NCBI RefSeq assembly: GCF_014396785.1
Contig: NZ_CP060718.1
Span: forward strand, 702,501-766,500
Length of the DNA stretch: 64,000 nucleotides
Direction of reading: 5' to 3'
Source of the DNA: Sphingomonas lutea
Lineage (GTDB): Bacteria > Pseudomonadota > Alphaproteobacteria > Sphingomonadales > Sphingomonadaceae
Made by a program: the position numbers and the translations under genes. A model generated the notes under the pieces. That model was not told the origin of the DNA. It searched no databases and was given only the letters and a program-made list of their open reading frames with translations. Of the stretch, positions 1-64,000 are shown piece by piece; position 1 is the stretch's first letter, and each line of letters opens with the position of its first letter.

Positions 1-877
1 CCTGGCCGGTCAGATTGTCGGCCATCAAGTTCACATTGTCGGTAAGGTCCTTCCATGTCCCGCCGACGCCGGGCACTTCCGCCTGTCCACCCAGTTTCCC
101 TTCCGTGCCCACTTCGCGCGCGACGCGGGTGACTTCGCCTGCGAAAGCGTTGAGCTGATCGACCATCACGTTGATGGTGTTCTTGAGCTCGAGGATTTCG
201 CCCTTCACCTCGACCGTGATCTTCTTGGACAAATCGCCGCGTGCGACCGCCGTGGTCACTTCGGCAATGTTGCGCACCTGACCGGTAAGGTTGGTGGCCA
301 TGGCGTTCACATTGTCCGTTAGGTCCTTCCAGGTGCCGGCGACGCCCTTCACGTTCGCCTGCCCGCCGAGCTTGCCTTCGGTGCCGACCTCGCGCGCGAC
401 GCGGGTCACTTCCGACGCGAAGCTGGCGAGCTGCTCGACCATCGTATTGACGACCTTGCCGATGCGCAGGAACTCGCCGCGCAGGGCGCGTCCTTCGATC
501 TCGACGGTCATCGTCTGCGACAGGTCGCCCTTGGCGACGGCGCCGATGACGCGAGCGACCTCGGCGGTCGGCTGCACCATGTCTTCGATAAGCTCGTTGA
601 CGGCGCGAATTGCGCTTTCCCAGCCGCCGCGCGCATTTTTGACGCGCCCGCGCTGGGTGATCTTGCCTTCTTTGCCGACCACCCGGGAAAGGCGCTCGAA
701 CTCCTGCGTCATTTCCTCATTGAGGGACACGACTTCGTTGAACAGGCTGGCGATCTCGCCATCAACCCCGTCGGCATCCTCCGGCAGGCGAACGCTGAAA
801 TCGCCGCGCCGAAGCGCGCGCAAGGCGGTGACGAGCTGACGACGGTCGATGAAGTCGCGCGGGGCCTGGATATTCAC
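1..877 (-). CDS. HAMP-repeat sensor histidine kinase (N-terminal part, runs off left edge)
   Basis: Reading leftward from a GTG at 877, about 292 codons remain open to the window edge, so the C-terminus is missing. After a short N-terminus ([13 protein letters not shown]) the protein is a ladder of HAMP-type segments with a period of about 92 residues (276 nt): the block with [10 protein letters not shown] and [19 protein letters not shown] occurs twice here almost unchanged. Tandem cytoplasmic HAMP arrays of this type precede GAF/HisKA/HATPase and receiver domains in large soluble hybrid kinases; those domains would lie outside the window, so the kinase call is inference from the family. No membrane segment or signal peptide is seen. 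GGAGAG lies 4 nt before the GTG. It is divergent from the KaiC-like gene, with a 227-nt gap that holds both promoters. Confidence 0.8.
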
Positions 878-1104
878 TCAACTCTCCGTTCGGCTCTCCC
901 CCGCCCGGCACCTTGGACACCCCATAACGGGAAAAGTCCAATAGCCCCGTGATAATGGATGGAAACCGTTTCGGCTTCATAAAAATGCCGTTAGTGGGGC
1001 AAACAGCATCCCGCAGAGTCGCGACCTTCCGGCTGGTGGAAGCTAGGTTTGTTCTGGGAGCCTCAAAGTTGAGGCGCCTCCGAGTATGCGTGAGGAGGGA
1101 CGAT

Positions 1105-2595
1105 TTGAGTAATCCGCAAGCCATGAAGCCGGCTGGCATCGCGACGGGGAGCGACGCGCTCGACCACATCCTTGCGGGCGGTTACGCCAAGGGTCGGGTG
1201 CATCTTCTCGAAGGGCGGCCTGGCTCTGGCAAGACTACCCTGGCCATGCAATTCCTCATGGCGGCCCGCGACCGCGGCGAGGGCGCGCTGTACGTCAGCC
1301 TCTCCGAGGGGCGTGACGAACTGCTCGATTCGGCTGCCACGCACGGCTGGTCGCTCGAAGGTATCGATATCTACGAACTGATTCCCCCGGAACTCAGCCT
1401 CGATCCCTCGCAGCAGCAGTCGATCATCTATTCGTCCGATCTTGAATTGGGCGAAACGGTGCAGTTGGTCATGGACCATGTCCAGCGCGGAAAGCCTTCC
1501 TGCGTGGTGTTCGACAGCCTGTCGGACATTCGCCTGCTGGCCGGGAATTCGCTTCGCTATCGGCGCCAGGTGCTGGCTCTGAAGCATTTTTTTTCAGGTC
1601 TGGGCTGCACGACGATCTTCGTCGATGACCTGACCGAAGAAATGGACGACGCCAACCTTCATAGCCTTGTCCATGGCGTCATCCGGCTTGAGACGACGCC
1701 TGTCGTTTACGGAAGCAACCGGCGGCGGCTCCAAGTCTTCAAGATGCGCGGCCGTCCGTTCCGTGACGGCAGCCACGACTATATCATCCGGACGGGCGGC
1801 GTTGAGGTTTTTCGTCGGCTGATCGCGAATGAACATGTCGAGGGATTCGTCGAACGGCCCCCTGCCGAGAGCGGCATTGAATCGCTTGATAGTCTGTTTG
1901 GCGGCGGCATCGATCGCGGGACGAGCACCCTCATCATGGGCCCCGCGGGCTCCGGCAAGTCTACCCTTGCCATGCAATATCTCATCAAGGCGCTGGAACG
2001 CGGCGAATCCGCACTGTTCATCAGCTTCGACGAGACCCGCCGCAATTTCTTCCGTCGCGCGGCGGGCCTGTCGATGGACTTTGCCCAGCATGGAGATCGC
2101 TTCCGCTTCCTCCAGATCGACCCCGCCGAACTTTCACCCGGCGAACTTTCGAGCTTGATTCGTCACCAGGTGGAAATGGAAGATAAGTCCGCGGTCGTCC
2201 TTGACAGCCTTTCGGGCTACCAGAACTCGATGCCGGCCGAGCAGTTCATGCTGCTCCAGATGCATGAGCTCCTGACGTACCTGAACCAGCAGGGGGTGAT
2301 CACCTTTCTGATCCTTGCTCAGCACGGGCTGGTCGGACAGATGCAGTCGCAGGTCGACCTGACCTACCTATCGGATTCGGTTCTCCTCCTGCGTTTCTTC
2401 GAGGCCTTCGGCGAGCTCAAGCGCGCCCTTTCAGTCGTCAAGAAACGGACCGGCGGTCACGAGGCCTCCATCCGGGAATATCAGATCACGCCGGAGGGGG
2501 TCCGCGTGGGAGATCCATTGCGGACTTTTTCAGGCGTGCTGACGGGGGTGCCGACCTTCGTCGGAGGGTCTGGCGAGCTTCTCAACACTCTGTAG
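1105..2595 (+). CDS. KaiC-like double-RecA-domain ATPase
   Basis: 496 residues from a TTG start, chosen because GAGGAGGGA sits just upstream; an in-frame ATG at 1123 is an alternative and the longer frame back to 949 has no ribosome site. Two KaiC/RadA-type ATPase domains are present. The first has Walker A GRPGSGKTT (about 38-46) and Walker B SCVVFDSLSD; the second has Walker A GPAGSGKST (about 279-287) and Walker B SAVVLDSLSG. Acidic residues follow the beta strand after each P-loop (SLSEGRDE, SFDETRR), as in KaiC. The clock autophosphorylation Ser-Thr pair and KaiA/KaiB genes are not evident, so a circadian role should not be assumed. In proteobacteria such proteins usually sit beside histidine kinases and modulate signalling; here the stop is 10 nt before a hybrid kinase gene, indicating an operon. 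Confidence 0.85.
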   Translation: MSNPQAMKPAGIATGSDALDHILAGGYAKGRVHLLEGRPGSGKTTLAMQFLMAARDRGEGALYVSLSEGRDELLDSAATHGWSLEGIDIYELIPPELSLDPSQQQSIIYSSDLELGETVQLVMDHVQRGKPSCVVFDSLSDIRLLAGNSLRYRRQVLALKHFFSGLGCTTIFVDDLTEEMDDANLHSLVHGVIRLETTPVVYGSNRRRLQVFKMRGRPFRDGSHDYIIRTGGVEVFRRLIANEHVEGFVERPPAESGIESLDSLFGGGIDRGTSTLIMGPAGSGKSTLAMQYLIKALERGESALFISFDETRRNFFRRAAGLSMDFAQHGDRFRFLQIDPAELSPGELSSLIRHQVEMEDKSAVVLDSLSGYQNSMPAEQFMLLQMHELLTYLNQQGVITFLILAQHGLVGQMQSQVDLTYLSDSVLLLRFFEAFGELKRALSVVKKRTGGHEASIREYQITPEGVRVGDPLRTFSGVLTGVPTFVGGSGELLNTL

Positions 2596-2605
2596 GCGAG
2601 TACGC

Positions 2606-4687
2606 ATGCCGCAGACTTTGGGGATCCTGGCGTCAACCGGCCGCGACGGCGCAGTCATTGCGAATATCCTTGAGCGTTCGTTGATCGACGTAGTGCCGTG
2701 CGCGACGGCCGAAGAATTGCTGGACGCCCTGGAGCGGAGCCGCGTGGGAGGAATCATCGTTGCCGAAGAGGCCTTCCGACAAGCGGACCTTGAGCGCCTG
2801 ACGGAATGGCTCACCCGCCAGCACTCATGGTCCGACCTTCCCGTCATTCTCCTCACCAGGAAGAGCGCCAACTCGGCCGCTCAAATGAGCCTTGCCCAAT
2901 CGCTCGGCAACACCACAATTCTCGAACGCCCCTTGTTTCCCGCGACCTTGGTGTCGGCTGCACGGGCCGCTCTTCGCGCGCGGAGGAAGCAGCATGAGGC
3001 GGAAGAACAAATCGCGCAGCTTGCCGCGCGCGAACTGGAGCTTTCGCAGGAACGCGCTCGTCTTGCTGCAAGCGAACTGCGTCTGCGTGAAGCGAATGAG
3101 AAGCTGGGCCAGCGATTTGCCGAAGCTCTTTCGGAAAAGCGGGTGCTTGCCGACATCGTCGAAGGGACCGACGCCTTCGTGCAGGTGGCCGATCTCAATT
3201 ATCGCTGGCTTGCGATCAATCGTGCCGCGCGGGACGAGTTCGAGCGCATCTTCGGCGTTCGCCCGCAAATCGGGGATTCGATGCTCGACGTGCTCGATCA
3301 TGCGCCCGAACACCGCAAGGCCGTGCAAGCGGCTTGGGGCCGCGCTCTTGCGGGAGAAGAGTATACGGAAGTCGGGGAGTTCGGCGATCCCTCCCGGGAC
3401 CGTCGCCACTACGAGATGAAGTTCAACACACTGTATGACGAGCGGGGCGAACGGATCGGTGCCTATCAGTTCGTTCATGACGTAACTGAGAGGGTCGAGA
3501 ACCAGAGGCGGCTGTCGGAGGCACAGAACCGCGTTCACGAAATGGCAAAGCTCGAAACCCTCGGCCAGCTGACCGGCGGCGTCGCCCATGATTTCAACAA
3601 CTTGTTGACGCCGATCGTTGGGGCGCTTGACCTTCTCCACCGCAAGCATGAGGGCGATGAGCGCGCACGGCGCCTGATTTCCGGGGCGCTCCAGGCATCC
3701 GAGCGTGCCTCGATCCTGGTCCAGCGGCTGCTGAGTTTCGCTCGCCGGCAGCATCTTGAGGCGCGAGCGATCAACGTGGGCGAGCTGATCGAGGGGATTC
3801 GCGATCTCCTGCAGCGCTCGATCGGTCCGCATGTTCATGTCGACGTTGAAATCGAAAACCAGCTCCCGGCAGCAAAGATCGACCCCAATCAGCTCGAACT
3901 TGCGCTTCTCAACCTTGCGGTGAATGCGTCCGACGCGATGTCCGGAGGCGGACGGCTTTCGATCAAGGTCGAAACTCGGGAGATCGGCGACCAGCAAGTC
4001 GACGAGCTCAAGGCGGGACGTTACATCCGCCTGTCTGTCAGCGACACCGGCACGGGCATGGACGATGCCACGCTGCAAAGGGCGATCGAACCCTTCTTCA
4101 CCACCAAGGGACCGGGCGAGGGCACCGGGCTTGGACTATCGATGGTCCACGGACTCGCGGCCCAATCGGGCGGAACGCTCAATGTCGTCAGCGCGCCCGG
4201 AAAGGGGACGACGGCGGAGATCTGGCTGCCGGTGTTCGACGGTGATGCGGACGTCCTCGTGGGCGCCGAAAGCGAGGTCGCGCACCAGCCGCGCCAAACG
4301 GCCATCCTTCTGGTCGACGATGAGGATGTCGTCCGGCGTGCAACCGCGGACATGCTGTTGGAGATCGGACATGAGGTTCTCCAGGCCAATTCGGGAAGCG
4401 CAGCGCTGAAGATCCTGGCCGAGCGGCCGGACATCGAAATCCTGGTCACCGATTATTTGATGCCCGGAATGCGCGGCGCCGAGCTGGTCAATCGGGCAAG
4501 GGAAATGCGGCCGGGCATGAAGGCGCTCTTGATCACCGGTTACGCGCGCATGACGGGCGGCCAGGCGGAGATTGCGCGGCTGGCCAAGCCATTTCGAGCA
4601 GCCGACTTGGCACGAGAGATCGCCAAATTATTGTCGGAAGGCAAGGTGGTCGACCTTGCCGCGCACGGCAAGCGCCGTCCGAAGTAA
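2606..4687 (+). CDS. Hybrid histidine kinase with C-terminal receiver
   Basis: 693 residues, soluble. An N-terminal receiver-like region (1-125) lacks a clear phosphoacceptor. A coiled coil (about 130-180) and a PAS-like domain (about 185-300) follow. The HisKA box is GGVAHDFNNLL with the phospho-His near residue 327. The HATPase domain has N box NLAVNASDAM, G1 SDTGTGMD and G2 GEGTGLGLSMV. The C-terminal receiver (about 570-690) has the acidic pair LLVDDED, phosphoacceptor in LVTDYLMPGM, and Thr/Lys in LITGYA and AKPF. The order kinase-receiver suggests internal transfer of phosphate to a partner not seen nearby. It is 10 nt downstream of the KaiC-like gene, which may be its input module. tRNA-Ala lies downstream on the other strand. 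Confidence 0.9.
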   Translation: MPQTLGILASTGRDGAVIANILERSLIDVVPCATAEELLDALERSRVGGIIVAEEAFRQADLERLTEWLTRQHSWSDLPVILLTRKSANSAAQMSLAQSLGNTTILERPLFPATLVSAARAALRARRKQHEAEEQIAQLAARELELSQERARLAASELRLREANEKLGQRFAEALSEKRVLADIVEGTDAFVQVADLNYRWLAINRAARDEFERIFGVRPQIGDSMLDVLDHAPEHRKAVQAAWGRALAGEEYTEVGEFGDPSRDRRHYEMKFNTLYDERGERIGAYQFVHDVTERVENQRRLSEAQNRVHEMAKLETLGQLTGGVAHDFNNLLTPIVGALDLLHRKHEGDERARRLISGALQASERASILVQRLLSFARRQHLEARAINVGELIEGIRDLLQRSIGPHVHVDVEIENQLPAAKIDPNQLELALLNLAVNASDAMSGGGRLSIKVETREIGDQQVDELKAGRYIRLSVSDTGTGMDDATLQRAIEPFFTTKGPGEGTGLGLSMVHGLAAQSGGTLNVVSAPGKGTTAEIWLPVFDGDADVLVGAESEVAHQPRQTAILLVDDEDVVRRATADMLLEIGHEVLQANSGSAALKILAERPDIEILVTDYLMPGMRGAELVNRAREMRPGMKALLITGYARMTGGQAEIARLAKPFRAADLAREIAKLLSEGKVVDLAAHGKRRPK

Positions 4688-4713
4688 GCCAGTCGTCGGC
4701 AAATTCAGAAGGA

Positions 4714-4789
4714 TGGTGGAGCCGAGGGGGATCGAACCCCTGACCTCTGCAATGCCATTGCAGCGCTCTCCCAGCTGAGCTACGGCCCC
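4714..4789 (-). tRNA. tRNA-Ala (GGC)
   Basis: 76 nt including an encoded CCA. The acceptor stem GGGGCCG pairs with CGGCTCC, the D-arm is GTAGCTC..GAGC, the anticodon stem CTGCA/TGCAG encloses the loop ATGGCAT with anticodon GGC, and the T-arm GGTTCGATCC is normal. Confidence 0.95.
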
Positions 4790-4868
4790 ACGTTCCGACG
4801 CGCCTTAGAGGAAACATCCCCCGCTGGAAAAGGGGGAATATCACGGCGCGGACAAGATCTTTTTTGCC

Positions 4869-5183
4869 TTAGCTGTCGTCCTCGTCGCCGGTCGCCTCGA
4901 CGCCCAGGTCGTCGTCGCCAGTGTTGAGATCGACTTCCTCGTCCGCGCTGATCTCTTCATCCTCATCGGGTGCCAGATCGTCGGCCGCCAGGTCGTCGTC
5001 CTGGGCCTTTTCCTTGGCCGGTGCCGCCTCGAAGGTGAGCGGCTGCTTGGACTTCAGAACCGGCTCGGGCATGAAATCATTGCCGCACTCGATGCAATGC
5101 ACCGGGTCTTCTTTGCCGAGGTCGTAAAAGCGGGTCGAGCACTTGGGGCAAGTGCGCTTGGTGCCCCATTCGGGCTTCACCAT
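4869..5183 (-). CDS. TIGR02300 family protein (zinc-ribbon, acidic tail)
   Basis: 104 residues from the ATG at 5183. The conserved N-terminal block (MVKPEWGTKRTCPKC, FYDLGKEDPVHC) carries two CxxC pairs, CPKC and CIEC, suggesting a small zinc ribbon. The C-terminal half is almost wholly Asp/Glu-rich low complexity. This matches the alphaproteobacterial TIGR02300 family, which has no assigned function but is commonly found next to cmk or aroA. It is divergent from cmk, with the start regions about 75-130 nt apart. Confidence 0.85.
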   Translation of the reverse strand: MVKPEWGTKRTCPKCSTRFYDLGKEDPVHCIECGNDFMPEPVLKSKQPLTFEAAPAKEKAQDDDLAADDLAPDEDEEISADEEVDLNTGDDDLGVEATGDEDDS

Positions 5184-5310
5184 GTGAGGTCTTCTCCAGT
5201 GAAAAAGTCGATCGTCGCGGGTCGGACCGCGGTTCGGGGCGGCGCCTTGCCATAGCGATATGGCCCTGTCAAAGCGCGTCGCTTCAATGCCAGAGTTGGA
5301 ACGGAGCGCC

Positions 5311-5949
5311 GTGAAAAAGGGCCTGATCATTGCGGTCGACGGCCCGGCGGCCAGTGGAAAGGGCACGATCGCCCGTGCACTGGCGCGCCACTTCGGCCTG
5401 CCGCACATGGATACCGGGCTCCTCTATCGCGCAGTGGCGCTGCAGCTTTTTCGCTGGGGCGGCGACCCAGGCAATGAGTTCGAGGCCCTGCGCGCCTGCC
5501 ACGAACTTGGTGTCGACCCCGCCGATCCGGAGCTGCGGACCGAAACCGTTTCGAAGTTCGCGTCAGCAGTCTCGGCATATCCCTCGGTCCGGACAGCGCT
5601 GCTGGAGCGTCAGCAGGAATTCGCCGGGCAACCGGGCGGCGCAGTCCTCGACGGGCGGGATATCGGCACGGTGATCGCTCCGCAGGCCGATGCGAAATTG
5701 TTCGTCACCGCCTCGCCGGAAGTCCGCGCCGCTCGCCGTCACCAGGAGCTTGTGGGACGCGGGATGGCCGCGCATCTTGCCGACGTGCTGAACGACATCA
5801 GGGCGCGGGACGCTCGTGATGCATCGCGTGAGACCGCGCCGTTGCGCCAGGCAGACGATGCCATCCTGCTCGACACGAGCGGTCTCGACGTGAACGCCGC
5901 CATCGCCGAGGCGATCCGGCTGGTCGAAGAAAGGCTCGCCCTACCCTAG
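5311..5949 (+). CDS. cmk: Cytidylate kinase
   Basis: 212 residues from GTG 5311, chosen because GGAG lies 4 nt upstream and the product then begins KKGLIIAVDG as in the family; in-frame ATGs at 5260 and 5287 are alternatives. It phosphorylates CMP/dCMP with ATP. The P-loop GPAASGKGT is at about 11-19, with the NMP-binding segment HMDTGLLYRAVAL and the motif LDGRDIGTV. Length and motifs are those of bacterial Cmk. In most alphaproteobacteria rpsA follows cmk; here the next gene is on the other strand and overlaps the stop by 4 nt, so the usual cmk-rpsA pairing is broken. Confidence 0.95.
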   Translation: MKKGLIIAVDGPAASGKGTIARALARHFGLPHMDTGLLYRAVALQLFRWGGDPGNEFEALRACHELGVDPADPELRTETVSKFASAVSAYPSVRTALLERQQEFAGQPGGAVLDGRDIGTVIAPQADAKLFVTASPEVRAARRHQELVGRGMAAHLADVLNDIRARDARDASRETAPLRQADDAILLDTSGLDVNAAIAEAIRLVEERLALP

Positions 5950-6527
5950 CGGACGATTGCCGCGGCGGCAGTGGTGAAGATCGGCTTCCCGTCGATGTTG
6001 CCGGGCGGCGAATAGCGGCAGATCAGGTAATCGCAGTCGGTTGAAAAGATGGCGCAGCCGACGCGCGTTGTCGTCGGCCACACCATCTGCGTGTAATGCG
6101 CCACGTCCTCCCAACGCCCGGTGCGGCTACCTGCCGGGAACATCATGCAGCCGTACCGGCTCGGGCAGGCGGGGCCGGCGAGCCCCGGTTGGAGTAAGTG
6201 CTTTTCCCGGCTCCACAGCTCGATCAGCTGTTCCGGGCTGAGCGTGCGATGGACCGCCATCGCCAGATTTTCGCGCTGGCCCGGGCGGGTATCTCGCGGT
6301 GAGTGGACGAGACGACGCAGGCTGGCGAGAGTCGGGCCGTAGGACGCGGCGGCCGCCGCCAATTGCGCGTCCCAGACCAGGGGTGCGTGACCCACGAGCG
6401 CGCGTTCATGATTATGGGCGGCAAGCAATCGCTGGGCGAGCGCACCGCTCGCGCCTTGGAGCGGCGCTTGAGCCGCGGCCGGCACCGCGACAAGCGCAGC
6501 TACTGCGAGAAGGGCGCATCGCAACAT
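5946..6527 (-). CDS. CAP/SCP-like domain secreted protein
   Basis: 193 residues with a signal peptide (about 1-20, ending VPAAAQA). The mature part is a CAP (cysteine-rich secretory/PR-1) domain: HNHERALVGHAPLVWD at the start, QRENLAM, and the signatures HYTQMVWPTT and CRYSPPGN. Bacterial CAP proteins are periplasmic or secreted and mostly of unknown activity. Paired cysteines in the C-terminal half (GCAIFSTDCDYLIC) suggest disulfides. Its stop overlaps the end of cmk convergently by 4 nt. Confidence 0.88.
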   Translation of the reverse strand: MLRCALLAVAALVAVPAAAQAPLQGASGALAQRLLAAHNHERALVGHAPLVWDAQLAAAAASYGPTLASLRRLVHSPRDTRPGQRENLAMAVHRTLSPEQLIELWSREKHLLQPGLAGPACPSRYGCMMFPAGSRTGRWEDVAHYTQMVWPTTTRVGCAIFSTDCDYLICRYSPPGNIDGKPIFTTAAAAIVR

Positions 6528-6606
6528 CGCGCTGGTTTTGGCGGCGACCTCCTAAGGTCTTCTCAGCGCGCATGGTTAACAGCGGGCGGTAGGACATTTT
6601 TCATCT

Positions 6607-8220
6607 GTGTTCGCTATCCGCGCCGATGGGGGTCTAGAGCGAGTGTCGAGAGTCACCAGCAAGGCGGTTCGCATTGCGAGCAGCCATCTCATTACGAGTT
6701 GCGCGACGGGCGCGGCGATCCTGCTGTTCGTTGTGCTTGGTGCGCAGGTGCTGTCACCGGCATCGATCGCCGCACGCCTGCCCGACGCTGCGAACACGCT
6801 GCAAATCGCTTTCCTCCTGAACATTGCGATCATCCTGTTCGGCTGGCGGCGATCCAAGGACCTGCGGCTGGCGCTTGGCGCCTACGAAGAGGCGGACCGT
6901 CTGGCGCAGCGCAATGCGAACACCGACCCCGCGACCGGTCTGTCGAACCGGCGCGAATTGATGCGCGCTTTGACCGAGGCCATCGAGGCAAGGAAGGGCG
7001 GGGTGCTGCTGCTTCTCGACCTCGATCATTTCAAGCGGGTCAACGATTTGCACGGACATCTTGCGGGCGATCAGCTTCTGCGCTCCGTCGCGGACTCGAT
7101 TACCGCGGCTACCCCTGACGCTTCATGCTGGGCCCGGATCGGTGGCGACGAGTTCGCCATTCTCCATCGCGAGCTGACCACGGCCGGCGCAGAAGAGGTC
7201 GCCACGGGCATCCTGGCGCGCCTCGATCAACCGATCGCCGTCGAAGGTGGCCAAGCGCGCGTCTCCGGTTCGATCGGCCTCGCGTGGATCGAGCGCGGCA
7301 GCAGGGAGGAGGACGTCCTGCGCCGCAGCGACGTCGCGCTTTACGCATCGAAGCGCGGCGGACGGAATACGTTTGCCTGGTTCGATCGCGCACTCGAGCT
7401 GGAGCTGGCCGAGCGCCTCAAGCTTGAAGAGGACATTCGCCGCGGCGTGCAGAACGGGGAGTTCGTCCCCTTCTTCCAGCCGCTGATTGATCTCGCCACG
7501 CGCGAACTTGTCGGGTTCGAAGCGCTTGCGCGTTGGCGCTCGCCGACGCGCGGCTTCAGTGAAGCCGAAAACTTCATCGAAGCAGCCGATGCGACCGGCC
7601 TGATCGGCCCGTTGACGATGAGCGTGATCGAGCAGGCGATGGCCGATGCGCGCAACTGGCCGCCGCACCTCAAGCTCGCGGTCAACTTCTCGCCCGTTCA
7701 GTTCCGCGAGCGCACGCTGGCCGAGCAGATCACCAAGATCATGACCAAGACGGGATTCCCCGCGCACCGTCTGGAAATCGAGATCACCGAGGCCTCGCTG
7801 CTCGAAGATCGCGACCAGGCAATCACGATCATGCAGAGCCTCAAGAACCTCGGGGTCAGCATCTCGCTCGACGATTTCGGCACGGGCTACGCCGCGCTGG
7901 CGCAGGTCGACTCCCTGCCCGTCGACCGGATCAAGATCGACAAGAGCTTCATCAGCACGATCGTCAAGAGCGAGCAGACGGCCGCGATCGTGAACACGAT
8001 CGCCAGCCTCGGCCACTCGCTCAACGTGCCGATCACCGCCGAGGGCGTCGAATCCGAAGCAATCCGCGGTGAGCTCAGTAAATATGGCTGCAGCGAAGCG
8101 CAGGGCTGGCTGTTCGGGCGCGCCGTCTCCGCGGAAACGGTCCGTTCGTTCCTGGGGCTGGACCAGGGCTCGGCTCCACCGGCGCAAGATTCGGCGGCGC
8201 GGCGCCGCCGTGCGTCTTAA
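6607..8220 (+). CDS. Membrane GGDEF-EAL bifunctional c-di-GMP enzyme
   Basis: 537 residues from GTG 6607 (GTG 6643 is possible). Two hydrophobic segments at about 25-45 and 60-80 anchor it, followed by a short helix. The GGDEF domain has an intact IGGDEFA motif at about 178-184, predicting diguanylate cyclase activity; no RxxD inhibitory site is seen in the usual place. The EAL domain has intact FEALARW (305-307), DDFGTGY and KIDKSF motifs, predicting phosphodiesterase activity. With both sites intact the net activity cannot be told from sequence. The last codon overlaps the end of a small opposite-strand gene at 8217. Confidence 0.92.
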   Translation: MFAIRADGGLERVSRVTSKAVRIASSHLITSCATGAAILLFVVLGAQVLSPASIAARLPDAANTLQIAFLLNIAIILFGWRRSKDLRLALGAYEEADRLAQRNANTDPATGLSNRRELMRALTEAIEARKGGVLLLLDLDHFKRVNDLHGHLAGDQLLRSVADSITAATPDASCWARIGGDEFAILHRELTTAGAEEVATGILARLDQPIAVEGGQARVSGSIGLAWIERGSREEDVLRRSDVALYASKRGGRNTFAWFDRALELELAERLKLEEDIRRGVQNGEFVPFFQPLIDLATRELVGFEALARWRSPTRGFSEAENFIEAADATGLIGPLTMSVIEQAMADARNWPPHLKLAVNFSPVQFRERTLAEQITKIMTKTGFPAHRLEIEITEASLLEDRDQAITIMQSLKNLGVSISLDDFGTGYAALAQVDSLPVDRIKIDKSFISTIVKSEQTAAIVNTIASLGHSLNVPITAEGVESEAIRGELSKYGCSEAQGWLFGRAVSAETVRSFLGLDQGSAPPAQDSAARRRRAS

Positions 8221-8309
8221 GGCTTTCGGCGCACCGACCAGACGAAGGCCGACAGGCTGCTGACCAAGGCAGCAAGCGCAATCAAGAAGGCAGGATCGAG
8301 AACAAGCAT
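8217..8309 (-). CDS. 30-aa SOS-associated small membrane protein (SidA-like by size and topology)
   Basis: Encodes MLVLDPAFLIALAALV followed by SSLSAFVWSVRRKP: one transmembrane helix (about 7-25) and a basic C-terminus, giving a predicted N-out/C-in bitopic protein. GGAG lies 7 nt before the ATG. A perfect GTTC-N7-GTTC LexA box (8333-8347) lies 23 nt upstream of the start. The gene is only 31 codons and falls below usual ORF cut-offs. Caulobacter SidA, a 29-aa SOS-induced inner-membrane inhibitor of division, is the nearest functional parallel known to me; I claim similarity of size, topology and control, not proven homology. The 3' end overlaps the GGDEF-EAL stop by 3 nt. Confidence 0.65.
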   Translation of the reverse strand: MLVLDPAFLIALAALVSSLSAFVWSVRRKP

Positions 8310-8332
8310 GGGGCGACTCCGAGCGCCATCAT

Positions 8333-8347
8333 GTTCCCTACTTGTTC
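8333..8347 (-). promoter_or_regulatory. LexA (SOS) box, GTTC-N7-GTTC
   Basis: The sequence GTTCCCTACTTGTTC is a perfect match to the alphaproteobacterial LexA operator (direct repeat GTTC spaced by 7). It is also part of two 9-nt direct repeats TGTTCCCTA at 8332-8340 and 8343-8351, one helical turn apart. It lies between the 30-aa ORF start (8309) and a 14-nt palindrome at 8359. Confidence 0.7.
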
Positions 8348-8358
8348 CCTAAGCGCAA

Positions 8359-8372
8359 TAGGAAATTTCCTA
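8359..8372. repeat. 14-nt perfect palindrome upstream of the small SOS gene
   Basis: TAGGAAATTTCCTA is a perfect inverted repeat 12 nt beyond the LexA box, in the presumed promoter upstream region. It may be a second operator or simply the AT-rich part of the promoter; nothing identifies a binding protein. Confidence 0.4.
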
Positions 8373-8418
8373 CTCCGGCGGCGTCGGTCGCGGAATGCAG
8401 GTGTTCGGTTGTGAGGAA

Positions 8419-8505
8419 TGGTGCCCAGGAGAGGACTCGAACCTCCACGCCCTTGCGAGCGCCAGCACCTGAAGCTGGTGCGTCTACCAATTCCGCCACC
8501 TGGGC
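8419..8505 (-). tRNA. tRNA-Leu (CAG)
   Basis: 87 nt with encoded CCA. The acceptor stem GCCCAGG pairs with CCTGGGC, the anticodon stem ACCAG/CTGGT-type arm presents anticodon CAG, a long class II variable arm is present, and the T-arm is GGTTCGAGTCC. Confidence 0.95.
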
Positions 8506-8568
8506 ACAGGGGTCAGTTTGTAGGCAGGCGGCGCGCTTAGAGGGCGCAGCGTCCGCCTGTCAACGCGC

Positions 8569-8793
8569 TTATTGAGCCCCGGCCCTGGCGTCGGGCTCAT
8601 AGTCGATGATGTCGCCGGGCTTGCAGTCGAGCTCCTCGCAGATCGCCTCGAGCGTGGCGAAGCGGATGCCCTTGACCTTGCCCGACTTGAGCAACGACAG
8701 ATTGGCTTCCGTTATGCCGACCGCGGCAGCAAGGTCCTTCGACTTCACCTTGCGCATCGCCAGCATGACGTCGAGCCGGATGACGATCGGCAT
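8569..8793 (-). CDS. XRE-family HTH regulator (YozG-like)
   Basis: 74 residues that are almost only a Cro/CI helix-turn-helix: KSKDLAAAVGITEANLSLL and the ending IRFATLEAICEELDCKPGDI are typical of the small YozG-type regulators. Its ATG overlaps by one base the TGA of the upstream DUF2975 gene (TGATG), so translation is coupled. Pairs of DUF2975 membrane protein and small XRE regulator are widespread; the regulator probably controls the pair, though its operator is not identified. Confidence 0.88.
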   Translation of the reverse strand: MPIVIRLDVMLAMRKVKSKDLAAAVGITEANLSLLKSGKVKGIRFATLEAICEELDCKPGDIIDYEPDARAGAQ

Positions 8794-9305
8794 CAGACGA
8801 ATGCCCGATTTTCTTCGTCGATACCGCGCGCACGCTCGAGCAACCGCGCGATGAGGAACAGCACGAGCGTCACGCCCACGGTAAGGACGGCGCGGAAATC
8901 GATCCGCATCTCGATCCGGGGCGGACCGCCAAGCGCGGCCTGGGCAAGCTGGGCTGCGGGCGGCGCAATCAGGCCGATCAGCGCCATGAGCAGCAGCCAG
9001 AAGGCGAAGCTTCGGAACGCGGCGACGACGCCGGCTGAAAACAGTTCGCCGCGCGCGATCCGGCCCAACATCTGGGTCAGGCGGATCAGCGCGGCGATCA
9101 GCAGAACCATCGAGACGTCCCCGATTGCACGCGCCGCGGGCGTATCGAGCCCGGATTGGTGGCGTTCCAGCCGCACCGTGCCGGTGTCGACGCCGAATCG
9201 GGCAGCGGCATAAAGCGACGCCATCAGGATGATCGTCGCCCACACTCCCCAACGGAGACGCGAAGCTGAAAGACTGATCGATCTATTTGTTGTCTCGCTT
9301 GACAT
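8793..9305 (-). CDS. DUF2975 membrane protein
   Basis: 170 residues from ATG 9305 (the frame extends upstream but this start gives MSSETTNRS before the first helix). Four hydrophobic segments are visible: WATIILMASLYAAARFG, the SMVLLIAALI region, a FAFWLLLMALIGLIA segment and AVLTVGVTLVLFLIA. This fits the DUF2975 family, of unknown function, nearly always coupled to a YozG-like HTH gene as here. The ATG overlaps the -35 element of the divergent promoter at 9299. Confidence 0.8.
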   Translation of the reverse strand: MSSETTNRSISLSASRLRWGVWATIILMASLYAAARFGVDTGTVRLERHQSGLDTPAARAIGDVSMVLLIAALIRLTQMLGRIARGELFSAGVVAAFRSFAFWLLLMALIGLIAPPAAQLAQAALGGPPRIEMRIDFRAVLTVGVTLVLFLIARLLERARGIDEENRAFV

Positions 9306-9327
9306 GATTATCGTCCAACAATAATAG
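9299..9327 (+). promoter_or_regulatory. Sigma70-like promoter for the retropepsin-PDZ gene
   Basis: TTGACA (9299-9304), a 17-nt spacer and TAATAG (9322-9327) lie 38 nt upstream of GTG 9365. The -35 overlaps the start codon of the divergent DUF2975 gene, so the two transcription units share control DNA. Confidence 0.5.
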
Positions 9328-9364
9328 ATTGCCAATCTACAGCAACGCAGATGGAGCCGCAATC

Positions 9365-10546
9365 GTGAAGAAACTGTCGATCATCCTTGCCAGCCTCGCG
9401 CTTGCTTCGGCCGGCGGCCTGACCCTTGCCCACGCGCAGCAGATCGCGCCGCCGAGGGTGACGTTCATGGCGCAATCGCACACCGTTCCGTTCGAACTGT
9501 ATCGCGGCAACCGGATTTTTGCCGCTGCGGAGCTCAATGGGCATCCGACTCCGGTGATCCTCGATACCGGCGCAAGCGCGACGACGATCGACGCGGCCTA
9601 TGCGCGTTCGATCGGCCTGCCGCCGGGCCGCAAGATCCAGGGACAGGGTGCCGGCGGCGCGGTCGACGCGGAACTCGTGTCCGGCGTTACCCTCGAAATC
9701 GGCGGGATGCGGTTTGAAGACATGACGGTCGGCGTCATCGACCTGTCGCTGGTGTCGCGCGGCATCGGCCGTCCGGTCAACGTCATCCTCGGCCGGGAAT
9801 TCTTCAATTCGGCAGTCGTGTCGCTCGACTGGGCCGGGCGGACCCTGACGGTCAATTCGCACGCGTCGTTCAGGCCTGCAGCCGCCGCTGCGGAGCTCAA
9901 ATTGTCGCGCAAGGGGCCGTTCAACACGATTCCCGTGGCTGTCGCCGGGGACAAGCCGATCCAGGCACTGCTTGACCTCGGCAATGGCGGCAACTTGTCG
10001 TTGCCCCGAACCTATTGGGGCGCGCGCGCGGATCTTTCGCGCTTGCGCTACGCCGAAAGCCGCATGGGCGGGGTCGGCGGCCTGCATGCGGCCCGGGTAA
10101 CTGTCCTTCCGGCGGTGGGCCTGGGCAACCGCACGTTCGCCAACGTCCCTGCAACCCTGTCCGACTCCGGCAACGATCACGACCCTGAAAAGATGGCCAA
10201 TGTCGGCATCGGCTTGCTCAAGCAGTTCCACGTCGATCTCGATCTCGGCCGCGACCGCATCTACCTGACCCCGCGGCGCGATGCCCCGAGCTTCGAGCGC
10301 GACCGCTCGGGCACGAGGCTTGAGCTGGTCGGGAATCGGCTGCGCGTCGCGTTCGTCTCGCCCCAGGGGCCGGCCGCAGCGGCAGGTCTGAAAGAAGGCG
10401 ATGAGATTGTCGCCGTCGACGGCCGTCAGGTCACCGCTTCTTATTATCAGGGTGCCGACTGGACGCGCGGCCGCGCCGGCAAGTCCGTGCTGCTGGAGCG
10501 CGCCGACGGCAGCCGGGTCACGGTGACGCTCCGCGACTATTACTGA
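9365..10546 (+). CDS. Retropepsin-like aspartic protease with C-terminal PDZ domain
   Basis: 393 residues from GTG 9365, with GGAG 8 nt upstream; a signal peptide (about 1-25, ending LAHAQ) follows directly. The aspartyl protease motif VILDTGASATTID lies near residue 65, as in clan AA single-lobe retropepsins. A second lobe-like region contains LLDLGNGGNLSL, where the usual D-T/S-G is D-L-G, so one active-site half is altered. A PDZ domain occupies about 315-390 (GPAAAAGLKEGDEIVAVDG). Periplasmic proteolysis or peptide binding is inferred. An inverted repeat at 10565 follows the stop. Confidence 0.85.
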   Translation: MKKLSIILASLALASAGGLTLAHAQQIAPPRVTFMAQSHTVPFELYRGNRIFAAAELNGHPTPVILDTGASATTIDAAYARSIGLPPGRKIQGQGAGGAVDAELVSGVTLEIGGMRFEDMTVGVIDLSLVSRGIGRPVNVILGREFFNSAVVSLDWAGRTLTVNSHASFRPAAAAAELKLSRKGPFNTIPVAVAGDKPIQALLDLGNGGNLSLPRTYWGARADLSRLRYAESRMGGVGGLHAARVTVLPAVGLGNRTFANVPATLSDSGNDHDPEKMANVGIGLLKQFHVDLDLGRDRIYLTPRRDAPSFERDRSGTRLELVGNRLRVAFVSPQGPAAAAGLKEGDEIVAVDGRQVTASYYQGADWTRGRAGKSVLLERADGSRVTVTLRDYY

Positions 10547-10564
10547 CCGGTGCCTGGCGCTTGC

Positions 10565-10589
10565 GCCCGCTTGTCAACGCCAAGCGGGC
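10565..10589 (+). terminator. Strong hairpin after the protease gene
   Basis: A perfect 9-bp stem, GCCCGCTTG / CAAGCGGGC, with a 7-nt loop sits 18 nt after the stop. No T-tract follows, so termination would be weak or Rho-assisted. Confidence 0.4.
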
Positions 10590-10606
10590 GGAGCTAGGGC
10601 CGCGCA

Positions 10607-11563
10607 ATGATCGACCTCAAGGAAGAGCTGGTCACCGTCTTTGGCGGCGGCGGCTTTATTGGCCGCTACGTCTGCGAGAGCCTGCTTCGCGCCGGTGCGC
10701 GGGTCCGTGTTGCCCAGCGCGACCCTCGGAAGGCGCATTTTCTGCAGCCGCTTGCCCAGGTGGGGCAGATCGGCTTCGTCAGTGCCGATACGCGGCGTCG
10801 TGACACGATCGCCGGCGCGATCCGCGGCGCGACGGCGGTGATCAACCTCCCGGGCGTCTTCGGCAAGCAGATGTGGAGCGTCCACGTCGAAGGCGCACGC
10901 AATGTGGCCGAGGTCGCGGCCGCGAATGGCGTCAGCGCCTTGGTGCAAATGTCTGCGATCGGCGCCGACTCCGCCGGCGTTTCCGATTATGCGCGCAGTA
11001 AGGGGGAGGGCGAGGCCGCGGTGCGCGCCGCTTTTCCGAACGCTACGATCATCCGGCCATCGCTGGTGTTCGGGCCGGAGGATCAGCTGACCAATCGCTT
11101 CGCTGCAATGGGTCGGCTGCCGCTGCTGCCGGTGCTTGCGGCAGCGACGAAATTCCAGCCTGTCTACGTGCGCGACCTGGCCAAGGCGATCGCCATCGCG
11201 GCGAGCAATCCTCGCGCGCACGCCGGCAAGACCTATGAAATCGCCGGACCCCAGCCCATGAGCATGATCGACCTGCATCGGCAGATTTTTGCGTTGTCGG
11301 GGCAGAACCCTGACCTCATCGAGCTGCCAAACATCGCGGGCAAGTTTCTTTCCATGTTCGGTTGGCTGCCCGGAGCGCCGCTGACCGCTGATCAATGGAA
11401 GATGCTTCAGCAGGACAATGTGCCGTCGGGCAGGCAACCGGGGCTGGAAGCGTTCGGCATAGAGGCCACGCCGCTCGCCGCCGTGGGCGCGGAATGGCTC
11501 GGCCGGTTCAATCGCGGAGGCCGCTTCGCCGGTCACCGCGCCAGCGCAACCGCGGCCAACTAG
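10607..11563 (+). CDS. Complex I NDUFA9-like NAD(P)-binding epimerase-family protein
   Basis: 318 residues. The Rossmann motif is TVFGGGGFIGRYVCESL near the N-terminus, with a QRDPRKA segment after beta 2. It is an atypical/extended short-chain dehydrogenase of the NDUFA9 type; bacterial members are annotated after the mitochondrial complex I subunit. The catalytic YxxxK is partly kept as YARSKGEGEAA. Substrate is unknown. It ends 3 nt before uppP, so the two are probably cotranscribed. Confidence 0.85.
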   Translation: MIDLKEELVTVFGGGGFIGRYVCESLLRAGARVRVAQRDPRKAHFLQPLAQVGQIGFVSADTRRRDTIAGAIRGATAVINLPGVFGKQMWSVHVEGARNVAEVAAANGVSALVQMSAIGADSAGVSDYARSKGEGEAAVRAAFPNATIIRPSLVFGPEDQLTNRFAAMGRLPLLPVLAAATKFQPVYVRDLAKAIAIAASNPRAHAGKTYEIAGPQPMSMIDLHRQIFALSGQNPDLIELPNIAGKFLSMFGWLPGAPLTADQWKMLQQDNVPSGRQPGLEAFGIEATPLAAVGAEWLGRFNRGGRFAGHRASATAAN

Positions 11564-11566
11564 CGC

Positions 11567-12367
11567 ATGCCCATCCTCTGGTTGGTTATCATCCTCGGCA
11601 TCGTCGAGGGCGTCACCGAATATCTGCCCGTCTCCTCGACCGGCCACCTCATCCTCGCCACCGAGCTGCTCGGCTTCCGCGCCGACGAATGGGCGGTGTT
11701 CAACATCGCCATCCAGCCGGGCGCGATCCTCGCCATCGTCGTCCTCTACTGGCGCACCTTCTGGGAGGTGCTGAAGGGGATGTTCGAGCGCAGCCCCGAT
11801 GCGTGGCGGTTCGTGCGCAACGTCCTTGTCGCCTTCACGCCCGCCGTCGTCCTCGGCCTGGCGCTTGGCGACGCGATCGAAACGATGCTGGCCAATGCGG
11901 TCATCGTCGCCTGGGCGCTGATCATCGGCGGGATCGCCATCTTGGTGATCGAACGGCTGGTGAAGCCGAAGGAAAGCGGCGGGGTCTCGAACCTAACACT
12001 GCGCCAATCGGCGTCGATCGGCCTCGTCCAGTGCCTGGCGATGATTCCTGGGGTCAGCCGCTCGGGCGCGACGATCCTCGGCGCGATGAGCCTCGGCATC
12101 GACCGCAAGACCGCGGCGGAATTCAGCTTCTTCCTCGCCGTGCCCACGCTGGCGGGCGCGACCACGCTGCAATTGTTCAAGCATTGGGACGAAATCCCGA
12201 CCGGCCAGCTGCAGTGGATCGGGCTCGGCAGCCTCGTCTCCTTCGTCGTCGCCTGGGTGGTGGTGAAAGGCTTTCTGGCGATCGTTACCCGCTATGGCTT
12301 CGCGCCATTCGGCTGGTATCGCATCGTCGCCGGCACCGCCGCTGTGGTCTGGCTAACGCTTCGCTAG
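11567..12367 (+). CDS. uppP: Undecaprenyl-diphosphate phosphatase
   Basis: 266 residues, polytopic. It recycles undecaprenyl diphosphate to the monophosphate carrier used for peptidoglycan and polysaccharide export. The two BacA/UppP signatures are present: EGVTEYLPVSSTGHL in the first helix and PGVSRSGATI in the middle, containing the catalytic Glu, Ser and Arg. Length is normal. It follows the NDUFA9-like gene by 3 nt. Confidence 0.96.
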   Translation: MPILWLVIILGIVEGVTEYLPVSSTGHLILATELLGFRADEWAVFNIAIQPGAILAIVVLYWRTFWEVLKGMFERSPDAWRFVRNVLVAFTPAVVLGLALGDAIETMLANAVIVAWALIIGGIAILVIERLVKPKESGGVSNLTLRQSASIGLVQCLAMIPGVSRSGATILGAMSLGIDRKTAAEFSFFLAVPTLAGATTLQLFKHWDEIPTGQLQWIGLGSLVSFVVAWVVVKGFLAIVTRYGFAPFGWYRIVAGTAAVVWLTLR

Positions 12368-12439
12368 TTTATCCTTGCGTCACTTTGGGTTAAGCTGGTT
12401 CCCCTGACAAATCAGGCGGTTGGCCGAAAGGGCGAGACG

Positions 12440-12892
12440 ATGCGTACCAAGCTTCTCCTGATCCCGATGTTTCTGGGCGCGAGCCCCGCACTTGCCCAGG
12501 CGCCTGTTGCGCCCAAGGCGGCACCCGACACCGCGCAAATCCAGCGTGTGCTCAATGACCCTGCGATGGCAGACCGCATGGCGCGCGTCATGCAGGCGAT
12601 GTCCAGGAGCTTCATGAACCTGCCCGTGGGCGAGGTGCAGGCCGCGGTCGAAGGCCGCGCCCCGACGGCGGCGGAACGGCGCATGACCGTGCGCGACATG
12701 GGCCGCCGCGACAATCGCAATTTCGAGCGTGACGTGCAGCAGCAGATGGCCAATGCGCGCCCGATGCTCGAACAGGGAATGAAGGCGCTAGGCGAGGCGC
12801 TGCCCGCGATGATGCAGGGCATGACCAAGGCGGGTGAGGCCATCGAACGCGCAACCGCAAATTTGCCTGACCCGACCTATCCGAAGCGGTAG
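12440..12892 (+). CDS. Secreted hypothetical protein, helical
   Basis: 150 residues. A signal peptide (MRTKLLLIPMFLGASPALAQA) is followed by a Met/Arg/Ala-rich helical domain (MADRMARVMQAMSRSFM, MKALGEALPAMMQGMTKAGE). I do not recognise the family. A periplasmic location is inferred. It stands alone between uppP and a GST gene on the same strand. Confidence 0.75.
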   Translation: MRTKLLLIPMFLGASPALAQAPVAPKAAPDTAQIQRVLNDPAMADRMARVMQAMSRSFMNLPVGEVQAAVEGRAPTAAERRMTVRDMGRRDNRNFERDVQQQMANARPMLEQGMKALGEALPAMMQGMTKAGEAIERATANLPDPTYPKR

Positions 12893-12927
12893 ACGCGCCG
12901 TCCCACCGCGCTAAAGCTGCCCCTCGC

Positions 12928-13599
12928 ATGTGGCAGCTCTTCCAATTCCCCCTGTGCCCTTTCTCCCGCAAGGTCCGGCTCGTCCTCGCCGAGAAGGGCG
13001 TCGGGCATGAGCTGGTGCGCGAGAATCCGTGGGAGAAGCGCGACGAGTTCGTCGACCTGAACCCCGCGGGCGAAACGCCGGTGATGGTCGACGCCGACCA
13101 GGGGATTACGCTGATCGGGTCGCAGCCGATCGTCGAATATCTCGACGAGACGGTCGACCGCATGCCGATGGTCCACGGCAATGCCGCGCTTCGCGCCGAA
13201 ATCCGCCGAATGACCGAATGGTTCGACATCAAGCTCTATCGCGAAGTGGTCGAGCCGCTGATGAACGAACGGATGCGCAAGCGCCTGGTCAGCCGCGAAA
13301 GCCCCGACACGCGCGTGCTGCGGGAGGCGATGCGGATCGCGTCCGAGCATCTCGATTATATCGATTATCTGCTCGACCACCGCCGCTGGCTAGCGGGACC
13401 GGGGCTGAGCCTCGCCGACTTTACCGCCGCCGCGCATCTGAGCGTGATCGATTATCTCGGCGCGCTCGACTGGCGCGGGCACAAGCAGACCCAGGATTGG
13501 TACGCGGTAATGAAGTCTCGGCCGTGCTTCCGGCCGCTGCTGGGGGAGCGGATGGAAGTGATCGTGCCGCCGGGGCATTACGACAAGGTGGATTTTTAG
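12928..13599 (+). CDS. Glutathione S-transferase family protein
   Basis: 223 residues. A thioredoxin-fold N-terminal domain (MWQLFQFPLCPFSRKVRL) has CPFS in the place of the catalytic motif, the cis-Pro segment GETPVMVD and the ESQ-like IGSQPIVEYLDE. The all-helical C-terminal domain includes LAGPGLSLADFTAAAHL, the usual N-cap motif. Substrate is unknown. A hairpin element follows at 13614. Confidence 0.9.
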   Translation: MWQLFQFPLCPFSRKVRLVLAEKGVGHELVRENPWEKRDEFVDLNPAGETPVMVDADQGITLIGSQPIVEYLDETVDRMPMVHGNAALRAEIRRMTEWFDIKLYREVVEPLMNERMRKRLVSRESPDTRVLREAMRIASEHLDYIDYLLDHRRWLAGPGLSLADFTAAAHLSVIDYLGALDWRGHKQTQDWYAVMKSRPCFRPLLGERMEVIVPPGHYDKVDF

Positions 13600-13613
13600 C
13601 GGGAGGCACCGAG

Positions 13614-13650
13614 CATAAGGGAGCGTTTGCGAAGCAAACGGGAGCTTATG
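13614..13650. repeat. Palindromic intergenic hairpin
   Basis: An inner perfect 7-bp stem CGTTTGC-GAA-GCAAACG is nested in an outer CATAAG/CTTATG stem. It lies between the converging GST gene and the 59-aa ORF. It may serve as a bidirectional terminator or be a dispersed palindromic element; a genome copy count would decide. The remaining 85 nt up to 13735 show nothing recognisable. Confidence 0.5.
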
Positions 13651-13735
13651 TCGAAGAGATGCCGAATGCCGGACGGCCTGCGCCCATAGGGCGACAGGAC
13701 CGGAAGCGCAGCTGACCGAAGGTCACCGCGCGGAT

Positions 13736-13915
13736 TCACTCCGCGCCGGCTGCAATCGCGATCAGGCATCCAACCAAGGCGATGGACCATAATAAGACGC
13801 CGACCCAAAACGCCGCAGGCTCGGTCCGCCTGTAAGCAAGTCCCGTAAGATATAACGGTATCGAGCCCTTGTTGAGGCCGAGCATCAGGATCACAACGCA
13901 CAACGCTGCGCTCAA
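13736..13915 (-). CDS. 59-aa putative two-helix membrane protein coupled to ubiG
   Basis: Starts at a TTG whose last two bases are the first two of the ubiG stop (TTGA overlap), a common coupling arrangement. The product reads LSAALCVVILMLGLNKGSIP and later FWVGVLLWSIALVGCLIAIA, giving two transmembrane helices separated by a basic turn (YRRTE). No family is recognised. The other reading frames here give compositionally odd peptides, whereas this one has a plausible membrane-protein composition. Confidence 0.45.
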   Translation of the reverse strand: MSAALCVVILMLGLNKGSIPLYLTGLAYRRTEPAAFWVGVLLWSIALVGCLIAIAAGAE

Positions 13916-14631
13916 GCGCGCACCGCCGCTACCAGATAATTCAACCGCACATCATCGCTGAGATGCAGCCCCCGCGACGGTGACCAGGCAATGCCCTCCA
14001 CGTCGACGCACTCCAACCCCGCATCCGCGAGCAGCGTCTTCATCCGCTCGGGCGAGATAAACTTGTCGAAATCATGCGTGCCGCGCGGGATCTGGCCGAG
14101 GCCTTCGGCGAGCGTGATCATCATCAGCTTCGACCAGCCGGTGGCGTTGGGCGTCGACAGGATCAGCAACCCGTCCGGCGCCAGCCGCGCCGCAAGCGCC
14201 CTCAGGAAGGCAGCGGGATCGGCGACATGCTCGATGACCTCGAGGCAGGTGACGAGGTCATATTGGCCGTCAAGCGCCTGCACGTCGCCCTGCCGGTAGT
14301 CGATCTCCAACCCTTGCCCCGCCGCATGGTCGCGCGCCACCGCGATCACCTCGGGCGTGGCGTCAATCGCGGTGACCTTCGCGCCCATCCGTGCAAGCGG
14401 CTCGGCCAGCAGGCCCGCGCCGCAGCCAACGTCGAGCGCGCTCTTGCCTTCGAGTGGCCGCCGCAGATGCTCGTCCACCTGCCAGTGCCGGTCGATCTGG
14501 TCGCGGATGTAGCCGAGCCGCACCGGGTTGAGCTTATGCAGCATCGCTGACGAGCCCTTCGGGTCCCACCAATCCGCTGCGAGCTTGCCGAACTGTTCGA
14601 CCTCGCGTGGCAGGATGCTTGTTTCGGCCAT
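13912..14631 (-). CDS. ubiG: Ubiquinone biosynthesis O-methyltransferase
   Basis: 239 residues. It performs both SAM-dependent O-methylations of ubiquinone synthesis. The N-terminal signature FGKLAADWWDPKG and the class I methyltransferase motif LDVGCGAGLLAEPLARMG are clear, with post-motif YDLVTCLEVIEHV and STPN. Length is normal. It is divergent from the aspartokinase gene with a 60-nt gap, an arrangement familiar in sphingomonads. Confidence 0.96.
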   Translation of the reverse strand: MAETSILPREVEQFGKLAADWWDPKGSSAMLHKLNPVRLGYIRDQIDRHWQVDEHLRRPLEGKSALDVGCGAGLLAEPLARMGAKVTAIDATPEVIAVARDHAAGQGLEIDYRQGDVQALDGQYDLVTCLEVIEHVADPAAFLRALAARLAPDGLLILSTPNATGWSKLMMITLAEGLGQIPRGTHDFDKFISPERMKTLLADAGLECVDVEGIAWSPSRGLHLSDDVRLNYLVAAVRA

Positions 14632-14692
14632 GCGCGCCTCCTAACAGTCCGCGCGTCCCAGCCCAAGGAGCTTCAGCCTGCCCCGTATCGTA

Positions 14693-15910
14693 ATGAAGTT
14701 CGGCGGAACGTCGATGGCGGGTATCGAGCGCATCCGCAGTGTCGCCGCGCGTGTCCGGCGCGAGGCCGAGGCGGGCAATCAGGTGCTGGTGGTGGTTTCC
14801 GCGATGGCCGGGGAGACCGACCGGCTGGTGCAGCTCTGCCGCGAGGCCGCCGCGCTGCATGATCCGACCGAATATGACGTCGTGGTCGCCTCGGGCGAGC
14901 AGGTGACCGCAGGCCTGCTGGCGATGACGCTGCAAGGCATGGGCGTGAACGCGCGCAGCTTCATGGGCTGGCAATTGGTGCGGGCATCGGGAGTCCACGG
15001 CAATGCGCGGGTCGAGGCGGTCGAGGGCGCCACGCTCGATGAGGCGCTGCGTAATGGCACAGTCGCGGTCATCCCCGGCTTCCAGGGCGTGTCCGACGAC
15101 GGGCGGCTGGCGACGCTTGGCCGCGGCGGGTCGGACACCAGCGCGGTGGCCATCGCCGCGGGGCTGAAGGCCGACCGCTGCGACATCTACACCGACGTCG
15201 ACGGCGTCTACACCACCGATCCGCGGATCGTGCCGCGCGCGCGCAAGCTGACCCAGGTGACGTTCGAGGAAATGCTCGAGCTTGCGGGCGTCGGCGCCAA
15301 GGTGCTGCAGGTGCGCTCGGTCGGGCTGGCGATGCGCGAGAAACTGCCGCTGCGCGTGCTGTCGGCCTTCGAGGATTTGCCCGGCACCGACATCGTCGCC
15401 GAGCTTTCAGGAGCGAACATGGAACGCAATGAGATCGCGGGCATCGCCGCCGACCGCAACGAGGCGCGGATCACGCTGACCGGCGTCCCCGACAAGCCCG
15501 GCACCGTCGCGCAGGTGATCGCGCCGCTGGCCGAAGCCGGGCTGTCGCTCGACATGATCGTCCACGCCGCGACGCCCAACACCGGGTCGTCCGACCTGAC
15601 CTTCACCGTTCCACGCGCCAGCCTGTCGCAGGCGATGGCGGTGATCGAGCAGCGTAAAGGCGAGATCGGCTATGCCGAGCTGATCCACGACGATGCGGTC
15701 GCCAAGGTCAGCATCGTCGGCGTCGGCATCCGCTCCAACCCGCAGCTCGCGGCGCGGATGTTCGACGTTCTGGCCGAGCGGCAGATCAACCTTCACGCGG
15801 TCTCGACCAGCGAGATCAAGGTCAGCGCGCTGATCGCCGAAAGCGAGCTCGATCTGGCGGTGCGGATGCTGCACTCGGCGTTCGGCCTCGACGCGGAGCA
15901 ATCGGCGTGA
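14693..15910 (+). CDS. lysC: Aspartate kinase
   Basis: At least 405 residues. It catalyses the first step of the aspartate family pathway. KFGGTSM at the N-terminus, GRGGSDTSAVA and YTDVDGVYTTDPR identify the kinase domain; two ACT domains (about 265-400) are the lysine/threonine feedback sites. ATG 14693 lies 22 nt after AAGGAG (14665-14670), too far for normal initiation, whereas a CTG at 14678 is 7 nt from it and would add five residues (MPRIV before MKFGG) matching the usual family N-terminus ARIVMKFGG. I list the ATG but think CTG 14678 is the likelier start. Confidence 0.95.
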   Translation: MKFGGTSMAGIERIRSVAARVRREAEAGNQVLVVVSAMAGETDRLVQLCREAAALHDPTEYDVVVASGEQVTAGLLAMTLQGMGVNARSFMGWQLVRASGVHGNARVEAVEGATLDEALRNGTVAVIPGFQGVSDDGRLATLGRGGSDTSAVAIAAGLKADRCDIYTDVDGVYTTDPRIVPRARKLTQVTFEEMLELAGVGAKVLQVRSVGLAMREKLPLRVLSAFEDLPGTDIVAELSGANMERNEIAGIAADRNEARITLTGVPDKPGTVAQVIAPLAEAGLSLDMIVHAATPNTGSSDLTFTVPRASLSQAMAVIEQRKGEIGYAELIHDDAVAKVSIVGVGIRSNPQLAARMFDVLAERQINLHAVSTSEIKVSALIAESELDLAVRMLHSAFGLDAEQSA

Positions 15911-15918
15911 ACCACGTA

Positions 15919-15958
15919 GCCCTCCCCTTGATGGGGAGGGGTTGGGGTGGGGTGAGGT
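15919..15958. repeat. GC-rich dispersed palindrome, left copy
   Basis: A 40-nt G/C-skewed element containing CCCTCCCCTTGATGGGGAGG and GTTGGGGTGGGG. It is about 90% identical to the reverse complement of 15987-16027, so the two form an inverted pair with a 28-nt spacer. Such elements are scattered through many proteobacterial genomes. It starts 8 nt after the lysC stop. Confidence 0.75.
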
Positions 15959-15979
15959 GTCCGCTAGAGACGCCGCCCT

Positions 15980-17041
15980 ATGAACGACCTTACCCCCACC
16001 CAACCCTCCCCCATCGAGGGAGAGGGCTTGCACGGCCGACGCCGTCTTGCCGAATTGATGCACCGCGGCACCGACTTCCTCGGCTGCGAGGTCGCGATCA
16101 TGGGCGGGGCAATGAGCTGGGTCAGTGAGCGCAACCTCGTCTCGGCAATCAGTAACGCCGGCGGTTTCGGCGTGATCGCCTGCGGCGCCATGACGCCCGA
16201 GCTGCTGGATACGGAAATTGCCGAGACCAAAAAGCGCACCGCCAAGCCGTTCGGCGTCAACCTCATCACTATGCATCCGATGCTGGCGGAATTGATCGAC
16301 GTTTGCGCGAAGCATGAGGTCAGCCACGTCGTGCTCGCCGGCGGACTTCCGCCGGGCTGGGCGATCGAGAAGATCAAGGCGAACGGCGCCAAATTGATGG
16401 GCTTCGCCCCCGCGCTTGCGCTGGCCAAGAAATTGATGCGTTCGGGCGTCGATGCCCTGGTGATCGAGGGGATGGAGGCGGGCGGTCATATCGGGCCGGT
16501 CTCGACCTCGGTCCTCGCGCAGGAAATCCTGCCCCACGTCTGCCACGACATTCCGGTGTTCATCGCCGGCGGGATTGGGCGCGGGGAGGCGGTTGCGGCC
16601 TATCTCGAAATGGGCGCGGTCGGGGTGCAGATCGGGACACGCCTGGTCTGTGCGCATGAAAGCATCGCCCACGCCAGCTTCAAGAAAGCGTTCCTCCGCG
16701 CCTCGGCGCGCGACGCGATCCTGTCGGTGCAGATCGATCCGCGGCTGCCCGTCATTCCGGTGCGCGCGCTCAAGAACAAGGAAACCGAACGCTTCGCCGC
16801 CAAGCAGCGCGAGGTCGCCGATCTGCTCGACAGCGGCGCGCTGGAGATGGCCGAAGCGCAGTTGCAGATCGAACATTATTGGGCGGGTGCACTGCGCCGC
16901 GCGGTGATCGACGGCGATGTCGAAACAGGTAGCGTGATGGCCGGTCAGTCGGTCGGCATGGTCACGCGCGAGGAACCGGTTGCGGCGATTCTCAAGGAGC
17001 TGGTCGATGAAGCCGCAGCAGCGCTCGAAAGCCGCGGCTGA
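15980..17041 (+). CDS. Nitronate monooxygenase family flavoprotein
   Basis: 353 residues as drawn. The TIM-barrel FMN enzyme of the nitronate monooxygenase/2-nitropropane dioxygenase family oxidises alkyl nitronates. Visible motifs: AIMGGAMSWVSER, SNAGGFGVIACG, EGMEAGGHIGPV (phosphate-binding glycine loop) and FIAGGIGRGEAV. The first 16 residues (containing LTPTQPSPIEGEG) are encoded by a dispersed GC-rich repeat and are not part of the family. The conserved start would be near RRLAELMHRGTDFLG; TTG 16028, directly behind the repeat end GAGGGAGAGGGC, is a likely real start. Confidence 0.9.
   Translation: MNDLTPTQPSPIEGEGLHGRRRLAELMHRGTDFLGCEVAIMGGAMSWVSERNLVSAISNAGGFGVIACGAMTPELLDTEIAETKKRTAKPFGVNLITMHPMLAELIDVCAKHEVSHVVLAGGLPPGWAIEKIKANGAKLMGFAPALALAKKLMRSGVDALVIEGMEAGGHIGPVSTSVLAQEILPHVCHDIPVFIAGGIGRGEAVAAYLEMGAVGVQIGTRLVCAHESIAHASFKKAFLRASARDAILSVQIDPRLPVIPVRALKNKETERFAAKQREVADLLDSGALEMAEAQLQIEHYWAGALRRAVIDGDVETGSVMAGQSVGMVTREEPVAAILKELVDEAAAALESRG
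15987..16027. repeat. GC-rich dispersed palindrome, right copy
   Basis: The inverted partner of 15919-15958, containing ACCCCCACCCAACCCTCCCC and ATCGAGGGAGAGGG. If ATG 15980 is used, it is translated into the N-terminus of the nitronate monooxygenase; its purine-rich end could instead act as a ribosome-binding site for TTG 16028. Confidence 0.75.
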
Positions 17042-17049
17042 AAAACTTG

Positions 17050-17080
17050 GGGCGCCCCGCGGTGACCCCGCGGGACGCCC
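17050..17080. terminator. Bidirectional hairpin between convergent genes
   Basis: GGGCGCCCCGCGG and CCGCGGGACGCCC form 12 of 13 pairs with a 5-nt loop, 9 nt after the monooxygenase stop and 15 nt from the stop of the opposite gene. A five-A run precedes it at 17041, which would read as T on the minus strand after the stem. Confidence 0.55.
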
Positions 17081-17095
17081 ACTGGCCCCCGCCCG

Positions 17096-17761
17096 TTAGA
17101 ACCGATAGCCCAGGGAGACTTGGACGATTGGGAAGATCTTATAATCGACCTCATCCTCCAGTTCATCGGCTTCGCGGGCGAGTTCTTCCTGGAAGTCCGG
17201 ATCGGTCGCCAGGAGCCCAGTTGTCTTGAGGTCACGAACGCGCGGCGAGCCCTGGAACATGCCGCCTGCCTCGATCCCGAAGTTGAGGCCGCGCGTCGCG
17301 CCGCCGAAATAGCCCAGCGTCAGTGTCGGCGCGAACGACTTGGCTTTGACGTTACCCGACAGCACGCCGATTTCTTCCGGCGTGTAGACTTCGTCGCCAA
17401 TCTCGACGTCCTCGGTCGGCGTGGCGGTCAGGCGCACCTTGTTGCCGTTGATCCGCGCGCCCCCCGACACACGGAACCCGCCACCGAACGGGTGGACGTC
17501 GAGCATCAGCCCGCCCGAAGCGAGCTTGAGCTTGCCGTCATAGTCGACGCCGTCGGATTCGGCGTCCTGGCTGATGCTAAGGAAGGTGACGTTGCCACGG
17601 ACCCCGAACATGTCGGAAAAGCGGAAGCCGACTTCCGGCCCGATGCCGAGCGTTCCGCCGGTCACCCCGACGCTCACCGACCCCGTCGTGCCGGCATCCT
17701 GCGCCAATGCCGGCGTCGAAACGGCCAGCGCGGCCGCAAACATAATGACCTTCTTGTTCAT
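17096..17761 (-). CDS. Secreted beta-barrel-like hypothetical protein
   Basis: 221 residues. A signal peptide (MNKKVIMFAAALAVSTPALA) precedes alternating Gly/aromatic beta strands, and the C-terminus ends VQVSLGYRF with a terminal Phe, the outer-membrane barrel insertion signal. A likely small outer-membrane protein of about eight strands. An acidic loop (EELAREADELEDEVD) lies before the last strands. The function is not recognised. It is divergent from a LuxR-type regulator, which could control it. Confidence 0.75.
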   Translation of the reverse strand: MNKKVIMFAAALAVSTPALAQDAGTTGSVSVGVTGGTLGIGPEVGFRFSDMFGVRGNVTFLSISQDAESDGVDYDGKLKLASGGLMLDVHPFGGGFRVSGGARINGNKVRLTATPTEDVEIGDEVYTPEEIGVLSGNVKAKSFAPTLTLGYFGGATRGLNFGIEAGGMFQGSPRVRDLKTTGLLATDPDFQEELAREADELEDEVDYKIFPIVQVSLGYRF

Positions 17762-17860
17762 GGTTCTGATCCCCCAGCGCTCAATCTCAAGCGCTTCATC
17801 GGGGACGGATTCAGGCAAGTCATACCCCACTTGAGGTACGGGAATAATTCGCCTTAAACT

Positions 17861-19030
17861 GTGACCAATTTACCGGCCCGCGAAGCGCGTTTGCCGAGTT
17901 GCGTTGCGGGGACCGAAGTGAAGCTGACCGCCGACCTGATCTACGAAGCCGCGATCGACGATGAATTGTTCGCGCAATTCCCGGCCATCATTTCGACGGC
18001 GCTTGAAGCGCGCAGCTGCACCCTCCACTGGCGCGATTCGGCGGGGACTGCGGGGGTGGCCGGGCATTCGGGATATTTCTCCGACGCGGACATGGCGGAT
18101 TACGCTTTCAACTTCGCCGCGCACGACTTGTGGACCGACGCCGGCATGCGCGCAGGTTTCGTCAACCGCGCATGGAACACGTCCGGCCTCGTCCCGCTCG
18201 ACGAATATGCGCGCAGCATTTTCTACAATGAGTGGATCCGGGCGATCGGCGACGACACTTATTATTGCTGCGGCTCGGTGATGCGCACGAGCGAAGGCTT
18301 TGGCATGATCGGCCTTCACCGTGGCCGCACGCAAAGCGATTTTAGCCCCGAAACGCTCGCCGAACTCAATGCGCATGTCGATCATCTGCGGCGGATGTTC
18401 ACGATCCGCGGGCGCCTGTCGCATCTGGCCGACCGCAATGACTTGCTTAGCGCGATCTTCGAATCCCCGCGCCAGGCGGCCTTCCTGGTCGGCGGCGATG
18501 CGCGGCTGGTCATGGCCAACGCCCAGGCCGACACCCTGTTGGCGCGCCGCAAATATCTGCGCCTGCGTGGCGGAAAGCTGGAGCCAGCAAGCGATGCGGG
18601 ACAGTCGGTGTTCGAAGCGGCGCTCGCCGCCGCCCACGCGCCTGCGGATCGCCGCGCGTCGTCCTGCCTGCTGCGCGGGAACGATGGCACGTTCGTCACT
18701 GCCGCGATGACCCCGATCGTCGGCAAGCGGTCCGCATCGGCGGTGCTGGTCACGATCGAGGCGCCGGCGATCGCGGCGCACGGGGTAGTGGTTTCGCGCC
18801 ATCTTCAGGACGCGTTTGGGCTATCGGCGGCGGAAGCTGACATCGCCATCCGGCTGGCCGAGGGCGATACGATCACTGAAATCGGCGAGCGGCGGCGCTC
18901 GGCCCCGGGCACGGTGCGGACGCAGGTCAAGCATATCTTGTCCAAGATGCACGCGCGACGCCAAGGTGATGTCGTGCGGATTGTCGGCCGGATCGCTGCC
19001 GGACGGCCGGTCGGCAACGACCTTCGCTAG
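17861..19030 (+). CDS. LuxR-type HTH transcriptional regulator
   Basis: 389 residues from GTG 17861. The C-terminal 60-70 residues form a LuxR/GerE helix-turn-helix (LSAAEADIAIRLAEGDTI, then TVRTQVKHILSKMHARRQ). The long N-terminal region has no receiver motif and no clear autoinducer-binding signature; a middle PAS-like stretch (AFLVGGDARLVMANAQAD) is visible. This layout is common in sphingomonads. Target unknown; it faces the barrel-like gene across a 99-nt shared upstream region. Confidence 0.85.
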   Translation: MTNLPAREARLPSCVAGTEVKLTADLIYEAAIDDELFAQFPAIISTALEARSCTLHWRDSAGTAGVAGHSGYFSDADMADYAFNFAAHDLWTDAGMRAGFVNRAWNTSGLVPLDEYARSIFYNEWIRAIGDDTYYCCGSVMRTSEGFGMIGLHRGRTQSDFSPETLAELNAHVDHLRRMFTIRGRLSHLADRNDLLSAIFESPRQAAFLVGGDARLVMANAQADTLLARRKYLRLRGGKLEPASDAGQSVFEAALAAAHAPADRRASSCLLRGNDGTFVTAAMTPIVGKRSASAVLVTIEAPAIAAHGVVVSRHLQDAFGLSAAEADIAIRLAEGDTITEIGERRRSAPGTVRTQVKHILSKMHARRQGDVVRIVGRIAAGRPVGNDLR

Positions 19031-19137
19031 CGCGCCGCAATCTCGTCGATGCGGCTGCGGATGCGCCGATAGGACGGCGACAAGGTGTAGCGCAGCCGAT
19101 GCTGCAGGCGATTGAGAAGTCCGAACGCGAAGGACAT
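19027..19137 (-). CDS. 36-aa basic small protein
   Basis: Encodes MSFAFGLLNRLQHRLRYTL followed by SPSYRRIRSRIDEIAAR. GGGAG lies 5 nt before the ATG. The peptide is amphipathic with a net positive charge of about +7, so membrane-surface or nucleic-acid binding is possible. No family is recognised. The stop overlaps the LuxR gene stop by 3 nt on the opposite strand. Confidence 0.4.
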   Translation of the reverse strand: MSFAFGLLNRLQHRLRYTLSPSYRRIRSRIDEIAAR

Positions 19138-19251
19138 GGCATCTCCCACATCGTTACGCTCAGCAGATGCCCTTGAATCAGATGCACACACCGCCGTCAA
19201 GCGCGCCGTCACGCGTTGGAAGGCAGTGGCCTTTCTGTTAGCGCGCATGCC

Positions 19252-21519
19252 ATGCCCCTGACCGCCTCCACCGCTGCCCGGGAAATCCTCACCGGCCTGC
19301 ACGAAGTGATGGCCAAGCGCGGCTCGGCGCAGGTCAAGCTCGACCAGGTGGTCGACCTCATCGCCGGCAAGATGGCGAGCGAAGTGTGCTCCATCTACCT
19401 GCTGCGCGACAATAAGCTCGAGCTGTTCGCGACTCATGGCCTGCGCAAGGAAGCAGTGCACGTCACGCGGCTGGGCATGGGCGAAGGCCTGGTCGGCACG
19501 ATCGCCGCCGAAGGGCGCATCCTCAACCTCGACGAGGCGGCCGATCATCCCGGCTTCGTCTATCGGCCGGAAACGGGGGAGGAGCGCTACCACAGCTTTG
19601 CCGGCGTCCCCATCGTGCGGCTCGAAAGCCCGATCGGCGTGCTTGCCGTCCAGCACGCCGATCCGCGCCGCTACGAAGAGGTCGAGATCGAAGCGCTGCA
19701 GACCGTGGCGATGGTCCTGTCGGAAATGATCGCCGGTGCACGCCTCGTCGATGGCGCGCGCCGCGGCCGCTTGCGCAGTGCCGGGCCGCTGCGCCTGTCA
19801 GGCCTGCGATTGGTCGCCGGCATGGCCAAGGGCGAAGCGGTGTTCCACGAGCCGCGCGTCGTCGTCGAACATACCGTCGCCGAGGACACCGAGGCCGAGC
19901 GCGAGCGCGTCTACGGCGCGTTCCGCAAGATGCGCGAGCAGATCGACAATATGACTCGCGAGGCGGAGTTCGGGATCGCCGGCGAGCATCAGGAGATCCT
20001 CGAGACCTACCGCATGTTCGCCTACGACGAAGGCTGGTCGCGACGCATCAACGAGGCGATCGACAGCGGCCTCACCGCCGAAGCGGCGATCGAGCGCGTT
20101 CAGCAGCGCACCCGGGCCCGCATGCGCGAAATCGACGATCCGCTGCTGCAGGAGCGGATGCACGATCTCGAGGATCTGTCCAACCGCCTGCTGCGCATCG
20201 TCTCGGGCCGGATGGGCACGGCCGCGCAAACCGGGCTGACGCGCGACACCGTGCTCATCGCCCGCAACCTCGGGCCGGCGGAGATCCTCGAATATGATCG
20301 CCGCCGCTTAAAGGGCGTCCTGCTCGAGGAAGGTTCGCTGACCAGCCACATGACCATCGTTGCGCGCGCCATCGGCGTGCCGGTGATCGGGCGGCTGCCC
20401 GACATCCGCCACAGCGTCCAGGAAGGCGAGCAGATCCTGGTCGACGGCGACAATGGCAGCATCATCATCCGCCCCAATCGCGCGCTGACGACCGGCTTCG
20501 AACATCGCATGGCCTTGAGCCAGAAGCGCCGGGCCGAATTCGCCGCGGTCAGGAACCTGCCCGCCAAGACCCGGGATGGGGTGGAGATCGGCGTGATGGT
20601 CAACGCCGGCCTGGCCGAGGATGCGGTGGCGCTGGCGGCGAGCGGCGCCGACGGCATCGGCCTGTTCCGGACCGAATTCCAGTTCCTCATTTCCGCCACG
20701 CTTCCCGGCCGCGACCGCCAGCTGCGCCTCTATACCAAGGTGCTCGAAGCGGCAGGCGACAAGCCGGTCATCTTCCGCACGGTCGACATCGGCGGCGACA
20801 AGGCGCTGCCGTATCTCGCCGATGTGCACGACGAGGCGGAAAACCCGGCCATGGGGTGGCGTGCGCTGCGCCTGTCGCTCGATCGTTCGACCTTGATGAA
20901 GGCGCAGGCGCGCGCGTTGATCGAGGCATCCGCGGGCAAGGTCCTGCGCGTGATGTTCCCGATGATCTCCGAACCCTGGGAGTATGAGGAAGCACGCGCG
21001 CTGCTCGAAGAACAATTGGAATGGGCGCGGCAGGGTCATCGCAAGCTGCCCAAGCGCGTCGAATATGGAGCGATGCTGGAAGTGCCGAGCCTTGCGGAAA
21101 TGCTCGACCAGCTGCTGCCGCGGATCGACTTCCTGTCGATCGGCACCAACGACCTCACGCAGTTCCTTTTCGCCGCCGACCGCTCCGACCCGCGCCTGGC
21201 CGAACGCTACGACTGGCTCAGTCCCGCGATCCTGCGTTTCCTGAAACGCGTCCTGGATGCGGCGCGCGCTGCCAACGTGCCGGTCCGGATCTGCGGGGAG
21301 ATGGCGGGGCGGCCTCTGGAGGCGATGGCATTGATCGGCATCGGCGCGGAAAATGTGTCGATCACACCCGCGGCGGTTGGCCCGATCAAGGCGATGGTCC
21401 GCTCGATCGATACCGCCGAAGTGCGTGCGCGGCTCGATGCCGTGCTGGCCAAGCCGCCGCGGGACATGCGCAAGGCACTTGCGGATTGGGCGCGGCGGCA
21501 TTCCGTGACGATTAGCTGA
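19252..21519 (+). CDS. ptsP: Phosphoenolpyruvate--protein phosphotransferase, GAF-containing (EI-Ntr)
   Basis: 755 residues from ATG 19252 (the frame opens at TTG 19216; neither has a good ribosome site). It is the first enzyme of the nitrogen-related PTS, passing phosphate from PEP to NPr. The GAF domain is about 15-160 (VCSIYLLRDNKLELFATHGL). The swivelling phospho-His domain has GSLTSHMTIVARAIGVP with His near residue 366. The PEP-binding TIM barrel shows GIGLFRTEF, FRTVDIGGDK, FLSIGTNDLTQF and RICGEMA. It precedes the rodZ-like and cpoB genes. Confidence 0.95.
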   Translation: MPLTASTAAREILTGLHEVMAKRGSAQVKLDQVVDLIAGKMASEVCSIYLLRDNKLELFATHGLRKEAVHVTRLGMGEGLVGTIAAEGRILNLDEAADHPGFVYRPETGEERYHSFAGVPIVRLESPIGVLAVQHADPRRYEEVEIEALQTVAMVLSEMIAGARLVDGARRGRLRSAGPLRLSGLRLVAGMAKGEAVFHEPRVVVEHTVAEDTEAERERVYGAFRKMREQIDNMTREAEFGIAGEHQEILETYRMFAYDEGWSRRINEAIDSGLTAEAAIERVQQRTRARMREIDDPLLQERMHDLEDLSNRLLRIVSGRMGTAAQTGLTRDTVLIARNLGPAEILEYDRRRLKGVLLEEGSLTSHMTIVARAIGVPVIGRLPDIRHSVQEGEQILVDGDNGSIIIRPNRALTTGFEHRMALSQKRRAEFAAVRNLPAKTRDGVEIGVMVNAGLAEDAVALAASGADGIGLFRTEFQFLISATLPGRDRQLRLYTKVLEAAGDKPVIFRTVDIGGDKALPYLADVHDEAENPAMGWRALRLSLDRSTLMKAQARALIEASAGKVLRVMFPMISEPWEYEEARALLEEQLEWARQGHRKLPKRVEYGAMLEVPSLAEMLDQLLPRIDFLSIGTNDLTQFLFAADRSDPRLAERYDWLSPAILRFLKRVLDAARAANVPVRICGEMAGRPLEAMALIGIGAENVSITPAAVGPIKAMVRSIDTAEVRARLDAVLAKPPRDMRKALADWARRHSVTIS

Positions 21520-21582
21520 CGGGCGGTTGACACGAGGGCCGCAGCCTTCAAACAGGGTTGGAAGGCGGTTCAAGGCGAAGCG

Positions 21583-22371
21583 ATGGACGAAGAATCGGTC
21601 GAGACGGAGACTTTGACGGTCGGGCAGCGCTTGCGCGTCGCGCGTGAGGAAAAGAAGCTCAGCCTTGAGGATATCGCCAGCCAAACGCGCATTCCGCGCC
21701 GCCATCTCGAAAGTCTCGAGCAAAGCGCCTGGGATCAGCTTCCGGCACCCACCTACACCATCGGCTTCGCGCGCAGCTATGCCAGCGCGGTAGGCCTGGA
21801 CCGGGCCGAAATTGCCGAGGATTTGCGGGGCGAACTGGGCGGGCAGCGAACGCCGGCCATGGCCCCCGCCGAAGTGTTCGAACCTGCCGATCCGGCGCGG
21901 ACCATGCCCAAGTGGCTGGTGCTGGGCGCGATCGTCGCGGTGATTGCAATCGTGCTGCTGATGAGCTGGCTCAATGAGCGTTCGCTGACCGCGGGCGAAG
22001 ATCCAGCGGCGAGTGCGCCGGTGGCCGCGGCCACCGCGCCGCCCGCGGCTCCGGCGCCTTCGCCAGCGCAGCCGCAAGCCGCGCAGGGTCCGGTGGTATT
22101 GACCGCCAATGCGCCCGCCTGGATCCAGATCACCGACAATGGCCGCACCCTGTTTTCGGGTGAGCTTGCCGCCGGACAAAGATACGAGGTGCCGGCGACG
22201 GCGACTGCGCCGCTGCTCAAGGCGGGCAAGCCCGAAGCGCTGCAGATCACGGTCGGCGGGCAGCCGGCGCCGCAAGTGGGTCCGCCGGGCCGGGTCGCAT
22301 CGAACGTCAGCCTCGCTCCGGCCGATTTGATGCGCGGCCCGTCGCCCGCGACCACGGCGACCCCGGGCTAA
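21583..22371 (+). CDS. RodZ-like HTH / DUF4115 membrane protein
   Basis: 262 residues. An N-terminal XRE-like helix-turn-helix (GQRLRVAREEKKLSLEDIAS, then IPRRHLESLE) is followed by one transmembrane helix (about 107-128, WLVLGAIVAVIAIVLLMSWL), an Ala/Pro-rich linker and a C-terminal DUF4115 beta domain (WIQITDNGRTLFSGELAAG). This is the RodZ architecture; RodZ couples MreB to the cell wall machinery. Many alphaproteobacteria carry this form between ptsP and ispG or cpoB. Confidence 0.88.
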   Translation: MDEESVETETLTVGQRLRVAREEKKLSLEDIASQTRIPRRHLESLEQSAWDQLPAPTYTIGFARSYASAVGLDRAEIAEDLRGELGGQRTPAMAPAEVFEPADPARTMPKWLVLGAIVAVIAIVLLMSWLNERSLTAGEDPAASAPVAAATAPPAAPAPSPAQPQAAQGPVVLTANAPAWIQITDNGRTLFSGELAAGQRYEVPATATAPLLKAGKPEALQITVGGQPAPQVGPPGRVASNVSLAPADLMRGPSPATTATPG

Positions 22372-22440
22372 GGGATTCATCCGGGGCTAAGGCGGGACAC
22401 GTCAGAGTCGCGCCACATTTCAGGCTGGGGAAGCAATTTC

Positions 22441-23376
22441 GTGGAAAGCTTGCGTTCGATCACCGGCGTTGCCGTCAGCGCGGCCGCCTTGCTGCTTCCG
22501 ATCCATGCAGCGCAGGCGCAGCGCCAGCTGCCGCCGTCCCCCGAACAGCGCATCGACCGGCTCGAGCGGCAGCTGCAGCAGATCCAGCGCCAGGTGTTCC
22601 CGCGCGGACGGCCCGCCGATACCGCGGGCTTCGCGGATGAACCCGCCGCCACGCAATCGTCCGTCGCGACGCTCAACCAGCGGCTGGAATCGCTCGAACG
22701 CCAGATGGCGGACATCCTTCGCCTGTCGGAGGAGAACGGTAACCAGCTGCGCACCATGTCCGCCGACCTCGCCCGCTCGCGGGATGAGCAACAGCAGCGC
22801 ATCAATGGCCTTGAGCAGCGTATTGCCGATGCCGCAGCCGCGGCGGCAGCGGCCCCCGTCGTCGACCCGGCGGCAACCCCGGCCGTCACGCGTCCGCCCG
22901 CAACTCGTCCGCCGGCGACCCGGCCCTCGACGACTGGCGCGGCCAGTCCGGCCACGGGCGGCCCCGCGGTTCCGGCCGCGACGGCCGACGCCGGCGAGGA
23001 AGCCTATACGGCGGGATTCAAGCTGTGGGAGGCGGGCAAGCTCGACCCCGCCATCCGCGAGTTGCGCGCGTTCACCGCGGCCTATCCCAGGCATCGCCGC
23101 GTCAGCTATGCCAACAACCTCATCGGCCGGGCCTTGCTCGACCAGGGGCAGCACCGCGCGGCGGCGGACGCCCTGCTGTCAAATTATCGCAACAATCCGC
23201 GCGGCGAACGGGCGGCGGACAGCCTCTTCTATCTCGGCCAGTCGCTGATGAAGCTCGGTCAGCCCGGCCAGGCGTGCAAGGCCTATCAGGAACTCGATGC
23301 CGTTTATGGTGCGAAGGTGCGCGCCGACCTGCGCAAGCAGGTCGATGAGGCCAAGGCCAGCGCCAGCTGCAGCTGA
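22441..23376 (+). CDS. cpoB: CpoB/YbgF-like cell division coordinator
   Basis: 311 residues from GTG 22441. A signal peptide ends near HAAQA, then a Gln-rich coiled coil (LERQLQQIQRQV, LNQRLESLERQMADI) as in the trimerisation domain, an Ala/Pro/Thr linker, and C-terminal TPR repeats (about 190-300; AYTAGFKLWEAGKLDPAIREL, FYLGQSLMKLGQPGQACKAY). CpoB acts in the periplasm with the Tol-Pal system during septation. It is followed by tilS at 17 nt. Confidence 0.9.
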   Translation: MESLRSITGVAVSAAALLLPIHAAQAQRQLPPSPEQRIDRLERQLQQIQRQVFPRGRPADTAGFADEPAATQSSVATLNQRLESLERQMADILRLSEENGNQLRTMSADLARSRDEQQQRINGLEQRIADAAAAAAAAPVVDPAATPAVTRPPATRPPATRPSTTGAASPATGGPAVPAATADAGEEAYTAGFKLWEAGKLDPAIRELRAFTAAYPRHRRVSYANNLIGRALLDQGQHRAAADALLSNYRNNPRGERAADSLFYLGQSLMKLGQPGQACKAYQELDAVYGAKVRADLRKQVDEAKASASCS

Positions 23377-23393
23377 CGTGCTAAAGGCGCGAC

Positions 23394-24377
23394 ATGCCGA
23401 TCGCGCCTGACATCGCTTCCCGCTTCACGCGCGATCTGGACGCGCTGTGCCCGCAAGCTGCGCGGATCGGCATAGCCGTGTCGGGCGGGGCCGACAGCCT
23501 CGCGCTGCTTCTCCTCGCCGCTTCCGTGCGTTCGGGTCAGGTCGAAGCCGCCACCGTCGACCATGCTCTACGCCCTGAAAGCCGGGGCGAAGCAAAGATG
23601 GTTTCCACTGTGTGCGCCGAACTCGGCGTTCCGCACCGCGTGTTGACCGCACAGTGGGACACGACGCCGCAGTCGGCGCTGCAGGAACGTGCGCGGCACG
23701 AACGCTACCGGCTGCTCGGCCTGTGGGGGGCAGAGCGCGGCCTCGACGCCATCCTGGCAGCACATCATCTCGACGATCAGGCGGAAACATTCCTGATGCG
23801 CCTCGTGCGCGGCGCGGGGGTGCGGGGACTGGCCGGCATCCGGCCGTCTGCGACGATTCCTGGAGGAAATCTGCCCCTGCTTCGCCCCTTGATCGGATGG
23901 CGGCGAAATGAGCTTGAAGAGATTTGCAACCAAGCCGGTTTGTCGCCCGCGATCGATCCGGGCAATGCCGATCAAACCTTTGAACGCGTGCGGGTGCGCG
24001 GGGCGCTTGCCGATGCGGACTGGCTCGACTCTGCGGCGATTGCGGCAAGCGCCCAACACTTGGCCGACGCCGACCGGGCTTTGGAATGGGCAGTCGATCG
24101 CGCCTGGCCTGCCGACGTTGACGAAAGCGACGGCGGTTTCAGCTACCGCCCGGGCAATGCACCAAAGGAAGTTCGCCGGCGCGTCACCGAAAGGATCGTG
24201 AGGCGCCTGGCGAGCGAAGGTGGCTCGAGCCTGCGTGGCGCCGAACTTGACCACTTGCTCAATACGCTTGCGCGCGGCGACCAAGCCACCCTTCGGGGCG
24301 TCCTTTGCAAGGGGGGCGACATTTGGCGCTTCGTTTCGGCGCCGCATCGGACTCGACGCGGAGAGGACTCGCGTTAA
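23394..24377 (+). CDS. tilS: tRNA(Ile)-lysidine synthetase
   Basis: 327 residues. It modifies C34 of tRNA-Ile(CAU) with lysine. The PP-loop SGGADS is at about 30-35; AAHHLDDQAETFLMRLVRG and the GV..RGL motif follow. The C-terminal extra domains are short compared with E. coli TilS, as usual in alphaproteobacteria. It lies between cpoB and ftsH, the standard neighbourhood. Confidence 0.95.
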   Translation: MPIAPDIASRFTRDLDALCPQAARIGIAVSGGADSLALLLLAASVRSGQVEAATVDHALRPESRGEAKMVSTVCAELGVPHRVLTAQWDTTPQSALQERARHERYRLLGLWGAERGLDAILAAHHLDDQAETFLMRLVRGAGVRGLAGIRPSATIPGGNLPLLRPLIGWRRNELEEICNQAGLSPAIDPGNADQTFERVRVRGALADADWLDSAAIAASAQHLADADRALEWAVDRAWPADVDESDGGFSYRPGNAPKEVRRRVTERIVRRLASEGGSSLRGAELDHLLNTLARGDQATLRGVLCKGGDIWRFVSAPHRTRRGEDSR

Positions 24378-24434
24378 ACTCCGCTTCAACGACTCGCAGG
24401 GAGTTGCGCTTCAACGTCGGGGGAGGAGAAGCGA

Positions 24435-24677
24435 ATGGAGCCGGACGCACGTTATTTTCGCCGTCGCGCGAGTGAGGAGTTGGCGGCCGCTAATCGGGCA
24501 GTGACCGCCGCCGCGCGCGAACGTCGCATGCAACTTGCCGGAATCTTCCTCGAACGGCTCAAGGCGGCGGAGGCGAGCGACGCTTTGTTCGAGTATGAAT
24601 CGCGGCAATTCGTTGCCGCTGCCGACCGCATCACCGCGCTGGAATGGAGCGACCGGCTGGAGGCGCAAAGCGCCTGA
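24435..24677 (+). CDS. Small helical hypothetical protein
   Basis: 80 residues ([20 protein letters not shown]...), very rich in Ala, Arg and Glu and predicted all helical. GGGGGAGGAG precedes the ATG, a strong ribosome site. It has no signal or membrane segment. I do not recognise a domain; short proteins of this composition occur between tilS and ftsH in sphingomonads. Confidence 0.7.
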
Positions 24678-24786
24678 CGGTTGCCCGCGGCGGGTGTGCC
24701 GTTCACGACTCCCTAAGCCCGCATTGTTATTGAGGGCGACGCGCTTATCTTTAGGCGCAAGGGCGATCGGCCCGCATGAGAGAGCG

Positions 24787-26739
<1,953 letters not shown>

Positions 26740-26770
26740 CCACCTGTCATTCAACGACGGTTCATCGTTT

Positions 26771-26807
26771 CAGCCCTCTCTGGCGCGTCCAGGGAGGGCT
26801 GTTTCTT
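26771..26807 (+). terminator. Rho-independent terminator of ftsH
   Basis: A 13-bp stem, CAGCCCTCTCTGG / CCAGGGAGGGCTG with one G-U pair and a 5-nt loop, is followed by TTTCTT. The 3' arm AGGGAGG lies 11 nt before the ATG of the next gene and may double as its ribosome-binding site. Confidence 0.85.
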
Positions 26808-26808
26808 C

Positions 26809-27177
26809 ATGATCTTTCGACCGACCATTGCCGCCATCTTGATCGTCACTGCAGCGCCGGCAGCGGCGATGCCCGTGTCCAATTTCCTGGCCAAGGCCGA
26901 AGCACTCAAGAAGGGGCCGCTGGCTCTCTTCTCCGGCGACATCAAGCTGCTGATGAATCAGATCAAGGCTGACAGCCAGGCGCTCCGGAGCGAGCGTTTG
27001 GCCGCCGAACAGGCGGGCAAGCGCGGCGCCTTCTGCCCGCCCGCAGGGGGCGTGAAGATGACCGACAAGGATGTCCTTCAAGCGATGGAGGCCGTCCCAG
27101 CGCCGCGGCGGGCGCAGACCAGCACCAAGGACGCCATGCGGGCCTATATGGTGCGCCGCTTTCCCTGCCGCGCCTAG
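26809..27177 (+). CDS. Small secreted hypothetical protein
   Basis: 122 residues. A signal peptide (MIFRPTIAAILIVTAAPAAA) is followed by a helical region (FLAKAEALKKGPLALFSGDI) and a C-terminal part with two cysteines (FCPPAGG and the final FPCRA). This pattern is faintly like Rap1a/Tai-type immunity proteins, but I would not assign it. The ATG starts 2 nt after the ftsH terminator T-tract, so the mRNA must start inside or before the terminator, or be leaderless. Confidence 0.7.
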   Translation: MIFRPTIAAILIVTAAPAAAMPVSNFLAKAEALKKGPLALFSGDIKLLMNQIKADSQALRSERLAAEQAGKRGAFCPPAGGVKMTDKDVLQAMEAVPAPRRAQTSTKDAMRAYMVRRFPCRA

Positions 27178-27183
27178 CGCAGC

Positions 27184-28230
27184 CTACATCGTCCCGATCG
27201 CGACCGAGGCGACCAGGAAGAGTGATGCGCAAATGCAGGCGAAGGTGACCAGGGCGGCGGTTCGCAACAGCGCGCTCCACCGGCCGAGCTGGTAAGCGCC
27301 CTTCAAGTGGCGGTACATGTGGATCGGCGGCACGAAGAACAGGAAGCTGGCTAGCGCGGTCATGCCCGCGGACACCAGCAGCCCGCTGATCACCACCAGG
27401 ATCATCATGAACGATAGCGAATAGGTGACGAACACGGTGTGGTCGTACATCTTGTACCGGCGCCGCAACGGAAACAGCAGCCACAGGAACGGCACCGAGA
27501 TCGGGATCAGAAGCCAGCTGTATTTCGACGCCGCATCCTGGATCTTCTGCGCCATCAGCTGGGGGTTTTCACGCGTCCCGTCGATCAAGGGGCGCAACCA
27601 GGACGGAATCTGCTCTTCCTCGTCGCCGTCGGTGACAACCAGGCCCCCACTATCCGCCTCTGCCTGCTTGTCCGCGATCTCCTGACGAATTTGGGCAATG
27701 CGCGTCTCGATGGCGGTCGTGTCCTGGTCTTTCCCGGCGATGGTTCGCCGCGCGGCTTCGGCCTTAGCCAAGGCCTGCTGTTCCTCCGCGATCTCGGCCT
27801 GGATTTCGCGCTTGAAGTCGTCGCGCGTGCCGGGATCGAGTGCGCCGGTGAAATTCAGCGTCGCAAACATCGCGAACACGGTGAACAGGTAAAGCGCGAT
27901 CGGCGAGATGAACCGGGCGCGTTCGCCCGCGATATAGCGCCGCGTCATTTCGCCCGGCCGCCACACCAGCATCGGCAGGGTTCGCCAGAACTTGCCTTCG
28001 AAATTGAACAGGCCGGCGGCAAAATCCTGCATGAAGGCGCGGAGCGAGCGGTGGACGTGCGCCTTCTGCCCGCATGCCGTGCAATAAGGACCGGTCAGCC
28101 GCGTCCCGCAATTCAGGCAGTTACGCTCGTGCGTATGACCGTCGTCGCGCGCTTCGCCCCCGCCCGGCTCGACGGCGCGCGCGAGGAGCCCGCCGGTCAC
28201 CGCTTCGCCAAGCCCTTCCATTTCGCCCAT
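27184..28230 (-). CDS. DUF3667 membrane protein with N-terminal zinc ribbon
   Basis: 348 residues. An N-terminal zinc-ribbon CLNCGTRLTGPYCTACGQ is followed by the DUF3667 segment (SLRAFMQDFAAGLFNFEGKF, RTLPMLVWRPGEMTRRY) and four to five transmembrane helices. A coiled-coil insert (EIQAEIAEEQQALAKAEAAR, ETRIAQIRQEIADKQAEAD) lies between helices 1 and 2. The family is of unknown function. It is divergent from nadD. Confidence 0.85.
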   Translation of the reverse strand: MGEMEGLGEAVTGGLLARAVEPGGGEARDDGHTHERNCLNCGTRLTGPYCTACGQKAHVHRSLRAFMQDFAAGLFNFEGKFWRTLPMLVWRPGEMTRRYIAGERARFISPIALYLFTVFAMFATLNFTGALDPGTRDDFKREIQAEIAEEQQALAKAEAARRTIAGKDQDTTAIETRIAQIRQEIADKQAEADSGGLVVTDGDEEEQIPSWLRPLIDGTRENPQLMAQKIQDAASKYSWLLIPISVPFLWLLFPLRRRYKMYDHTVFVTYSLSFMMILVVISGLLVSAGMTALASFLFFVPPIHMYRHLKGAYQLGRWSALLRTAALVTFACICASLFLVASVAIGTM

Positions 28231-28287
28231 GTCATCCCCGCCGCCATATTAGGCGGAGCCGAAGGCGCGTGCTAGCGCTTGCCCGCG

Positions 28288-28950
28288 ATGGCGCGCATCG
28301 GACTCCTCGGCGGCTCCTTCAATCCGGCGCACCGCGCGCATCGCCGGATCAGCTTCAGCGCCATGCGTGCGCTTGGCCTCGACGAAGTGTGGTGGCTGGT
28401 GTCGCCCGGCAATCCCCTCAAGGCCGGCGCGAAGGACATGGCGCCGATCGATGCCCGGCTGCGATCCGCGTCCGCTGCGGCGAGGCGGGCGCGCATTCGT
28501 GTCAGCGATTTCGAGCGTGAAGCGGGGACGCGCTATACCATCGACACGATGCGGCGCATTCGGCGGCGCTTCCCTGACGACGACTTCATATGGCTTATGG
28601 GCAACGATGTGCTGCCAAATTTTCACAAATGGCGCGATTGGAGGGGGTTAGCCCGAATGGTGCCGATTGCGGTCATTTCCCGGCCCGGTTATGATTCAGC
28701 TGCCCACGCGGCACGCGCGATGGGCTGGCTGCGAAGGTTCGTCCGTCCTTCCCGCCAGGCGATGCGATGGACGGAATGGAGTGCACCGGCGATTACTTTC
28801 CTTCGCCTGCCGCCCGATCCGACCTCCGCTACCGCCATTCGTGCGTCGAACCCGAACTGGCACCGCCGACTGGGCAATGCCCACACGCACCTGCATTTTG
28901 CCGGCCTGCCTCTTTCCCCCAGGAGACCCCTTGACCGACCGTCCCGCTGA
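28288..28950 (+). CDS. nadD: Nicotinate-nucleotide adenylyltransferase
   Basis: 220 residues from ATG 28288 (a TTG at 28279 is in frame). It makes deamido-NAD from nicotinate mononucleotide and ATP. The nucleotidyltransferase motif is GGSFNPAHRAH, where the usual HxGH glycine is Ala; WWLVSPGNPLK, DFIWLMGNDVL and the C-terminal TSATAIRAS (usual ISSTxIR) are typical. It overlaps the rsfS start by 20 nt. Confidence 0.93.
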   Translation: MARIGLLGGSFNPAHRAHRRISFSAMRALGLDEVWWLVSPGNPLKAGAKDMAPIDARLRSASAAARRARIRVSDFEREAGTRYTIDTMRRIRRRFPDDDFIWLMGNDVLPNFHKWRDWRGLARMVPIAVISRPGYDSAAHAARAMGWLRRFVRPSRQAMRWTEWSAPAITFLRLPPDPTSATAIRASNPNWHRRLGNAHTHLHFAGLPLSPRRPLDRPSR

Positions 28951-29335
28951 TCAAGCTGAAACGCGCGCGCCGCCGTTGGCGGACGTCGAGGAGCTTCACC
29001 GCCTGGTGCTGCAATCGCTCGACGACGACCAGGCGCAGGAGGTTGTCTCCATCCCGCTGACCGGCAAGTCGAGCATCGCCGACCACATGGTGATTGCGTC
29101 GGGCCGGTCGACCCGGCAGGTCGCATCGATGGCGGTTAAGCTTTCCGACAAGATCAAAGCGCGATTTGGTAAGGCGCCGAGGCTCGAAGGGCTCCCAGCC
29201 GCAGACTGGGTGCTGATCGATGCCGACGACGTCATTGTTCACATTTTCCGTCCCGAAGTGAGAAATTTTTACAATTTGGAACGAATGTGGGCTTTTGGCG
29301 ATGATTCCAACGCAAGTGCGTCGGCAAGCGGGTAG
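28931..29335 (+). CDS. rsfS: Ribosomal silencing factor RsfS
   Basis: 134 residues from TTG 28931, chosen because AGGAG lies 5 nt before it. It binds ribosomal protein uL14 and blocks subunit joining in starvation. Signatures: KSSIADHMVIASGRSTRQV, LEGLPAADWVLIDADDVIVH and FRPEVRNFYNLERMW. Operon nadD-rsfS with overlapping ends, as usual. Confidence 0.94.
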   Translation: MTDRPADQAETRAPPLADVEELHRLVLQSLDDDQAQEVVSIPLTGKSSIADHMVIASGRSTRQVASMAVKLSDKIKARFGKAPRLEGLPAADWVLIDADDVIVHIFRPEVRNFYNLERMWAFGDDSNASASASG

Positions 29336-29340
29336 GGCAA

Positions 29341-30180
29341 ATGCGCTTCATTGCTGTATTTCTGGCGGTATTGGCGTTTCTCGCGCAGCCCGCGGCTGCG
29401 GCCTCTTCGCCGAGCCTGTTCAACCTGGAACAGCAGCTTGATAATCTGTCGCGCAGCGGTTCGGGCGATGTCGGGATTGCCGCGCTCGACTTGAGCAATG
29501 GCGAAAGCGTCAGCATCCGCGGAAATACGCCGTTCCCGATGGCCAGCACGATGAAGGTCGCAGTCGCGGCGCTTTACCTGTCGCAAGTCGACCATGGCCG
29601 CCGCTCGCTCGATGACATGATCGGCAAGCAGTCGGCGCGCCACTTGATCGATCGCATGATGATCTACAGCGACAATCACGCGACGGACGTGCTGCTTCAG
29701 GATCTGGGCGGGCCGAGCGCACTCGATCAATGGCTTCGCCAGCACAAGTTGGAAGGCATGCGGGTCGACCGCAACATCGCGCAATTGCTGCGCGCCAAGC
29801 GCGACCTGTGGGATCGCCGCGATTCGAGCACGCCGATGGCCATGGTCCAGTTGCTGAGCAAGCTTTACAAGGCCGAGTTGATCAAGCCGGAAAGCCGCAA
29901 CTACCTGCTCGACGTCATGGCCCGTTGCAAGACGGGCAAGAACCGGATTCGCGGCCTGCTGCCCTTTGGTACGCCCGTCGAACATAAGACCGGCACGCTC
30001 AACGGCTACGCCAGCGACGTCGGGTTCATTACGCTTCCAGATGGACGGCGCATTGCCGTGGCGATCTTCGCCCGGGGCGGGGTCGACCGGCCGCGTACCC
30101 TGGCCCAGTCGGCCCGCGCCATCTACGACGGCTTCAAATCGGTCATGACCTGGCCGCTGCGGCCCGCGCTCAACCCCTAG
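29341..30180 (+). CDS. Class A beta-lactamase-fold serine hydrolase
   Basis: 279 residues with a signal peptide (about 1-20). The fold motifs SxxK (STMK, Ser near 69), SDN (YSDNHA, near 110) and KTG (HKTGTL, near 216) are all intact. The omega-loop ExxxN motif carrying the deacylating Glu166 of true class A beta-lactamases is not visible: the corresponding stretch reads RDLWDRRDSSTPMAM. It may therefore acylate without efficient turnover, acting in cell-wall peptide metabolism rather than resistance. It sits between rsfS (5 nt) and rlmH (3 nt) in one operon. Confidence 0.85.
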   Translation: MRFIAVFLAVLAFLAQPAAAASSPSLFNLEQQLDNLSRSGSGDVGIAALDLSNGESVSIRGNTPFPMASTMKVAVAALYLSQVDHGRRSLDDMIGKQSARHLIDRMMIYSDNHATDVLLQDLGGPSALDQWLRQHKLEGMRVDRNIAQLLRAKRDLWDRRDSSTPMAMVQLLSKLYKAELIKPESRNYLLDVMARCKTGKNRIRGLLPFGTPVEHKTGTLNGYASDVGFITLPDGRRIAVAIFARGGVDRPRTLAQSARAIYDGFKSVMTWPLRPALNP

Positions 30181-30183
30181 CGA

Positions 30184-30606
30184 ATGCTCCTGCACATCGT
30201 CGCGCGGGGCAAGATCGGCCGCTCACCGGAGGCCGATCTCGTCGAGCGTTACGTCAAGCGCATTGCCTGGCCGACGAAGCTGACCGAACTCCCCGATCGC
30301 GGCGGCAGCGCGCCCGCGCCCGCTGCCAGTACCGTTACCATCCTTCTCGACGAGCGCGGCGAGGCGCTGTCATCGATGCAATTGGCGCGAAAGCTCGAAC
30401 ACTGGCGCGATGGCGGGAAGCGCGAAGCGCGGTTCTTGATCGGCGCTGCGGACGGCCACGAAGCCAAGGATCGCGGCGGCGCCGACCTCTTGCTGTCCTT
30501 CGGCCCCGCGACCTGGCCGCATCTGCTGGTCCGCGCGATGCTTGCCGAGCAGTTGTTCCGCGCCACATCGATCCTTGCGAACCACCCGTATCACCGCGAA
30601 GGTTAG
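30184..30606 (+). CDS. rlmH: 23S rRNA (pseudouridine1915-N3)-methyltransferase
   Basis: 140 residues, a SPOUT methyltransferase acting on helix 69 of 23S rRNA. The start MLLHIVARGKIGRSPEADLV and the C-terminal knot motifs FLIGAADG, LLLSFGPATWPHLLVRAMLAEQ and HPYHRE are diagnostic. Normal length. Followed by the EnvC-like gene 3 nt later. Confidence 0.95.
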   Translation: MLLHIVARGKIGRSPEADLVERYVKRIAWPTKLTELPDRGGSAPAPAASTVTILLDERGEALSSMQLARKLEHWRDGGKREARFLIGAADGHEAKDRGGADLLLSFGPATWPHLLVRAMLAEQLFRATSILANHPYHREG

Positions 30607-30609
30607 GCC

Positions 30610-31790
30610 ATGCGCTTCGCCTGGTTGCTGATTGCCATTCCCACCTTCGCTGCGGCGGCGAGCGCCCCCGTGCGCCAGCCTGCGGACCCACTGACGGCAC
30701 AATTGCGGCGCGCGCAGTCCGAGCAAGCCGCTGCAAGCGCGCTCGCCGATCGCCTCGAGAGCGCGGTGAAGAGTGCGCGCGACCAAGCAGCACGCCTGCG
30801 CGCCGAGCGGGCTGCCGCAGCGCAACAGATCGCTGCCGCCGAAGCGCGCATCACTGTGGCCGATACGCAGCTGCAAATGATGTCCGCCGCGATGGAGGCC
30901 CGCCGCCAGCGCCTGCAGCGTGAACAGGAACCCGTTGCCGCGCTGCTCGCCGGGCTGGCAGTGATGGCCGAGCGGCCGCCCTTGCTCGCCGTCGCCGACC
31001 GTGGCGGCACCGACGAGCTGGTCGAAGTGCGGGTCCTCCTCGATTCGACCTTGCCGGCAATCCGCAAGCGCACGGCTGCGCTGTCCGCAGAGATACGCCG
31101 CGGCGAATCGCTCGAACGCGCCGCACGGCAGGCGCGTGCGGCCATGACCCGAAGCCGCGCGGAATTGCAGGCTCGCCGCCAGAATTTTGCTGCTCTCGAG
31201 CGGCGCGCGCTGGAAAGTGCGACTGCCGCGGGCGGCCAGGCGCTGGGCGCTGGCGATACGGTGCTGGCGTTGGGGGAGGAGGTCGAGCGTGCCCGGTCGG
31301 CAGTCCAATCGGGGCGCCAGTCAGCCGCGCTTGCTTCCACCTTGGCGTCGGAACAGCCTGCACCGGCCCGTCCCGATGCCCCGAGATGTCGGCACCGCCC
31401 ACTCCCCTCGACTACCAGCTGCCCGTATCGGCGTCGGTCGTCGATGGGCTGGGCGCGGTCGACGAAAATGGCATCCGCTCGCGCGGACTGACGTTCGCGA
31501 CGAAGCGGGGTGATCGCGTGACCGTCCCCGCCGGCGGGATCGTGCGCTTCGCCGGCGCCTTTCGGGACTATGACGGCGTGATCATCCTCGACCATGGCGG
31601 CGGGTGGACAAGCGTCCTGGTCAACGCCGCCACGCAACTGCGGGCCGGAGACCGCGTACGCCGCGATCAGCCGCTCGGCCGAGCGCTGGGACCGCTGCTC
31701 GTCGAATTGTTGCACAATGGGACGCATCGCTCCCCGGCTCTCATCGCAGGTTCATCTCGAACTCTGTCAAACAGGGGCAAAGACAGCTAA
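30610..31790 (+). pseudogene. EnvC-like murein hydrolase activator, split by a 1-nt frameshift
   Basis: Two overlapping frames make one protein: a signal peptide plus long coiled coil (30610 to about 31380), then a LytM/M23-like domain (31386-31790, SRGLTFATKRGDRVTVPAGG, DGVIILDHGGGWTSVLVNAA). Adding one C to the CCCC run at 31379-31382 joins them as ...RPDAP-E-MSAPPTPLDY and gives 393 residues with no stop. The M23 zinc ligands look degenerate (LLVELLHNG instead of HLHFE), as in EnvC, which activates amidases rather than cutting. It lies upstream of ctpA. Probably an assembly indel; a real pseudogene cannot be excluded. Confidence 0.8.
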
Positions 31791-31825
31791 ATGAATCGCC
31801 ATCTCGTCACACAGGACGCGAACTG

Positions 31826-33175
31826 ATGACCATGAACCGCAAACTGCTCCCGCCGCTCGCACTGGTCGGCGCGCTCGCCCTGGTCCCGGTGACCGCCAGC
31901 TCGTTCGCTGCCGCGGATACCGCCAATTACCAGGAGCTCGAGAAGTTCATGAGCGTCTATGAGCGGGTCAAGGCCAACTATGTTGACCGCGTGGACGACA
32001 AGACCCTGATCAAGGGGGCGATCGACGGCATGCTGTCGTCGCTCGATCCGCATTCCAGCTTCGTCGAAGCATCGGATTTCGACACGTTGCGCACGACCAC
32101 CGACGGCAATTACGGCGGGCTTGGCATTACCGTTTCGACCGAGGACGGGGCGATCAAGGTCATCGCCCCGACCGAAGACACGCCGGCGTGGCGCGCAGGC
32201 GTCAAGTCGGGCGATTATATCACCCACATCAATGGCGAGCTGATGTACGGCCTGACGCTCGACGAAGCGGTCGACAAAATGCGTGGTCAGCCCGGTACGG
32301 GGATCAAGCTGACGGTCGTCCGCCCGGGCCGCGAAAAGCCCTTCGACATCGCGTTGGTGCGAGAGCGGATCGAGCTGCGCCCGGTGAAGTGGGAGATCAA
32401 GGACAACGTCGGCATCATCAACATCAACACCTTCTCGGGCAATGTCGCGGACGCCACCAAGTCGGCGCTGCTGTCGATCGACAAGGCGACTGGCGGCAAA
32501 CCGACGGGCTATATCATCGACCTCCGTTCCAACCCGGGCGGGTTGCTCGACCAGGCGGTGGATATCACCGACGCCTTCCTTGAAAGCGGGGAGATCGTCT
32601 CGCAACGCGGGCGCGAGCGTGGCGATATCGAACGTTATTACGCGCGTCCCGGCGACATGGCGCACGGCCTTCCCGTGATCGTCTTGATCGACGCGGGCAG
32701 CGCTTCGGCATCGGAAATCGTCGCCGGCGCGCTGCAGGACCACCGCCGTGCCTTGGTGATGGGCGAAAAGAGCTTCGGCAAGGGCTCGGTCCAGACCGTT
32801 GTGCAAACGGGACCGCAGGCCGCGCTGCGTCTCACCACGGCGCGTTACTACACGCCGTCGGGCCGCTCGGTGCAGGCCGGCGGGATCGACCCGGACATCA
32901 AGGTCCCGCAGCTGTCGGACCCGGATTACAAGGATCGCCCGCGCATTCGTGAAGCCGACCTTCGCCGCCACCTCGTTGCGCAGGCCAAGGTCGAAGACGC
33001 GATCCTGGAGAAGGACGATTTGACCGATCCGCGCTTCGCGATGACCGCCGCGCAGCTTGAGAAGAAGGGCGTCAAGGACTTCCAGCTCGACTATGCGATA
33101 AAGACGCTGAAGCGGCTTGCCAATCCGGTGGCGATCGCCGCCGCCAGCCCGAAGAAGACTCGCGCGGCTCAATGA
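31826..33175 (+). CDS. ctpA: S41 family C-terminal processing protease
   Basis: 449 residues from ATG 31826. A signal peptide (about 1-28) is followed by the N-terminal helical region (YVDRVDDKTLIKGAIDGML, LDPHSSFV), a PDZ domain (about 95-165, YGGLGITVSTEDGAIKV, AGVKSGDYITHING) and the Ser-Lys catalytic core: IDLRSNPGGLLDQAVDI, GSASASEIVAGALQDH (Ser near 292-296) and GEKSFGKGSVQ (Lys). It cleaves periplasmic proteins at C-termini. The neighbourhood envC-ctpA is standard. Its stop overlaps the dsbB start (ATGA). Confidence 0.95.
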   Translation: MTMNRKLLPPLALVGALALVPVTASSFAAADTANYQELEKFMSVYERVKANYVDRVDDKTLIKGAIDGMLSSLDPHSSFVEASDFDTLRTTTDGNYGGLGITVSTEDGAIKVIAPTEDTPAWRAGVKSGDYITHINGELMYGLTLDEAVDKMRGQPGTGIKLTVVRPGREKPFDIALVRERIELRPVKWEIKDNVGIININTFSGNVADATKSALLSIDKATGGKPTGYIIDLRSNPGGLLDQAVDITDAFLESGEIVSQRGRERGDIERYYARPGDMAHGLPVIVLIDAGSASASEIVAGALQDHRRALVMGEKSFGKGSVQTVVQTGPQAALRLTTARYYTPSGRSVQAGGIDPDIKVPQLSDPDYKDRPRIREADLRRHLVAQAKVEDAILEKDDLTDPRFAMTAAQLEKKGVKDFQLDYAIKTLKRLANPVAIAAASPKKTRAAQ

Positions 33176-33696
33176 GCGAGGCCATGGCCGCAATGCCCCG
33201 CGGCGCATCGTCCCTCGGGGCGGCGAGCATCGCCCGGCTGATCGCGCTCTTGCTGCCGCTGGGGCTGCTTGGTGGCGCGCTCGGCTCGCAATATTTCGGC
33301 GGGCTCAACCCGTGCGAAATGTGTTACTGGCAGCGCTGGCCCCATGCCGCGGCGATCGCGCTTGCGGCTCTGGCGTTCACCGCATCCGCGGGCAGCCGCC
33401 GGGCGTCGGCGCTGACCCTGGCGGCAGCGGCAGCAATTGCAGTTTCCGGCGCGATTGGCGTCTATCATGCGGGCGTCGAAGCCGGGATCTTCGAAGGGGT
33501 CACGACCTGTTCGGTCACCGGCGGCGGGGGCAGCGATGCCGATCTCCTGCGACAGATCACCCAGGCCCCGATCGTTCGCTGCGACCAGGTACAATGGGCC
33601 TTTCTCGGCATCTCGATGGCCGGATGGAACGCGATCCTGTCGCTTGGCGGCGCGTTGACCATCCTGCTGCTGACCCGCCGCGGGGCGCGCCCGTGA
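33172..33696 (+). CDS. dsbB: Disulfide bond formation protein B family
   Basis: 174 residues, four transmembrane helices. The quinone-reducing CxxC pair is NPCEMCYWQRWPH; the second periplasmic loop has cysteines in TTCSVTGG and IVRCDQ, completing the DsbB pattern. It reoxidises DsbA-type thiol oxidases. Starts inside the ctpA stop (ATGA) and overlaps coq7 (GTGA). Confidence 0.92.
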   Translation: MSEAMAAMPRGASSLGAASIARLIALLLPLGLLGGALGSQYFGGLNPCEMCYWQRWPHAAAIALAALAFTASAGSRRASALTLAAAAAIAVSGAIGVYHAGVEAGIFEGVTTCSVTGGGGSDADLLRQITQAPIVRCDQVQWAFLGISMAGWNAILSLGGALTILLLTRRGARP

Positions 33697-34226
33697 CCTG
33701 GCGTCCAGGCGATCCGCGCGCCGATACGGCGTCGATGGTGCGCGTCGACCAGGCCGGCGAATATGGCGCCACTCGGATCTATGCGGGGCAGCTTGCCGTG
33801 CTTCGCCCCAATTGCCCGGAATCGCGCTTGATCGCGCGCATGGCGGCGCAGGAAGAACGCCACCTCAAGCGATTCAATCAGTTGATGGCAGAGCGCCGCA
33901 TCCGACCGACTGCGCTGCAGCCGTTATGGAACGTTGCCGGCTTTGCCTTGGGCGCGGCCACCGCGCTGATGTCGGAAAAGGCGGCGCTCGCCTGCACCGA
34001 TGCAGTCGAAACGGAAATCGACCGGCATTATGGCGCGCAGCTCGACGCGATTGGCGACAGCGACCCCGAGCTTGCCGCGGACATTGCGGAGTTTCGCGCC
34101 GAGGAGCTTGAACATCGCGATACGGCGCGAGAGGCCGGTGCGGCGGGGGCCGTGGGCTACCCGCTCTTGACGGCGGCGATCCGTGCCGGATGCAGGGCAG
34201 CCATCGCGCTGTCCAAGCGGACTTGA
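33693..34226 (+). CDS. coq7: Demethoxyubiquinone hydroxylase (Coq7-type)
   Basis: 177 residues from GTG 33693, overlapping the dsbB TGA. A diiron carboxylate hydroxylase of ubiquinone synthesis. Iron ligands fall in VDQAGEYGATRIY, MAAQEERHLKRF, CTDAVETEIDRHY and EFRAEELEHRDTA. Length matches alphaproteobacterial Coq7. Together with ubiG this shows aerobic ubiquinone production. Confidence 0.94.
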   Translation: MTWRPGDPRADTASMVRVDQAGEYGATRIYAGQLAVLRPNCPESRLIARMAAQEERHLKRFNQLMAERRIRPTALQPLWNVAGFALGAATALMSEKAALACTDAVETEIDRHYGAQLDAIGDSDPELAADIAEFRAEELEHRDTAREAGAAGAVGYPLLTAAIRAGCRAAIALSKRT

Positions 34227-34267
34227 GGAACCACAAGCGGCACTCGCCCGCTTAAGTAGTCGAAAGG

Positions 34268-34681
34268 ATGGCGTTGAACATGGCAAAGCAGCTTGTGGTC
34301 CCGGCCTTCGCCGTTGCCGTTGTGGCAGGCTTCACAGCCCTCGCGCCCACCGCCGAAGCGCAACAGACGGTGGGTGAGATCATCGTGTACGGCACCGACC
34401 CCTGTCCCCGCGCGACGGATGACGAGATCGTGGTTTGTCGTCGCCTGCCAGAAAGCATGCGCTATCGCATTCCCGAGAATATGCGGCCGGGCGGCACATT
34501 CCAGCAGCGTCAGTCGTGGACGATGAAGTCGCGGCAGATGATGAATGTCGGCTCGACCGGCACCGGCAGCTGTTCGGCGGTCGGCCCGGGCGGCCACACC
34601 GGCTGCCTGACGCAGGAAATTCAGACCGCGCGAAAGCAGTCGCAGGACATCACCGCCGAAGACACCGCGCCCGAGCAATAA
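34268..34681 (+). CDS. Secreted hypothetical protein of a sphingomonad family
   Basis: 137 residues (ATG 34268 or 34280). A signal peptide ends near PTAEAQQ. The mature part contains GTDPCPRATDDEIVVCRRLP and MRYRIPENMR, a motif block I have seen in several sphingomonad hypothetical proteins, plus a second Cys pair (GSCSAVGPGGHTGC). Four cysteines suggest two disulfides in the periplasm. Function unknown. Confidence 0.75.
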   Translation: MALNMAKQLVVPAFAVAVVAGFTALAPTAEAQQTVGEIIVYGTDPCPRATDDEIVVCRRLPESMRYRIPENMRPGGTFQQRQSWTMKSRQMMNVGSTGTGSCSAVGPGGHTGCLTQEIQTARKQSQDITAEDTAPEQ

Positions 34682-34689
34682 GGCGCGAC

Positions 34690-36459
34690 TTACGTCCGCG
34701 CTCTTTCGCTTTCGATCCAGGCGTTCATCTGCGCGTCGAGCGTATCCAGCGGCACCGCGCCCTGGCCAAGGACGGCGTCGTGGAAGCGGCGCAAGTCGAA
34801 CTTGCTCCCCAGCGCTTTCTCGGACCGGGCACGCAGCTCGCGAATCTTGAGCTCGCCGAGCTTGTAGGCAAGGGCCTGACCCGGGTTGGCGATGTAGCGG
34901 TTGACCTCGGCCTCGATATTGGCGGCCGATAGGGCGCTGTTGTCGGTCATGTAGGCGATGGCGCGTTCCTTCGACCAGCCCTTGGCGTGCATGCCGGTAT
35001 CGACCACCAGCCGCGTTGCCCGCCACATCTCATAGCTGAGGCGCCCCATGTCCTTGGCCGGCGTATCGTACAGCCCCATCTCGATCCCCAGCCGCTCCGA
35101 ATAGAGCCCCCAGCCTTCGCTGAAGGCAGTGAAGAAGGTGCCGTACTTGCGCCAATTGGGCATCGCCATCTCCTGCTGGAGCGCGATCTGGTGATGATGC
35201 CCGGGCACCGCTTCGTGCACCGACAGCGCGGGGATTTCCCACAATGGCCGCTGATCGAGCTTCGACGTGTTGACGTAATAGGTGCCCGCAACGCCATTCT
35301 CGGGGGAGCCGAGATTGTAATAAGCCGTGGTCGTCCCCTCGGCGGTTTCGGCCGGAATTTCGCGGATGCCGTAGGGCAGGCGCGGCAGGACCGTGAACAG
35401 GCTCGGCATCTTGCCGTCGATCTTCTTCAGTTCGCGCGCCGTCGCCTGCATCAGCTCCTCGGGCGTCTTGGCGTAATATTTGGGATTGGTTCGAAGGTCG
35501 GCGATCATCGCTTCTCGGCTGGGGTAGCCGGCCTTCTTCGCCACCTGCTCCATCTCGGCGCGGATGCGCTTGACCTCCGACAGGCCGAGCGCGTGGATCT
35601 CGTCCGCCGTCTTGGTCGTCGTCGTCATCTGGCGGATGCGGTAATTGTAGAACGCCTTGCCGTTCGGCAGGTCGGTGATGGCAATCGACTTGGCGCATTT
35701 CGGCGCATAGCTCGTCCGGTACCAGTCGGCGTGTCTGGCGTAGGCGGGACGCAACTGTCCGTCGATTAGGGTGCGCGCCCGTGCCTGCAGCGCGGACCAG
35801 TCGCCGGCGCTGATCCCGGCCGGCGGCGTGGCGGCGGCGAACGGCGCGTAGAGGCGCGACTTGGTCGCATCCGCCGGGATCACCCCGGTGATGGTCGTTT
35901 CAAATCCCTCCATCGCCGCGCAGGGCAGGACATAGCCTTCGTTAAGTGCCTGGGCGCTGATCTTCAGCGCCTCGTCGTTCATCGCCGGATATTGCGCGAG
36001 CCGCTTCAGATAATTGTCGAAGTCCGCCTTGGTGCGCATCGGGATCAAGTCGCCCAAACCCGCAATCTGCTGGTGCCAGCCGTCGCGGTTCGAAAACAGC
36101 ATCATCCGCTGGCCGAATCGATTGCCTTCGATGGCCTCTTCAAGCGAGCGCTTGAAGATCGACTTGTTGACTCGGTCGGCGGGGCTCAGCCCGCTATCCG
36201 GAATGGCGTTGAGGCGAGCCAGGTATTTCGCATATTCGCCCGCCGCGCGGTCTTGCGCGGCAAGGCTGATGTCGCCCAGCTGATCGTCATAATCGCGAAC
36301 GCCGAGCATCGACGCATAGACCGGCGCCTGCTTCAGGAAATAAGCCCAATATTCGTCGGTCAGCGCCTTGAAGTCTTCAGGCGGGCCGGCGGTGGCGGGC
36401 GTGGTTACCACCACCATCGTGACGGCGATTGCGGCGGTGGCGAGCAGTCGGTTGCGCAT
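34690..36459 (-). CDS. DUF885 family periplasmic metallopeptidase-like protein
   Basis: 589 residues from ATG 36459 (AAGGGG upstream), with a signal peptide ending near ATAGPP. The metal-binding signature of the family is SVHEAVPGHHHQIALQQE, followed by FSEGWGLYSERLG and WRATRLVVDTGMHAKGW. These are the hallmarks of the DUF885 group of M-type peptidases. Substrate unknown; usually thought to degrade oligopeptides. It stands alone, divergent from DUF1206. Confidence 0.9.
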   Translation of the reverse strand: MRNRLLATAAIAVTMVVVTTPATAGPPEDFKALTDEYWAYFLKQAPVYASMLGVRDYDDQLGDISLAAQDRAAGEYAKYLARLNAIPDSGLSPADRVNKSIFKRSLEEAIEGNRFGQRMMLFSNRDGWHQQIAGLGDLIPMRTKADFDNYLKRLAQYPAMNDEALKISAQALNEGYVLPCAAMEGFETTITGVIPADATKSRLYAPFAAATPPAGISAGDWSALQARARTLIDGQLRPAYARHADWYRTSYAPKCAKSIAITDLPNGKAFYNYRIRQMTTTTKTADEIHALGLSEVKRIRAEMEQVAKKAGYPSREAMIADLRTNPKYYAKTPEELMQATARELKKIDGKMPSLFTVLPRLPYGIREIPAETAEGTTTAYYNLGSPENGVAGTYYVNTSKLDQRPLWEIPALSVHEAVPGHHHQIALQQEMAMPNWRKYGTFFTAFSEGWGLYSERLGIEMGLYDTPAKDMGRLSYEMWRATRLVVDTGMHAKGWSKERAIAYMTDNSALSAANIEAEVNRYIANPGQALAYKLGELKIRELRARSEKALGSKFDLRRFHDAVLGQGAVPLDTLDAQMNAWIESERART

Positions 36460-36530
36460 ACGTGTCCCCTTTGGCGGGCAGGCTAACGGCACCTCGCGGC
36501 GCGGCAAGCATTATCGGACGTTGCAGCAAC

Positions 36531-36555
36531 GGAACGGCGGTCCGTCCCATCCGTT
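36531..36555 (+). promoter_or_regulatory. EcfG-type (general stress) promoter
   Basis: GGAAC (36531-36535), a 16-nt spacer and CGTT (36552-36555) match exactly the alphaproteobacterial EcfG/RpoE2 consensus GGAAC-N16/17-CGTT. It is 25 nt upstream of the DUF1206 ATG, a good distance for a short leader. Confidence 0.65.
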
Positions 36556-36579
36556 CGGTGCGCGAAACAGGAGGCGAGA

Positions 36580-37380
36580 ATGGACGCAAGTGCGCGGCTG
36601 ACGACGTTGACACGCGTAGGCTTTGCCGCGCGCGGACTGCTCTACATCGTAATCGCCGTTCTCGTCCTCCAGTCAGGCCGGACCGAGGACCCGAGCGGCG
36701 CGATGGGCTATCTTGCCGACGGCGCGGGCAAGTGGCTGCTGGCGCTGATGGCGGCGGGCTTCATCGCCTACGGCATCTGGCGTTTGTCCGATGCGGCGCT
36801 GAACGTCGAGCAGCACGAAGACAATGCCAAGGGCCTGCGCCAGCGCCTCGGCGCCGCGGGCAGCGGGATCGTCCACTTGCTGCTGGCGTGGCAGGCCGTG
36901 AAGCTGGTCCAGGGATCCGGCGGCGGCAGCGGCGGCAACGGCGCACAGGAAAACGCGCAGACCGCCCTGCAACTTCCGGGCGGGCAGCTGATGCTCGTCA
37001 TCGCCGGCCTCGTCCTCATGGGCGCGGGCGCGTTCCAGCTCTACAAGGCGTACAAGACCAGCTTCTGCGAAAAGCTCGAACCCGGGATTGCCAATCGTGA
37101 ATGGGTCAAGATTCTCGGCCGCGTCGGCTATTCCGCCCGCGGCGTGGTGTTCCTGATCAGCGGCTATTTCGTGCTCAAGGCGGGCATCAAGGAGCAGTCG
37201 GGTGAGGCCGGCGGCATGGAGCAAGCGCTGGCGTGGCTGACCAACCCGTGGGACGTCATCGTCGCGATCGGTTTGCTCATGTTCGGCGTCTTCAGCCTGG
37301 TGGAAGCGCGCTATCGCGTGATCCACTCGGTTCCCGTCGACGGGCTTGCCCGTGAGGCACGTTCCAAGCTTCCGCTCTGA
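36580..37380 (+). CDS. DUF1206 membrane protein, probable general-stress member
   Basis: 266 residues with six transmembrane helices arranged as three repeated two-helix units, each opening with a phrase such as RVGFAARGLLYIVIA or RVGYSARGVVFLISGYFVL. AGGAGGCGAGA precedes the ATG. The DUF1206 family is uncharacterised. A perfect EcfG promoter motif upstream suggests expression under general stress. Confidence 0.88.
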   Translation: MDASARLTTLTRVGFAARGLLYIVIAVLVLQSGRTEDPSGAMGYLADGAGKWLLALMAAGFIAYGIWRLSDAALNVEQHEDNAKGLRQRLGAAGSGIVHLLLAWQAVKLVQGSGGGSGGNGAQENAQTALQLPGGQLMLVIAGLVLMGAGAFQLYKAYKTSFCEKLEPGIANREWVKILGRVGYSARGVVFLISGYFVLKAGIKEQSGEAGGMEQALAWLTNPWDVIVAIGLLMFGVFSLVEARYRVIHSVPVDGLAREARSKLPL

Positions 37381-37426
37381 CAGACGCGACTACGGCTAAA
37401 CTTCTGTATGGACAGGAGAAACGCTA

Positions 37427-37441
37427 GAACATAGTGTGAAC
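37427..37441 (+). promoter_or_regulatory. LexA (SOS) box before the radical SAM-UdgX operon
   Basis: GAACATAGTGTGAAC is a perfect GAAC-N7-GAAC, the reverse complement of the alphaproteobacterial LexA operator GTTC-N7-GTTC. It ends 2 nt before the ATG, so bound LexA would block transcription initiation or early elongation. The transcript may be nearly leaderless, since no ribosome site lies close to the ATG. Confidence 0.7.
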
Positions 37442-37443
37442 GT

Positions 37444-38688
37444 ATGCCGCAGCTCGATACCCGCGCAAAGCTCGCGATCCTCGCCGATGCCGCGAAATAT
37501 GACGCGTCCTGCGCATCGTCCGGGACGGCCAAGCGCGACAGCCGCGGCGGCAAGGGCGTCGGGTCGACCGAAGGCATGGGCATCTGCCATGCCTACGCCC
37601 CCGACGGCCGCTGCATTTCGCTGCTCAAGATCCTGCTGACCAACAGCTGCATTTTCGATTGCGCTTATTGCATCAATCGCAAGAGTTCGAACGTCCGCCG
37701 CGCGCGCTTCACGGCACAGGAAGTCGTCGAGCTCACGCTCGCCTTCTACAAGCGCAATTATATTGAGGGCCTGTTCCTTTCGTCCGGGATCATCCGATCG
37801 TCCAATTATACGATGGAGCAACTGGTCGAGGTCGCTCGGAGCCTGCGCGAGGATCATGATTTCCGCGGCTACATCCATCTGAAGACGATCCCCGACGCCG
37901 ACCCGGAACTCGTGCGCCAGGCCGGTCTTCATGCCGATCGCGTGTCGATCAATGTCGAACTGCCGACCGAGCGCGGGCTGGTCGACCTCGCCCCGGAAAA
38001 GAGCGTTCCGCAAATCGAGGGCGCGATGCGCGACATGAAATCCTCGATCGTCGACGCTCGCGACGCGCGCAAACGGTTCAAGTCGGCGCCCCGCTTCGCG
38101 CCCGCTGGCCAGTCGACGCAGATGATTGTCGGGGCGGATGCGGCGAGTGACGCGGATATCGTCGGCCGGGCAAGCCAGCTGTATGACCGCTTCTCGCTTC
38201 GCCGCGTCTATTATTCGGCCTTTTCCCCGATCCCGGATGCCAGCGCCGTGCTCCCGCTCAAGCGACCACCACTGATGCGGGAGCATCGCCTCTACCAGTC
38301 CGACTGGCTGATGCGCTTTTACGGGTTCGCGCCGAAGGAAGTGCAGAGCGCGGCCGACCCGGCGGGCATGCTTCCGCTCGACATCGACCCCAAGCTTGCC
38401 TGGGCGCTCAAGTTTCGCGAAAGCTTTCCGGTGGACGTCAACCGCGCCCCGCGCGAGATGCTTCTGCGCATTCCAGGCCTCGGCACGAAGGCCGTGGCGC
38501 GCATCCTGACCTCGCGGCGCTGGCGCAACCTTCGGCTCGACGATGTCGCGCGGCTGACCGTTTCGATCGCAAAGGTTCGCCCGTTCATCGTCACGGCCGA
38601 CTGGCGGCCGACCTTGCTGACCGATCGCAACGACCTTCGCGCGCTGATTGCGCCCAAACGCCAGCAGTATGAGTTGTTCGCTGCCTAG
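37444..38688 (+). CDS. Putative DNA modification/repair radical SAM protein (TIGR03916-like)
   Basis: 414 residues. The radical SAM cluster motif CIFDCAYCIN (Cx3Cx2C) lies near residue 70, preceded by a conserved region with DGRCISLLKILLTNSC. Downstream are FLSSGIIRSSNYTMEQL and IHLKTIPDADPELV. A C-terminal helix-hairpin-helix-like stretch (REMLLRIPGLGTKAVARIL) suggests DNA binding. The family is defined by pairing with a DUF4130/UdgX protein, exactly as seen two genes on. The reaction is unknown. A LexA box overlaps the start region. Confidence 0.9.
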   Translation: MPQLDTRAKLAILADAAKYDASCASSGTAKRDSRGGKGVGSTEGMGICHAYAPDGRCISLLKILLTNSCIFDCAYCINRKSSNVRRARFTAQEVVELTLAFYKRNYIEGLFLSSGIIRSSNYTMEQLVEVARSLREDHDFRGYIHLKTIPDADPELVRQAGLHADRVSINVELPTERGLVDLAPEKSVPQIEGAMRDMKSSIVDARDARKRFKSAPRFAPAGQSTQMIVGADAASDADIVGRASQLYDRFSLRRVYYSAFSPIPDASAVLPLKRPPLMREHRLYQSDWLMRFYGFAPKEVQSAADPAGMLPLDIDPKLAWALKFRESFPVDVNRAPREMLLRIPGLGTKAVARILTSRRWRNLRLDDVARLTVSIAKVRPFIVTADWRPTLLTDRNDLRALIAPKRQQYELFAA

Positions 38689-38719
38689 GACGCATCCGCG
38701 TTACGAAAGGGAATTGCGC

Positions 38720-39205
38720 ATGGCTGACGGGGACATTTTCGACCGGTTGAAACAGGATCACGACCGCCATCGCGACCTGATTGAGAAGATTGATGCGACT
38801 GCGAGCGGTAGCATGGAACGCCGCCAACTTTTCGATACGTTCAAGGTGGAAGTGACGGCGCACGCCGCTGCGGAAGAGGAGTCGCTGTATGCGACGATGC
38901 TCGCGCGCGAGAACCTCCGCCATGACGCCGTCCATTCGGTGAGCGAGCATAAGGAAATCGGCGATCTGCTGCAGGAGCTTGCGGCCGGCGACATGGAATC
39001 GAGCGACTGGTTGGACCAATTCCGGAAGCTGCAGGAACGCTACCTTCATCACATCGATGAGGAAGAGGAGGAGATGTTTCCGGCCGCGGCCGACGGCCTT
39101 AGCGAGGAAAAGACGGTCGAGCTGCGGGCGCTGTTCGAGAAGCGCAAGCCGCGCGAGATCGCGCGTGCGGAAGCCGGCGTCGATGAAGAGGACGATCGCG
39201 ACTGA
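38720..39205 (+). CDS. Hemerythrin HHE domain protein
   Basis: 161 residues from ATG 38720. Four-helix hemerythrin-like diiron fold with ligands in KQDHDRHRDLI, VTAHAAAEEESLYA, SVSEHKEIGDLL and YLHHIDEEEEEMF. The acidic C-terminal tail (AGVDEEDDRD) is unusual. It is placed 31 nt after the radical SAM gene and 2 nt before the UdgX gene, so it is part of the operon. Possible roles are oxygen/NO sensing, peroxide protection or protection of the Fe-S partners; none is shown. Confidence 0.9.
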   Translation: MADGDIFDRLKQDHDRHRDLIEKIDATASGSMERRQLFDTFKVEVTAHAAAEEESLYATMLARENLRHDAVHSVSEHKEIGDLLQELAAGDMESSDWLDQFRKLQERYLHHIDEEEEEMFPAAADGLSEEKTVELRALFEKRKPREIARAEAGVDEEDDRD

Positions 39206-39207
39206 CC

Positions 39208-40650
39208 ATGCTTGCCGAAGGGCCGATGATCGACGCGCATCGCGTGACCTTGTCGGCGCCCGACGACTTCGACGGATGGCGCGATGCTGCGCGCGACCTT
39301 GCCGAAGCCGGCGTTCCGGCCAGCGCTGTCGTGTGGCAGGTCGACGGCGACGTGGGGGACCTTTTCGGCGTGGACGCGCCGCGCTCCGCCGCGCCCAGCT
39401 TTGCGGTGCCGCGGCCGTTCGTCGATCTCGCCAAGGCGGTCGTCTGCCACCGCGATCCGGAACGCTTTGCCCTGCTTTATGCGCTGCTGCTGAAGCTGCG
39501 CGACAATCGCCGGGCGTTGGAGGATCGTGCCGATCCGCTCGTCGATCGCCTGGAAAAGATGGCCAAGGAAGTGCGCCGCGACGCGCACAAAATGCATGCC
39601 TTCGTCCGCTTTCGCGAAGTCGAGGCGGACGGGGACACGCGCTTCGTCGCTTTTTTCGAGCCCGATCATCACATCGTTCGGCGCGAGGCGGGCTTTTTCA
39701 TGCGCCGCTTTTCCAACATGCGCTGGTCGATATTGACGCCCGAGCTCAGCATCCACTGGGACGGCAAGCAGATCAGCGAAAGCCCGGGCGCGACGCGCGA
39801 GGATGCGCCCGACGGCGACCCGCTCGAGGAGACGTGGAAGACATATTACGCGAACATCTTCAATCCGGACCGGTTGAAGGTCGGCGCGATGATGAAGGAG
39901 ATGCCGAAGAAATATTGGCACAACATGCCCGAAACCGCATTGGTCGCACCGCTCATTGCCAATGCGCGCAATCGGGAGCTGGAGATGATCGAACGGTCGA
40001 GGGCCAGTCTGAAGCCGGCCGTCCCGCCACCGCCATCGAGCAACCTGCGCGGATCGTGGGAGGCGTTGCGCGCGGAGGCGATGGTGTGCACGCGCTGCGA
40101 CCTGCACAAATGCGCGACTCAGACGGTGTTCGGGGAAGGCCCGCTCGACGCGCGGATCATGTTCGTCGGGGAGCAGCCGGGCGACCAGGAGGATCTGGCC
40201 GGCCGACCCTTCGTCGGTCCGGCAGGTCAGATTTTCGATGCCGCGCTAGAACGCGCGGGGATCGACAGGGCGGGGGTCTACGTGACCAACGCGGTCAAGC
40301 ATTTCAAATTCGTGCTGCGCGGCAAGCGGCGCATCCACAGCCGGCCGGACACGGGTGAGATCGATGCGTGCCGCTGGTGGGTCGACAATGAAAGGTCGCT
40401 GATCCGCCCGCCGCTGACGGTCGCGCTGGGGGCAACCGCAGCGCGCTCGCTCCTGCACAAGAGTGTGACGATCAGCCGCGTTCGCGGCGAGCCGCTCGCG
40501 CTGCCCGATGGCGGCGGCGAATGCTGGGTGACCGTGCACCCAAGCTTCCTCCTCCGCATCCCCGAAGAGGATCGCAAGCGCGAGGAGCAGGCGCTGTTCG
40601 TCCGCGACCTGGAACGGATCAAGGCGCGCGCCGCCGCGCTTGCCGCCTAG
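39208..40650 (+). CDS. udgX: DUF4130-UdgX fusion uracil-DNA binding/glycosylase protein
   Basis: 480 residues (ATG 39226 is an alternative start). The N-terminal half (about 1-245) is the DUF4130/TIGR03915 domain (FALLYALLLKLRDNRRAL, WSILTPELSIHWDG). The C-terminal half is a UdgX-type uracil-DNA glycosylase: Fe-S cysteines in MVCTRCDLHKC, motif A GEQPGDQED near 321-329, the diagnostic KRRIH loop with His near 377, and motif B VTVHPSFLLRI. In characterised UdgX this His binds the abasic deoxyribose covalently after uracil excision. The convergent TonB receptor gene overlaps the end by 4 nt. Confidence 0.92.
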   Translation: MLAEGPMIDAHRVTLSAPDDFDGWRDAARDLAEAGVPASAVVWQVDGDVGDLFGVDAPRSAAPSFAVPRPFVDLAKAVVCHRDPERFALLYALLLKLRDNRRALEDRADPLVDRLEKMAKEVRRDAHKMHAFVRFREVEADGDTRFVAFFEPDHHIVRREAGFFMRRFSNMRWSILTPELSIHWDGKQISESPGATREDAPDGDPLEETWKTYYANIFNPDRLKVGAMMKEMPKKYWHNMPETALVAPLIANARNRELEMIERSRASLKPAVPPPPSSNLRGSWEALRAEAMVCTRCDLHKCATQTVFGEGPLDARIMFVGEQPGDQEDLAGRPFVGPAGQIFDAALERAGIDRAGVYVTNAVKHFKFVLRGKRRIHSRPDTGEIDACRWWVDNERSLIRPPLTVALGATAARSLLHKSVTISRVRGEPLALPDGGGECWVTVHPSFLLRIPEEDRKREEQALFVRDLERIKARAAALAA

Positions 40651-42740
40651 AAGCGGTAGCCGACCGTCCCCTTGAGCGTGCGCGGCGCGCCCGGCGCGAT
40701 ATTGTTGTCGTTGTGCGCGGTCGGGAAGTAATCGGCGCCGAAGACGTTCTCCAGGTTGAGCTGGGCCTCCATGCCGTTGGGAAGCTTGTAGAAGACGGCG
40801 GCGTCGACGCGCGCATAGCCGGGCAAACGCACGTTGTTGCTGATCGAGGCGTAGGATTTCGACCGCGCGATTACACCCAGGCCGGCGCCGACGCGGCTGT
40901 TGAAGTCGTAGCGATTCCAAAGGGAAAAGCTGTGCCGCGGGACTAGCGGTACCTCGCACTGTGCCACTGCCGGATTGCAGGCGCTGGTGCGTTCGCGGAT
41001 TTCGGCCTTTTGGAGCGCGTAGCCGGCCGAAACCTGCCAGCGATCGGTGATGCTGCGCTCCAGCCCCAGCTCGATCCCGCGACTGCGCTGCTCCCCGGTC
41101 AGTAGCGGCGGTAGGCTCGGGTCCGGGTTGGGCGACTGACTGTTGGTGCGGTCCAGCTGATAGACCGCCGCTGTCGCCAGCAGGCCCTCGATCGGCTCCC
41201 ACTTCCCGCCGATTTCCAGATTGTCGAAGCGTTCGGGCTTCAATTGCGCGCTCGCCGAGGTGAGGCCGCTGAACTGGTCGCCCGACTGCGGAAGATAGGA
41301 GCGGCTAAAGCTGCCGTAGACCGACATGCGCTCGGTCGGCTTGAGCACCAGCCCCAAACGCGGCGACCACAGATTGTCGGTTCGGTCGTAATCGCTGCTC
41401 CCGGCGCGCAGATCGTCGACCTCGAGCTTGAAGCGGTCGAAGCGAAGCCCCGCGACGATCTCCAGCCAGTCGGTGGGACGAAGCTGCTCCTGCACGTAGA
41501 TGGCGGCGACGCTGGCGCGGGTGCGGTTGTTCGCGTCGCTCGGCGTCGAGGCGTAGATGACATCCACGTCCACCGTCGGATCGTCGATCGACACGCGATT
41601 GCCGGGGAGGCCCTGGATGGCGCCGCTTACGCGGTGGTTGCGCGATTTCTGTCGCCCCAGTTCAAACCCCGCGAGGAAGGTGTGGTCGATCGACCCCAGC
41701 TTGCCTTCCCAGATCAGGTCGGTCTGGCTGAACAGGTTTCGGCGGTCGTTGCGGCTGTTGTAAGCGCCAAGCACCACCTCGCCATTCGTAACGGCGCTGT
41801 TCGGGTAAATGTTCTGATAGAATTTGTCGTAATGGCCGTAGTGCGTGATGTTGCGCAACATCACCCCCCGCCGGAATTCATGCTCGGCGCGGAAGTGCGC
41901 GATGTTGACATCGGCTTTGGCGAAGCTGTCGTCGGGGTCGCCGAAGAAGCTCTTGTCGCGGCCCTCCAGCGGCTCGCCGGCGAGGGAAGGCAGGCCGCGA
42001 TCGGTGGTGCGGCGGTCGTGGAAATATTCATAGCCGATGTCGATGCGCGTGGCTGGGCCGACCTGGATGCCCGCCGTCGGATTGAGGCCGTAGCGCTCGA
42101 GATCGACGTGGCGGCGGAAGCTGTCGCCATTTTCGTAAAGCGCGTTGATGCGCACGCCCGCGTTGCCCGACAGTGGCTGGTCGACATCGGCCGTTACCCG
42201 GACGCCGCCGAAGCTGTCGCTCGACACCAGGCCTTCACGATAGGCGTTGAGGGTCGAGCGCTTGCCGACCCGATTGACGATCCCGCCGCCGCCGCCGCGG
42301 CCGAAGATCATCGCGTTCGGCCCCTTCAATACCTCGACCCGATCGACGTTGTAGAAGTCGCGGAAATATTGAACGTCGTCGCGCACGCCATCGATGAAGA
42401 AGTCGGCGGTGGTGTTGTTGCCGCGCAGCGTGATCTGGTCGCGGTTGGCCTCGCCGGTACCGGCGGTCGCCCCGGGGACGAAGGTCAGCAGTTCGGCGAT
42501 CGAGCGCAGGCCCTGGTCTTCGATCTGGCTTTCCGAGATGACCGTAAGCGCCTGCGGGATGTTGCGGACGTCGGTATTGGTCTTGGTTGCCGTGCTGGTC
42601 GAGCGGACGCCATATTCTCCGCGCTCGCCAGTGACGATGATTTCCCCCTGGGCGGCGTCGTCGGCGGCATCCGCCGCGCGCGCCGGAGACACGGAAAAAG
42701 CAATTACGGCCACCGTGGCCAACCAAGTCGAACGCGTCAT
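40647..42740 (-). CDS. TonB-dependent siderophore receptor
   Basis: 697 residues with a signal peptide (ending SPARA). The plug domain has a TonB-box-like GEIIVTGERG, NIPQALTVISESQIEDQGLRS, QITLRGN and RVEVLKGPNAMIFGRG; the barrel ends in TLKGTVGYRF with a terminal Phe. The plug sequence is of the ferrichrome/FoxA-FhuE type, so a hydroxamate siderophore is likely. A Fur-like box lies about 35 nt upstream of the ATG, predicting iron repression. Confidence 0.93.
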   Translation of the reverse strand: MTRSTWLATVAVIAFSVSPARAADAADDAAQGEIIVTGERGEYGVRSTSTATKTNTDVRNIPQALTVISESQIEDQGLRSIAELLTFVPGATAGTGEANRDQITLRGNNTTADFFIDGVRDDVQYFRDFYNVDRVEVLKGPNAMIFGRGGGGGIVNRVGKRSTLNAYREGLVSSDSFGGVRVTADVDQPLSGNAGVRINALYENGDSFRRHVDLERYGLNPTAGIQVGPATRIDIGYEYFHDRRTTDRGLPSLAGEPLEGRDKSFFGDPDDSFAKADVNIAHFRAEHEFRRGVMLRNITHYGHYDKFYQNIYPNSAVTNGEVVLGAYNSRNDRRNLFSQTDLIWEGKLGSIDHTFLAGFELGRQKSRNHRVSGAIQGLPGNRVSIDDPTVDVDVIYASTPSDANNRTRASVAAIYVQEQLRPTDWLEIVAGLRFDRFKLEVDDLRAGSSDYDRTDNLWSPRLGLVLKPTERMSVYGSFSRSYLPQSGDQFSGLTSASAQLKPERFDNLEIGGKWEPIEGLLATAAVYQLDRTNSQSPNPDPSLPPLLTGEQRSRGIELGLERSITDRWQVSAGYALQKAEIRERTSACNPAVAQCEVPLVPRHSFSLWNRYDFNSRVGAGLGVIARSKSYASISNNVRLPGYARVDAAVFYKLPNGMEAQLNLENVFGADYFPTAHNDNNIAPGAPRTLKGTVGYRF

Positions 42741-42772
42741 CTGAACCCCTTCGTGATGCGGGCCAGCTAGCG

Positions 42773-42794
42773 TTATTGAAAATCATTCGCAATA
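42773..42794 (-). promoter_or_regulatory. Fur box upstream of the TonB receptor
   Basis: On the minus strand TATTGCGAATGATTTTCAAT resembles the Fur operator core (TGATAATNATTATCA family, here GCGAATGATTTTCAA) as seen in alphaproteobacteria. It is located 33-54 nt upstream of the receptor ATG and only 5 nt from the P450 stop. Confidence 0.65.
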
Positions 42795-42798
42795 GCGT

Positions 42799-44145
42799 TT
42801 ATGAGCGGGGCGTCATCTTCAGAGGCATTCCGCCCAATGGCCGCAGGGTGACGGATCCCGACAGTCGGACTGGCCGTCTGACGCTACCGAAGGACCAGCG
42901 GGCTATCCAGACGGCGAGGATCGTCAGCGCTTCGGCGATCGCGAATCGTGCGCCGACGCAGGTGCGCGGGCCTGCGCCGAACGGGATATATTGAAAGCGG
43001 TGGCGGCCCTTCTTGCGATCAGGGGTGAAGCGTTGCGGGTCGAAGGCATCCGGATCGTCCCACAATGCGCGATGGCGGTGGAGCAGCCAGGGCCAAATGG
43101 ATACGAAATCGCCGCGACGCACACGATACCCGCAGATCTCATCCTCGCCGATCGCTTCACGATCAAACCGTGGCGCCGCCGGATATAGTCGAAGCGATTC
43201 CTCGACCACCGATTGGAGCAGCGGCAGCCGGGTCGGCAGGCGGGCGTCCGCGCCTGAGGCCAGCGCCGCCTGCGCTTCGGCAGCGACCGCTTCCTGCAGA
43301 TCAGGCTGCTCTGACAAAAGGTATAGCGTCCAAGTGATGCTGTTCGCCGTCGTCTCGTGCCCTGCGAGATAGAAGGTCGCGGCATTGTCCACCGCCAGCG
43401 AAACCGCTTCGGCGCGTGAATATTTTTCCGACAAGGCGTGTATCATGCCCGTGACGAAGTCGTCCGGCGCGCCGGGGCGAAGGCGCTCTTCGACGATCTG
43501 GGTCAAGGTGCGGCGCAAATAGGCCTGGCCCCGAAGCCCGCGAAGGCCGCGCAACGTCACCGGGAACACCGGCAGTCCCATAAGGACTTGTAGCCGCGCC
43601 TCGCTGAATCCCTCGAGCGCGGCGGCGATATGGGTCAATGCCGTCCGGCTGGTGAGGCGCTTGTCGCCGCTGAACAGCGCCTCCGTGATGACCTGCATCG
43701 TCGTTGTGGTCGCCTCTTCGGCCACATCCAACACGCCGCCGGCCCACCCTTTCGCGCGGCGTTCGGCCTGGGCGGCGAAGACGGGCACCAAAGCGTCGAC
43801 CGCCGGCGGGTTGAAGCTGGCCGCGACGATTTGCCGCTGCGCGCGCCACAGCGGCCCGTCGGAAGTGAGGAGGCCGCGTCCGATGACTGGTGCGAGCAGC
43901 GTTTTGACAAGGCGCGGCTTCTCATAATTGGCGGCATTGTTGAGCAGGACGTGCTGGATGGCTTGCGGCTCAAGCGGGATGTGCACGCGCCAGCCAAGGA
44001 CCTTGCGGAACAGATAGGTTTCCGAGAAGGCGCGCTCGGACCAGCCGTAGACCAGGGTCCGCGCGCGCTCGCCGTACAGTCCGCGCCACGATGGCACCGG
44101 TGCCGCGGGCCGCGGCGGATAGGGTGGGACGAAGCGCTCAGCCAT
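42799..44145 (-). CDS. Cytochrome P450
   Basis: 448 residues from ATG 44145, chosen because the product starts MAERFVPPYPPRP and overlaps the upstream gene stop by 8 nt (ATGGCTGA). Soluble bacterial P450: I-helix FYLAGHETTANS (oxygen activation), K-helix ESLR, and heme loop FGAGPRTCVG with Cys near 396. Substrate unknown. No ferredoxin or reductase gene is adjacent. It is cotranscribed with a DJ-1/PfpI gene and smc. Confidence 0.93.
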   Translation of the reverse strand: MAERFVPPYPPRPAAPVPSWRGLYGERARTLVYGWSERAFSETYLFRKVLGWRVHIPLEPQAIQHVLLNNAANYEKPRLVKTLLAPVIGRGLLTSDGPLWRAQRQIVAASFNPPAVDALVPVFAAQAERRAKGWAGGVLDVAEEATTTTMQVITEALFSGDKRLTSRTALTHIAAALEGFSEARLQVLMGLPVFPVTLRGLRGLRGQAYLRRTLTQIVEERLRPGAPDDFVTGMIHALSEKYSRAEAVSLAVDNAATFYLAGHETTANSITWTLYLLSEQPDLQEAVAAEAQAALASGADARLPTRLPLLQSVVEESLRLYPAAPRFDREAIGEDEICGYRVRRGDFVSIWPWLLHRHRALWDDPDAFDPQRFTPDRKKGRHRFQYIPFGAGPRTCVGARFAIAEALTILAVWIARWSFGSVRRPVRLSGSVTLRPLGGMPLKMTPRS

Positions 44146-44836
44146 TGGCCGGGCGGCGCCCCGCGATCGCGCGCACGCGAGTCTCGCGGTCGGGCGCGAG
44201 GCGGCGGGTCCGGTCGCGCACGCCTTCGGCCAGGGCAGCGCCGGCACTGGCGGGAGAGCCCGCGTCAAACGGGGGTCGCGGATCATATTCGAGCGCGAGC
44301 TGCACGCCCTTGGCATGGTCTTCACCACGAATGGCCGCGGTCAGCGCGAGGGCGAAGTCGATCCCTGCGGTCACACCGCCACCCGTGACGCGATTGCGAT
44401 CGAAGACGACCCGCGCTTGCACCGGTTCGGCCCCGAACAAGGGGAGGAAAGCGTGCCAGTTCCAGTGGGTCGTCGCGCGATAGCCTTCGAGCAGGCCGGC
44501 CGCGCCGAGGATCAGTGAGCCGGTGCAGACGCTTGTCACCCAGCGGGCATCGGCCGCGACCTTTCGGATCCAGTCCAGAGCCTCTTCATCCTCCATCACG
44601 TCGACGCACCCAAAGCCGCCTGGAATGCAGATGATGTCGGCGCGGGTAATGTCGGCGAATGTCGCCGTGGGGACGATTGCAAACCCGCTGTCGGTCTGCA
44701 CGGGCGCGAGGTCACGCCAGACAAAGTCGAGATGCGCATTCCCCAGCCGCGACAAGACTTGCGCCGGGCCGGTGAAATCGAGCTGGGTGACGTTCGGGTA
44801 GATCAGGAACGCGACTCGTACCGCGTCCATGTTCAT
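44138..44836 (-). CDS. DJ-1/PfpI family protein, isonitrile hydratase-like
   Basis: 232 residues. N-terminal VAFLIYPNVTQLDFTGPAQVLS and the nucleophile elbow SVCTGSLILGAAGLL (Cys near 104) with YRATTHWNW match the isonitrile hydratase branch of the DJ-1/PfpI superfamily. Other branch members are GlxA-type regulators, but no HTH is present here. Its ATG overlaps the smc TGA (ATGA), and its stop overlaps the P450 start, so all three are translationally linked. Confidence 0.88.
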   Translation of the reverse strand: MNMDAVRVAFLIYPNVTQLDFTGPAQVLSRLGNAHLDFVWRDLAPVQTDSGFAIVPTATFADITRADIICIPGGFGCVDVMEDEEALDWIRKVAADARWVTSVCTGSLILGAAGLLEGYRATTHWNWHAFLPLFGAEPVQARVVFDRNRVTGGGVTAGIDFALALTAAIRGEDHAKGVQLALEYDPRPPFDAGSPASAGAALAEGVRDRTRRLAPDRETRVRAIAGRRPANG

Positions 44837-47800
44837 TCCGCCGCAAGCAGGGTTTCGGCGCCGCCGAGGTCGACCGAAACGAGCCGGCTAACGCCCTTTT
44901 CGATCATGGTCACGCCGTACAGCCGATGCATACGGCTCATCGTCACGGCATTGTGGGTGACGATCAAATAGCGCGTGTCGGTTTCTTGCGTCATCCGGTC
45001 GAGCAGGTCGCAGAAGCGCTCGACATTGGCATCGTCGAGCGGGGCGTCGACCTCGTCGAGGACGCAGATCGGTGCGGGATTGGTCAGGAACAAGGCGAAG
45101 ATGAGCGCGATTGCGGTCAGCGCCTGTTCGCCGCCCGACAGCAAGGTAAGGGTCGACAGCCGCTTGCCTGGGGGCTGCGCCATGATTTCCAGCCCGGCTT
45201 CAAGCGGATCGTCGCTCTCGACCAGCGCCAGATGGGCCTGGCCGCCGTCGAACAAGGTCGTGAACAGGCGCCGAAAGTGGCCATCGACCTTTTCATAGGC
45301 TTCGAGCAGCCGCACGCGCCCTTCGCGGTTGAGGTTGCCGATCGACCCGCGCAGGCGATGGATCGCCTGGGTCAGTTCGTCGGCTTCGGCCGCGCCTTTG
45401 GATCGCGTTTCGTCAAGTTCGGCGAGCTCGCGCTCGGCGACGAGGTTGACCGGCCCGATCCGCTCGCGCTCGGCGGTGAGTTGGTCGAGCGTCTGGGCTT
45501 CGGTCTCTGCATCGCGCTGCCGGTCGGCGTCGAAGCCGATCCGTTCCGGCAGGCGCTGGGGACGCATTCGAATTTCTCGACACTGGTGCGAGCAAATTCC
45601 GCACTTCGGCCGCGTTGCGCTTCGGCGCGAGCGGTCGCGGCGGCCCGGCGTTCCCGGGCGGCGGCCGAACTTTCGTTGGCCGCCGACACGGCCGCCGCAG
45701 CCGCGATCAGCGCGCGCTCCGCATCCTGTTCCGCCGTCGCCGCCTCGCCGACCTTCACCTGGCTTTGCGACGTCGCCCGTTCGAGTTCCGCGATTCGCGA
45801 ATCGAGCGCGGCAGGCTCCTGCTCCAGCTCCACCCGTTCGGCCGCCTGCTGCGACTGCCGTTCGACCGCCCCCGCCAACCGCCGCTCGGCGTCGGCCTGG
45901 CGCTTGCGCCAATCGCCTTGCTCGCGGGCAGCGGTGGCGGTCCGCTCGCGGTCGGCGCCGGTCTCGCGTGCCCGCGTCGCCGCCTCGGCGCGCTTTTCGG
46001 CCACCGCGGACGCGGCAGCAGCCGCCGCTTCCCGCGCGGTCCCGACGTCGCTTTCGAGTGCGGCCGGGTCGGGCAAGGCACCCAGCGCCCGTTCCGAGGC
46101 TGCGACCGAATCGGAGGCGGCGCTCAGCACGGGCTCAAGGTCCGCCTGGCGCTGCATCAGATTGGCGCGTTGGGCCTCCAGCCGCTCGATCGCCGCCGCC
46201 GCGGAATCGCCATCACGCGACGCTTCGCGCGCGTCGCGCTCCGCCGCCAGCGCGGCGTGGCGCGCCTGCTCGGCGGCCTGGCGTGAATCCTCCATCGACT
46301 GCATCGCCGAATCGCGCGCGGCCTGCGCGTCAGCGACCGCTTTTCCCAGCGCGGGAAGCTGCTTCGCCAGTGCGGCAAGGCGGTTCGCGCGCAACAGCCG
46401 CTCGGCCGCCGCCGCTCCGGATTCCAGGGCGACGAACCCATCCCAGCGGCGAAGTGCGCCGTCGCGCGTGACGAGCCGCTGGCCGACGGCCAGCGCTTGC
46501 CCGACATCGCTGTCGACCACCGCAACCTGCTTCAACCGCCGCAGCAGTTCGGCTGGCGCACGCACATGATCGGCAAGACATTCGGTGCCGGACGGGAGGG
46601 CGGGGTCGCCGGGAAGCGGCGCGCTGCCCTGCCAGCGCCGCGCGCCGTCCGCGCCGATCGCGGCATCCGAATCCTCGCCCAGCGCGGCGGCCAGCGCCCG
46701 TTCGTAGCCAGGCTCGGCGGACAGGCTGGCAATCGCCGCGCCGCCGCCTTGGTCGAGCGCGCGCGCCAAGGCGTCATGCTCGGACTTGGCGGCAGACAAG
46801 GCAGCGCGCGCGGTCGAAAGCGCGCTCTCGGCGGCATCGCGCTGCTCGGCGGCGGCAGCGCGGCTTTGCTCGGCCGCGTTACGCCGCGCGTCGGCTTCGG
46901 CCATTGCGGCGGCCGCGGCCTTGCCACGCGCCTCCGCGTCCCGCTTTGCTGCGAAAAGAACCGCGCCATCGCCCAGCGCGGCCGACTGCTCGACAAGCCG
47001 GCGCTGCTCCTGCTCGGTCCGTGCAAGTTGCGCCCGCGCGGCTTCGAGCGCGGCCTCGGCCACCCGCCGCTCGGCGCGCATTGCCGCCTGCCGCGCAAGC
47101 AACTCGGCCAGCGCGGCCTCGGCCTCGCGCGATGCCGCCTCGGCGGCGGTCAGTTCGGTTGCGATCCGCGCCGATTGACCCTCGGCATCCTCAAGCCGGC
47201 GCGCGATCGCCCCGATTTCTGCGTCGAGCTGCGCAATGGCACGCGCGGCATCGCCTTTGAGCGCTTCCTCGCGCTGGATGTCGCCGGCAAGCGCCGCATC
47301 GAGCCGGTCAAGTTCGGCAAGCCGCCGCGCGACGGTGTCTCGCCGGGCACGGGCGGTGGCGAGTTCGTGGGCCAGATTGTGTCCGGCTTCGCGGGCTTCG
47401 GCCAGCGCATTGCGGCGTTCGGCGAGGATCGCGTTGGCGCGTCCCTGCGCGGCCTGCGCCTCGGTAATGCCAGCCAGGATCCGCTCGACCTCGGCTTCGG
47501 CTTCGCGCGCTTCTGCGGCGGCGGCTTTGGATGCAGCTTCGGCTTCCGCCCAGCGGGCGTGGAGCAGCTGGGCTTCGACCGCGCGGATTTGCGCGCTGAG
47601 CTTGCGATAGCGTTCGGCCGCTCGCGCCTGCCGGCGGAGTTGCGCGGCCCTTTGCTCCTGCTCGCCCAGGATTTCCGCAAGCCGCGTTAGATTGGCCTCG
47701 GTCGCGCGCAATTTCTGCTCGGCATCCTTGCGGCGCACGTGAAGGCCGGAGATGCCGGCCGCTTCTTCTAGCAATTGCCGCCGCTCGACCGGCTTGGCGG

Positions 47801-48248
47801 CGATGATGGCGCCAATCTTGCCCTGGCTGACGAGGGCCGGCGAATGGGCGCCGGTGGCGGCGTCTGCGAACAGCAGCGAGACGTCCTTGGCGCGAACGTC
47901 GCGACCATCGATCCGGTATGCCGACCCGGCGCCGCGCTCGATGCGCCGGGTGACCTCGCTCTCGCCGATCTTGCCATCCTCGGGATCCTGCTGCTCGAGC
48001 AGGATCGAGACTTCGGCGAAGTCGCGCGGCGGGCGCGAGGCCGTGCCGGCGAAGATCACGTCTTCCATGCCCCCGCCGCGCAGCGACTTCGGGCTCGCCT
48101 CGCCCATCGCCCAACGTATGGCTTCGAGCAGGTTCGACTTGCCGCAGCCGTTGGGGCCGACGACCCCAGTCAGCCCGGGCTCGATGCGCAGTTCAGCGGG
48201 CTCGACGAAACTCTTGAATCCGCTCAGCTTGAGCCGGCGTATCCGCAC
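44833..48248 (-). pseudogene. smc: Chromosome segregation ATPase SMC, split by a 1-nt frameshift
   Basis: The N-terminal part (48248 to about 45560) has Walker A GPNGCGKSNLLEAI, long coiled coils and a hinge (about 500-610, GYERALAAALGEDSD). The C-terminal part in the next frame has ERERIGPVNLVAE, the ABC signature LSGGEQALTAIAL and Walker B ICVLDEVDAPLDD. The span is 3416 nt; adding one base to the GGGG run at 45558-45561 (CCCC on the coding strand) joins the frames ...KFECVPQRLPERIGFD and yields 1138 residues without a stop. SMC is usually indispensable, so an assembly error is likely. Downstream overlap with the DJ-1 gene; upstream the DsbA-like gene is 21 nt away. Confidence 0.9.
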
Positions 48249-48269
48249 CTTTCGCCCGGCCCCCGACCG

Positions 48270-49025
48270 CTAGCCGCGCTCGCCGAGCGCAGTCTTGAGC
48301 TTGGGCTCCAGATCTTGCCAAGTCGCGGTCCGCTCGAGCAATTCGCCATTGATCACGAAGCTCGGTGTGCCGGAAAATCCAGGATAGGCACCGGTGACGT
48401 CGCTGGTCATCTGGACCAACTGATTCACGGCATTCTCATCGCTCAGGCATTGGGCGCTCTTTGCTTCTGGCACGCCACGCATGGCTGCGAACTGCTGAAA
48501 GCCCGCGACCTTGGCCAGTTCAAGGAATTGCCGATTGGGCGGCAGTCCCTGCAGGGCCTCAAGCTGCGGCTGTGGCGTCCCCTGGATGCGGTTGAGCCAG
48601 TTGCTCTGGTCGGCATAGAGCGCCCGCGTCATTGGGAAAAAGCCCTTTGCCCCATTGCAGCGAGCCACCAGCGAGGCCGCGAGGTCGAAGCCATCCCGGA
48701 CATAGTTGCGGAATTCCCAGCTGACCTGGCCGGTCTTCACATATTTGTCGATCAGCGGCTGGACGCCGGTCTCATCGAACTCCGCGCAGTGCGGGCAGGT
48801 CATCGACCCGAATTCGATCAGGCGGACCTTGGCCTGCGGGTTGCCCATCAGGAAGCCGCCCTCAGGCGTCTTGATGACGCTTTGCGACCAATCGCCATTG
48901 GCCGGCGCCTGGACCGTGGGAAGCTCGCTCTGCGTTGCGGTGGCACCGTTGGTGCCCTTGTCCGCATTGCACGCGGCACTGGTCAGGATTGCGGCGGCTG
49001 CAACGAGATACTTGATTCGCTTCAT
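48270..49025 (-). CDS. DsbA-family thioredoxin-fold protein
   Basis: 251 residues. The N-terminus (KYLVAAAAILTSAACNAD) is a signal peptide with a possible, atypical lipoprotein Cys. The thioredoxin motif is FGSMTCPHCAEF (CPHC), and the DsbA-like helical insert and cis-Pro GTPSFVING follow. Periplasmic thiol oxidoreductase, perhaps reoxidised by the DsbB-type protein at 33172. It begins in an ATGA overlap with dciA and precedes smc, the usual alphaproteobacterial order. Confidence 0.9.
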   Translation of the reverse strand: MKRIKYLVAAAAILTSAACNADKGTNGATATQSELPTVQAPANGDWSQSVIKTPEGGFLMGNPQAKVRLIEFGSMTCPHCAEFDETGVQPLIDKYVKTGQVSWEFRNYVRDGFDLAASLVARCNGAKGFFPMTRALYADQSNWLNRIQGTPQPQLEALQGLPPNRQFLELAKVAGFQQFAAMRGVPEAKSAQCLSDENAVNQLVQMTSDVTGAYPGFSGTPSFVINGELLERTATWQDLEPKLKTALGERG

Positions 49026-49585
49026 CGGACTGACTTGCTCCGGTTGATGACGGGAATGGCGGTCTCGCCGTCCATAGGCAGGGACGGCGGTCCGCTGGTA
49101 GCCGCAATTTGCGTGGCAAGCGACTCCAGGCAGGCGCGGAGTTCCGGGTCGGCAATCTCGCGCAAGCCTTCCCCAATCTCCTTGGGAACGGCTCGCAACT
49201 CGGGCCGGCGCGGCATCGGCGTCGCGGCGGGCAACTTGCCTTGCCGGAAAACGATCCGGTCGATGGCCGCATAGCCGAAGAAGCGATTGACGCGCTCGAC
49301 GATCATCGGGGTCAAATGCTGTATCAGCGGGGCATGCGCGCCTTCGACCAGCAAGGTCAGTGCACCGCTCGACTTGCGGCCGGCCGGAAAGCGAATCGAT
49401 TCGGGCGAGGACACCTTGGCGTAACGCTCGCCGACGATCTCGCTCCAGCGGCTGACGATCGCGCCCTGGACGAAGCCGAAGCGGCGAAACGACGTCCCGC
49501 CGACATCGCCGAGCAATTCGCCCGCGGCGCGCGGACGGCAGCTGCGCTGCTCCTTATCAGGCGTGCCCTTGCGCTTCGACATCAT
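49022..49585 (-). CDS. dciA: DUF721/DciA family protein
   Basis: 187 residues from ATG 49585 (or 49582). The DUF721 core contains FVQGAIVSRWSEIVGERYAK, PAGRKSSGALTLLVEG and LIQHLTPMIVERVNRFFG. DciA is the widespread ancestral loader of the replicative helicase DnaB, so a replication role is inferred; some members are less certain. It is divergent from mutY with a 24-nt gap. Confidence 0.85.
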   Translation of the reverse strand: MMSKRKGTPDKEQRSCRPRAAGELLGDVGGTSFRRFGFVQGAIVSRWSEIVGERYAKVSSPESIRFPAGRKSSGALTLLVEGAHAPLIQHLTPMIVERVNRFFGYAAIDRIVFRQGKLPAATPMPRRPELRAVPKEIGEGLREIADPELRACLESLATQIAATSGPPSLPMDGETAIPVINRSKSVR

Positions 49586-49609
49586 GGCCGAGCATGCCAT
49601 AGCGATTGG

Positions 49610-50611
49610 GTGACCGCCAACGCCACAACGCGCCTCCTCCAACATTATGTGGATAACTTCCGCCATTTGCCGTGGCGCAGCCCGCCCGGTGCGCCGCCGA
49701 TGGACCCGTACCGCGTGTGGCTGAGCGAAGTGATGCTGCAGCAGACCACGGTCGCCGCGGTGACGCCCCGGTTCGAACGTTTCGTGACCAAGTGGCCGAC
49801 CGTCGAAGCCCTTGCCGCAGCCGATGACGCCGATGTGTTCGCCGAATGGGCCGGGCTCGGTTACTACGCACGCGCCCGCAATCTGCTGGCGTGCGCACGG
49901 AAGGTTGCAGCGCGCGGCGGCTTTCCCGCCTCGGCCGCCGATCTTCGCGGTTTGCCCGGCATTGGGCCCTATACGGCGTCGGCCATTGCGGCGATTGCCT
50001 TTGGTGAAGCCGCGCCCGCCATCGACACCAACATCCGCCGCGTGATTGCCCGGCTTCACGCGCTCGAACGGCCGAGCGACGCTGAGATCGAAGCGTTGCT
50101 TGGGAACATGATCCCGGCCGGACGCGCCGGCGATTTCATCCAGGCGCTGATGGATCTTGGCGCGACCATCTGCCGGGCACGGGCGCCGCGGTGCGACCAC
50201 TGCCCGCTGCGGACCGATTGCCAAGCTTTTGCGACAGGCCAGCCCGAGGCCTTTCCGGCGCCCAAGATCAAGACGGTTCGCCCGCAACGTTACGGTATTG
50301 CATGGTGGATTGAACGAGATGGCGCGGTCTGGCTCGTCCGCCGGCCCCACAAGGGCCTCCTCGGCGGAATGGCAGCGCTTCCGTCGAGCGACTGGGGGGA
50401 TTCGCTGGCGCCCGACGTCAACGCGCTCAGCATGGTGCGGCACGTGTTCACGCATTTCGCCCTCGACCTCAAGATTGTTCGCGCCGGCGAGCCGATCGGG
50501 GAGGGCTGGTGGCACCCGGTCGACCGGTTGGCCGACGCAGGGCTGCCGACGTTGTTCAAGCGCGCTGCCGCATTGGCCGTGGCTGCGCGCCGCCCTTGCG
50601 CAGCGGCTTGA
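49610..50611 (+). CDS. mutY: A/G-specific adenine glycosylase
   Basis: 333 residues from GTG 49610; the upstream frame to 49109 is antisense to dciA and rejected. It removes A opposite 8-oxoG. Signatures: WLSEVMLQQTTVAAV (catalytic Glu), the helix-hairpin-helix LPGIGPYTASAI with DTNIRRV (catalytic Asp), and Fe-S cysteines C-x6-C-x2-C-x5-C in CRARAPRCDHCPLRTDC. The C-terminal NUDIX-like domain (WLVRRPHKGLLGGMAALP) is present. Confidence 0.95.
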   Translation: MTANATTRLLQHYVDNFRHLPWRSPPGAPPMDPYRVWLSEVMLQQTTVAAVTPRFERFVTKWPTVEALAAADDADVFAEWAGLGYYARARNLLACARKVAARGGFPASAADLRGLPGIGPYTASAIAAIAFGEAAPAIDTNIRRVIARLHALERPSDAEIEALLGNMIPAGRAGDFIQALMDLGATICRARAPRCDHCPLRTDCQAFATGQPEAFPAPKIKTVRPQRYGIAWWIERDGAVWLVRRPHKGLLGGMAALPSSDWGDSLAPDVNALSMVRHVFTHFALDLKIVRAGEPIGEGWWHPVDRLADAGLPTLFKRAAALAVAARRPCAAA

Positions 50612-50682
50612 AGAAGGCCCCGCGCAACCCTAAAGGGCAGCGCAGATTCACGTCTCGGTTTCGAGAAACCCAGGGAAATTTC

Positions 50683-51393
50683 ATGGACGACCGCTTCAAT
50701 ACTATCGCCGGCTGGGTGCTGTTCGCGGGGATCGTCGCGCTCGGCTCTTCGATCGTGGCCGGAGAGGTCTTCCACAGCGAGCGGCCGGAAACGATGGGCT
50801 ATCCCATCGAAGGCGTCGTCCTCGAAGGCGAGGACGGGGCGGAGGCCGAGAAGCCGATCGCATTCTATCTCGCCAGCGCCGACGCCGCGAAGGGTGAGCA
50901 GGTCTTCAAGAAGTGCGCGGCGTGCCACAATGCCGAGCAGGGCGGGGCCAATGCACTTGGACCCAATCTGTACGCGATCATGGGGGCGCCCCATGCGTCC
51001 AAGCCCGGCTTCGCCTACACTGACGCGCTAAAGTCCAAGCCGGGCAATTGGGATTGGCAGTCGATGAGCGACTGGCTGAAGAATCCGAAAGCCTATGCCC
51101 CGGGCACCAAGATGACCTTCGCCGGCCTGAGCAAGCCCGAGGATCGGGCCAACCTCATGGTCTGGCTCAACAGTAAGGGCAGCAATCTGCCGCTTCCCGC
51201 CGCTCCGGCCGCGGGCGCCGAACCGGCCGACGATGCCGCAGCCAAGGCCGGCACCGGCGCTGGCGACGGCGCGCAGAAGGCCGAGAATGAGCCGGTGCTG
51301 ACCGAGCAGCAGACGGGATCCAACCCCAAGAATGTCGGCGGCGAGGGTGCCTCCAAGCTGACCGGCCCGGCGAGCGCCAAGAAGACGAACTGA
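50683..51393 (+). CDS. Membrane-anchored cytochrome c
   Basis: 236 residues from ATG 50683 (AGGGA upstream). An N-terminal transmembrane anchor (about 8-28, AGWVLFAGIVALGSSIVA) precedes a class I cytochrome c domain with heme motif CAACH (about 78-82) and distal Met in GTKMTFAGL. An Ala/Glu-rich C-terminal extension of about 60 residues follows. This is the CycM/c552-type electron carrier between the bc1 complex and oxidases. Confidence 0.92.
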   Translation: MDDRFNTIAGWVLFAGIVALGSSIVAGEVFHSERPETMGYPIEGVVLEGEDGAEAEKPIAFYLASADAAKGEQVFKKCAACHNAEQGGANALGPNLYAIMGAPHASKPGFAYTDALKSKPGNWDWQSMSDWLKNPKAYAPGTKMTFAGLSKPEDRANLMVWLNSKGSNLPLPAAPAAGAEPADDAAAKAGTGAGDGAQKAENEPVLTEQQTGSNPKNVGGEGASKLTGPASAKKTN

Positions 51394-51405
51394 CGTACGG
51401 CGGCG

Positions 51406-52266
51406 TCAGTCGCGCTCGTAGTAATCGCAGACGAAATCCCACGCGGCCTGCGCGTCCTCGCTCCAATGGATGAGGTCGAGGTCGTGCGGCGAAATCACGC
51501 CTTCGTCGGCCAATGCCTGGAAGTTGATAACCCGGTTCCAGAACTCCTCACCGAATAGCAAGATCGGCAATGGCCGGACCTTGCCCGTCTGGATCAGCGT
51601 CAGCAGTTCGAACAACTCGTCGAATGTACCGTACCCGCCGGGGAACACGGCGACGGCGCGCGCACGCAACAGGAAGTGCATCTTCCGCAGGGCGAAATAG
51701 TGAAACTGAAAGCTAAGATCCGGGGTCACGTAACGGTTGGGCATCTGTTCGTGGGGAAGCACGATATTAAGCCCGACCGACTCCGCGCCTTCCTCGAACG
51801 CGCCGCGATTGGCGGCCTCCATGATCGACGGCCCGCCGCCGGAACAGACGACAAACTGGCGGTTGCCGTCCTCATCGGGCTCGGTGCGGCTGACGATCCG
51901 CGCCAATTCGCGCGCGACCTCATAGTAACGCGAATTGACCTTGAGTCGCTCGGCCACCGCGCGCTGCTCGTCGTTGGTCGCAGCCGCGATCAACGCGTCA
52001 GCCATGTCCGGCGCCGGAATCCGCGCCGACCCGTAAAAAACGAAGGTGGACGCCACCTTCGCTTCGTTCAGCAACAGCTCGGGCTTTAGCAGCTCAAGCT
52101 GGAAACGGACTGGGCGAAGGTCTTCGCGCAGCAGGAACTCGGTGTCCTGAAAGGCGAGCTTGTAGGCCGCGCTTTCGGTTTGTGGCGCGGACGGCACATG
52201 CTCGGCGGCGCGGGCATCGAGCTTGGACGAGGGGAAGATGCGCTTTGGCGGACGCGGTTCGGTCAT
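51406..52266 (-). CDS. LOG family protein (TIGR00730)
   Basis: 286 residues. The Rossmann-like nucleotide-binding motifs SGGGPSIMEAANRGAFEEG and PGGYGTFDELFELL are the LOG/cytokinin riboside 5'-monophosphate phosphoribohydrolase signature. An N-terminal extension of about 80 residues precedes the core, as in the longer bacterial subgroup. In bacteria the physiological nucleotide substrate is often unclear. It lies 31 nt after the creD stop. Confidence 0.92.
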   Translation of the reverse strand: MTEPRPPKRIFPSSKLDARAAEHVPSAPQTESAAYKLAFQDTEFLLREDLRPVRFQLELLKPELLLNEAKVASTFVFYGSARIPAPDMADALIAAATNDEQRAVAERLKVNSRYYEVARELARIVSRTEPDEDGNRQFVVCSGGGPSIMEAANRGAFEEGAESVGLNIVLPHEQMPNRYVTPDLSFQFHYFALRKMHFLLRARAVAVFPGGYGTFDELFELLTLIQTGKVRPLPILLFGEEFWNRVINFQALADEGVISPHDLDLIHWSEDAQAAWDFVCDYYERD

Positions 52267-52297
52267 GCGGCCGAACTAGCCCCAAAGTCTGACAGGG

Positions 52298-53706
52298 TCA
52301 CGCCGCTTCCGGCGCGCTCCGTCGTCCGCCCCAATCCAGCCGCCGGGTCGCATACATCACGCCCGCCAATGCCGCGAACAGCAGGAGCGAGCCGATCATC
52401 AACGAATAGGCTTCGAGGCTGAGCAGGATGTAGAGCACCGCGTAGAGTGCGATCAGCAGGCCGCCGATGAACGCCGCGCGCCGCCAGCTGCCGAGGACCG
52501 CGGCGGAATAAGCGGTGTTGAGGCCCGCAATCGCCGCCGACGCCAGGACATAAGCGGGTGCAAAGCCGATGACTTCGGCAAAGGCGAGCAGGAGCACGAA
52601 GAACAGCACCAGCGCCGCGCCCATCAGCAAATATTCGACCGGCGACACGCGCACCCCGCCAATGAGGTCGAACATTAAAAGGGCAAGGAAGGTGAAGGCA
52701 ACGAAGAGGAAGCCGTATTTCGCCGCTCTATTGACCTTCGAATAAAGGTCGACCGGCTGGATCAAGCTGATCTGCGCGGTCTGGATGGGCCCGCCGGCGC
52801 CGACCGTATCGGTGCTCGGGGCATCGGCGCGCGCGATGGCGGCGCGACGCGTTCGATGAGGTTCGACGCCCCGGCATCGCCGGTGCTGACCAGCGACCGG
52901 CCGAGCGCGAGATTTCCGACCCGATAATTGGCACGGAAACCGTCGCTCCCGACCTCGCTCGACCCGGGCAGGAAATCACCCGCGAAACTGGGATGCGGCC
53001 ATGACGAACGCACAAGCCACTGCGTGTCGCCCGCCTGCGGGACCAGGCTCAGCGCGGCCGTGCCGCGGAAATCGAAGGCGAAGTCGACCGTCATCGGACG
53101 GCCCGTAAGCGCACTGGCATCGAGCCAGGCAAAGAAACCGCGACCGCCGCCGCTCCCACCGCCAGGCTGCAGGCGCAATTGGCGGCCATCGGCGGCGACC
53201 TTCGGATTAGCGCCAAGGCCGCGCGGATCGCTGAGCCCGAAGCGAAGTTCGGCGCGCGCCAGCTGCATGTCGGCCAGCGCGACGCCGGTTCGTTCAAGAT
53301 CGGGGGGGAACGCAAAGCGCGCCCGGCCGAGCGCCTTTGAATCATACACGACTGCCTCGTAGATTGAGCGTTTGCGCCGTTCGGGCCGCACATCGGACGT
53401 CAGCTGGACCGCTTCGGGCGCCAACGTCAGCTCGCGCATCACGTCGCGGCTTCGAGTCACGCTGCGGCCGCCTTCGATCACCGTTTCGGTCGCCGTCCCG
53501 CGATAGGGGATGACAAGCACTGGTCCCGTCATCGCCTGGGGCCCGCCCCAGCCGGCCGTGATCGACTGGACCGCCTGCTCCGACTGCGACTGCCGGTCGT
53601 AAACCAGGAACCAGACCATGAAGATGGGGACGGCGAGGGCCGCTGCGACGAGGACGGCAATGAGCAACTTGCCCGCCGGGGTGCGTTCACCATCGCTCTT
53701 CAACAC
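52298..53706 (-). pseudogene. creD: CreD inner membrane protein, split by a 1-nt frameshift
   Basis: The N-terminal part (from GTG 53706) has a membrane helix and the long periplasmic domain (YDRQSQSEQAV, SRDVMRELTLAPEAV). The C-terminal part in another frame has IQPVDLYSKVNRAAKYG and six helices. The span of 1409 nt plus one base gives 469 residues; inserting a base around 52839-52846 reads ...IERVA-AAIARADAPSTDTV and joins them. CreD is part of the Cre/inner-membrane stress regulon in other bacteria; no CreBC is seen nearby. Confidence 0.85.
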
Positions 53707-53855
53707 GCCGCTTTCTCCTCACTTGATTGCGCCCATCGTGCAGTACGCGAACGGCAGGTGTCATGAGCGAAAGCTGAGTAAGTCATGAATGCGGCACCTG
53801 CACGGTCACACAGCTGACACTTGAAGCCGGTTTGGCCGCAAGCCAATTCAATCGC

Positions 53856-54547
53856 ATGATCGACATCCGCAAGTTCGACAGCCTGGGCCACGCCGATCAC
53901 GGCTGGCTCAACGCCCGCCACCATTTTTCTTTCGCCGGCTACCATGATCCCAGCCGCATGGGCTGGGGCCGCATCCGTGTGTGGAACGACGATGAAATTG
54001 GCGCGAAGAGCGGCTTTCCACCGCATCCGCACCGCGACATGGAAATCGTCACCTACGTCCGCACCGGCGCGATCACGCACCAGGATTCGCTCGGCAACAA
54101 AGGCCGCACGGGGCAGGCGACGTTCAGGTGATGAGCGCCGGGACCGGCGTCACCCATGCTGAGTATAATTTGGAGGACGAGCAGACCACCCTGTTCCAGA
54201 TCTGGATCGAGACCGACAAGCCCAACGCGGCCCCAAGCTGGGGGGCGATGCCATTCCCGAAGGAATCGCGGGCTGGCAGCTTCCAGCTTCTTGCCAGCGG
54301 CGACCCGGGCGATGGCGCGCTGACCATCAACGCCGATGCCCAGATCCTCGGCGCGACCGTGAAGGCGGGCGAGACGATCGAGCTGGAGCCGTCACCCGAT
54401 CGCCACCTCTATCTCGTTCCCAGCGCCAGGGTGCGCGTCAACGGCATCGAGGCAGGACCCCGCGATGGGGTCGCCATTACCGGCGAATCGCGGCTTGCGA
54501 TCAAGGCCGAGGAGGATGCCGAGCTGGTGCTGGTCGACGCCCGCTGA
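53856..54547 (+). pseudogene. Pirin family protein, split by a 1-nt frameshift
   Basis: The N-terminal cupin contains MIDIRKFDSLGHADHGWL and metal-binding FPPHPHRDMEIVTYV. The frame is lost at GGGG 54110-54113; one extra G restores RTGAGDVQVMSAGTG and continues into HAEYNLEDE in the second frame, giving 230 residues. Pirins are bicupin iron proteins, some with quercetinase activity. The second half carries its own ATG at 54128 but would be an incomplete protein. Confidence 0.88.
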
Positions 54548-54668
54548 GCGCAGCTAGCGGCCGGTTGAGCCTCTGTTCATCGTGCCTGTGCTTGAAACGC
54601 AGGCGCTGGGCGGGCATGTGCCTGACCGGGCAGAGAAAATGCCCGAACCTCGGACAGAGCGGGAGCTA

Positions 54669-55922
54669 ATGAGAGCGGGTCGACGCTTGGCGATTGCGGC
54701 ATTGGTGGCGGGGCTGTCGCTCACGCCCTTGCCGCTGCATGCGCAGGAAGCGACGCAGAACAGCGCCGCGCCCGCCGACCCGATCGGTCCCGGTGAACTG
54801 CGCGACTTCAATCTTCAGGGGACGGTCACGCGCCCTGCCGAGTCGGCCGCCACGCCGCCTTCGCGCGAACAGTCTCCGCCACCTGCCGCCCGAACCGAGC
54901 GAACCACGGAACGGGCGCCGTCTTCGCCGGCGGTACAAGCTCCGCTCGAATCGGCGGCGCCCAGGCGACCTGCCGAGCAGGCCACGGCAGAGGCCGGGCT
55001 TAGCCGCTCTGCCCCCTCCGCTTCGGAAGCCGTTGCGGAGGTCGCGGCGTCGCGCTCGTCGATCACGGTCGACCTTCCCCCGGCCCGCACGGCATCGGCG
55101 CCGGTTGAATTCCCGGCATCCGATCCGGCCGCAGCATCCGCGATTGTGCCGGAAAGCGGCTTGAGCTTGTGGCCCTGGTTGCTCGCCGCACTCGTGCTTG
55201 GCGCGGGGGGCGCGTATCTTCTCTGGCGGCGAAACCAAGGTGCGGAAGCCTTTGCCGGTAGCGGGTCTCAAGTCAGCGCGTTCGTCGCACCCACCCCAAG
55301 CGCGCCGGTTCCCCAGCGTGCCCCGGTGCCGCCAATACCCGCCCCGCAACCCGATCCTGTGCCGCCGGTCGCCGCCCTTGTACCGCCGGCGGTTACGCCT
55401 GCGCCGGCTGGGATCGTTGCAACGCGGCTGCGACCCTGGCTGGACGTCGAGTTCGAACCCGACCGCTGCGTGATCGAAGACGAACGGGTAATCTTCGAAT
55501 TTGAGCTCGATGTCGTGAATTCGGGCACGCTCCCGGCGGCCGATGTCCGCGTGGCGATCCAGCTGTTCAACGCGAGCCCCACGCAGGATCAGGACATCGC
55601 GCAATTTTTCCTCGAGCGGGGAGAGGACGCCAATCGCGCGCCCGACATTTCCCCGTTCAAGAAGTTCGAACTCAAGCCGCAGCTCGTCGTCCCGAAATCG
55701 AAACTGCGCGTGCTGGAGGCAGGGGGACGGCAATTTTTCGTGCCGCTAGTGGCGATCAACATCCTCTATCGGGGCGGAAAGAGCGAGGGCCAGTCTGCAG
55801 CCGCTTTCCTGCTCGGCCGCGACACCGGAAGCGAAAAGCTGGCACCCTTCCGCGTGGACCTCGGCAACCGCATTTATCGCGACGTCGGCGCGCGCATCCT
55901 GCCGGGCAACATCCGCCGCTAG
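54669..55922 (+). CDS. Hypothetical single-pass membrane protein with Ala/Pro linker
   Basis: 417 residues from ATG 54669 (GGGAG just upstream); the frame opens earlier at 54582. A signal-like N-terminus (LAIAALVAGLSLTPLPLHAQ) is followed by a long Ala/Pro/Ser/Glu-rich region to about 155, a transmembrane helix (about 160-180, WPWLLAALVLGAGGAYLLW), a Pro-rich linker and a C-terminal beta-rich domain (EDERVIFEFELDVVNSGTLP, RVDLGNRIYRDVGARIL). I know this layout from sphingomonad hypothetical proteins but not its function. Confidence 0.8.
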   Translation: MRAGRRLAIAALVAGLSLTPLPLHAQEATQNSAAPADPIGPGELRDFNLQGTVTRPAESAATPPSREQSPPPAARTERTTERAPSSPAVQAPLESAAPRRPAEQATAEAGLSRSAPSASEAVAEVAASRSSITVDLPPARTASAPVEFPASDPAAASAIVPESGLSLWPWLLAALVLGAGGAYLLWRRNQGAEAFAGSGSQVSAFVAPTPSAPVPQRAPVPPIPAPQPDPVPPVAALVPPAVTPAPAGIVATRLRPWLDVEFEPDRCVIEDERVIFEFELDVVNSGTLPAADVRVAIQLFNASPTQDQDIAQFFLERGEDANRAPDISPFKKFELKPQLVVPKSKLRVLEAGGRQFFVPLVAINILYRGGKSEGQSAAAFLLGRDTGSEKLAPFRVDLGNRIYRDVGARILPGNIRR

Positions 55923-56104
55923 AGGACAGCGCTATTGTAGCTGTGCCAATCTCGAAACCGCTGGTTGACTTTAGAAAGTCCAATCCAGCCAAGCACTTAT
56001 AAAATAACAGATTTTTAGTGCACCCAGCACAACACGGCGGCCAAAATTTATTTTCTTAGTCCGACCAGCATCTTAGCTGCACCACAATAGCGCGGTGCCC
56101 TGTT
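55923..56104. other. AT-richer non-coding patch with inverted repeats
   Basis: A clear drop in GC relative to the neighbours. GCGCTATTGT (55929-55938) and ACAATAGCGC (56084-56093) form a perfect 10-nt inverted repeat enclosing 165 bp, and a bulged hairpin GCTGGTTGACTTT / AAAGTCCAATCCAGC lies at 55960-55989. No supported ORF. It could be a decayed miniature element or the terminator region of the preceding gene. Confidence 0.45.
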
Positions 56105-56218
56105 TGGACGGCGGACTGGGACTTGAACCCAGAACCTCACGTGGCTTATCCCTGCGTTGTCACACCCAGAGAGTCACTTCGTGCCCACGAGTGCTCTATC
56201 CAGTTGAGCTACCCGCCG
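56105..56218 (-). tRNA. tRNA-like element, 114 nt, anticodon region expanded (possible pseudo-tRNA)
   Basis: Has a 7-bp acceptor stem (CGGCGGG/TCCGCCG), discriminator plus CCA, a normal D-arm (GCTC AACTGGATA GAGC) and a perfect T-arm (CTGGG TTCAAGT CCCAG). Between D-arm and T-arm there are about 37 nt more than in a normal tRNA; the best anticodon stem is CTCGT/ACGTG with one mismatch and a 44-nt loop containing a TCTCTG/CAGGGA hairpin. No anticodon can be assigned. It is far too short for a group I intron. Confidence 0.5.
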
Positions 56219-56267
56219 TGACCTGACTCTATAACGAGTCGCACGGCGGTCCTAGAATCCGCAACAA

Positions 56268-56282
56268 GAACAAAATTAGAAC
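56268..56282. promoter_or_regulatory. Possible LexA box in the AT-richer patch
   Basis: GAACAAAATTAGAAC is a perfect GAAC-N7-GAAC. It lies 64 nt before GTG 56346 on the plus strand and 50 nt before the tRNA-like element on the minus strand. With AT-rich background and no strong gene beside it, chance is a real possibility. Confidence 0.4.
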
Positions 56283-56483
56283 AACTGTGGATTGTTTGTG
56301 CACGGTCATGTGAAATGACCTGCGAAACTGGCGAATTCCTAAGGCGTGTTCTCTCCACAGAAATCTGAGCCACTGGTCAACGCCGCGCGCGGATCAATTG
56401 TGACTGGCTCGCAAATCTCCTTGTTGACCTTCAGCACCGCCTCATGTGACGCCTTCGCTTTGCGAGCTAGCTGGGGAGACATT

Positions 56484-56642
56484 GTGGCATCAAAGCTTGA
56501 GATTGGCGGTGCGGTCACCTTGGGTCTGGCGATTGTCGGCGGTGCAGTCTGGATTGGTCAAGCGAGGGCGTGCCCGCGGCGATGGAAGCCGAAAACGCAG
56601 TTGAGCCCTAAAGGGGCGCCTCGCTTTTGCGCCTGCTCTTAG
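56484..56642 (+). CDS. Possible 52-aa small membrane protein
   Basis: From GTG 56484 with GGGGAG 5 nt upstream: MASKLEIGGAVTLGLAIVGG then AVWIGQARACPRRW; one transmembrane helix and a basic, Cys-containing tail. The frame opens at 56346, also GTG, adding 46 residues of ordinary composition. It overlaps the alkA 3' end by 35 nt. No homologue is recognised; it may be a remnant. Confidence 0.3.
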   Translation: MASKLEIGGAVTLGLAIVGGAVWIGQARACPRRWKPKTQLSPKGAPRFCACS

Positions 56643-57276
56643 CTTTGACGCCGGAACAGTCTTCACAACCGTATGAGTAATGGTGCCAGGCGAGGACTGC
56701 GGCGGCACCCCGATGAGGTCGCCACGGCTCGGCCATTTCACGCAATTGCTTCTCGCTGGGGCGGTCGGACAGCCCCATGACGCGGCCGATCTCGACCATC
56801 ACGGCAAGGTCGCCGGCCGGGAAAACATCGCCGCGCCCTTCGGCAAAGAGCAAATAGATCTCCGCCGACCAGCGACCGATGCCCTTGATGCGTGTGAGCA
56901 AGGCAATCGCCTCCTCATCGTCGGCCGGCAGCTCGTCAAGCGCGAGCTCGCCTGACAGGACAAGTTTGGCCAGGCTACGAATGTAAGCCGCCTTCTGACG
57001 CGATATGCCTGCGGCGCGCAGTTCCTCGTCGCTCGCCGCAAGCAACCGCTCAAGGTCGGGCGGCGATCCGAACGCTGCCTCCAGCTTGGCCCACATTGAT
57101 CGCGCCGCCGCTACGCTGACTTGCTGGCCGACGATCGTGCGCAGCAGCGTCTGGACGCCCGGTTCGCTTGTTCGCGGCTCGGGGATCCCGTGCTTCTCGA
57201 TCACGCGCGCAAAGGCTGGTTCGCGCGCGGCAAGGGCCTCGACGCTTTGGCGGATGCTCTGCGCGGTGCGGACCAT
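56608..57276 (-). CDS. alkA: DNA-3-methyladenine glycosylase, AlkA/HhH-GPD type
   Basis: 222 residues from ATG 57276, in one-base overlap with the rlmB stop (TGATG). Removes alkylated bases. HhH motif TRIKGIGRWSAEIYLL with the catalytic Asp in FPAGDLAVM; TIVGQQVSVAAARSMW is the conserved helix. No Fe-S cysteine cluster, as expected for the AlkA branch; the final CEDCSG pair is outside the core. Part of the base-repair content of this window with mutY and UdgX. Confidence 0.92.
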   Translation of the reverse strand: MVRTAQSIRQSVEALAAREPAFARVIEKHGIPEPRTSEPGVQTLLRTIVGQQVSVAAARSMWAKLEAAFGSPPDLERLLAASDEELRAAGISRQKAAYIRSLAKLVLSGELALDELPADDEEAIALLTRIKGIGRWSAEIYLLFAEGRGDVFPAGDLAVMVEIGRVMGLSDRPSEKQLREMAEPWRPHRGAAAVLAWHHYSYGCEDCSGVKAKSRRKSEAPL

Positions 57277-58019
57277 CAGCGGCTGCTCGCCGCGTACAAT
57301 GCGATGGCAGCGGCGTTGGAGACGTTGAGACTTTCCACGGCATCGGTAATCGGCAACCGCGCCAGGGCATCGCAATGCTCACGCGTGTTCGGGCGAAGTC
57401 CCGGTCCTTCCGCCCCCAGCACCAGCGCGGAGGCGGTCGCGCCCAGCGCATCCTTAAGCAGGGCGTCGGCGTCGCCGGTCAGTCCGATGCGCCAGAAGCC
57501 GGCATCGCCAATCTCCTCAAGCGCCCGAGCAAGATTGACCACGCGCGCCCACTTCACGCGTTCGAGCGCGCCCGAAGCAGCCTTCGCGACGACGCCGCTT
57601 TCGGGCGGCGAGTGACGGTCCTGCGTGACGATCCCGACGGCGCCAAAAGCCGCAGCCGAACGCAGGATCGCGCCGACGTTATGTGGGTCGGTCACTTGGT
57701 CGAGCACCAGGAGAACGGCGTCGGGCGATGGGCTTGCGATCAGCTCGTCGAGCCAAGCGTCCTCGAGCGGCTCGACCTCGATCACTACACCCTGATGCGG
57801 GGCGTCATTGGGGACGAGGCGACCCAGGTCCGGCGCTTCCGACAAGGTCAGCGGCACGTCCTTTGGAAATTGCATGAAGCCCGCCGCCTCGCGCGTTGCC
57901 CAGGCGCGCAGAACCTTGCGGTCGGGATTGTCGAGCGCGGCTGCTACGGCATGCTTGCCCCAGAAGCGCGGCCGGTTGGCGGTGCCGTGGCTTTGGTGAG
58001 ATTTCTTGCGGCGGGACAT
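57276..58019 (-). CDS. rlmB: 23S rRNA (guanosine2251-2'-O)-methyltransferase
   Basis: 247 residues, TrmH-type SPOUT enzyme. A basic N-terminal segment (MSRRKKSHQSHGTANRP) is followed by the eL30-like domain and the knotted methyltransferase: LVLDQVTDPHNVGAILRSA, LVLGAEGPGLRPNT and the last motif SLNVSNAAAIALY. It lies downstream of the tRNA-Gly/tRNA-Tyr pair on the same strand, the common order in sphingomonads. Confidence 0.95.
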   Translation of the reverse strand: MSRRKKSHQSHGTANRPRFWGKHAVAAALDNPDRKVLRAWATREAAGFMQFPKDVPLTLSEAPDLGRLVPNDAPHQGVVIEVEPLEDAWLDELIASPSPDAVLLVLDQVTDPHNVGAILRSAAAFGAVGIVTQDRHSPPESGVVAKAASGALERVKWARVVNLARALEEIGDAGFWRIGLTGDADALLKDALGATASALVLGAEGPGLRPNTREHCDALARLPITDAVESLNVSNAAAIALYAASSR

Positions 58020-58064
58020 GATGCCGCAATGGCGTCGGCTTGGCGACCTTGCAACCGGTCAGGG

Positions 58065-58502
58065 TCAGGCGGGACTTTCGATACGTGGCGCGCGGGTGCG
58101 GCGGTGATGGCTGCGCCAGGTGGCGATGAGGATGATGACCAGGATCGGGTAGCTCCACAACACCGCGGCTGCCGCATATGCGCGGGGCAGGAGGTCCTGG
58201 TCGATCGCCTTGAGGACGTGCGAGATGCTGATCGTGAGCTGCAAGCCGGAAATCCACAGCGGCCAGAATCGTTCGGACCGCAGCGCCACCGCGACGAATG
58301 CCGCGAGGACGGCAAGATCGATCAGGATCAGCTCGAGGTCGAGGTAGGAATAGCGCTCCTGCGGGGGCGGGATGACGAACTGGGTCGCCAGTGTCGCCAG
58401 CAGGCAAACCGCGGCAACCGTCCGCTCATCGCTCCGGCCGCGCCACAGCGTGAAAGCGAAGGTTCCAAGCAGGATCCCCCAGAAGGCGAGATAATGCGGC
58501 AT
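58065..58502 (-). CDS. Small integral membrane hypothetical protein
   Basis: 145 residues from ATG 58502 (starting MPHYLAFWGILLG). Four to five transmembrane helices are predicted, including YLDLELILIDLAVLAAFVAV and a segment with WSYPILVIILIATW, then a basic tail HHRRTRAPR. I do not recognise a family. It precedes rlmB by 45 nt. Confidence 0.75.
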   Translation of the reverse strand: MPHYLAFWGILLGTFAFTLWRGRSDERTVAAVCLLATLATQFVIPPPQERYSYLDLELILIDLAVLAAFVAVALRSERFWPLWISGLQLTISISHVLKAIDQDLLPRAYAAAAVLWSYPILVIILIATWRSHHRRTRAPRIESPA

Positions 58503-58548
58503 GGCTGCAGGCGACCGGACCACATTGTTGTGGCCCGGTCAAAGCCCC

Positions 58549-58893
58549 TTAAGCGACGATGCGAAGATCGCCGAACGCTTCTTGCGGCGGGCATTCCTGA
58601 CCGTCGCCCCATGCGACTTCGCGCAGGCCCGGAATCGTCTTGCGCGATTCGGCCAGCGCGACGTGGCAGCTGGCGATCCCACCCCGCGCGGCAATCAGGC
58701 CGGTGGTCGCGGCGGCAAGCTTCTCGAACGCGTCGTGCGTACTGGCGAAGCCGGCCCGGGTGGCGGCGCGGGCCTGGACCATGCGAGTCTGCAGCTCGGC
58801 GATCTCGATCAGGGCGGCCTCGATGCTGTCTTCGACAGCGCGAACCTGCGTGGCGACTTCAAATGCGGCGGTTTGAATCATTGTTTTGCGCAT
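58549..58893 (-). CDS. Hypothetical helical protein
   Basis: 114 residues from ATG 58893 (GGAG 5 nt upstream). The first 70 residues are helical with heptads (FEVATQVRAVEDSIEAALIE, IAELQTRMVQARAAT) and the C-terminal part is conserved-looking (GGIASCHVALAESRKTIPGL). Similar proteins occur in sphingomonads next to small LuxR-type regulators, as here. Upstream, GGAAC-N18-CGTT on the minus strand is one base too long for a good EcfG promoter. Confidence 0.7.
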   Translation of the reverse strand: MRKTMIQTAAFEVATQVRAVEDSIEAALIEIAELQTRMVQARAATRAGFASTHDAFEKLAAATTGLIAARGGIASCHVALAESRKTIPGLREVAWGDGQECPPQEAFGDLRIVA

Positions 58894-58963
58894 GACTGCT
58901 CCTTCTCCGGGCGCACAAGCGCCGGAGTGGCTGTCGGTCCGATCTGAACGTCGGTTGCGGGCT

Positions 58964-59077
58964 TTAGCGTTCCAGCAGTCTTGCGAGGCTTTCGAGCCCG
59001 GCGAGATACATGCCCGCCGAAAACGCCGCCCCGATTGCGATCGCCGCAATCCAGAACAGCCGCTGGCCGACACTCAT
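58964..59077 (-). CDS. 37-aa small membrane protein
   Basis: Encodes MSVGQRLFWIAAIAIGAAFS followed by AGMYLAGLESLARLLER: one transmembrane helix and an amphipathic tail. The ribosome site (GGAATGAG) is weak. It lies between the helical hypothetical gene and the LuxR-type gene, all on the minus strand, so a small operon is plausible. Confidence 0.45.
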   Translation of the reverse strand: MSVGQRLFWIAAIAIGAAFSAGMYLAGLESLARLLER

Positions 59078-59151
59078 CTCATTCCGGGGGTTGCTCCTCG
59101 TTGCGAACGGCGGTTGCAGGAAGGGCCAGAACGATTCTGGCCTCTGCTCGG

Positions 59152-59571
59152 TTAGGAAACCAGCTCCGCCAGCCCTCCCTGCGCGATCAGCGTGCGAATC
59201 TGAAGTCTGACCGCCCCATCGCAATGATCGCTGCCGGTAGCCGGCTCAATGTGCGGCGATTGATGTATCAAGCGCTGATATGTGCCGCTGTGCTGTGACA
59301 CGATGCGCGCAGCCTGGGCCCGGCGTTCGACGCCGAGAATCTGAAGCGACTGGCGGATGCGCTGGTCGACGGTGTGCGGGGAGATGGAGAGCTCCGCGGC
59401 GATTTCCTTGGACGAAAGATGCTCGTTCACCAGCCGCAAACAATCGAGCTGGCCGGCACTCAGCCGTCCAACGCGAGCTGTCATGTCGTCTTCCGCAGGG
59501 CTCGCGGCCCCCTGCTCGGCGTCGGACACGCCTTGTCTCTCCTCCAGTGCAAGTCTGCCCCCCAACGACAT
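59152..59571 (-). CDS. Small LuxR-type HTH regulator
   Basis: 139 residues. The HTH is LSAGQLDCLRLVNEHLSSKE followed by IAAELSISPHTVDQRIRQSL and LGVERRAQAARIV. There is no receiver domain. The C-terminal tail may include an amphipathic or weak membrane segment (VRLQIRTLIAQGGL). It is the first gene of the group 59571-58549 and may control it. Confidence 0.85.
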   Translation of the reverse strand: MSLGGRLALEERQGVSDAEQGAASPAEDDMTARVGRLSAGQLDCLRLVNEHLSSKEIAAELSISPHTVDQRIRQSLQILGVERRAQAARIVSQHSGTYQRLIHQSPHIEPATGSDHCDGAVRLQIRTLIAQGGLAELVS

Positions 59572-59701
59572 TGCTAGCTCGCAGTTGCGAGTCCGTCACC
59601 GCCTTATGGCATCGGCGGTGCCTTTGCCAGTTTCTCGCAGGATTTTGCGGAACTGCTTTGCCAACTAGGTTACTGACTTCTTTGTCAGTTTTGATCGGTT
59701 G

Positions 59702-59787
59702 TGGTGGAGAGGGCTGGATTCGAACCAGCGTACGCTTGCGCGGGCAGATTTACAGTCTGCTGCCTTTAACCACTCGGCCACCTCTCC
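59702..59787 (-). tRNA. tRNA-Tyr (GTA)
   Basis: 86 nt with CCA. The acceptor GGAGAGG pairs with CCTCTCC, the anticodon arm CAGACTGTAAATCTG shows GTA, and a class II variable arm and the T-arm GGTTCGAATCC are present. Confidence 0.95.
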
Positions 59788-59945
59788 ACGAGGCATGCCC
59801 TTCCGGAACGGACAGACATTTGGGCAGGGGCGCCATGTGGCGACACGTCGGTGCTGTGTCAACGCGCTCTTGAAACCCATGAAGCCGATCGCCGTTCGCG
59901 TCGCTGGCACGCTCCAATTCCGGCCTGTCCCCAGCAGACCGAAAT

Positions 59946-60019
59946 TGGAGCGGGTGAAGGGAATCGAACCCTCGTCGTAAGCTTGGAAGGCTTCTGCTCT
60001 ACCATTGAGCTACACCCGC
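59946..60019 (-). tRNA. tRNA-Gly (TCC)
   Basis: 74 nt with CCA. The acceptor GCGGGTG pairs with CACCCGC, the anticodon loop CTTCCAA shows TCC, and the T-arm is GGTTCGATTCC. It is 158 nt upstream of tRNA-Tyr on the same strand; the space between shows nothing else. Confidence 0.95.
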
Positions 60020-60053
60020 TCGGGCTGCCCGCGGCCATGCCATTGCGGGACAA

Positions 60054-60072
60054 TCCCCGTCAATAACGGGGA
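60054..60072. repeat. Hairpin between tRNA-Gly and ku
   Basis: A perfect 7-bp stem TCCCCGT / ACGGGGA with loop CAATA. It lies upstream of the putative stress promoter of ku; role unknown. Confidence 0.4.
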
Positions 60073-60086
60073 ATCATAGCGGACTC

Positions 60087-60112
60087 GGAACGACTCTTCA
60101 GGTAAGTTGGTT
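60087..60112 (+). promoter_or_regulatory. Near-consensus EcfG-type promoter for ku-ligD
   Basis: GGAAC (60087-60091), 17-nt spacer, GGTT (60109-60112; consensus CGTT, one mismatch). It is 33 nt before the ku ATG. General-stress control of Ku/LigD is known in Sinorhizobium (RpoE2), which supports the reading. Confidence 0.45.
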
Positions 60113-60144
60113 GAATCGCCCTCGTTCGGGACAGGAGTGAATGA

Positions 60145-61011
60145 ATGGCTGCGCGACCGATCTGGAGAGGTCAAATCCGATTGGCCTTGGTGTCGATCCC
60201 GGTCGAAATCTATTCGGCGACGAAGAGTGGCGCTCAGATCCAGTTTCACCAGGTCCACGAACCGACGGGCAAGCGGATCAAGTATGAGAAGGTGGTCCCG
60301 GGGCACGGACCCGTCGACCGCGACGAGATTGTCAAAGGTTATGAGGTATCAAAGGGCCATTACGTTCTTCTCGACCCCGAAGAAATCGAGAGCGTGAAGC
60401 TCGAAAGCCGAAAGACGCTCGACCTTGTTCAGTTCGTCGACGACGACGGCATCGACCCGATGTATTTTGAAAAGCCGTATTACGTCGTCCCCGCAGACGA
60501 TCTTGCTGAGGAGGCGTATGTCGTCCTGCGCCAGGCGCTCAAGGATGCCAAGAAGATCGGCATCGGCCAGATGGCGATGCGCGGCCAGGAATATGTCGTG
60601 GCGCTGAAGCCGATGGATCGGGGGCTGGTGCTGGAGACGTTGCGCTACGCCGATGAGGTCAACAAGGCCTCGGGCTTCTTCCGCGACATCGGCGACACCA
60701 AGCCCGATCCCGACCTGCTCGACATGGCGTCGATGCTGATCGAGCGCAAAGCTGGAGAGTTCAATCCTGCGGACTTCCACAATCGTTACGTTGACGCCCT
60801 CAAGGAATTGATCGCCGAAAAGCAGAAGAAGAAGGGCGAAAAAGTCATCCAGGATCCGGACGCCGACGCGGCGCCGCCCAAGGGGTCCAACGTCATCGAT
60901 CTGATGGCCGCGCTGAAAAAGAGCCTCGGCGAGGATAAGAAGAAAGCGCCCGCGAAGAAGGCCGCCTCAAAGAAAGAATCAACCAAGGCTCCGGCCCGCA
61001 AGCGAGCGTAA
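60145..61011 (+). CDS. ku: Ku protein, non-homologous end joining
   Basis: 288 residues from ATG 60145 (AGGAG 7 nt upstream). The Ku core starts RPIWRGQIRLALVSIPVEIY and continues FHQVHEPTGKRIKYEKVVPG, with YYVVPADDLAEEAYVVLRQAL and the C-terminal FHNRYVDALKELIAEKQ. A Lys/Ala-rich tail (KKAPAKKAASKKESTKAP) probably aids DNA threading. Binds double-strand ends and recruits LigD, which follows 3 nt later. Confidence 0.96.
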   Translation: MAARPIWRGQIRLALVSIPVEIYSATKSGAQIQFHQVHEPTGKRIKYEKVVPGHGPVDRDEIVKGYEVSKGHYVLLDPEEIESVKLESRKTLDLVQFVDDDGIDPMYFEKPYYVVPADDLAEEAYVVLRQALKDAKKIGIGQMAMRGQEYVVALKPMDRGLVLETLRYADEVNKASGFFRDIGDTKPDPDLLDMASMLIERKAGEFNPADFHNRYVDALKELIAEKQKKKGEKVIQDPDADAAPPKGSNVIDLMAALKKSLGEDKKKAPAKKAASKKESTKAPARKRA

Positions 61012-61014
61012 CCC

Positions 61015-63501
61015 ATGGCGGGGCGCAAGCCGCTCGACATCGACACGTACAATGCCAAGCGCGACTTCGCGAAAACGAAGGAGCCGCGCGGGCGGAAGCT
61101 TAAGGGTAAGGGCGACAGCTTCGTCGTCCAGAAGCATTACGCGTCGCGGCTGCACTGGGACTTCCGGCTCGAGCTGGACGGCGTGCTCAAGAGCTGGGCA
61201 GTGCCCAAGGGGCCGAGCCTCGACCCGGGCGAAAACCGCCTCGCCATGCGGACCGAGGACCATCCGCTCGACTATGGCACGTTCGAAGGCACCATCCCCA
61301 AGGGCGAATATGGCGGCGGCACGGTGATGCTATGGGATCGGGGCCGTTGGATTCCGGACCCGCGCAAGGACCCGACGAAGACCATCGAGGAAGGCCACCT
61401 CCACTTCACCCTCGAAGGCGAGCGCATGCGCGGGGAATGGGTGATGTTCCGCCTCAAGCCCAAGCCTGGCGAAAAGGCCGAGCCGTGGATGCTCAAAAAG
61501 GTAACCGACGACTTTGCCGACCCCGGCAATGGGAACGCGCTTGTCGATAATTGCGTGACCAGCGTGACCACCGACCGGACGATGGCCGAAATCGCCAGCG
61601 GCGCCGACGTCTGGCGGTCGAATCGTGGCGGTCAAAAGGGCGGGCGGGCGCGAAAGAAGACGGCGAAAGCACCGCCCGCCTTTGAAGCGCCACAGCTAGC
61701 GACCCTGGTCGACGATGTGCCGACTGGCAACGGCTGGCTGCACGAGCTGAAATATGACGGCTATCGGCTGCAGCTGGCGGTGGGGGACGGGATGGCGACC
61801 GCCTGGACTCGCAACGGCCTCGATTGGAGCGACAAGTTCAAGGCGCTGGTCAAGGCGGCGGCGCGTCTGCCTGCCGGCTGCTTGATTGATGGCGAAGCGG
61901 TCGCGCTCGACGATGACGGCCGGCCGAGCTTTCAGCTGCTGCAGTCGACGCTGAAGGAGCAGCGCGGCGCCAACCTCGCCTTCTACGCCTTCGACCTTCT
62001 GGTCGATCGCGGCGAGGACATCCGCAAGCTGCCCAACCTCGAGCGCAAGGCGCGTCTCGCGGCGTTGCTTGAGGCCGTGCCGCCGCCGATCCTTTACGGC
62101 GACCACGTTGTCGGCCGCGGTGCCGACCTGTTCCGCGAGGTGTGCAAGCAGGGCGGCGAAGGCATCATCTCCAAGAAAGCCGATGCGGCCTATAAGGGTA
62201 TCCGGTCGCGCAACTGGCTGAAGATCAAATGCATCCAACGGCAGGAGTTTGTCATCGTCGGCTGGTCCGACAGCGACAAGCGCCGCGGCTTCCGCTCATT
62301 GCTGCTCGGCGTACGTGACGGGCGCAAGCTGCGCTACGCGGGCAAGGTCGGGACGGGTTTCAACGCCGCGCTGATCGAAGAGCTGATGGGACTGATGACC
62401 AAGCTGGAGGTCGACAAGGCCCCGGTCGAGGTGCCGCGCGCCGACCGCAAGGGCACGCACTGGATCAAGCCCAAGTTGGTGGCTGAGGTCGCATTCACCG
62501 AAATGACCGACGATGGCGTTTTGCGGCACCCGAGTTTCATTGCCCTGCGTTCGGACAAGCCGGCAGAGGATGTCGTGCGCGAAAAGCCCAAGAAGCTGAA
62601 GAAAGCGGAGAAGAAGGGCGAGCGGCCAACGGCTGCCAGCTTCGGCATCGAGATCAGCAGTCCCGATCGCGTCATCTATCCCGAACTCAAGCTGACCAAG
62701 CTCGACCTTGCCGATTATTATGCGGCGGTCGATCCGTTGTTCATGATCGACGGTGGCAATCGCCCGATGACCCTGGTCCGCTGTCCGGGCGGGCGTACCG
62801 GCGAATGTTTCTTCCAAAAGCACGACAAGGGCATGTTCGGCGAACATGTGAAGCAGGTTCCGATCAAGGAGAAAGACGGGTCGACGGAGGATTATCTCTA
62901 CTTGGATGACATCCGCGGCGCGCTCGCCTGTGTGCAGATGGGGACAATCGAATTCCACGGCTGGGGCAGCAGGATTGACAAGGTCGAACATCCCGACCGG
63001 CTGGTGTTCGACCTCGACCCCGATGTCGGGCTCGATTTTGCCAAGGTGAAGGGCGCCGCCGTACGACTTCGCGCGATCCTGCAGGACTTGGGCCTGCACA
63101 GCTTTCCATTGCTGTCGGGCGGCAAAGGCATTCACGTCGTCGTTCCACTCGATGCGTCGCGCGACTGGCCGACGGTCAAGAGCTTCGCCGATCGCTTCAG
63201 CCGAGCGATCGCCGAGGCGGAGCCGGAGACCTTCACCGCCAACATCCGCAAGGTCGAGCGCAAGGGCCGCATCTTCATCGACTGGCTGCGCAACCAGCGC
63301 GGCGCGACGGCGGTCATGCCGTACTCCGCCCGCGCGCGGGAAGGCGCGCCCGTCGCCGCGCCGGTGGCGTGGAGCGAACTCGACGATTTCGGCAGCGGCG
63401 CGCACTTCAGCATCCGGGATGCGGATCTGCTGCTGGAACGCGCAGCGTCGAAGGCCCTTGCCGGATGGGGCCAGGCGAAGCAGGCGCTGCCCGACGCTTG
63501 A
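61015..63501 (+). CDS. ligD: DNA ligase D (phosphoesterase-ligase-polymerase)
   Basis: 828 residues in the order phosphoesterase (about 1-190; FVVQKHYASRLHWDFRLEL, EGTIPKGEYGGGTV), ATP ligase (about 215-520; adenylated Lys in ELKYDGYRLQL near 246, LIDGEAVALDDDGRPSF, WLKIKCIQRQEFVI) and primase/polymerase (about 545-810; YAAVDPLFM, DRLVFDLDPDVGLDF with catalytic Asp residues, LSGGKGIHVVVPLD). This is the complete three-module form as in Pseudomonas. Ends joined by Ku are processed, filled and sealed. Operon with ku. Confidence 0.97.
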   Translation: MAGRKPLDIDTYNAKRDFAKTKEPRGRKLKGKGDSFVVQKHYASRLHWDFRLELDGVLKSWAVPKGPSLDPGENRLAMRTEDHPLDYGTFEGTIPKGEYGGGTVMLWDRGRWIPDPRKDPTKTIEEGHLHFTLEGERMRGEWVMFRLKPKPGEKAEPWMLKKVTDDFADPGNGNALVDNCVTSVTTDRTMAEIASGADVWRSNRGGQKGGRARKKTAKAPPAFEAPQLATLVDDVPTGNGWLHELKYDGYRLQLAVGDGMATAWTRNGLDWSDKFKALVKAAARLPAGCLIDGEAVALDDDGRPSFQLLQSTLKEQRGANLAFYAFDLLVDRGEDIRKLPNLERKARLAALLEAVPPPILYGDHVVGRGADLFREVCKQGGEGIISKKADAAYKGIRSRNWLKIKCIQRQEFVIVGWSDSDKRRGFRSLLLGVRDGRKLRYAGKVGTGFNAALIEELMGLMTKLEVDKAPVEVPRADRKGTHWIKPKLVAEVAFTEMTDDGVLRHPSFIALRSDKPAEDVVREKPKKLKKAEKKGERPTAASFGIEISSPDRVIYPELKLTKLDLADYYAAVDPLFMIDGGNRPMTLVRCPGGRTGECFFQKHDKGMFGEHVKQVPIKEKDGSTEDYLYLDDIRGALACVQMGTIEFHGWGSRIDKVEHPDRLVFDLDPDVGLDFAKVKGAAVRLRAILQDLGLHSFPLLSGGKGIHVVVPLDASRDWPTVKSFADRFSRAIAEAEPETFTANIRKVERKGRIFIDWLRNQRGATAVMPYSARAREGAPVAAPVAWSELDDFGSGAHFSIRDADLLLERAASKALAGWGQAKQALPDA

Positions 63502-63507
63502 TCTTGC

Positions 63508-64000
63508 TCAGTCGATTGGGAAACGGATCACTGCGGTCAGCCCATCGGGCCGCCAGTCTCGTTCGATCGAGCCGTTCAAGTCCGCCTCGACTGCCATCGC
63601 GATCATCCGCTGGCCAAAGCCGGTCGATGTCGTCGCGCGCGGGCATGGCGGTCCGGTCTCGACCCACACAAGCTCGACTTCTTCGCCCTTGCGGTCCCAG
63701 TCGAGGTCAATCCTTCCTCGGTCGGTGCAAAGGGCACCATATTTGACCGCGTTGGTGTAGAGCTCGTGAAGGATCATCGACAGCCCAAGGACGCGGGCCG
63801 GCGGAAGCAGGATCTCGGGCCCGCCGAAGCGCGCCCGCCCCATGGCCACGTCGGCGCTGAGCACCTGTTCTGCGAGCGAGGTGAGCGCGACCTCGTCCCA
63901 TGCCTTGTTCGCAAGCAATGCATGGGATCGGGCAAGCGCCTCCAGCCGCCCGTTGAAGGTCTTGATGAAGGCATCGACATCCGGTGATGCGCGCGCCGTC
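63508..64000 (-). CDS. HWE-type sensor histidine kinase (C-terminal part, runs off right edge)
   Basis: The frame is open to the window end. Reading leftward: DVDAFIKTFNGRLEALARSH (the conserved dimerisation/phosphorylation box of HWE kinases follows its usual form), then LHELYTNAVKYGAL (N box), LVWVETGPPCPRATTSTGFG (G box) and the end LTAVIRFPID. These mark the HWE/HisKA_2 group, often light or stress sensors linked to the EcfG cascade. The sensor domains lie outside the window. Confidence 0.85.
   Translation of the reverse strand, partial: TARASPDVDAFIKTFNGRLEALARSHALLANKAWDEVALTSLAEQVLSADVAMGRARFGGPEILLPPARVLGLSMILHELYTNAVKYGALCTDRGRIDLDWDRKGEEVELVWVETGPPCPRATTSTGFGQRMIAMAVEADLNGSIERDWRPDGLTAVIRFPID

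Follow-up and report, generated by a model that had tools for sequence, protein, structure and literature searches.

What does a 30-codon open reading frame behind a LexA-type operator encode in Sphingomonas lutea, and is it an SOS inhibitor of cell division of the SidA type? The locus lies in what we call the window, the whole 64,000-nucleotide stretch of contig NZ_CP060718.1 analysed here. The operator, GAACAAGTAGGGAAC on the minus strand (8333–8347; GTTCCCTACTTGTTC on the plus strand), matches GAAC-N7-GAAC exactly. It is separated by 23 nt (8310–8332) from the ATG of the ORF, which runs on the minus strand from 8309 to 8217, ends in TAA, has relatives of the same length and encodes the peptide MLVLDPAFLIALAALVSSLSAFVWSVRRKP. 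A Shine-Dalgarno-like GGAG (8317–8320, minus strand) can be read 7 nt 5′ of the ATG. AlphaFold2 predicts a single membrane helix over residues 6–27 (mean pLDDT 91.4), and the C-terminus, RRKP, is basic. These are the features on which a sequence-only reading of this DNA had based its case, and the coordinates, the spacing, the exact match, the ribosome site and the helix all hold. That reading also expected a gene this small to escape standard annotation, and Pfam and NCBIfam indeed contain no description of the peptide. Searches of Pfam, NCBIfam and PHROGs with the window peptide gave zero matches, and a typed consensus peptide gave weak matches to family libraries, all under the curated cut-offs.

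Two further elements accompany the operator. A GANTC site, the CcrM methylation motif, occurs as GAGTC at 8315–8319 (minus strand), 13 nt 3′ of the operator and overlapping the ribosome site. A palindrome, TAGGAAATTTCCTA (8359–8372, minus strand), contains the pentamer TCCTA (8359–8363), which is kept in relatives. Along the minus strand the order is thus TAGGAAATTTCCTA (8372–8359), GAACAAGTAGGGAAC (8347–8333), GAGTC (8319–8315) and the ATG at 8309. The palindrome is a candidate activator site or −35-like element. We considered that an activator of the DriD or PafBC type might read TCCTA; the available text of PMC12340889 prints no DriD- or PafBC-like site sequence for comparison. Extended with TTGC, the palindrome occurs once in the genome (plus its own reverse match), and therefore does not define a regulon. 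A sigma-70 promoter scan of 8150–8450 found none. Upstream, on the same strand, lies a tRNA-Leu(CAG) gene (8419–8505), probably outside the unit; on the other side, a plus-strand gene for a GGDEF-EAL protein (6607–8220; Pfam EAL and GGDEF) is convergent with the ORF and overlaps its stop.

Taken by itself, the operator carries no information. The window contains three GAAC-N7-GAAC boxes against 1.86 expected, and 25 of 100 shuffles contain at least three; the whole genome has 46 boxes against 52 for a reversed control pattern. Because neither count exceeds chance, a box alone means nothing, and we dropped box enrichment as stand-alone evidence. The same counts are what would be expected if a chance ORF simply happened to lie behind a chance box. 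The signal beyond chance is the retention of a box before the same ORF in other species.

We therefore turn to the distribution of the peptide. When 100 relatives were searched with the protein, full-length matches were confined to the same genus; there a 22-row profile then recovered 25 copies of full length, spread over 23 of 71 genomes. With full-length copies in only 23 of 71 genomes, the gene is not part of a core checkpoint. Across an order-wide sample of 396 genomes, with no more than about 20 candidates scored in each by the profile search, matches at E 1.4e-9 or better occur in at least 32 genomes, all of the same family; the copy in G243, one of the 32, has an internal stop. Outside the sphingomonad family, the best matches listed for the order sample are partial and have E values of 5e-4 or weaker. 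A class-wide search of 385 genomes, with few candidates scored in each and hence little weight to an absence, likewise gave only weak matches outside the family. Named carriers include Sphingomonas, Erythrobacter, Qipengyuania, Allopontixanthobacter, Aurantiacibacter and Polymorphobacter; Sphingomonas sediminicola and Qipengyuania flava are cultured examples. Some genomes have two or three copies of the peptide gene: G007, G022 and Qipengyuania vulgaris, where copies lie on three contigs (L122, L126, L127).

For comparison we assembled 56 copies: the 25 of this genus, 22 from other genera in the order sample and nine new ones from named relatives. Left out were the weaker order-wide matches (G340 downward), 18 of the 29 named-relative loci, which were duplicates, a Phenylobacterium locus (L130) and a partial locus (L131). 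The reading frame is strongly constrained. A start codon followed by exactly 30 codons is present in 54 of the 56; the stop falls after 30 codons in 55, the exception being L097 with 44. Starts are ATG in 49 copies, GTG in three and TTG in three, with GCT at this position in L103, and stops are TGA (38), TAG (11) or TAA (7). Difference rates at the three codon positions are 0.42, 0.13 and 0.62 (54 distinct sequences), and 150 close, unsaturated pairs give a dN/dS of about 0.18. W24, R27 and R28 are found in all 56 copies and S20 is nearly invariant. Judged from these sequence patterns, purifying selection acts on the ORF, which is a genuine coding gene, looks translated and would yield a membrane peptide.

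The promoter is conserved along with the frame. An exact GAAC-N7-GAAC lies within 120 nt upstream in 43 of the 56 copies, as compared with 6 of 4604 control windows, and 50 copies have the box with at most one mismatch. TCCTA occurs within 120 nt upstream in 52 of 56 (controls, 138 of 4604), and 48 of 56 carry a GANTC no more than 45 nt from the start (controls, 265 of 4604), where the control windows overlap, come from both strands of the same loci and are mostly coding DNA, and the 56 copies share descent. When the copies are reduced to 21 peptides of less than 70% identity, the exact box is found in 15, TCCTA in 20 and GANTC in 16. Since copies were selected by protein only, these promoter counts are independent of the selection. 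Spacing is also regular within each lineage. Among boxed copies, those of other genera mostly have 4 nt between TCCTA and the box (22 of 24), and those of this genus mostly 11 nt (13 of 19); in 39 of the 43, the closest GANTC follows on the 3′ side of the box at a distance of 3–20 nt. In L017, L018 and L019 the start codon has shifted by about 20 nt, and GANTC is still 10–11 nt from the box; because its position tracks the box in these loci, GANTC belongs to the promoter and not to the ribosome site. Five copies lack a GAAC box even when one mismatch is allowed (L025, L086, L091, L093 and L121; the clipped L016 is outside this count). L121 has a GTTC-N7-GTTC box only, and L086, L091, L093 and L121 keep TCCTA though the GAAC box is gone.

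To judge from these alignments, the promoter has a fixed design of TCCTA element, LexA operator and GANTC site. The sequence-only reading had proposed that its case be checked by conservation of frame and box together, and both are kept across sphingomonads, in the 54 and 43 copies noted above. With the LexA regulon motif at the promoter, exact in those 43, SOS control of the peptide gene appears well supported. A chance ORF behind a chance box is refuted by the retention of frame, length, box, GANTC and TCCTA across genera; we regard its probability as negligible, the box counts in window and genome notwithstanding.

The same combination of sites recurs at other genes in this genome. Boxes are found at recA (NCBIfam TIGR02012), at uvrA (TIGR00630), at a radical-SAM gene of the repair type (TIGR03916), and at an imuA-like gene, whose match is under the curated cut-off, followed by a Y-family polymerase-like ORF. 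Of the 46 boxes, 30 were examined, and among these a GANTC within 25 nt on the 3′ side of the box is seen only at recA, uvrA, imuA and the peptide gene; recA is read opposite to the box as oriented, such that "downstream" there refers to the box and not to the gene. With the peptide gene set aside, GANTC accompanies three of four SOS genes and none of 25 other boxes (Fisher p 0.0011), the radical-SAM gene being the one without it. The co-occurrence of GANTC and LexA sites is partly known already, because the available text of PMC7987155 describes conserved GANTC at SOS genes such as imuA and ruvC that can overlap LexA sites, and notes such overlap for Caulobacteraceae and Hyphomonadaceae. A fixed spacing between box and GANTC is absent from that portion of the source.

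Several other boxes were seen in passing. Within the window, a second LexA-type box, GAACATAGTGTGAAC (37427–37441, plus strand), directly precedes the radical-SAM gene, putatively of a DNA modification or repair type (TIGR03916), and a third, GAACAAAATTAGAAC (56268–56282), has no obvious gene behind it and a GANTC 8 nt on its 5′ side. Elsewhere in the genome, a LexA-like box at L007 (contig positions 2333749–2333764) lies upstream of an mraZ-like gene heading a division and cell wall cluster, which could be chance, and one at L043 (contig positions 231695–231709) lies inside the start region of a darT-like toxin gene that has darG behind it (a DarTG system). Also in the window, at 56110–56218 on the minus strand, is a tRNA-like sequence that ARAGORN does not call; it resembles either a pseudo-tRNA or a tRNA that contains an insertion.

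Is the peptide then SidA? The available text of PMC4211646 describes SidA as a 29-residue SOS protein that binds FtsW, and its locus tag, CCNA_02004 in the text available of PMC11034885, adjoins in number CCNA_02005, given as a nucleoside hydrolase in the accessible part of PMC3667746. We located SidA by synteny, seeking the hydrolase in 14 genomes from the genus that includes G1015 (the genus name was inferred). Next to the hydrolase, 7 of 27 loci have a LexA-boxed ORF of 29 residues (MIRVARES...ANLVA and variants) that we take to be SidA; so defined, SidA is present in 72 of 75 genomes of this Caulobacter-group genus, as compared with the patchy 23 of 71 for the window family. The two have much in common: a LexA-type operator before an ORF of about 30 codons (29 in SidA, 30 in the window), one membrane helix, no domain of the Z-ring type and a gene of a size that goes unannotated. 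Comparison of the window family profile with the seven synteny-located SidA sequences by hhalign gives a probability of 2.2%, which amounts to no detectable sequence relation. The window gene adjoins tRNA-Leu and the GGDEF-EAL gene instead of a nucleoside hydrolase. SidA has a basic N-terminus, with a net charge of +1 before the helix and 0 after it, and a helix that reaches the C-terminus; the window peptide has −1 before the helix and +3 after it, from which we predict the opposite membrane topology. Of 30 SidA loci, 25 were examined for leaders: 18 of these 25 have an exact box, and none has a GANTC within 80 nt.

The Caulobacter group also has a second peptide, ...TALATLVWAFRRRP (...LVWAFRRRP), found beside SidA in 18 of 75 genomes. 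In a profile comparison it matches the window family over residues 6–30 with 97% probability (E 1e-10), and SidA with 1.3%. Like the window gene, it usually has a LexA box (16 of 18) and GANTC (16 of 18). Unlike it, the peptide has 29 or 34 residues, depending on the start codon, and the box in most copies lies about 91–95 nt before the ATG; we noticed no TCCTA element, and the literature searched does not describe it. We had considered that this LexA-boxed peptide of 29 or 34 residues in large Caulobacter-group genomes was SidA itself, which proved wrong: SidA is another gene in the same genomes. Nor does the family replace SidA, as all 18 genomes carry both. Because they share these 18 genomes, two unrelated LexA-type peptides coexist in the Caulobacter group.

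What the sequence-only reading had called a SidA-like SOS peptide is thus an SOS-type small membrane gene, with frame and box kept, that does not belong with SidA; profile, reversed charges, SidA leaders free of GANTC and coexistence all speak against membership. Orthology to SidA, for which length, box and single helix could be cited, is refuted at the sequence level (SidA being the synteny-located sequence), and we give it only the slimmest chance. The best reading is that peptides ending in VWxxRRKP form a new family, separate from SidA, to which the window peptide conforms in its 30 residues, S20, W24, R27, R28, K/R29 and P30.

The family does not seem to be uniformly under LexA. In Caulobacteraceae, 28 related loci were examined, not counting L160 and L144; 15 of the 28 have no exact box within 130 nt, five 30-residue copies (L150–L154) among them; therefore, family members exist outside SOS control. 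Three other loci (L201, L204, L205) encode small peptides that end in LVWAIRRPP or similar, have no boxes, and may belong to a wider set of helix-plus-basic-tail peptides. L130, from a Phenylobacterium MAG, encodes a relative of 34 residues and has no box; next to it lie a resolvase-like ORF and a short ORF resembling a DNA methyltransferase. As for a mobile origin, no match to plasmids or phages was found at E 0.1, a search of weak sensitivity with a 30-residue query, and no relative was found in viral contigs.

No neighbour is conserved across genera among the loci compared, and none that recurs points to division. The GGDEF-EAL homologous cluster recurs at 10 compared loci and is no conserved partner elsewhere. 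A cysteine-rich ORF starting SSKRL follows the peptide gene in 11 of 56 copies and overlaps its stop by an ATGA or GTGA junction, suggesting translational coupling of the two; three more copies show only the beginning of this ORF. This zinc-ribbon-like MSSKRL... ORF has 74–81 codons (L089, L090, L095, L096, L098, L101, L102, L116, L123, L126, L127) and matches no Pfam family above cut-off. Three downstream ORFs in other genera gave weak zinc-ribbon matches or none.

Small residues at 11, 14, 18, 21 and 25 form one face of the helix, beside S20, W24 and R27-R28, and no charged residue falls within the helix. This conserved face, with W24 and R27-R28, suggests packing against one specific partner helix. 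By the positive-inside rule, the RRKP end would be cytoplasmic and the D-P end periplasmic. Our leading interpretation, to which we assign a probability of roughly 45%, is by analogy: a LexA-controlled single-helix peptide of the inner membrane that binds a late divisome partner and stalls division. LexA would repress the gene until DNA damage removes it and the peptide is made, and the GANTC site might tie expression to replication or methylation state. The small-residue face, S20, W24 and R27-R28 would then pack tightly on one partner, most likely a late divisome membrane protein (FtsW, FtsI, FtsN or similar), such that septum synthesis is held up until repair is complete. The job would be that of SidA, done by an unrelated peptide in the opposite orientation. 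We infer the division target from known SOS peptides, of which SidA and YneA act through FtsW according to the partial sources available. The patchy distribution within the genus and the Caulobacteraceae loci without a box weigh against this interpretation.

It is also possible, though we think it somewhat doubtful, that the peptide modulates another membrane protein upon SOS induction, for example a transporter, a protease, or a respiratory or envelope enzyme, with no direct role in division. The helix face and the cytoplasmic W..RRKP end call for a specific partner without naming one, and a gene that is accessory in its genus and has box-less relatives is what a wider role would lead one to expect. 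Against this, the damage-type promoter is common to recA, uvrA and imuA, and known SOS peptides of such size and type often target FtsW or FtsN in the descriptions available in part.

A third option, which we consider unlikely, is a membrane toxin akin to TisB or DinQ of E. coli that depolarises the membrane and leaves cells dormant and tolerant. TisB and DinQ are toxins with antisense RNA control, and tisB has a long regulated leader. Both are LexA-controlled, single-helix peptides of about 30 residues, and several copies in some genomes, as in G007, G022 and Qipengyuania vulgaris, would suit a toxin. Yet an uncharged helix with a conserved packing face seems unlike an amphipathic pore former. 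The 23-nt gap between operator and start would leave too short a leader for regulation of the tisB kind, and Rfam, to which the search for antisense RNA was limited, matches only tRNA near the gene. DinQ is described, in the source text available in part, as a toxic single-TM SOS peptide, which adds to the likeness.

A divisome-directed peptide would have company among known inhibitors. As far as the partially available descriptions go, YneA of Bacillus, SosA of Staphylococcus and ChiZ of Mycobacterium are likewise SOS-induced small single-pass membrane inhibitors of division, with FtsW as the reported or predicted target; they are larger and belong to other phyla, and YneA has a LysM domain. 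DidA of Caulobacter, on the same kind of partial description, is also a small membrane division inhibitor induced by damage, but has 71 residues, is SOS-independent and activated by DriD, and binds FtsN.

Finally, the open-licence literature searched describes no SOS division inhibitor for sphingomonads and no member of the VWxxRRKP family. This gap in sphingomonad SOS division control becomes testable through a conserved, damage-controlled peptide overlooked by gene finders. GANTC by the operator at the peptide gene, recA, uvrA and imuA also raises the testable question of whether CcrM methylation and SOS promoters are linked. In its fullest form, which we put forward tentatively and think less probable than division stalling as such, our reading is of an undescribed alphaproteobacterial family of LexA- and GANTC-linked peptides, opposite in membrane sense to SidA, that would stall the divisome and serve sphingomonads, and part of the Caulobacter group beside SidA, as a damage checkpoint that also reads replication-methylation state. 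If the peptide acts on FtsW-type proteins, SOS control of division by tiny helices would have arisen more than once within one class.
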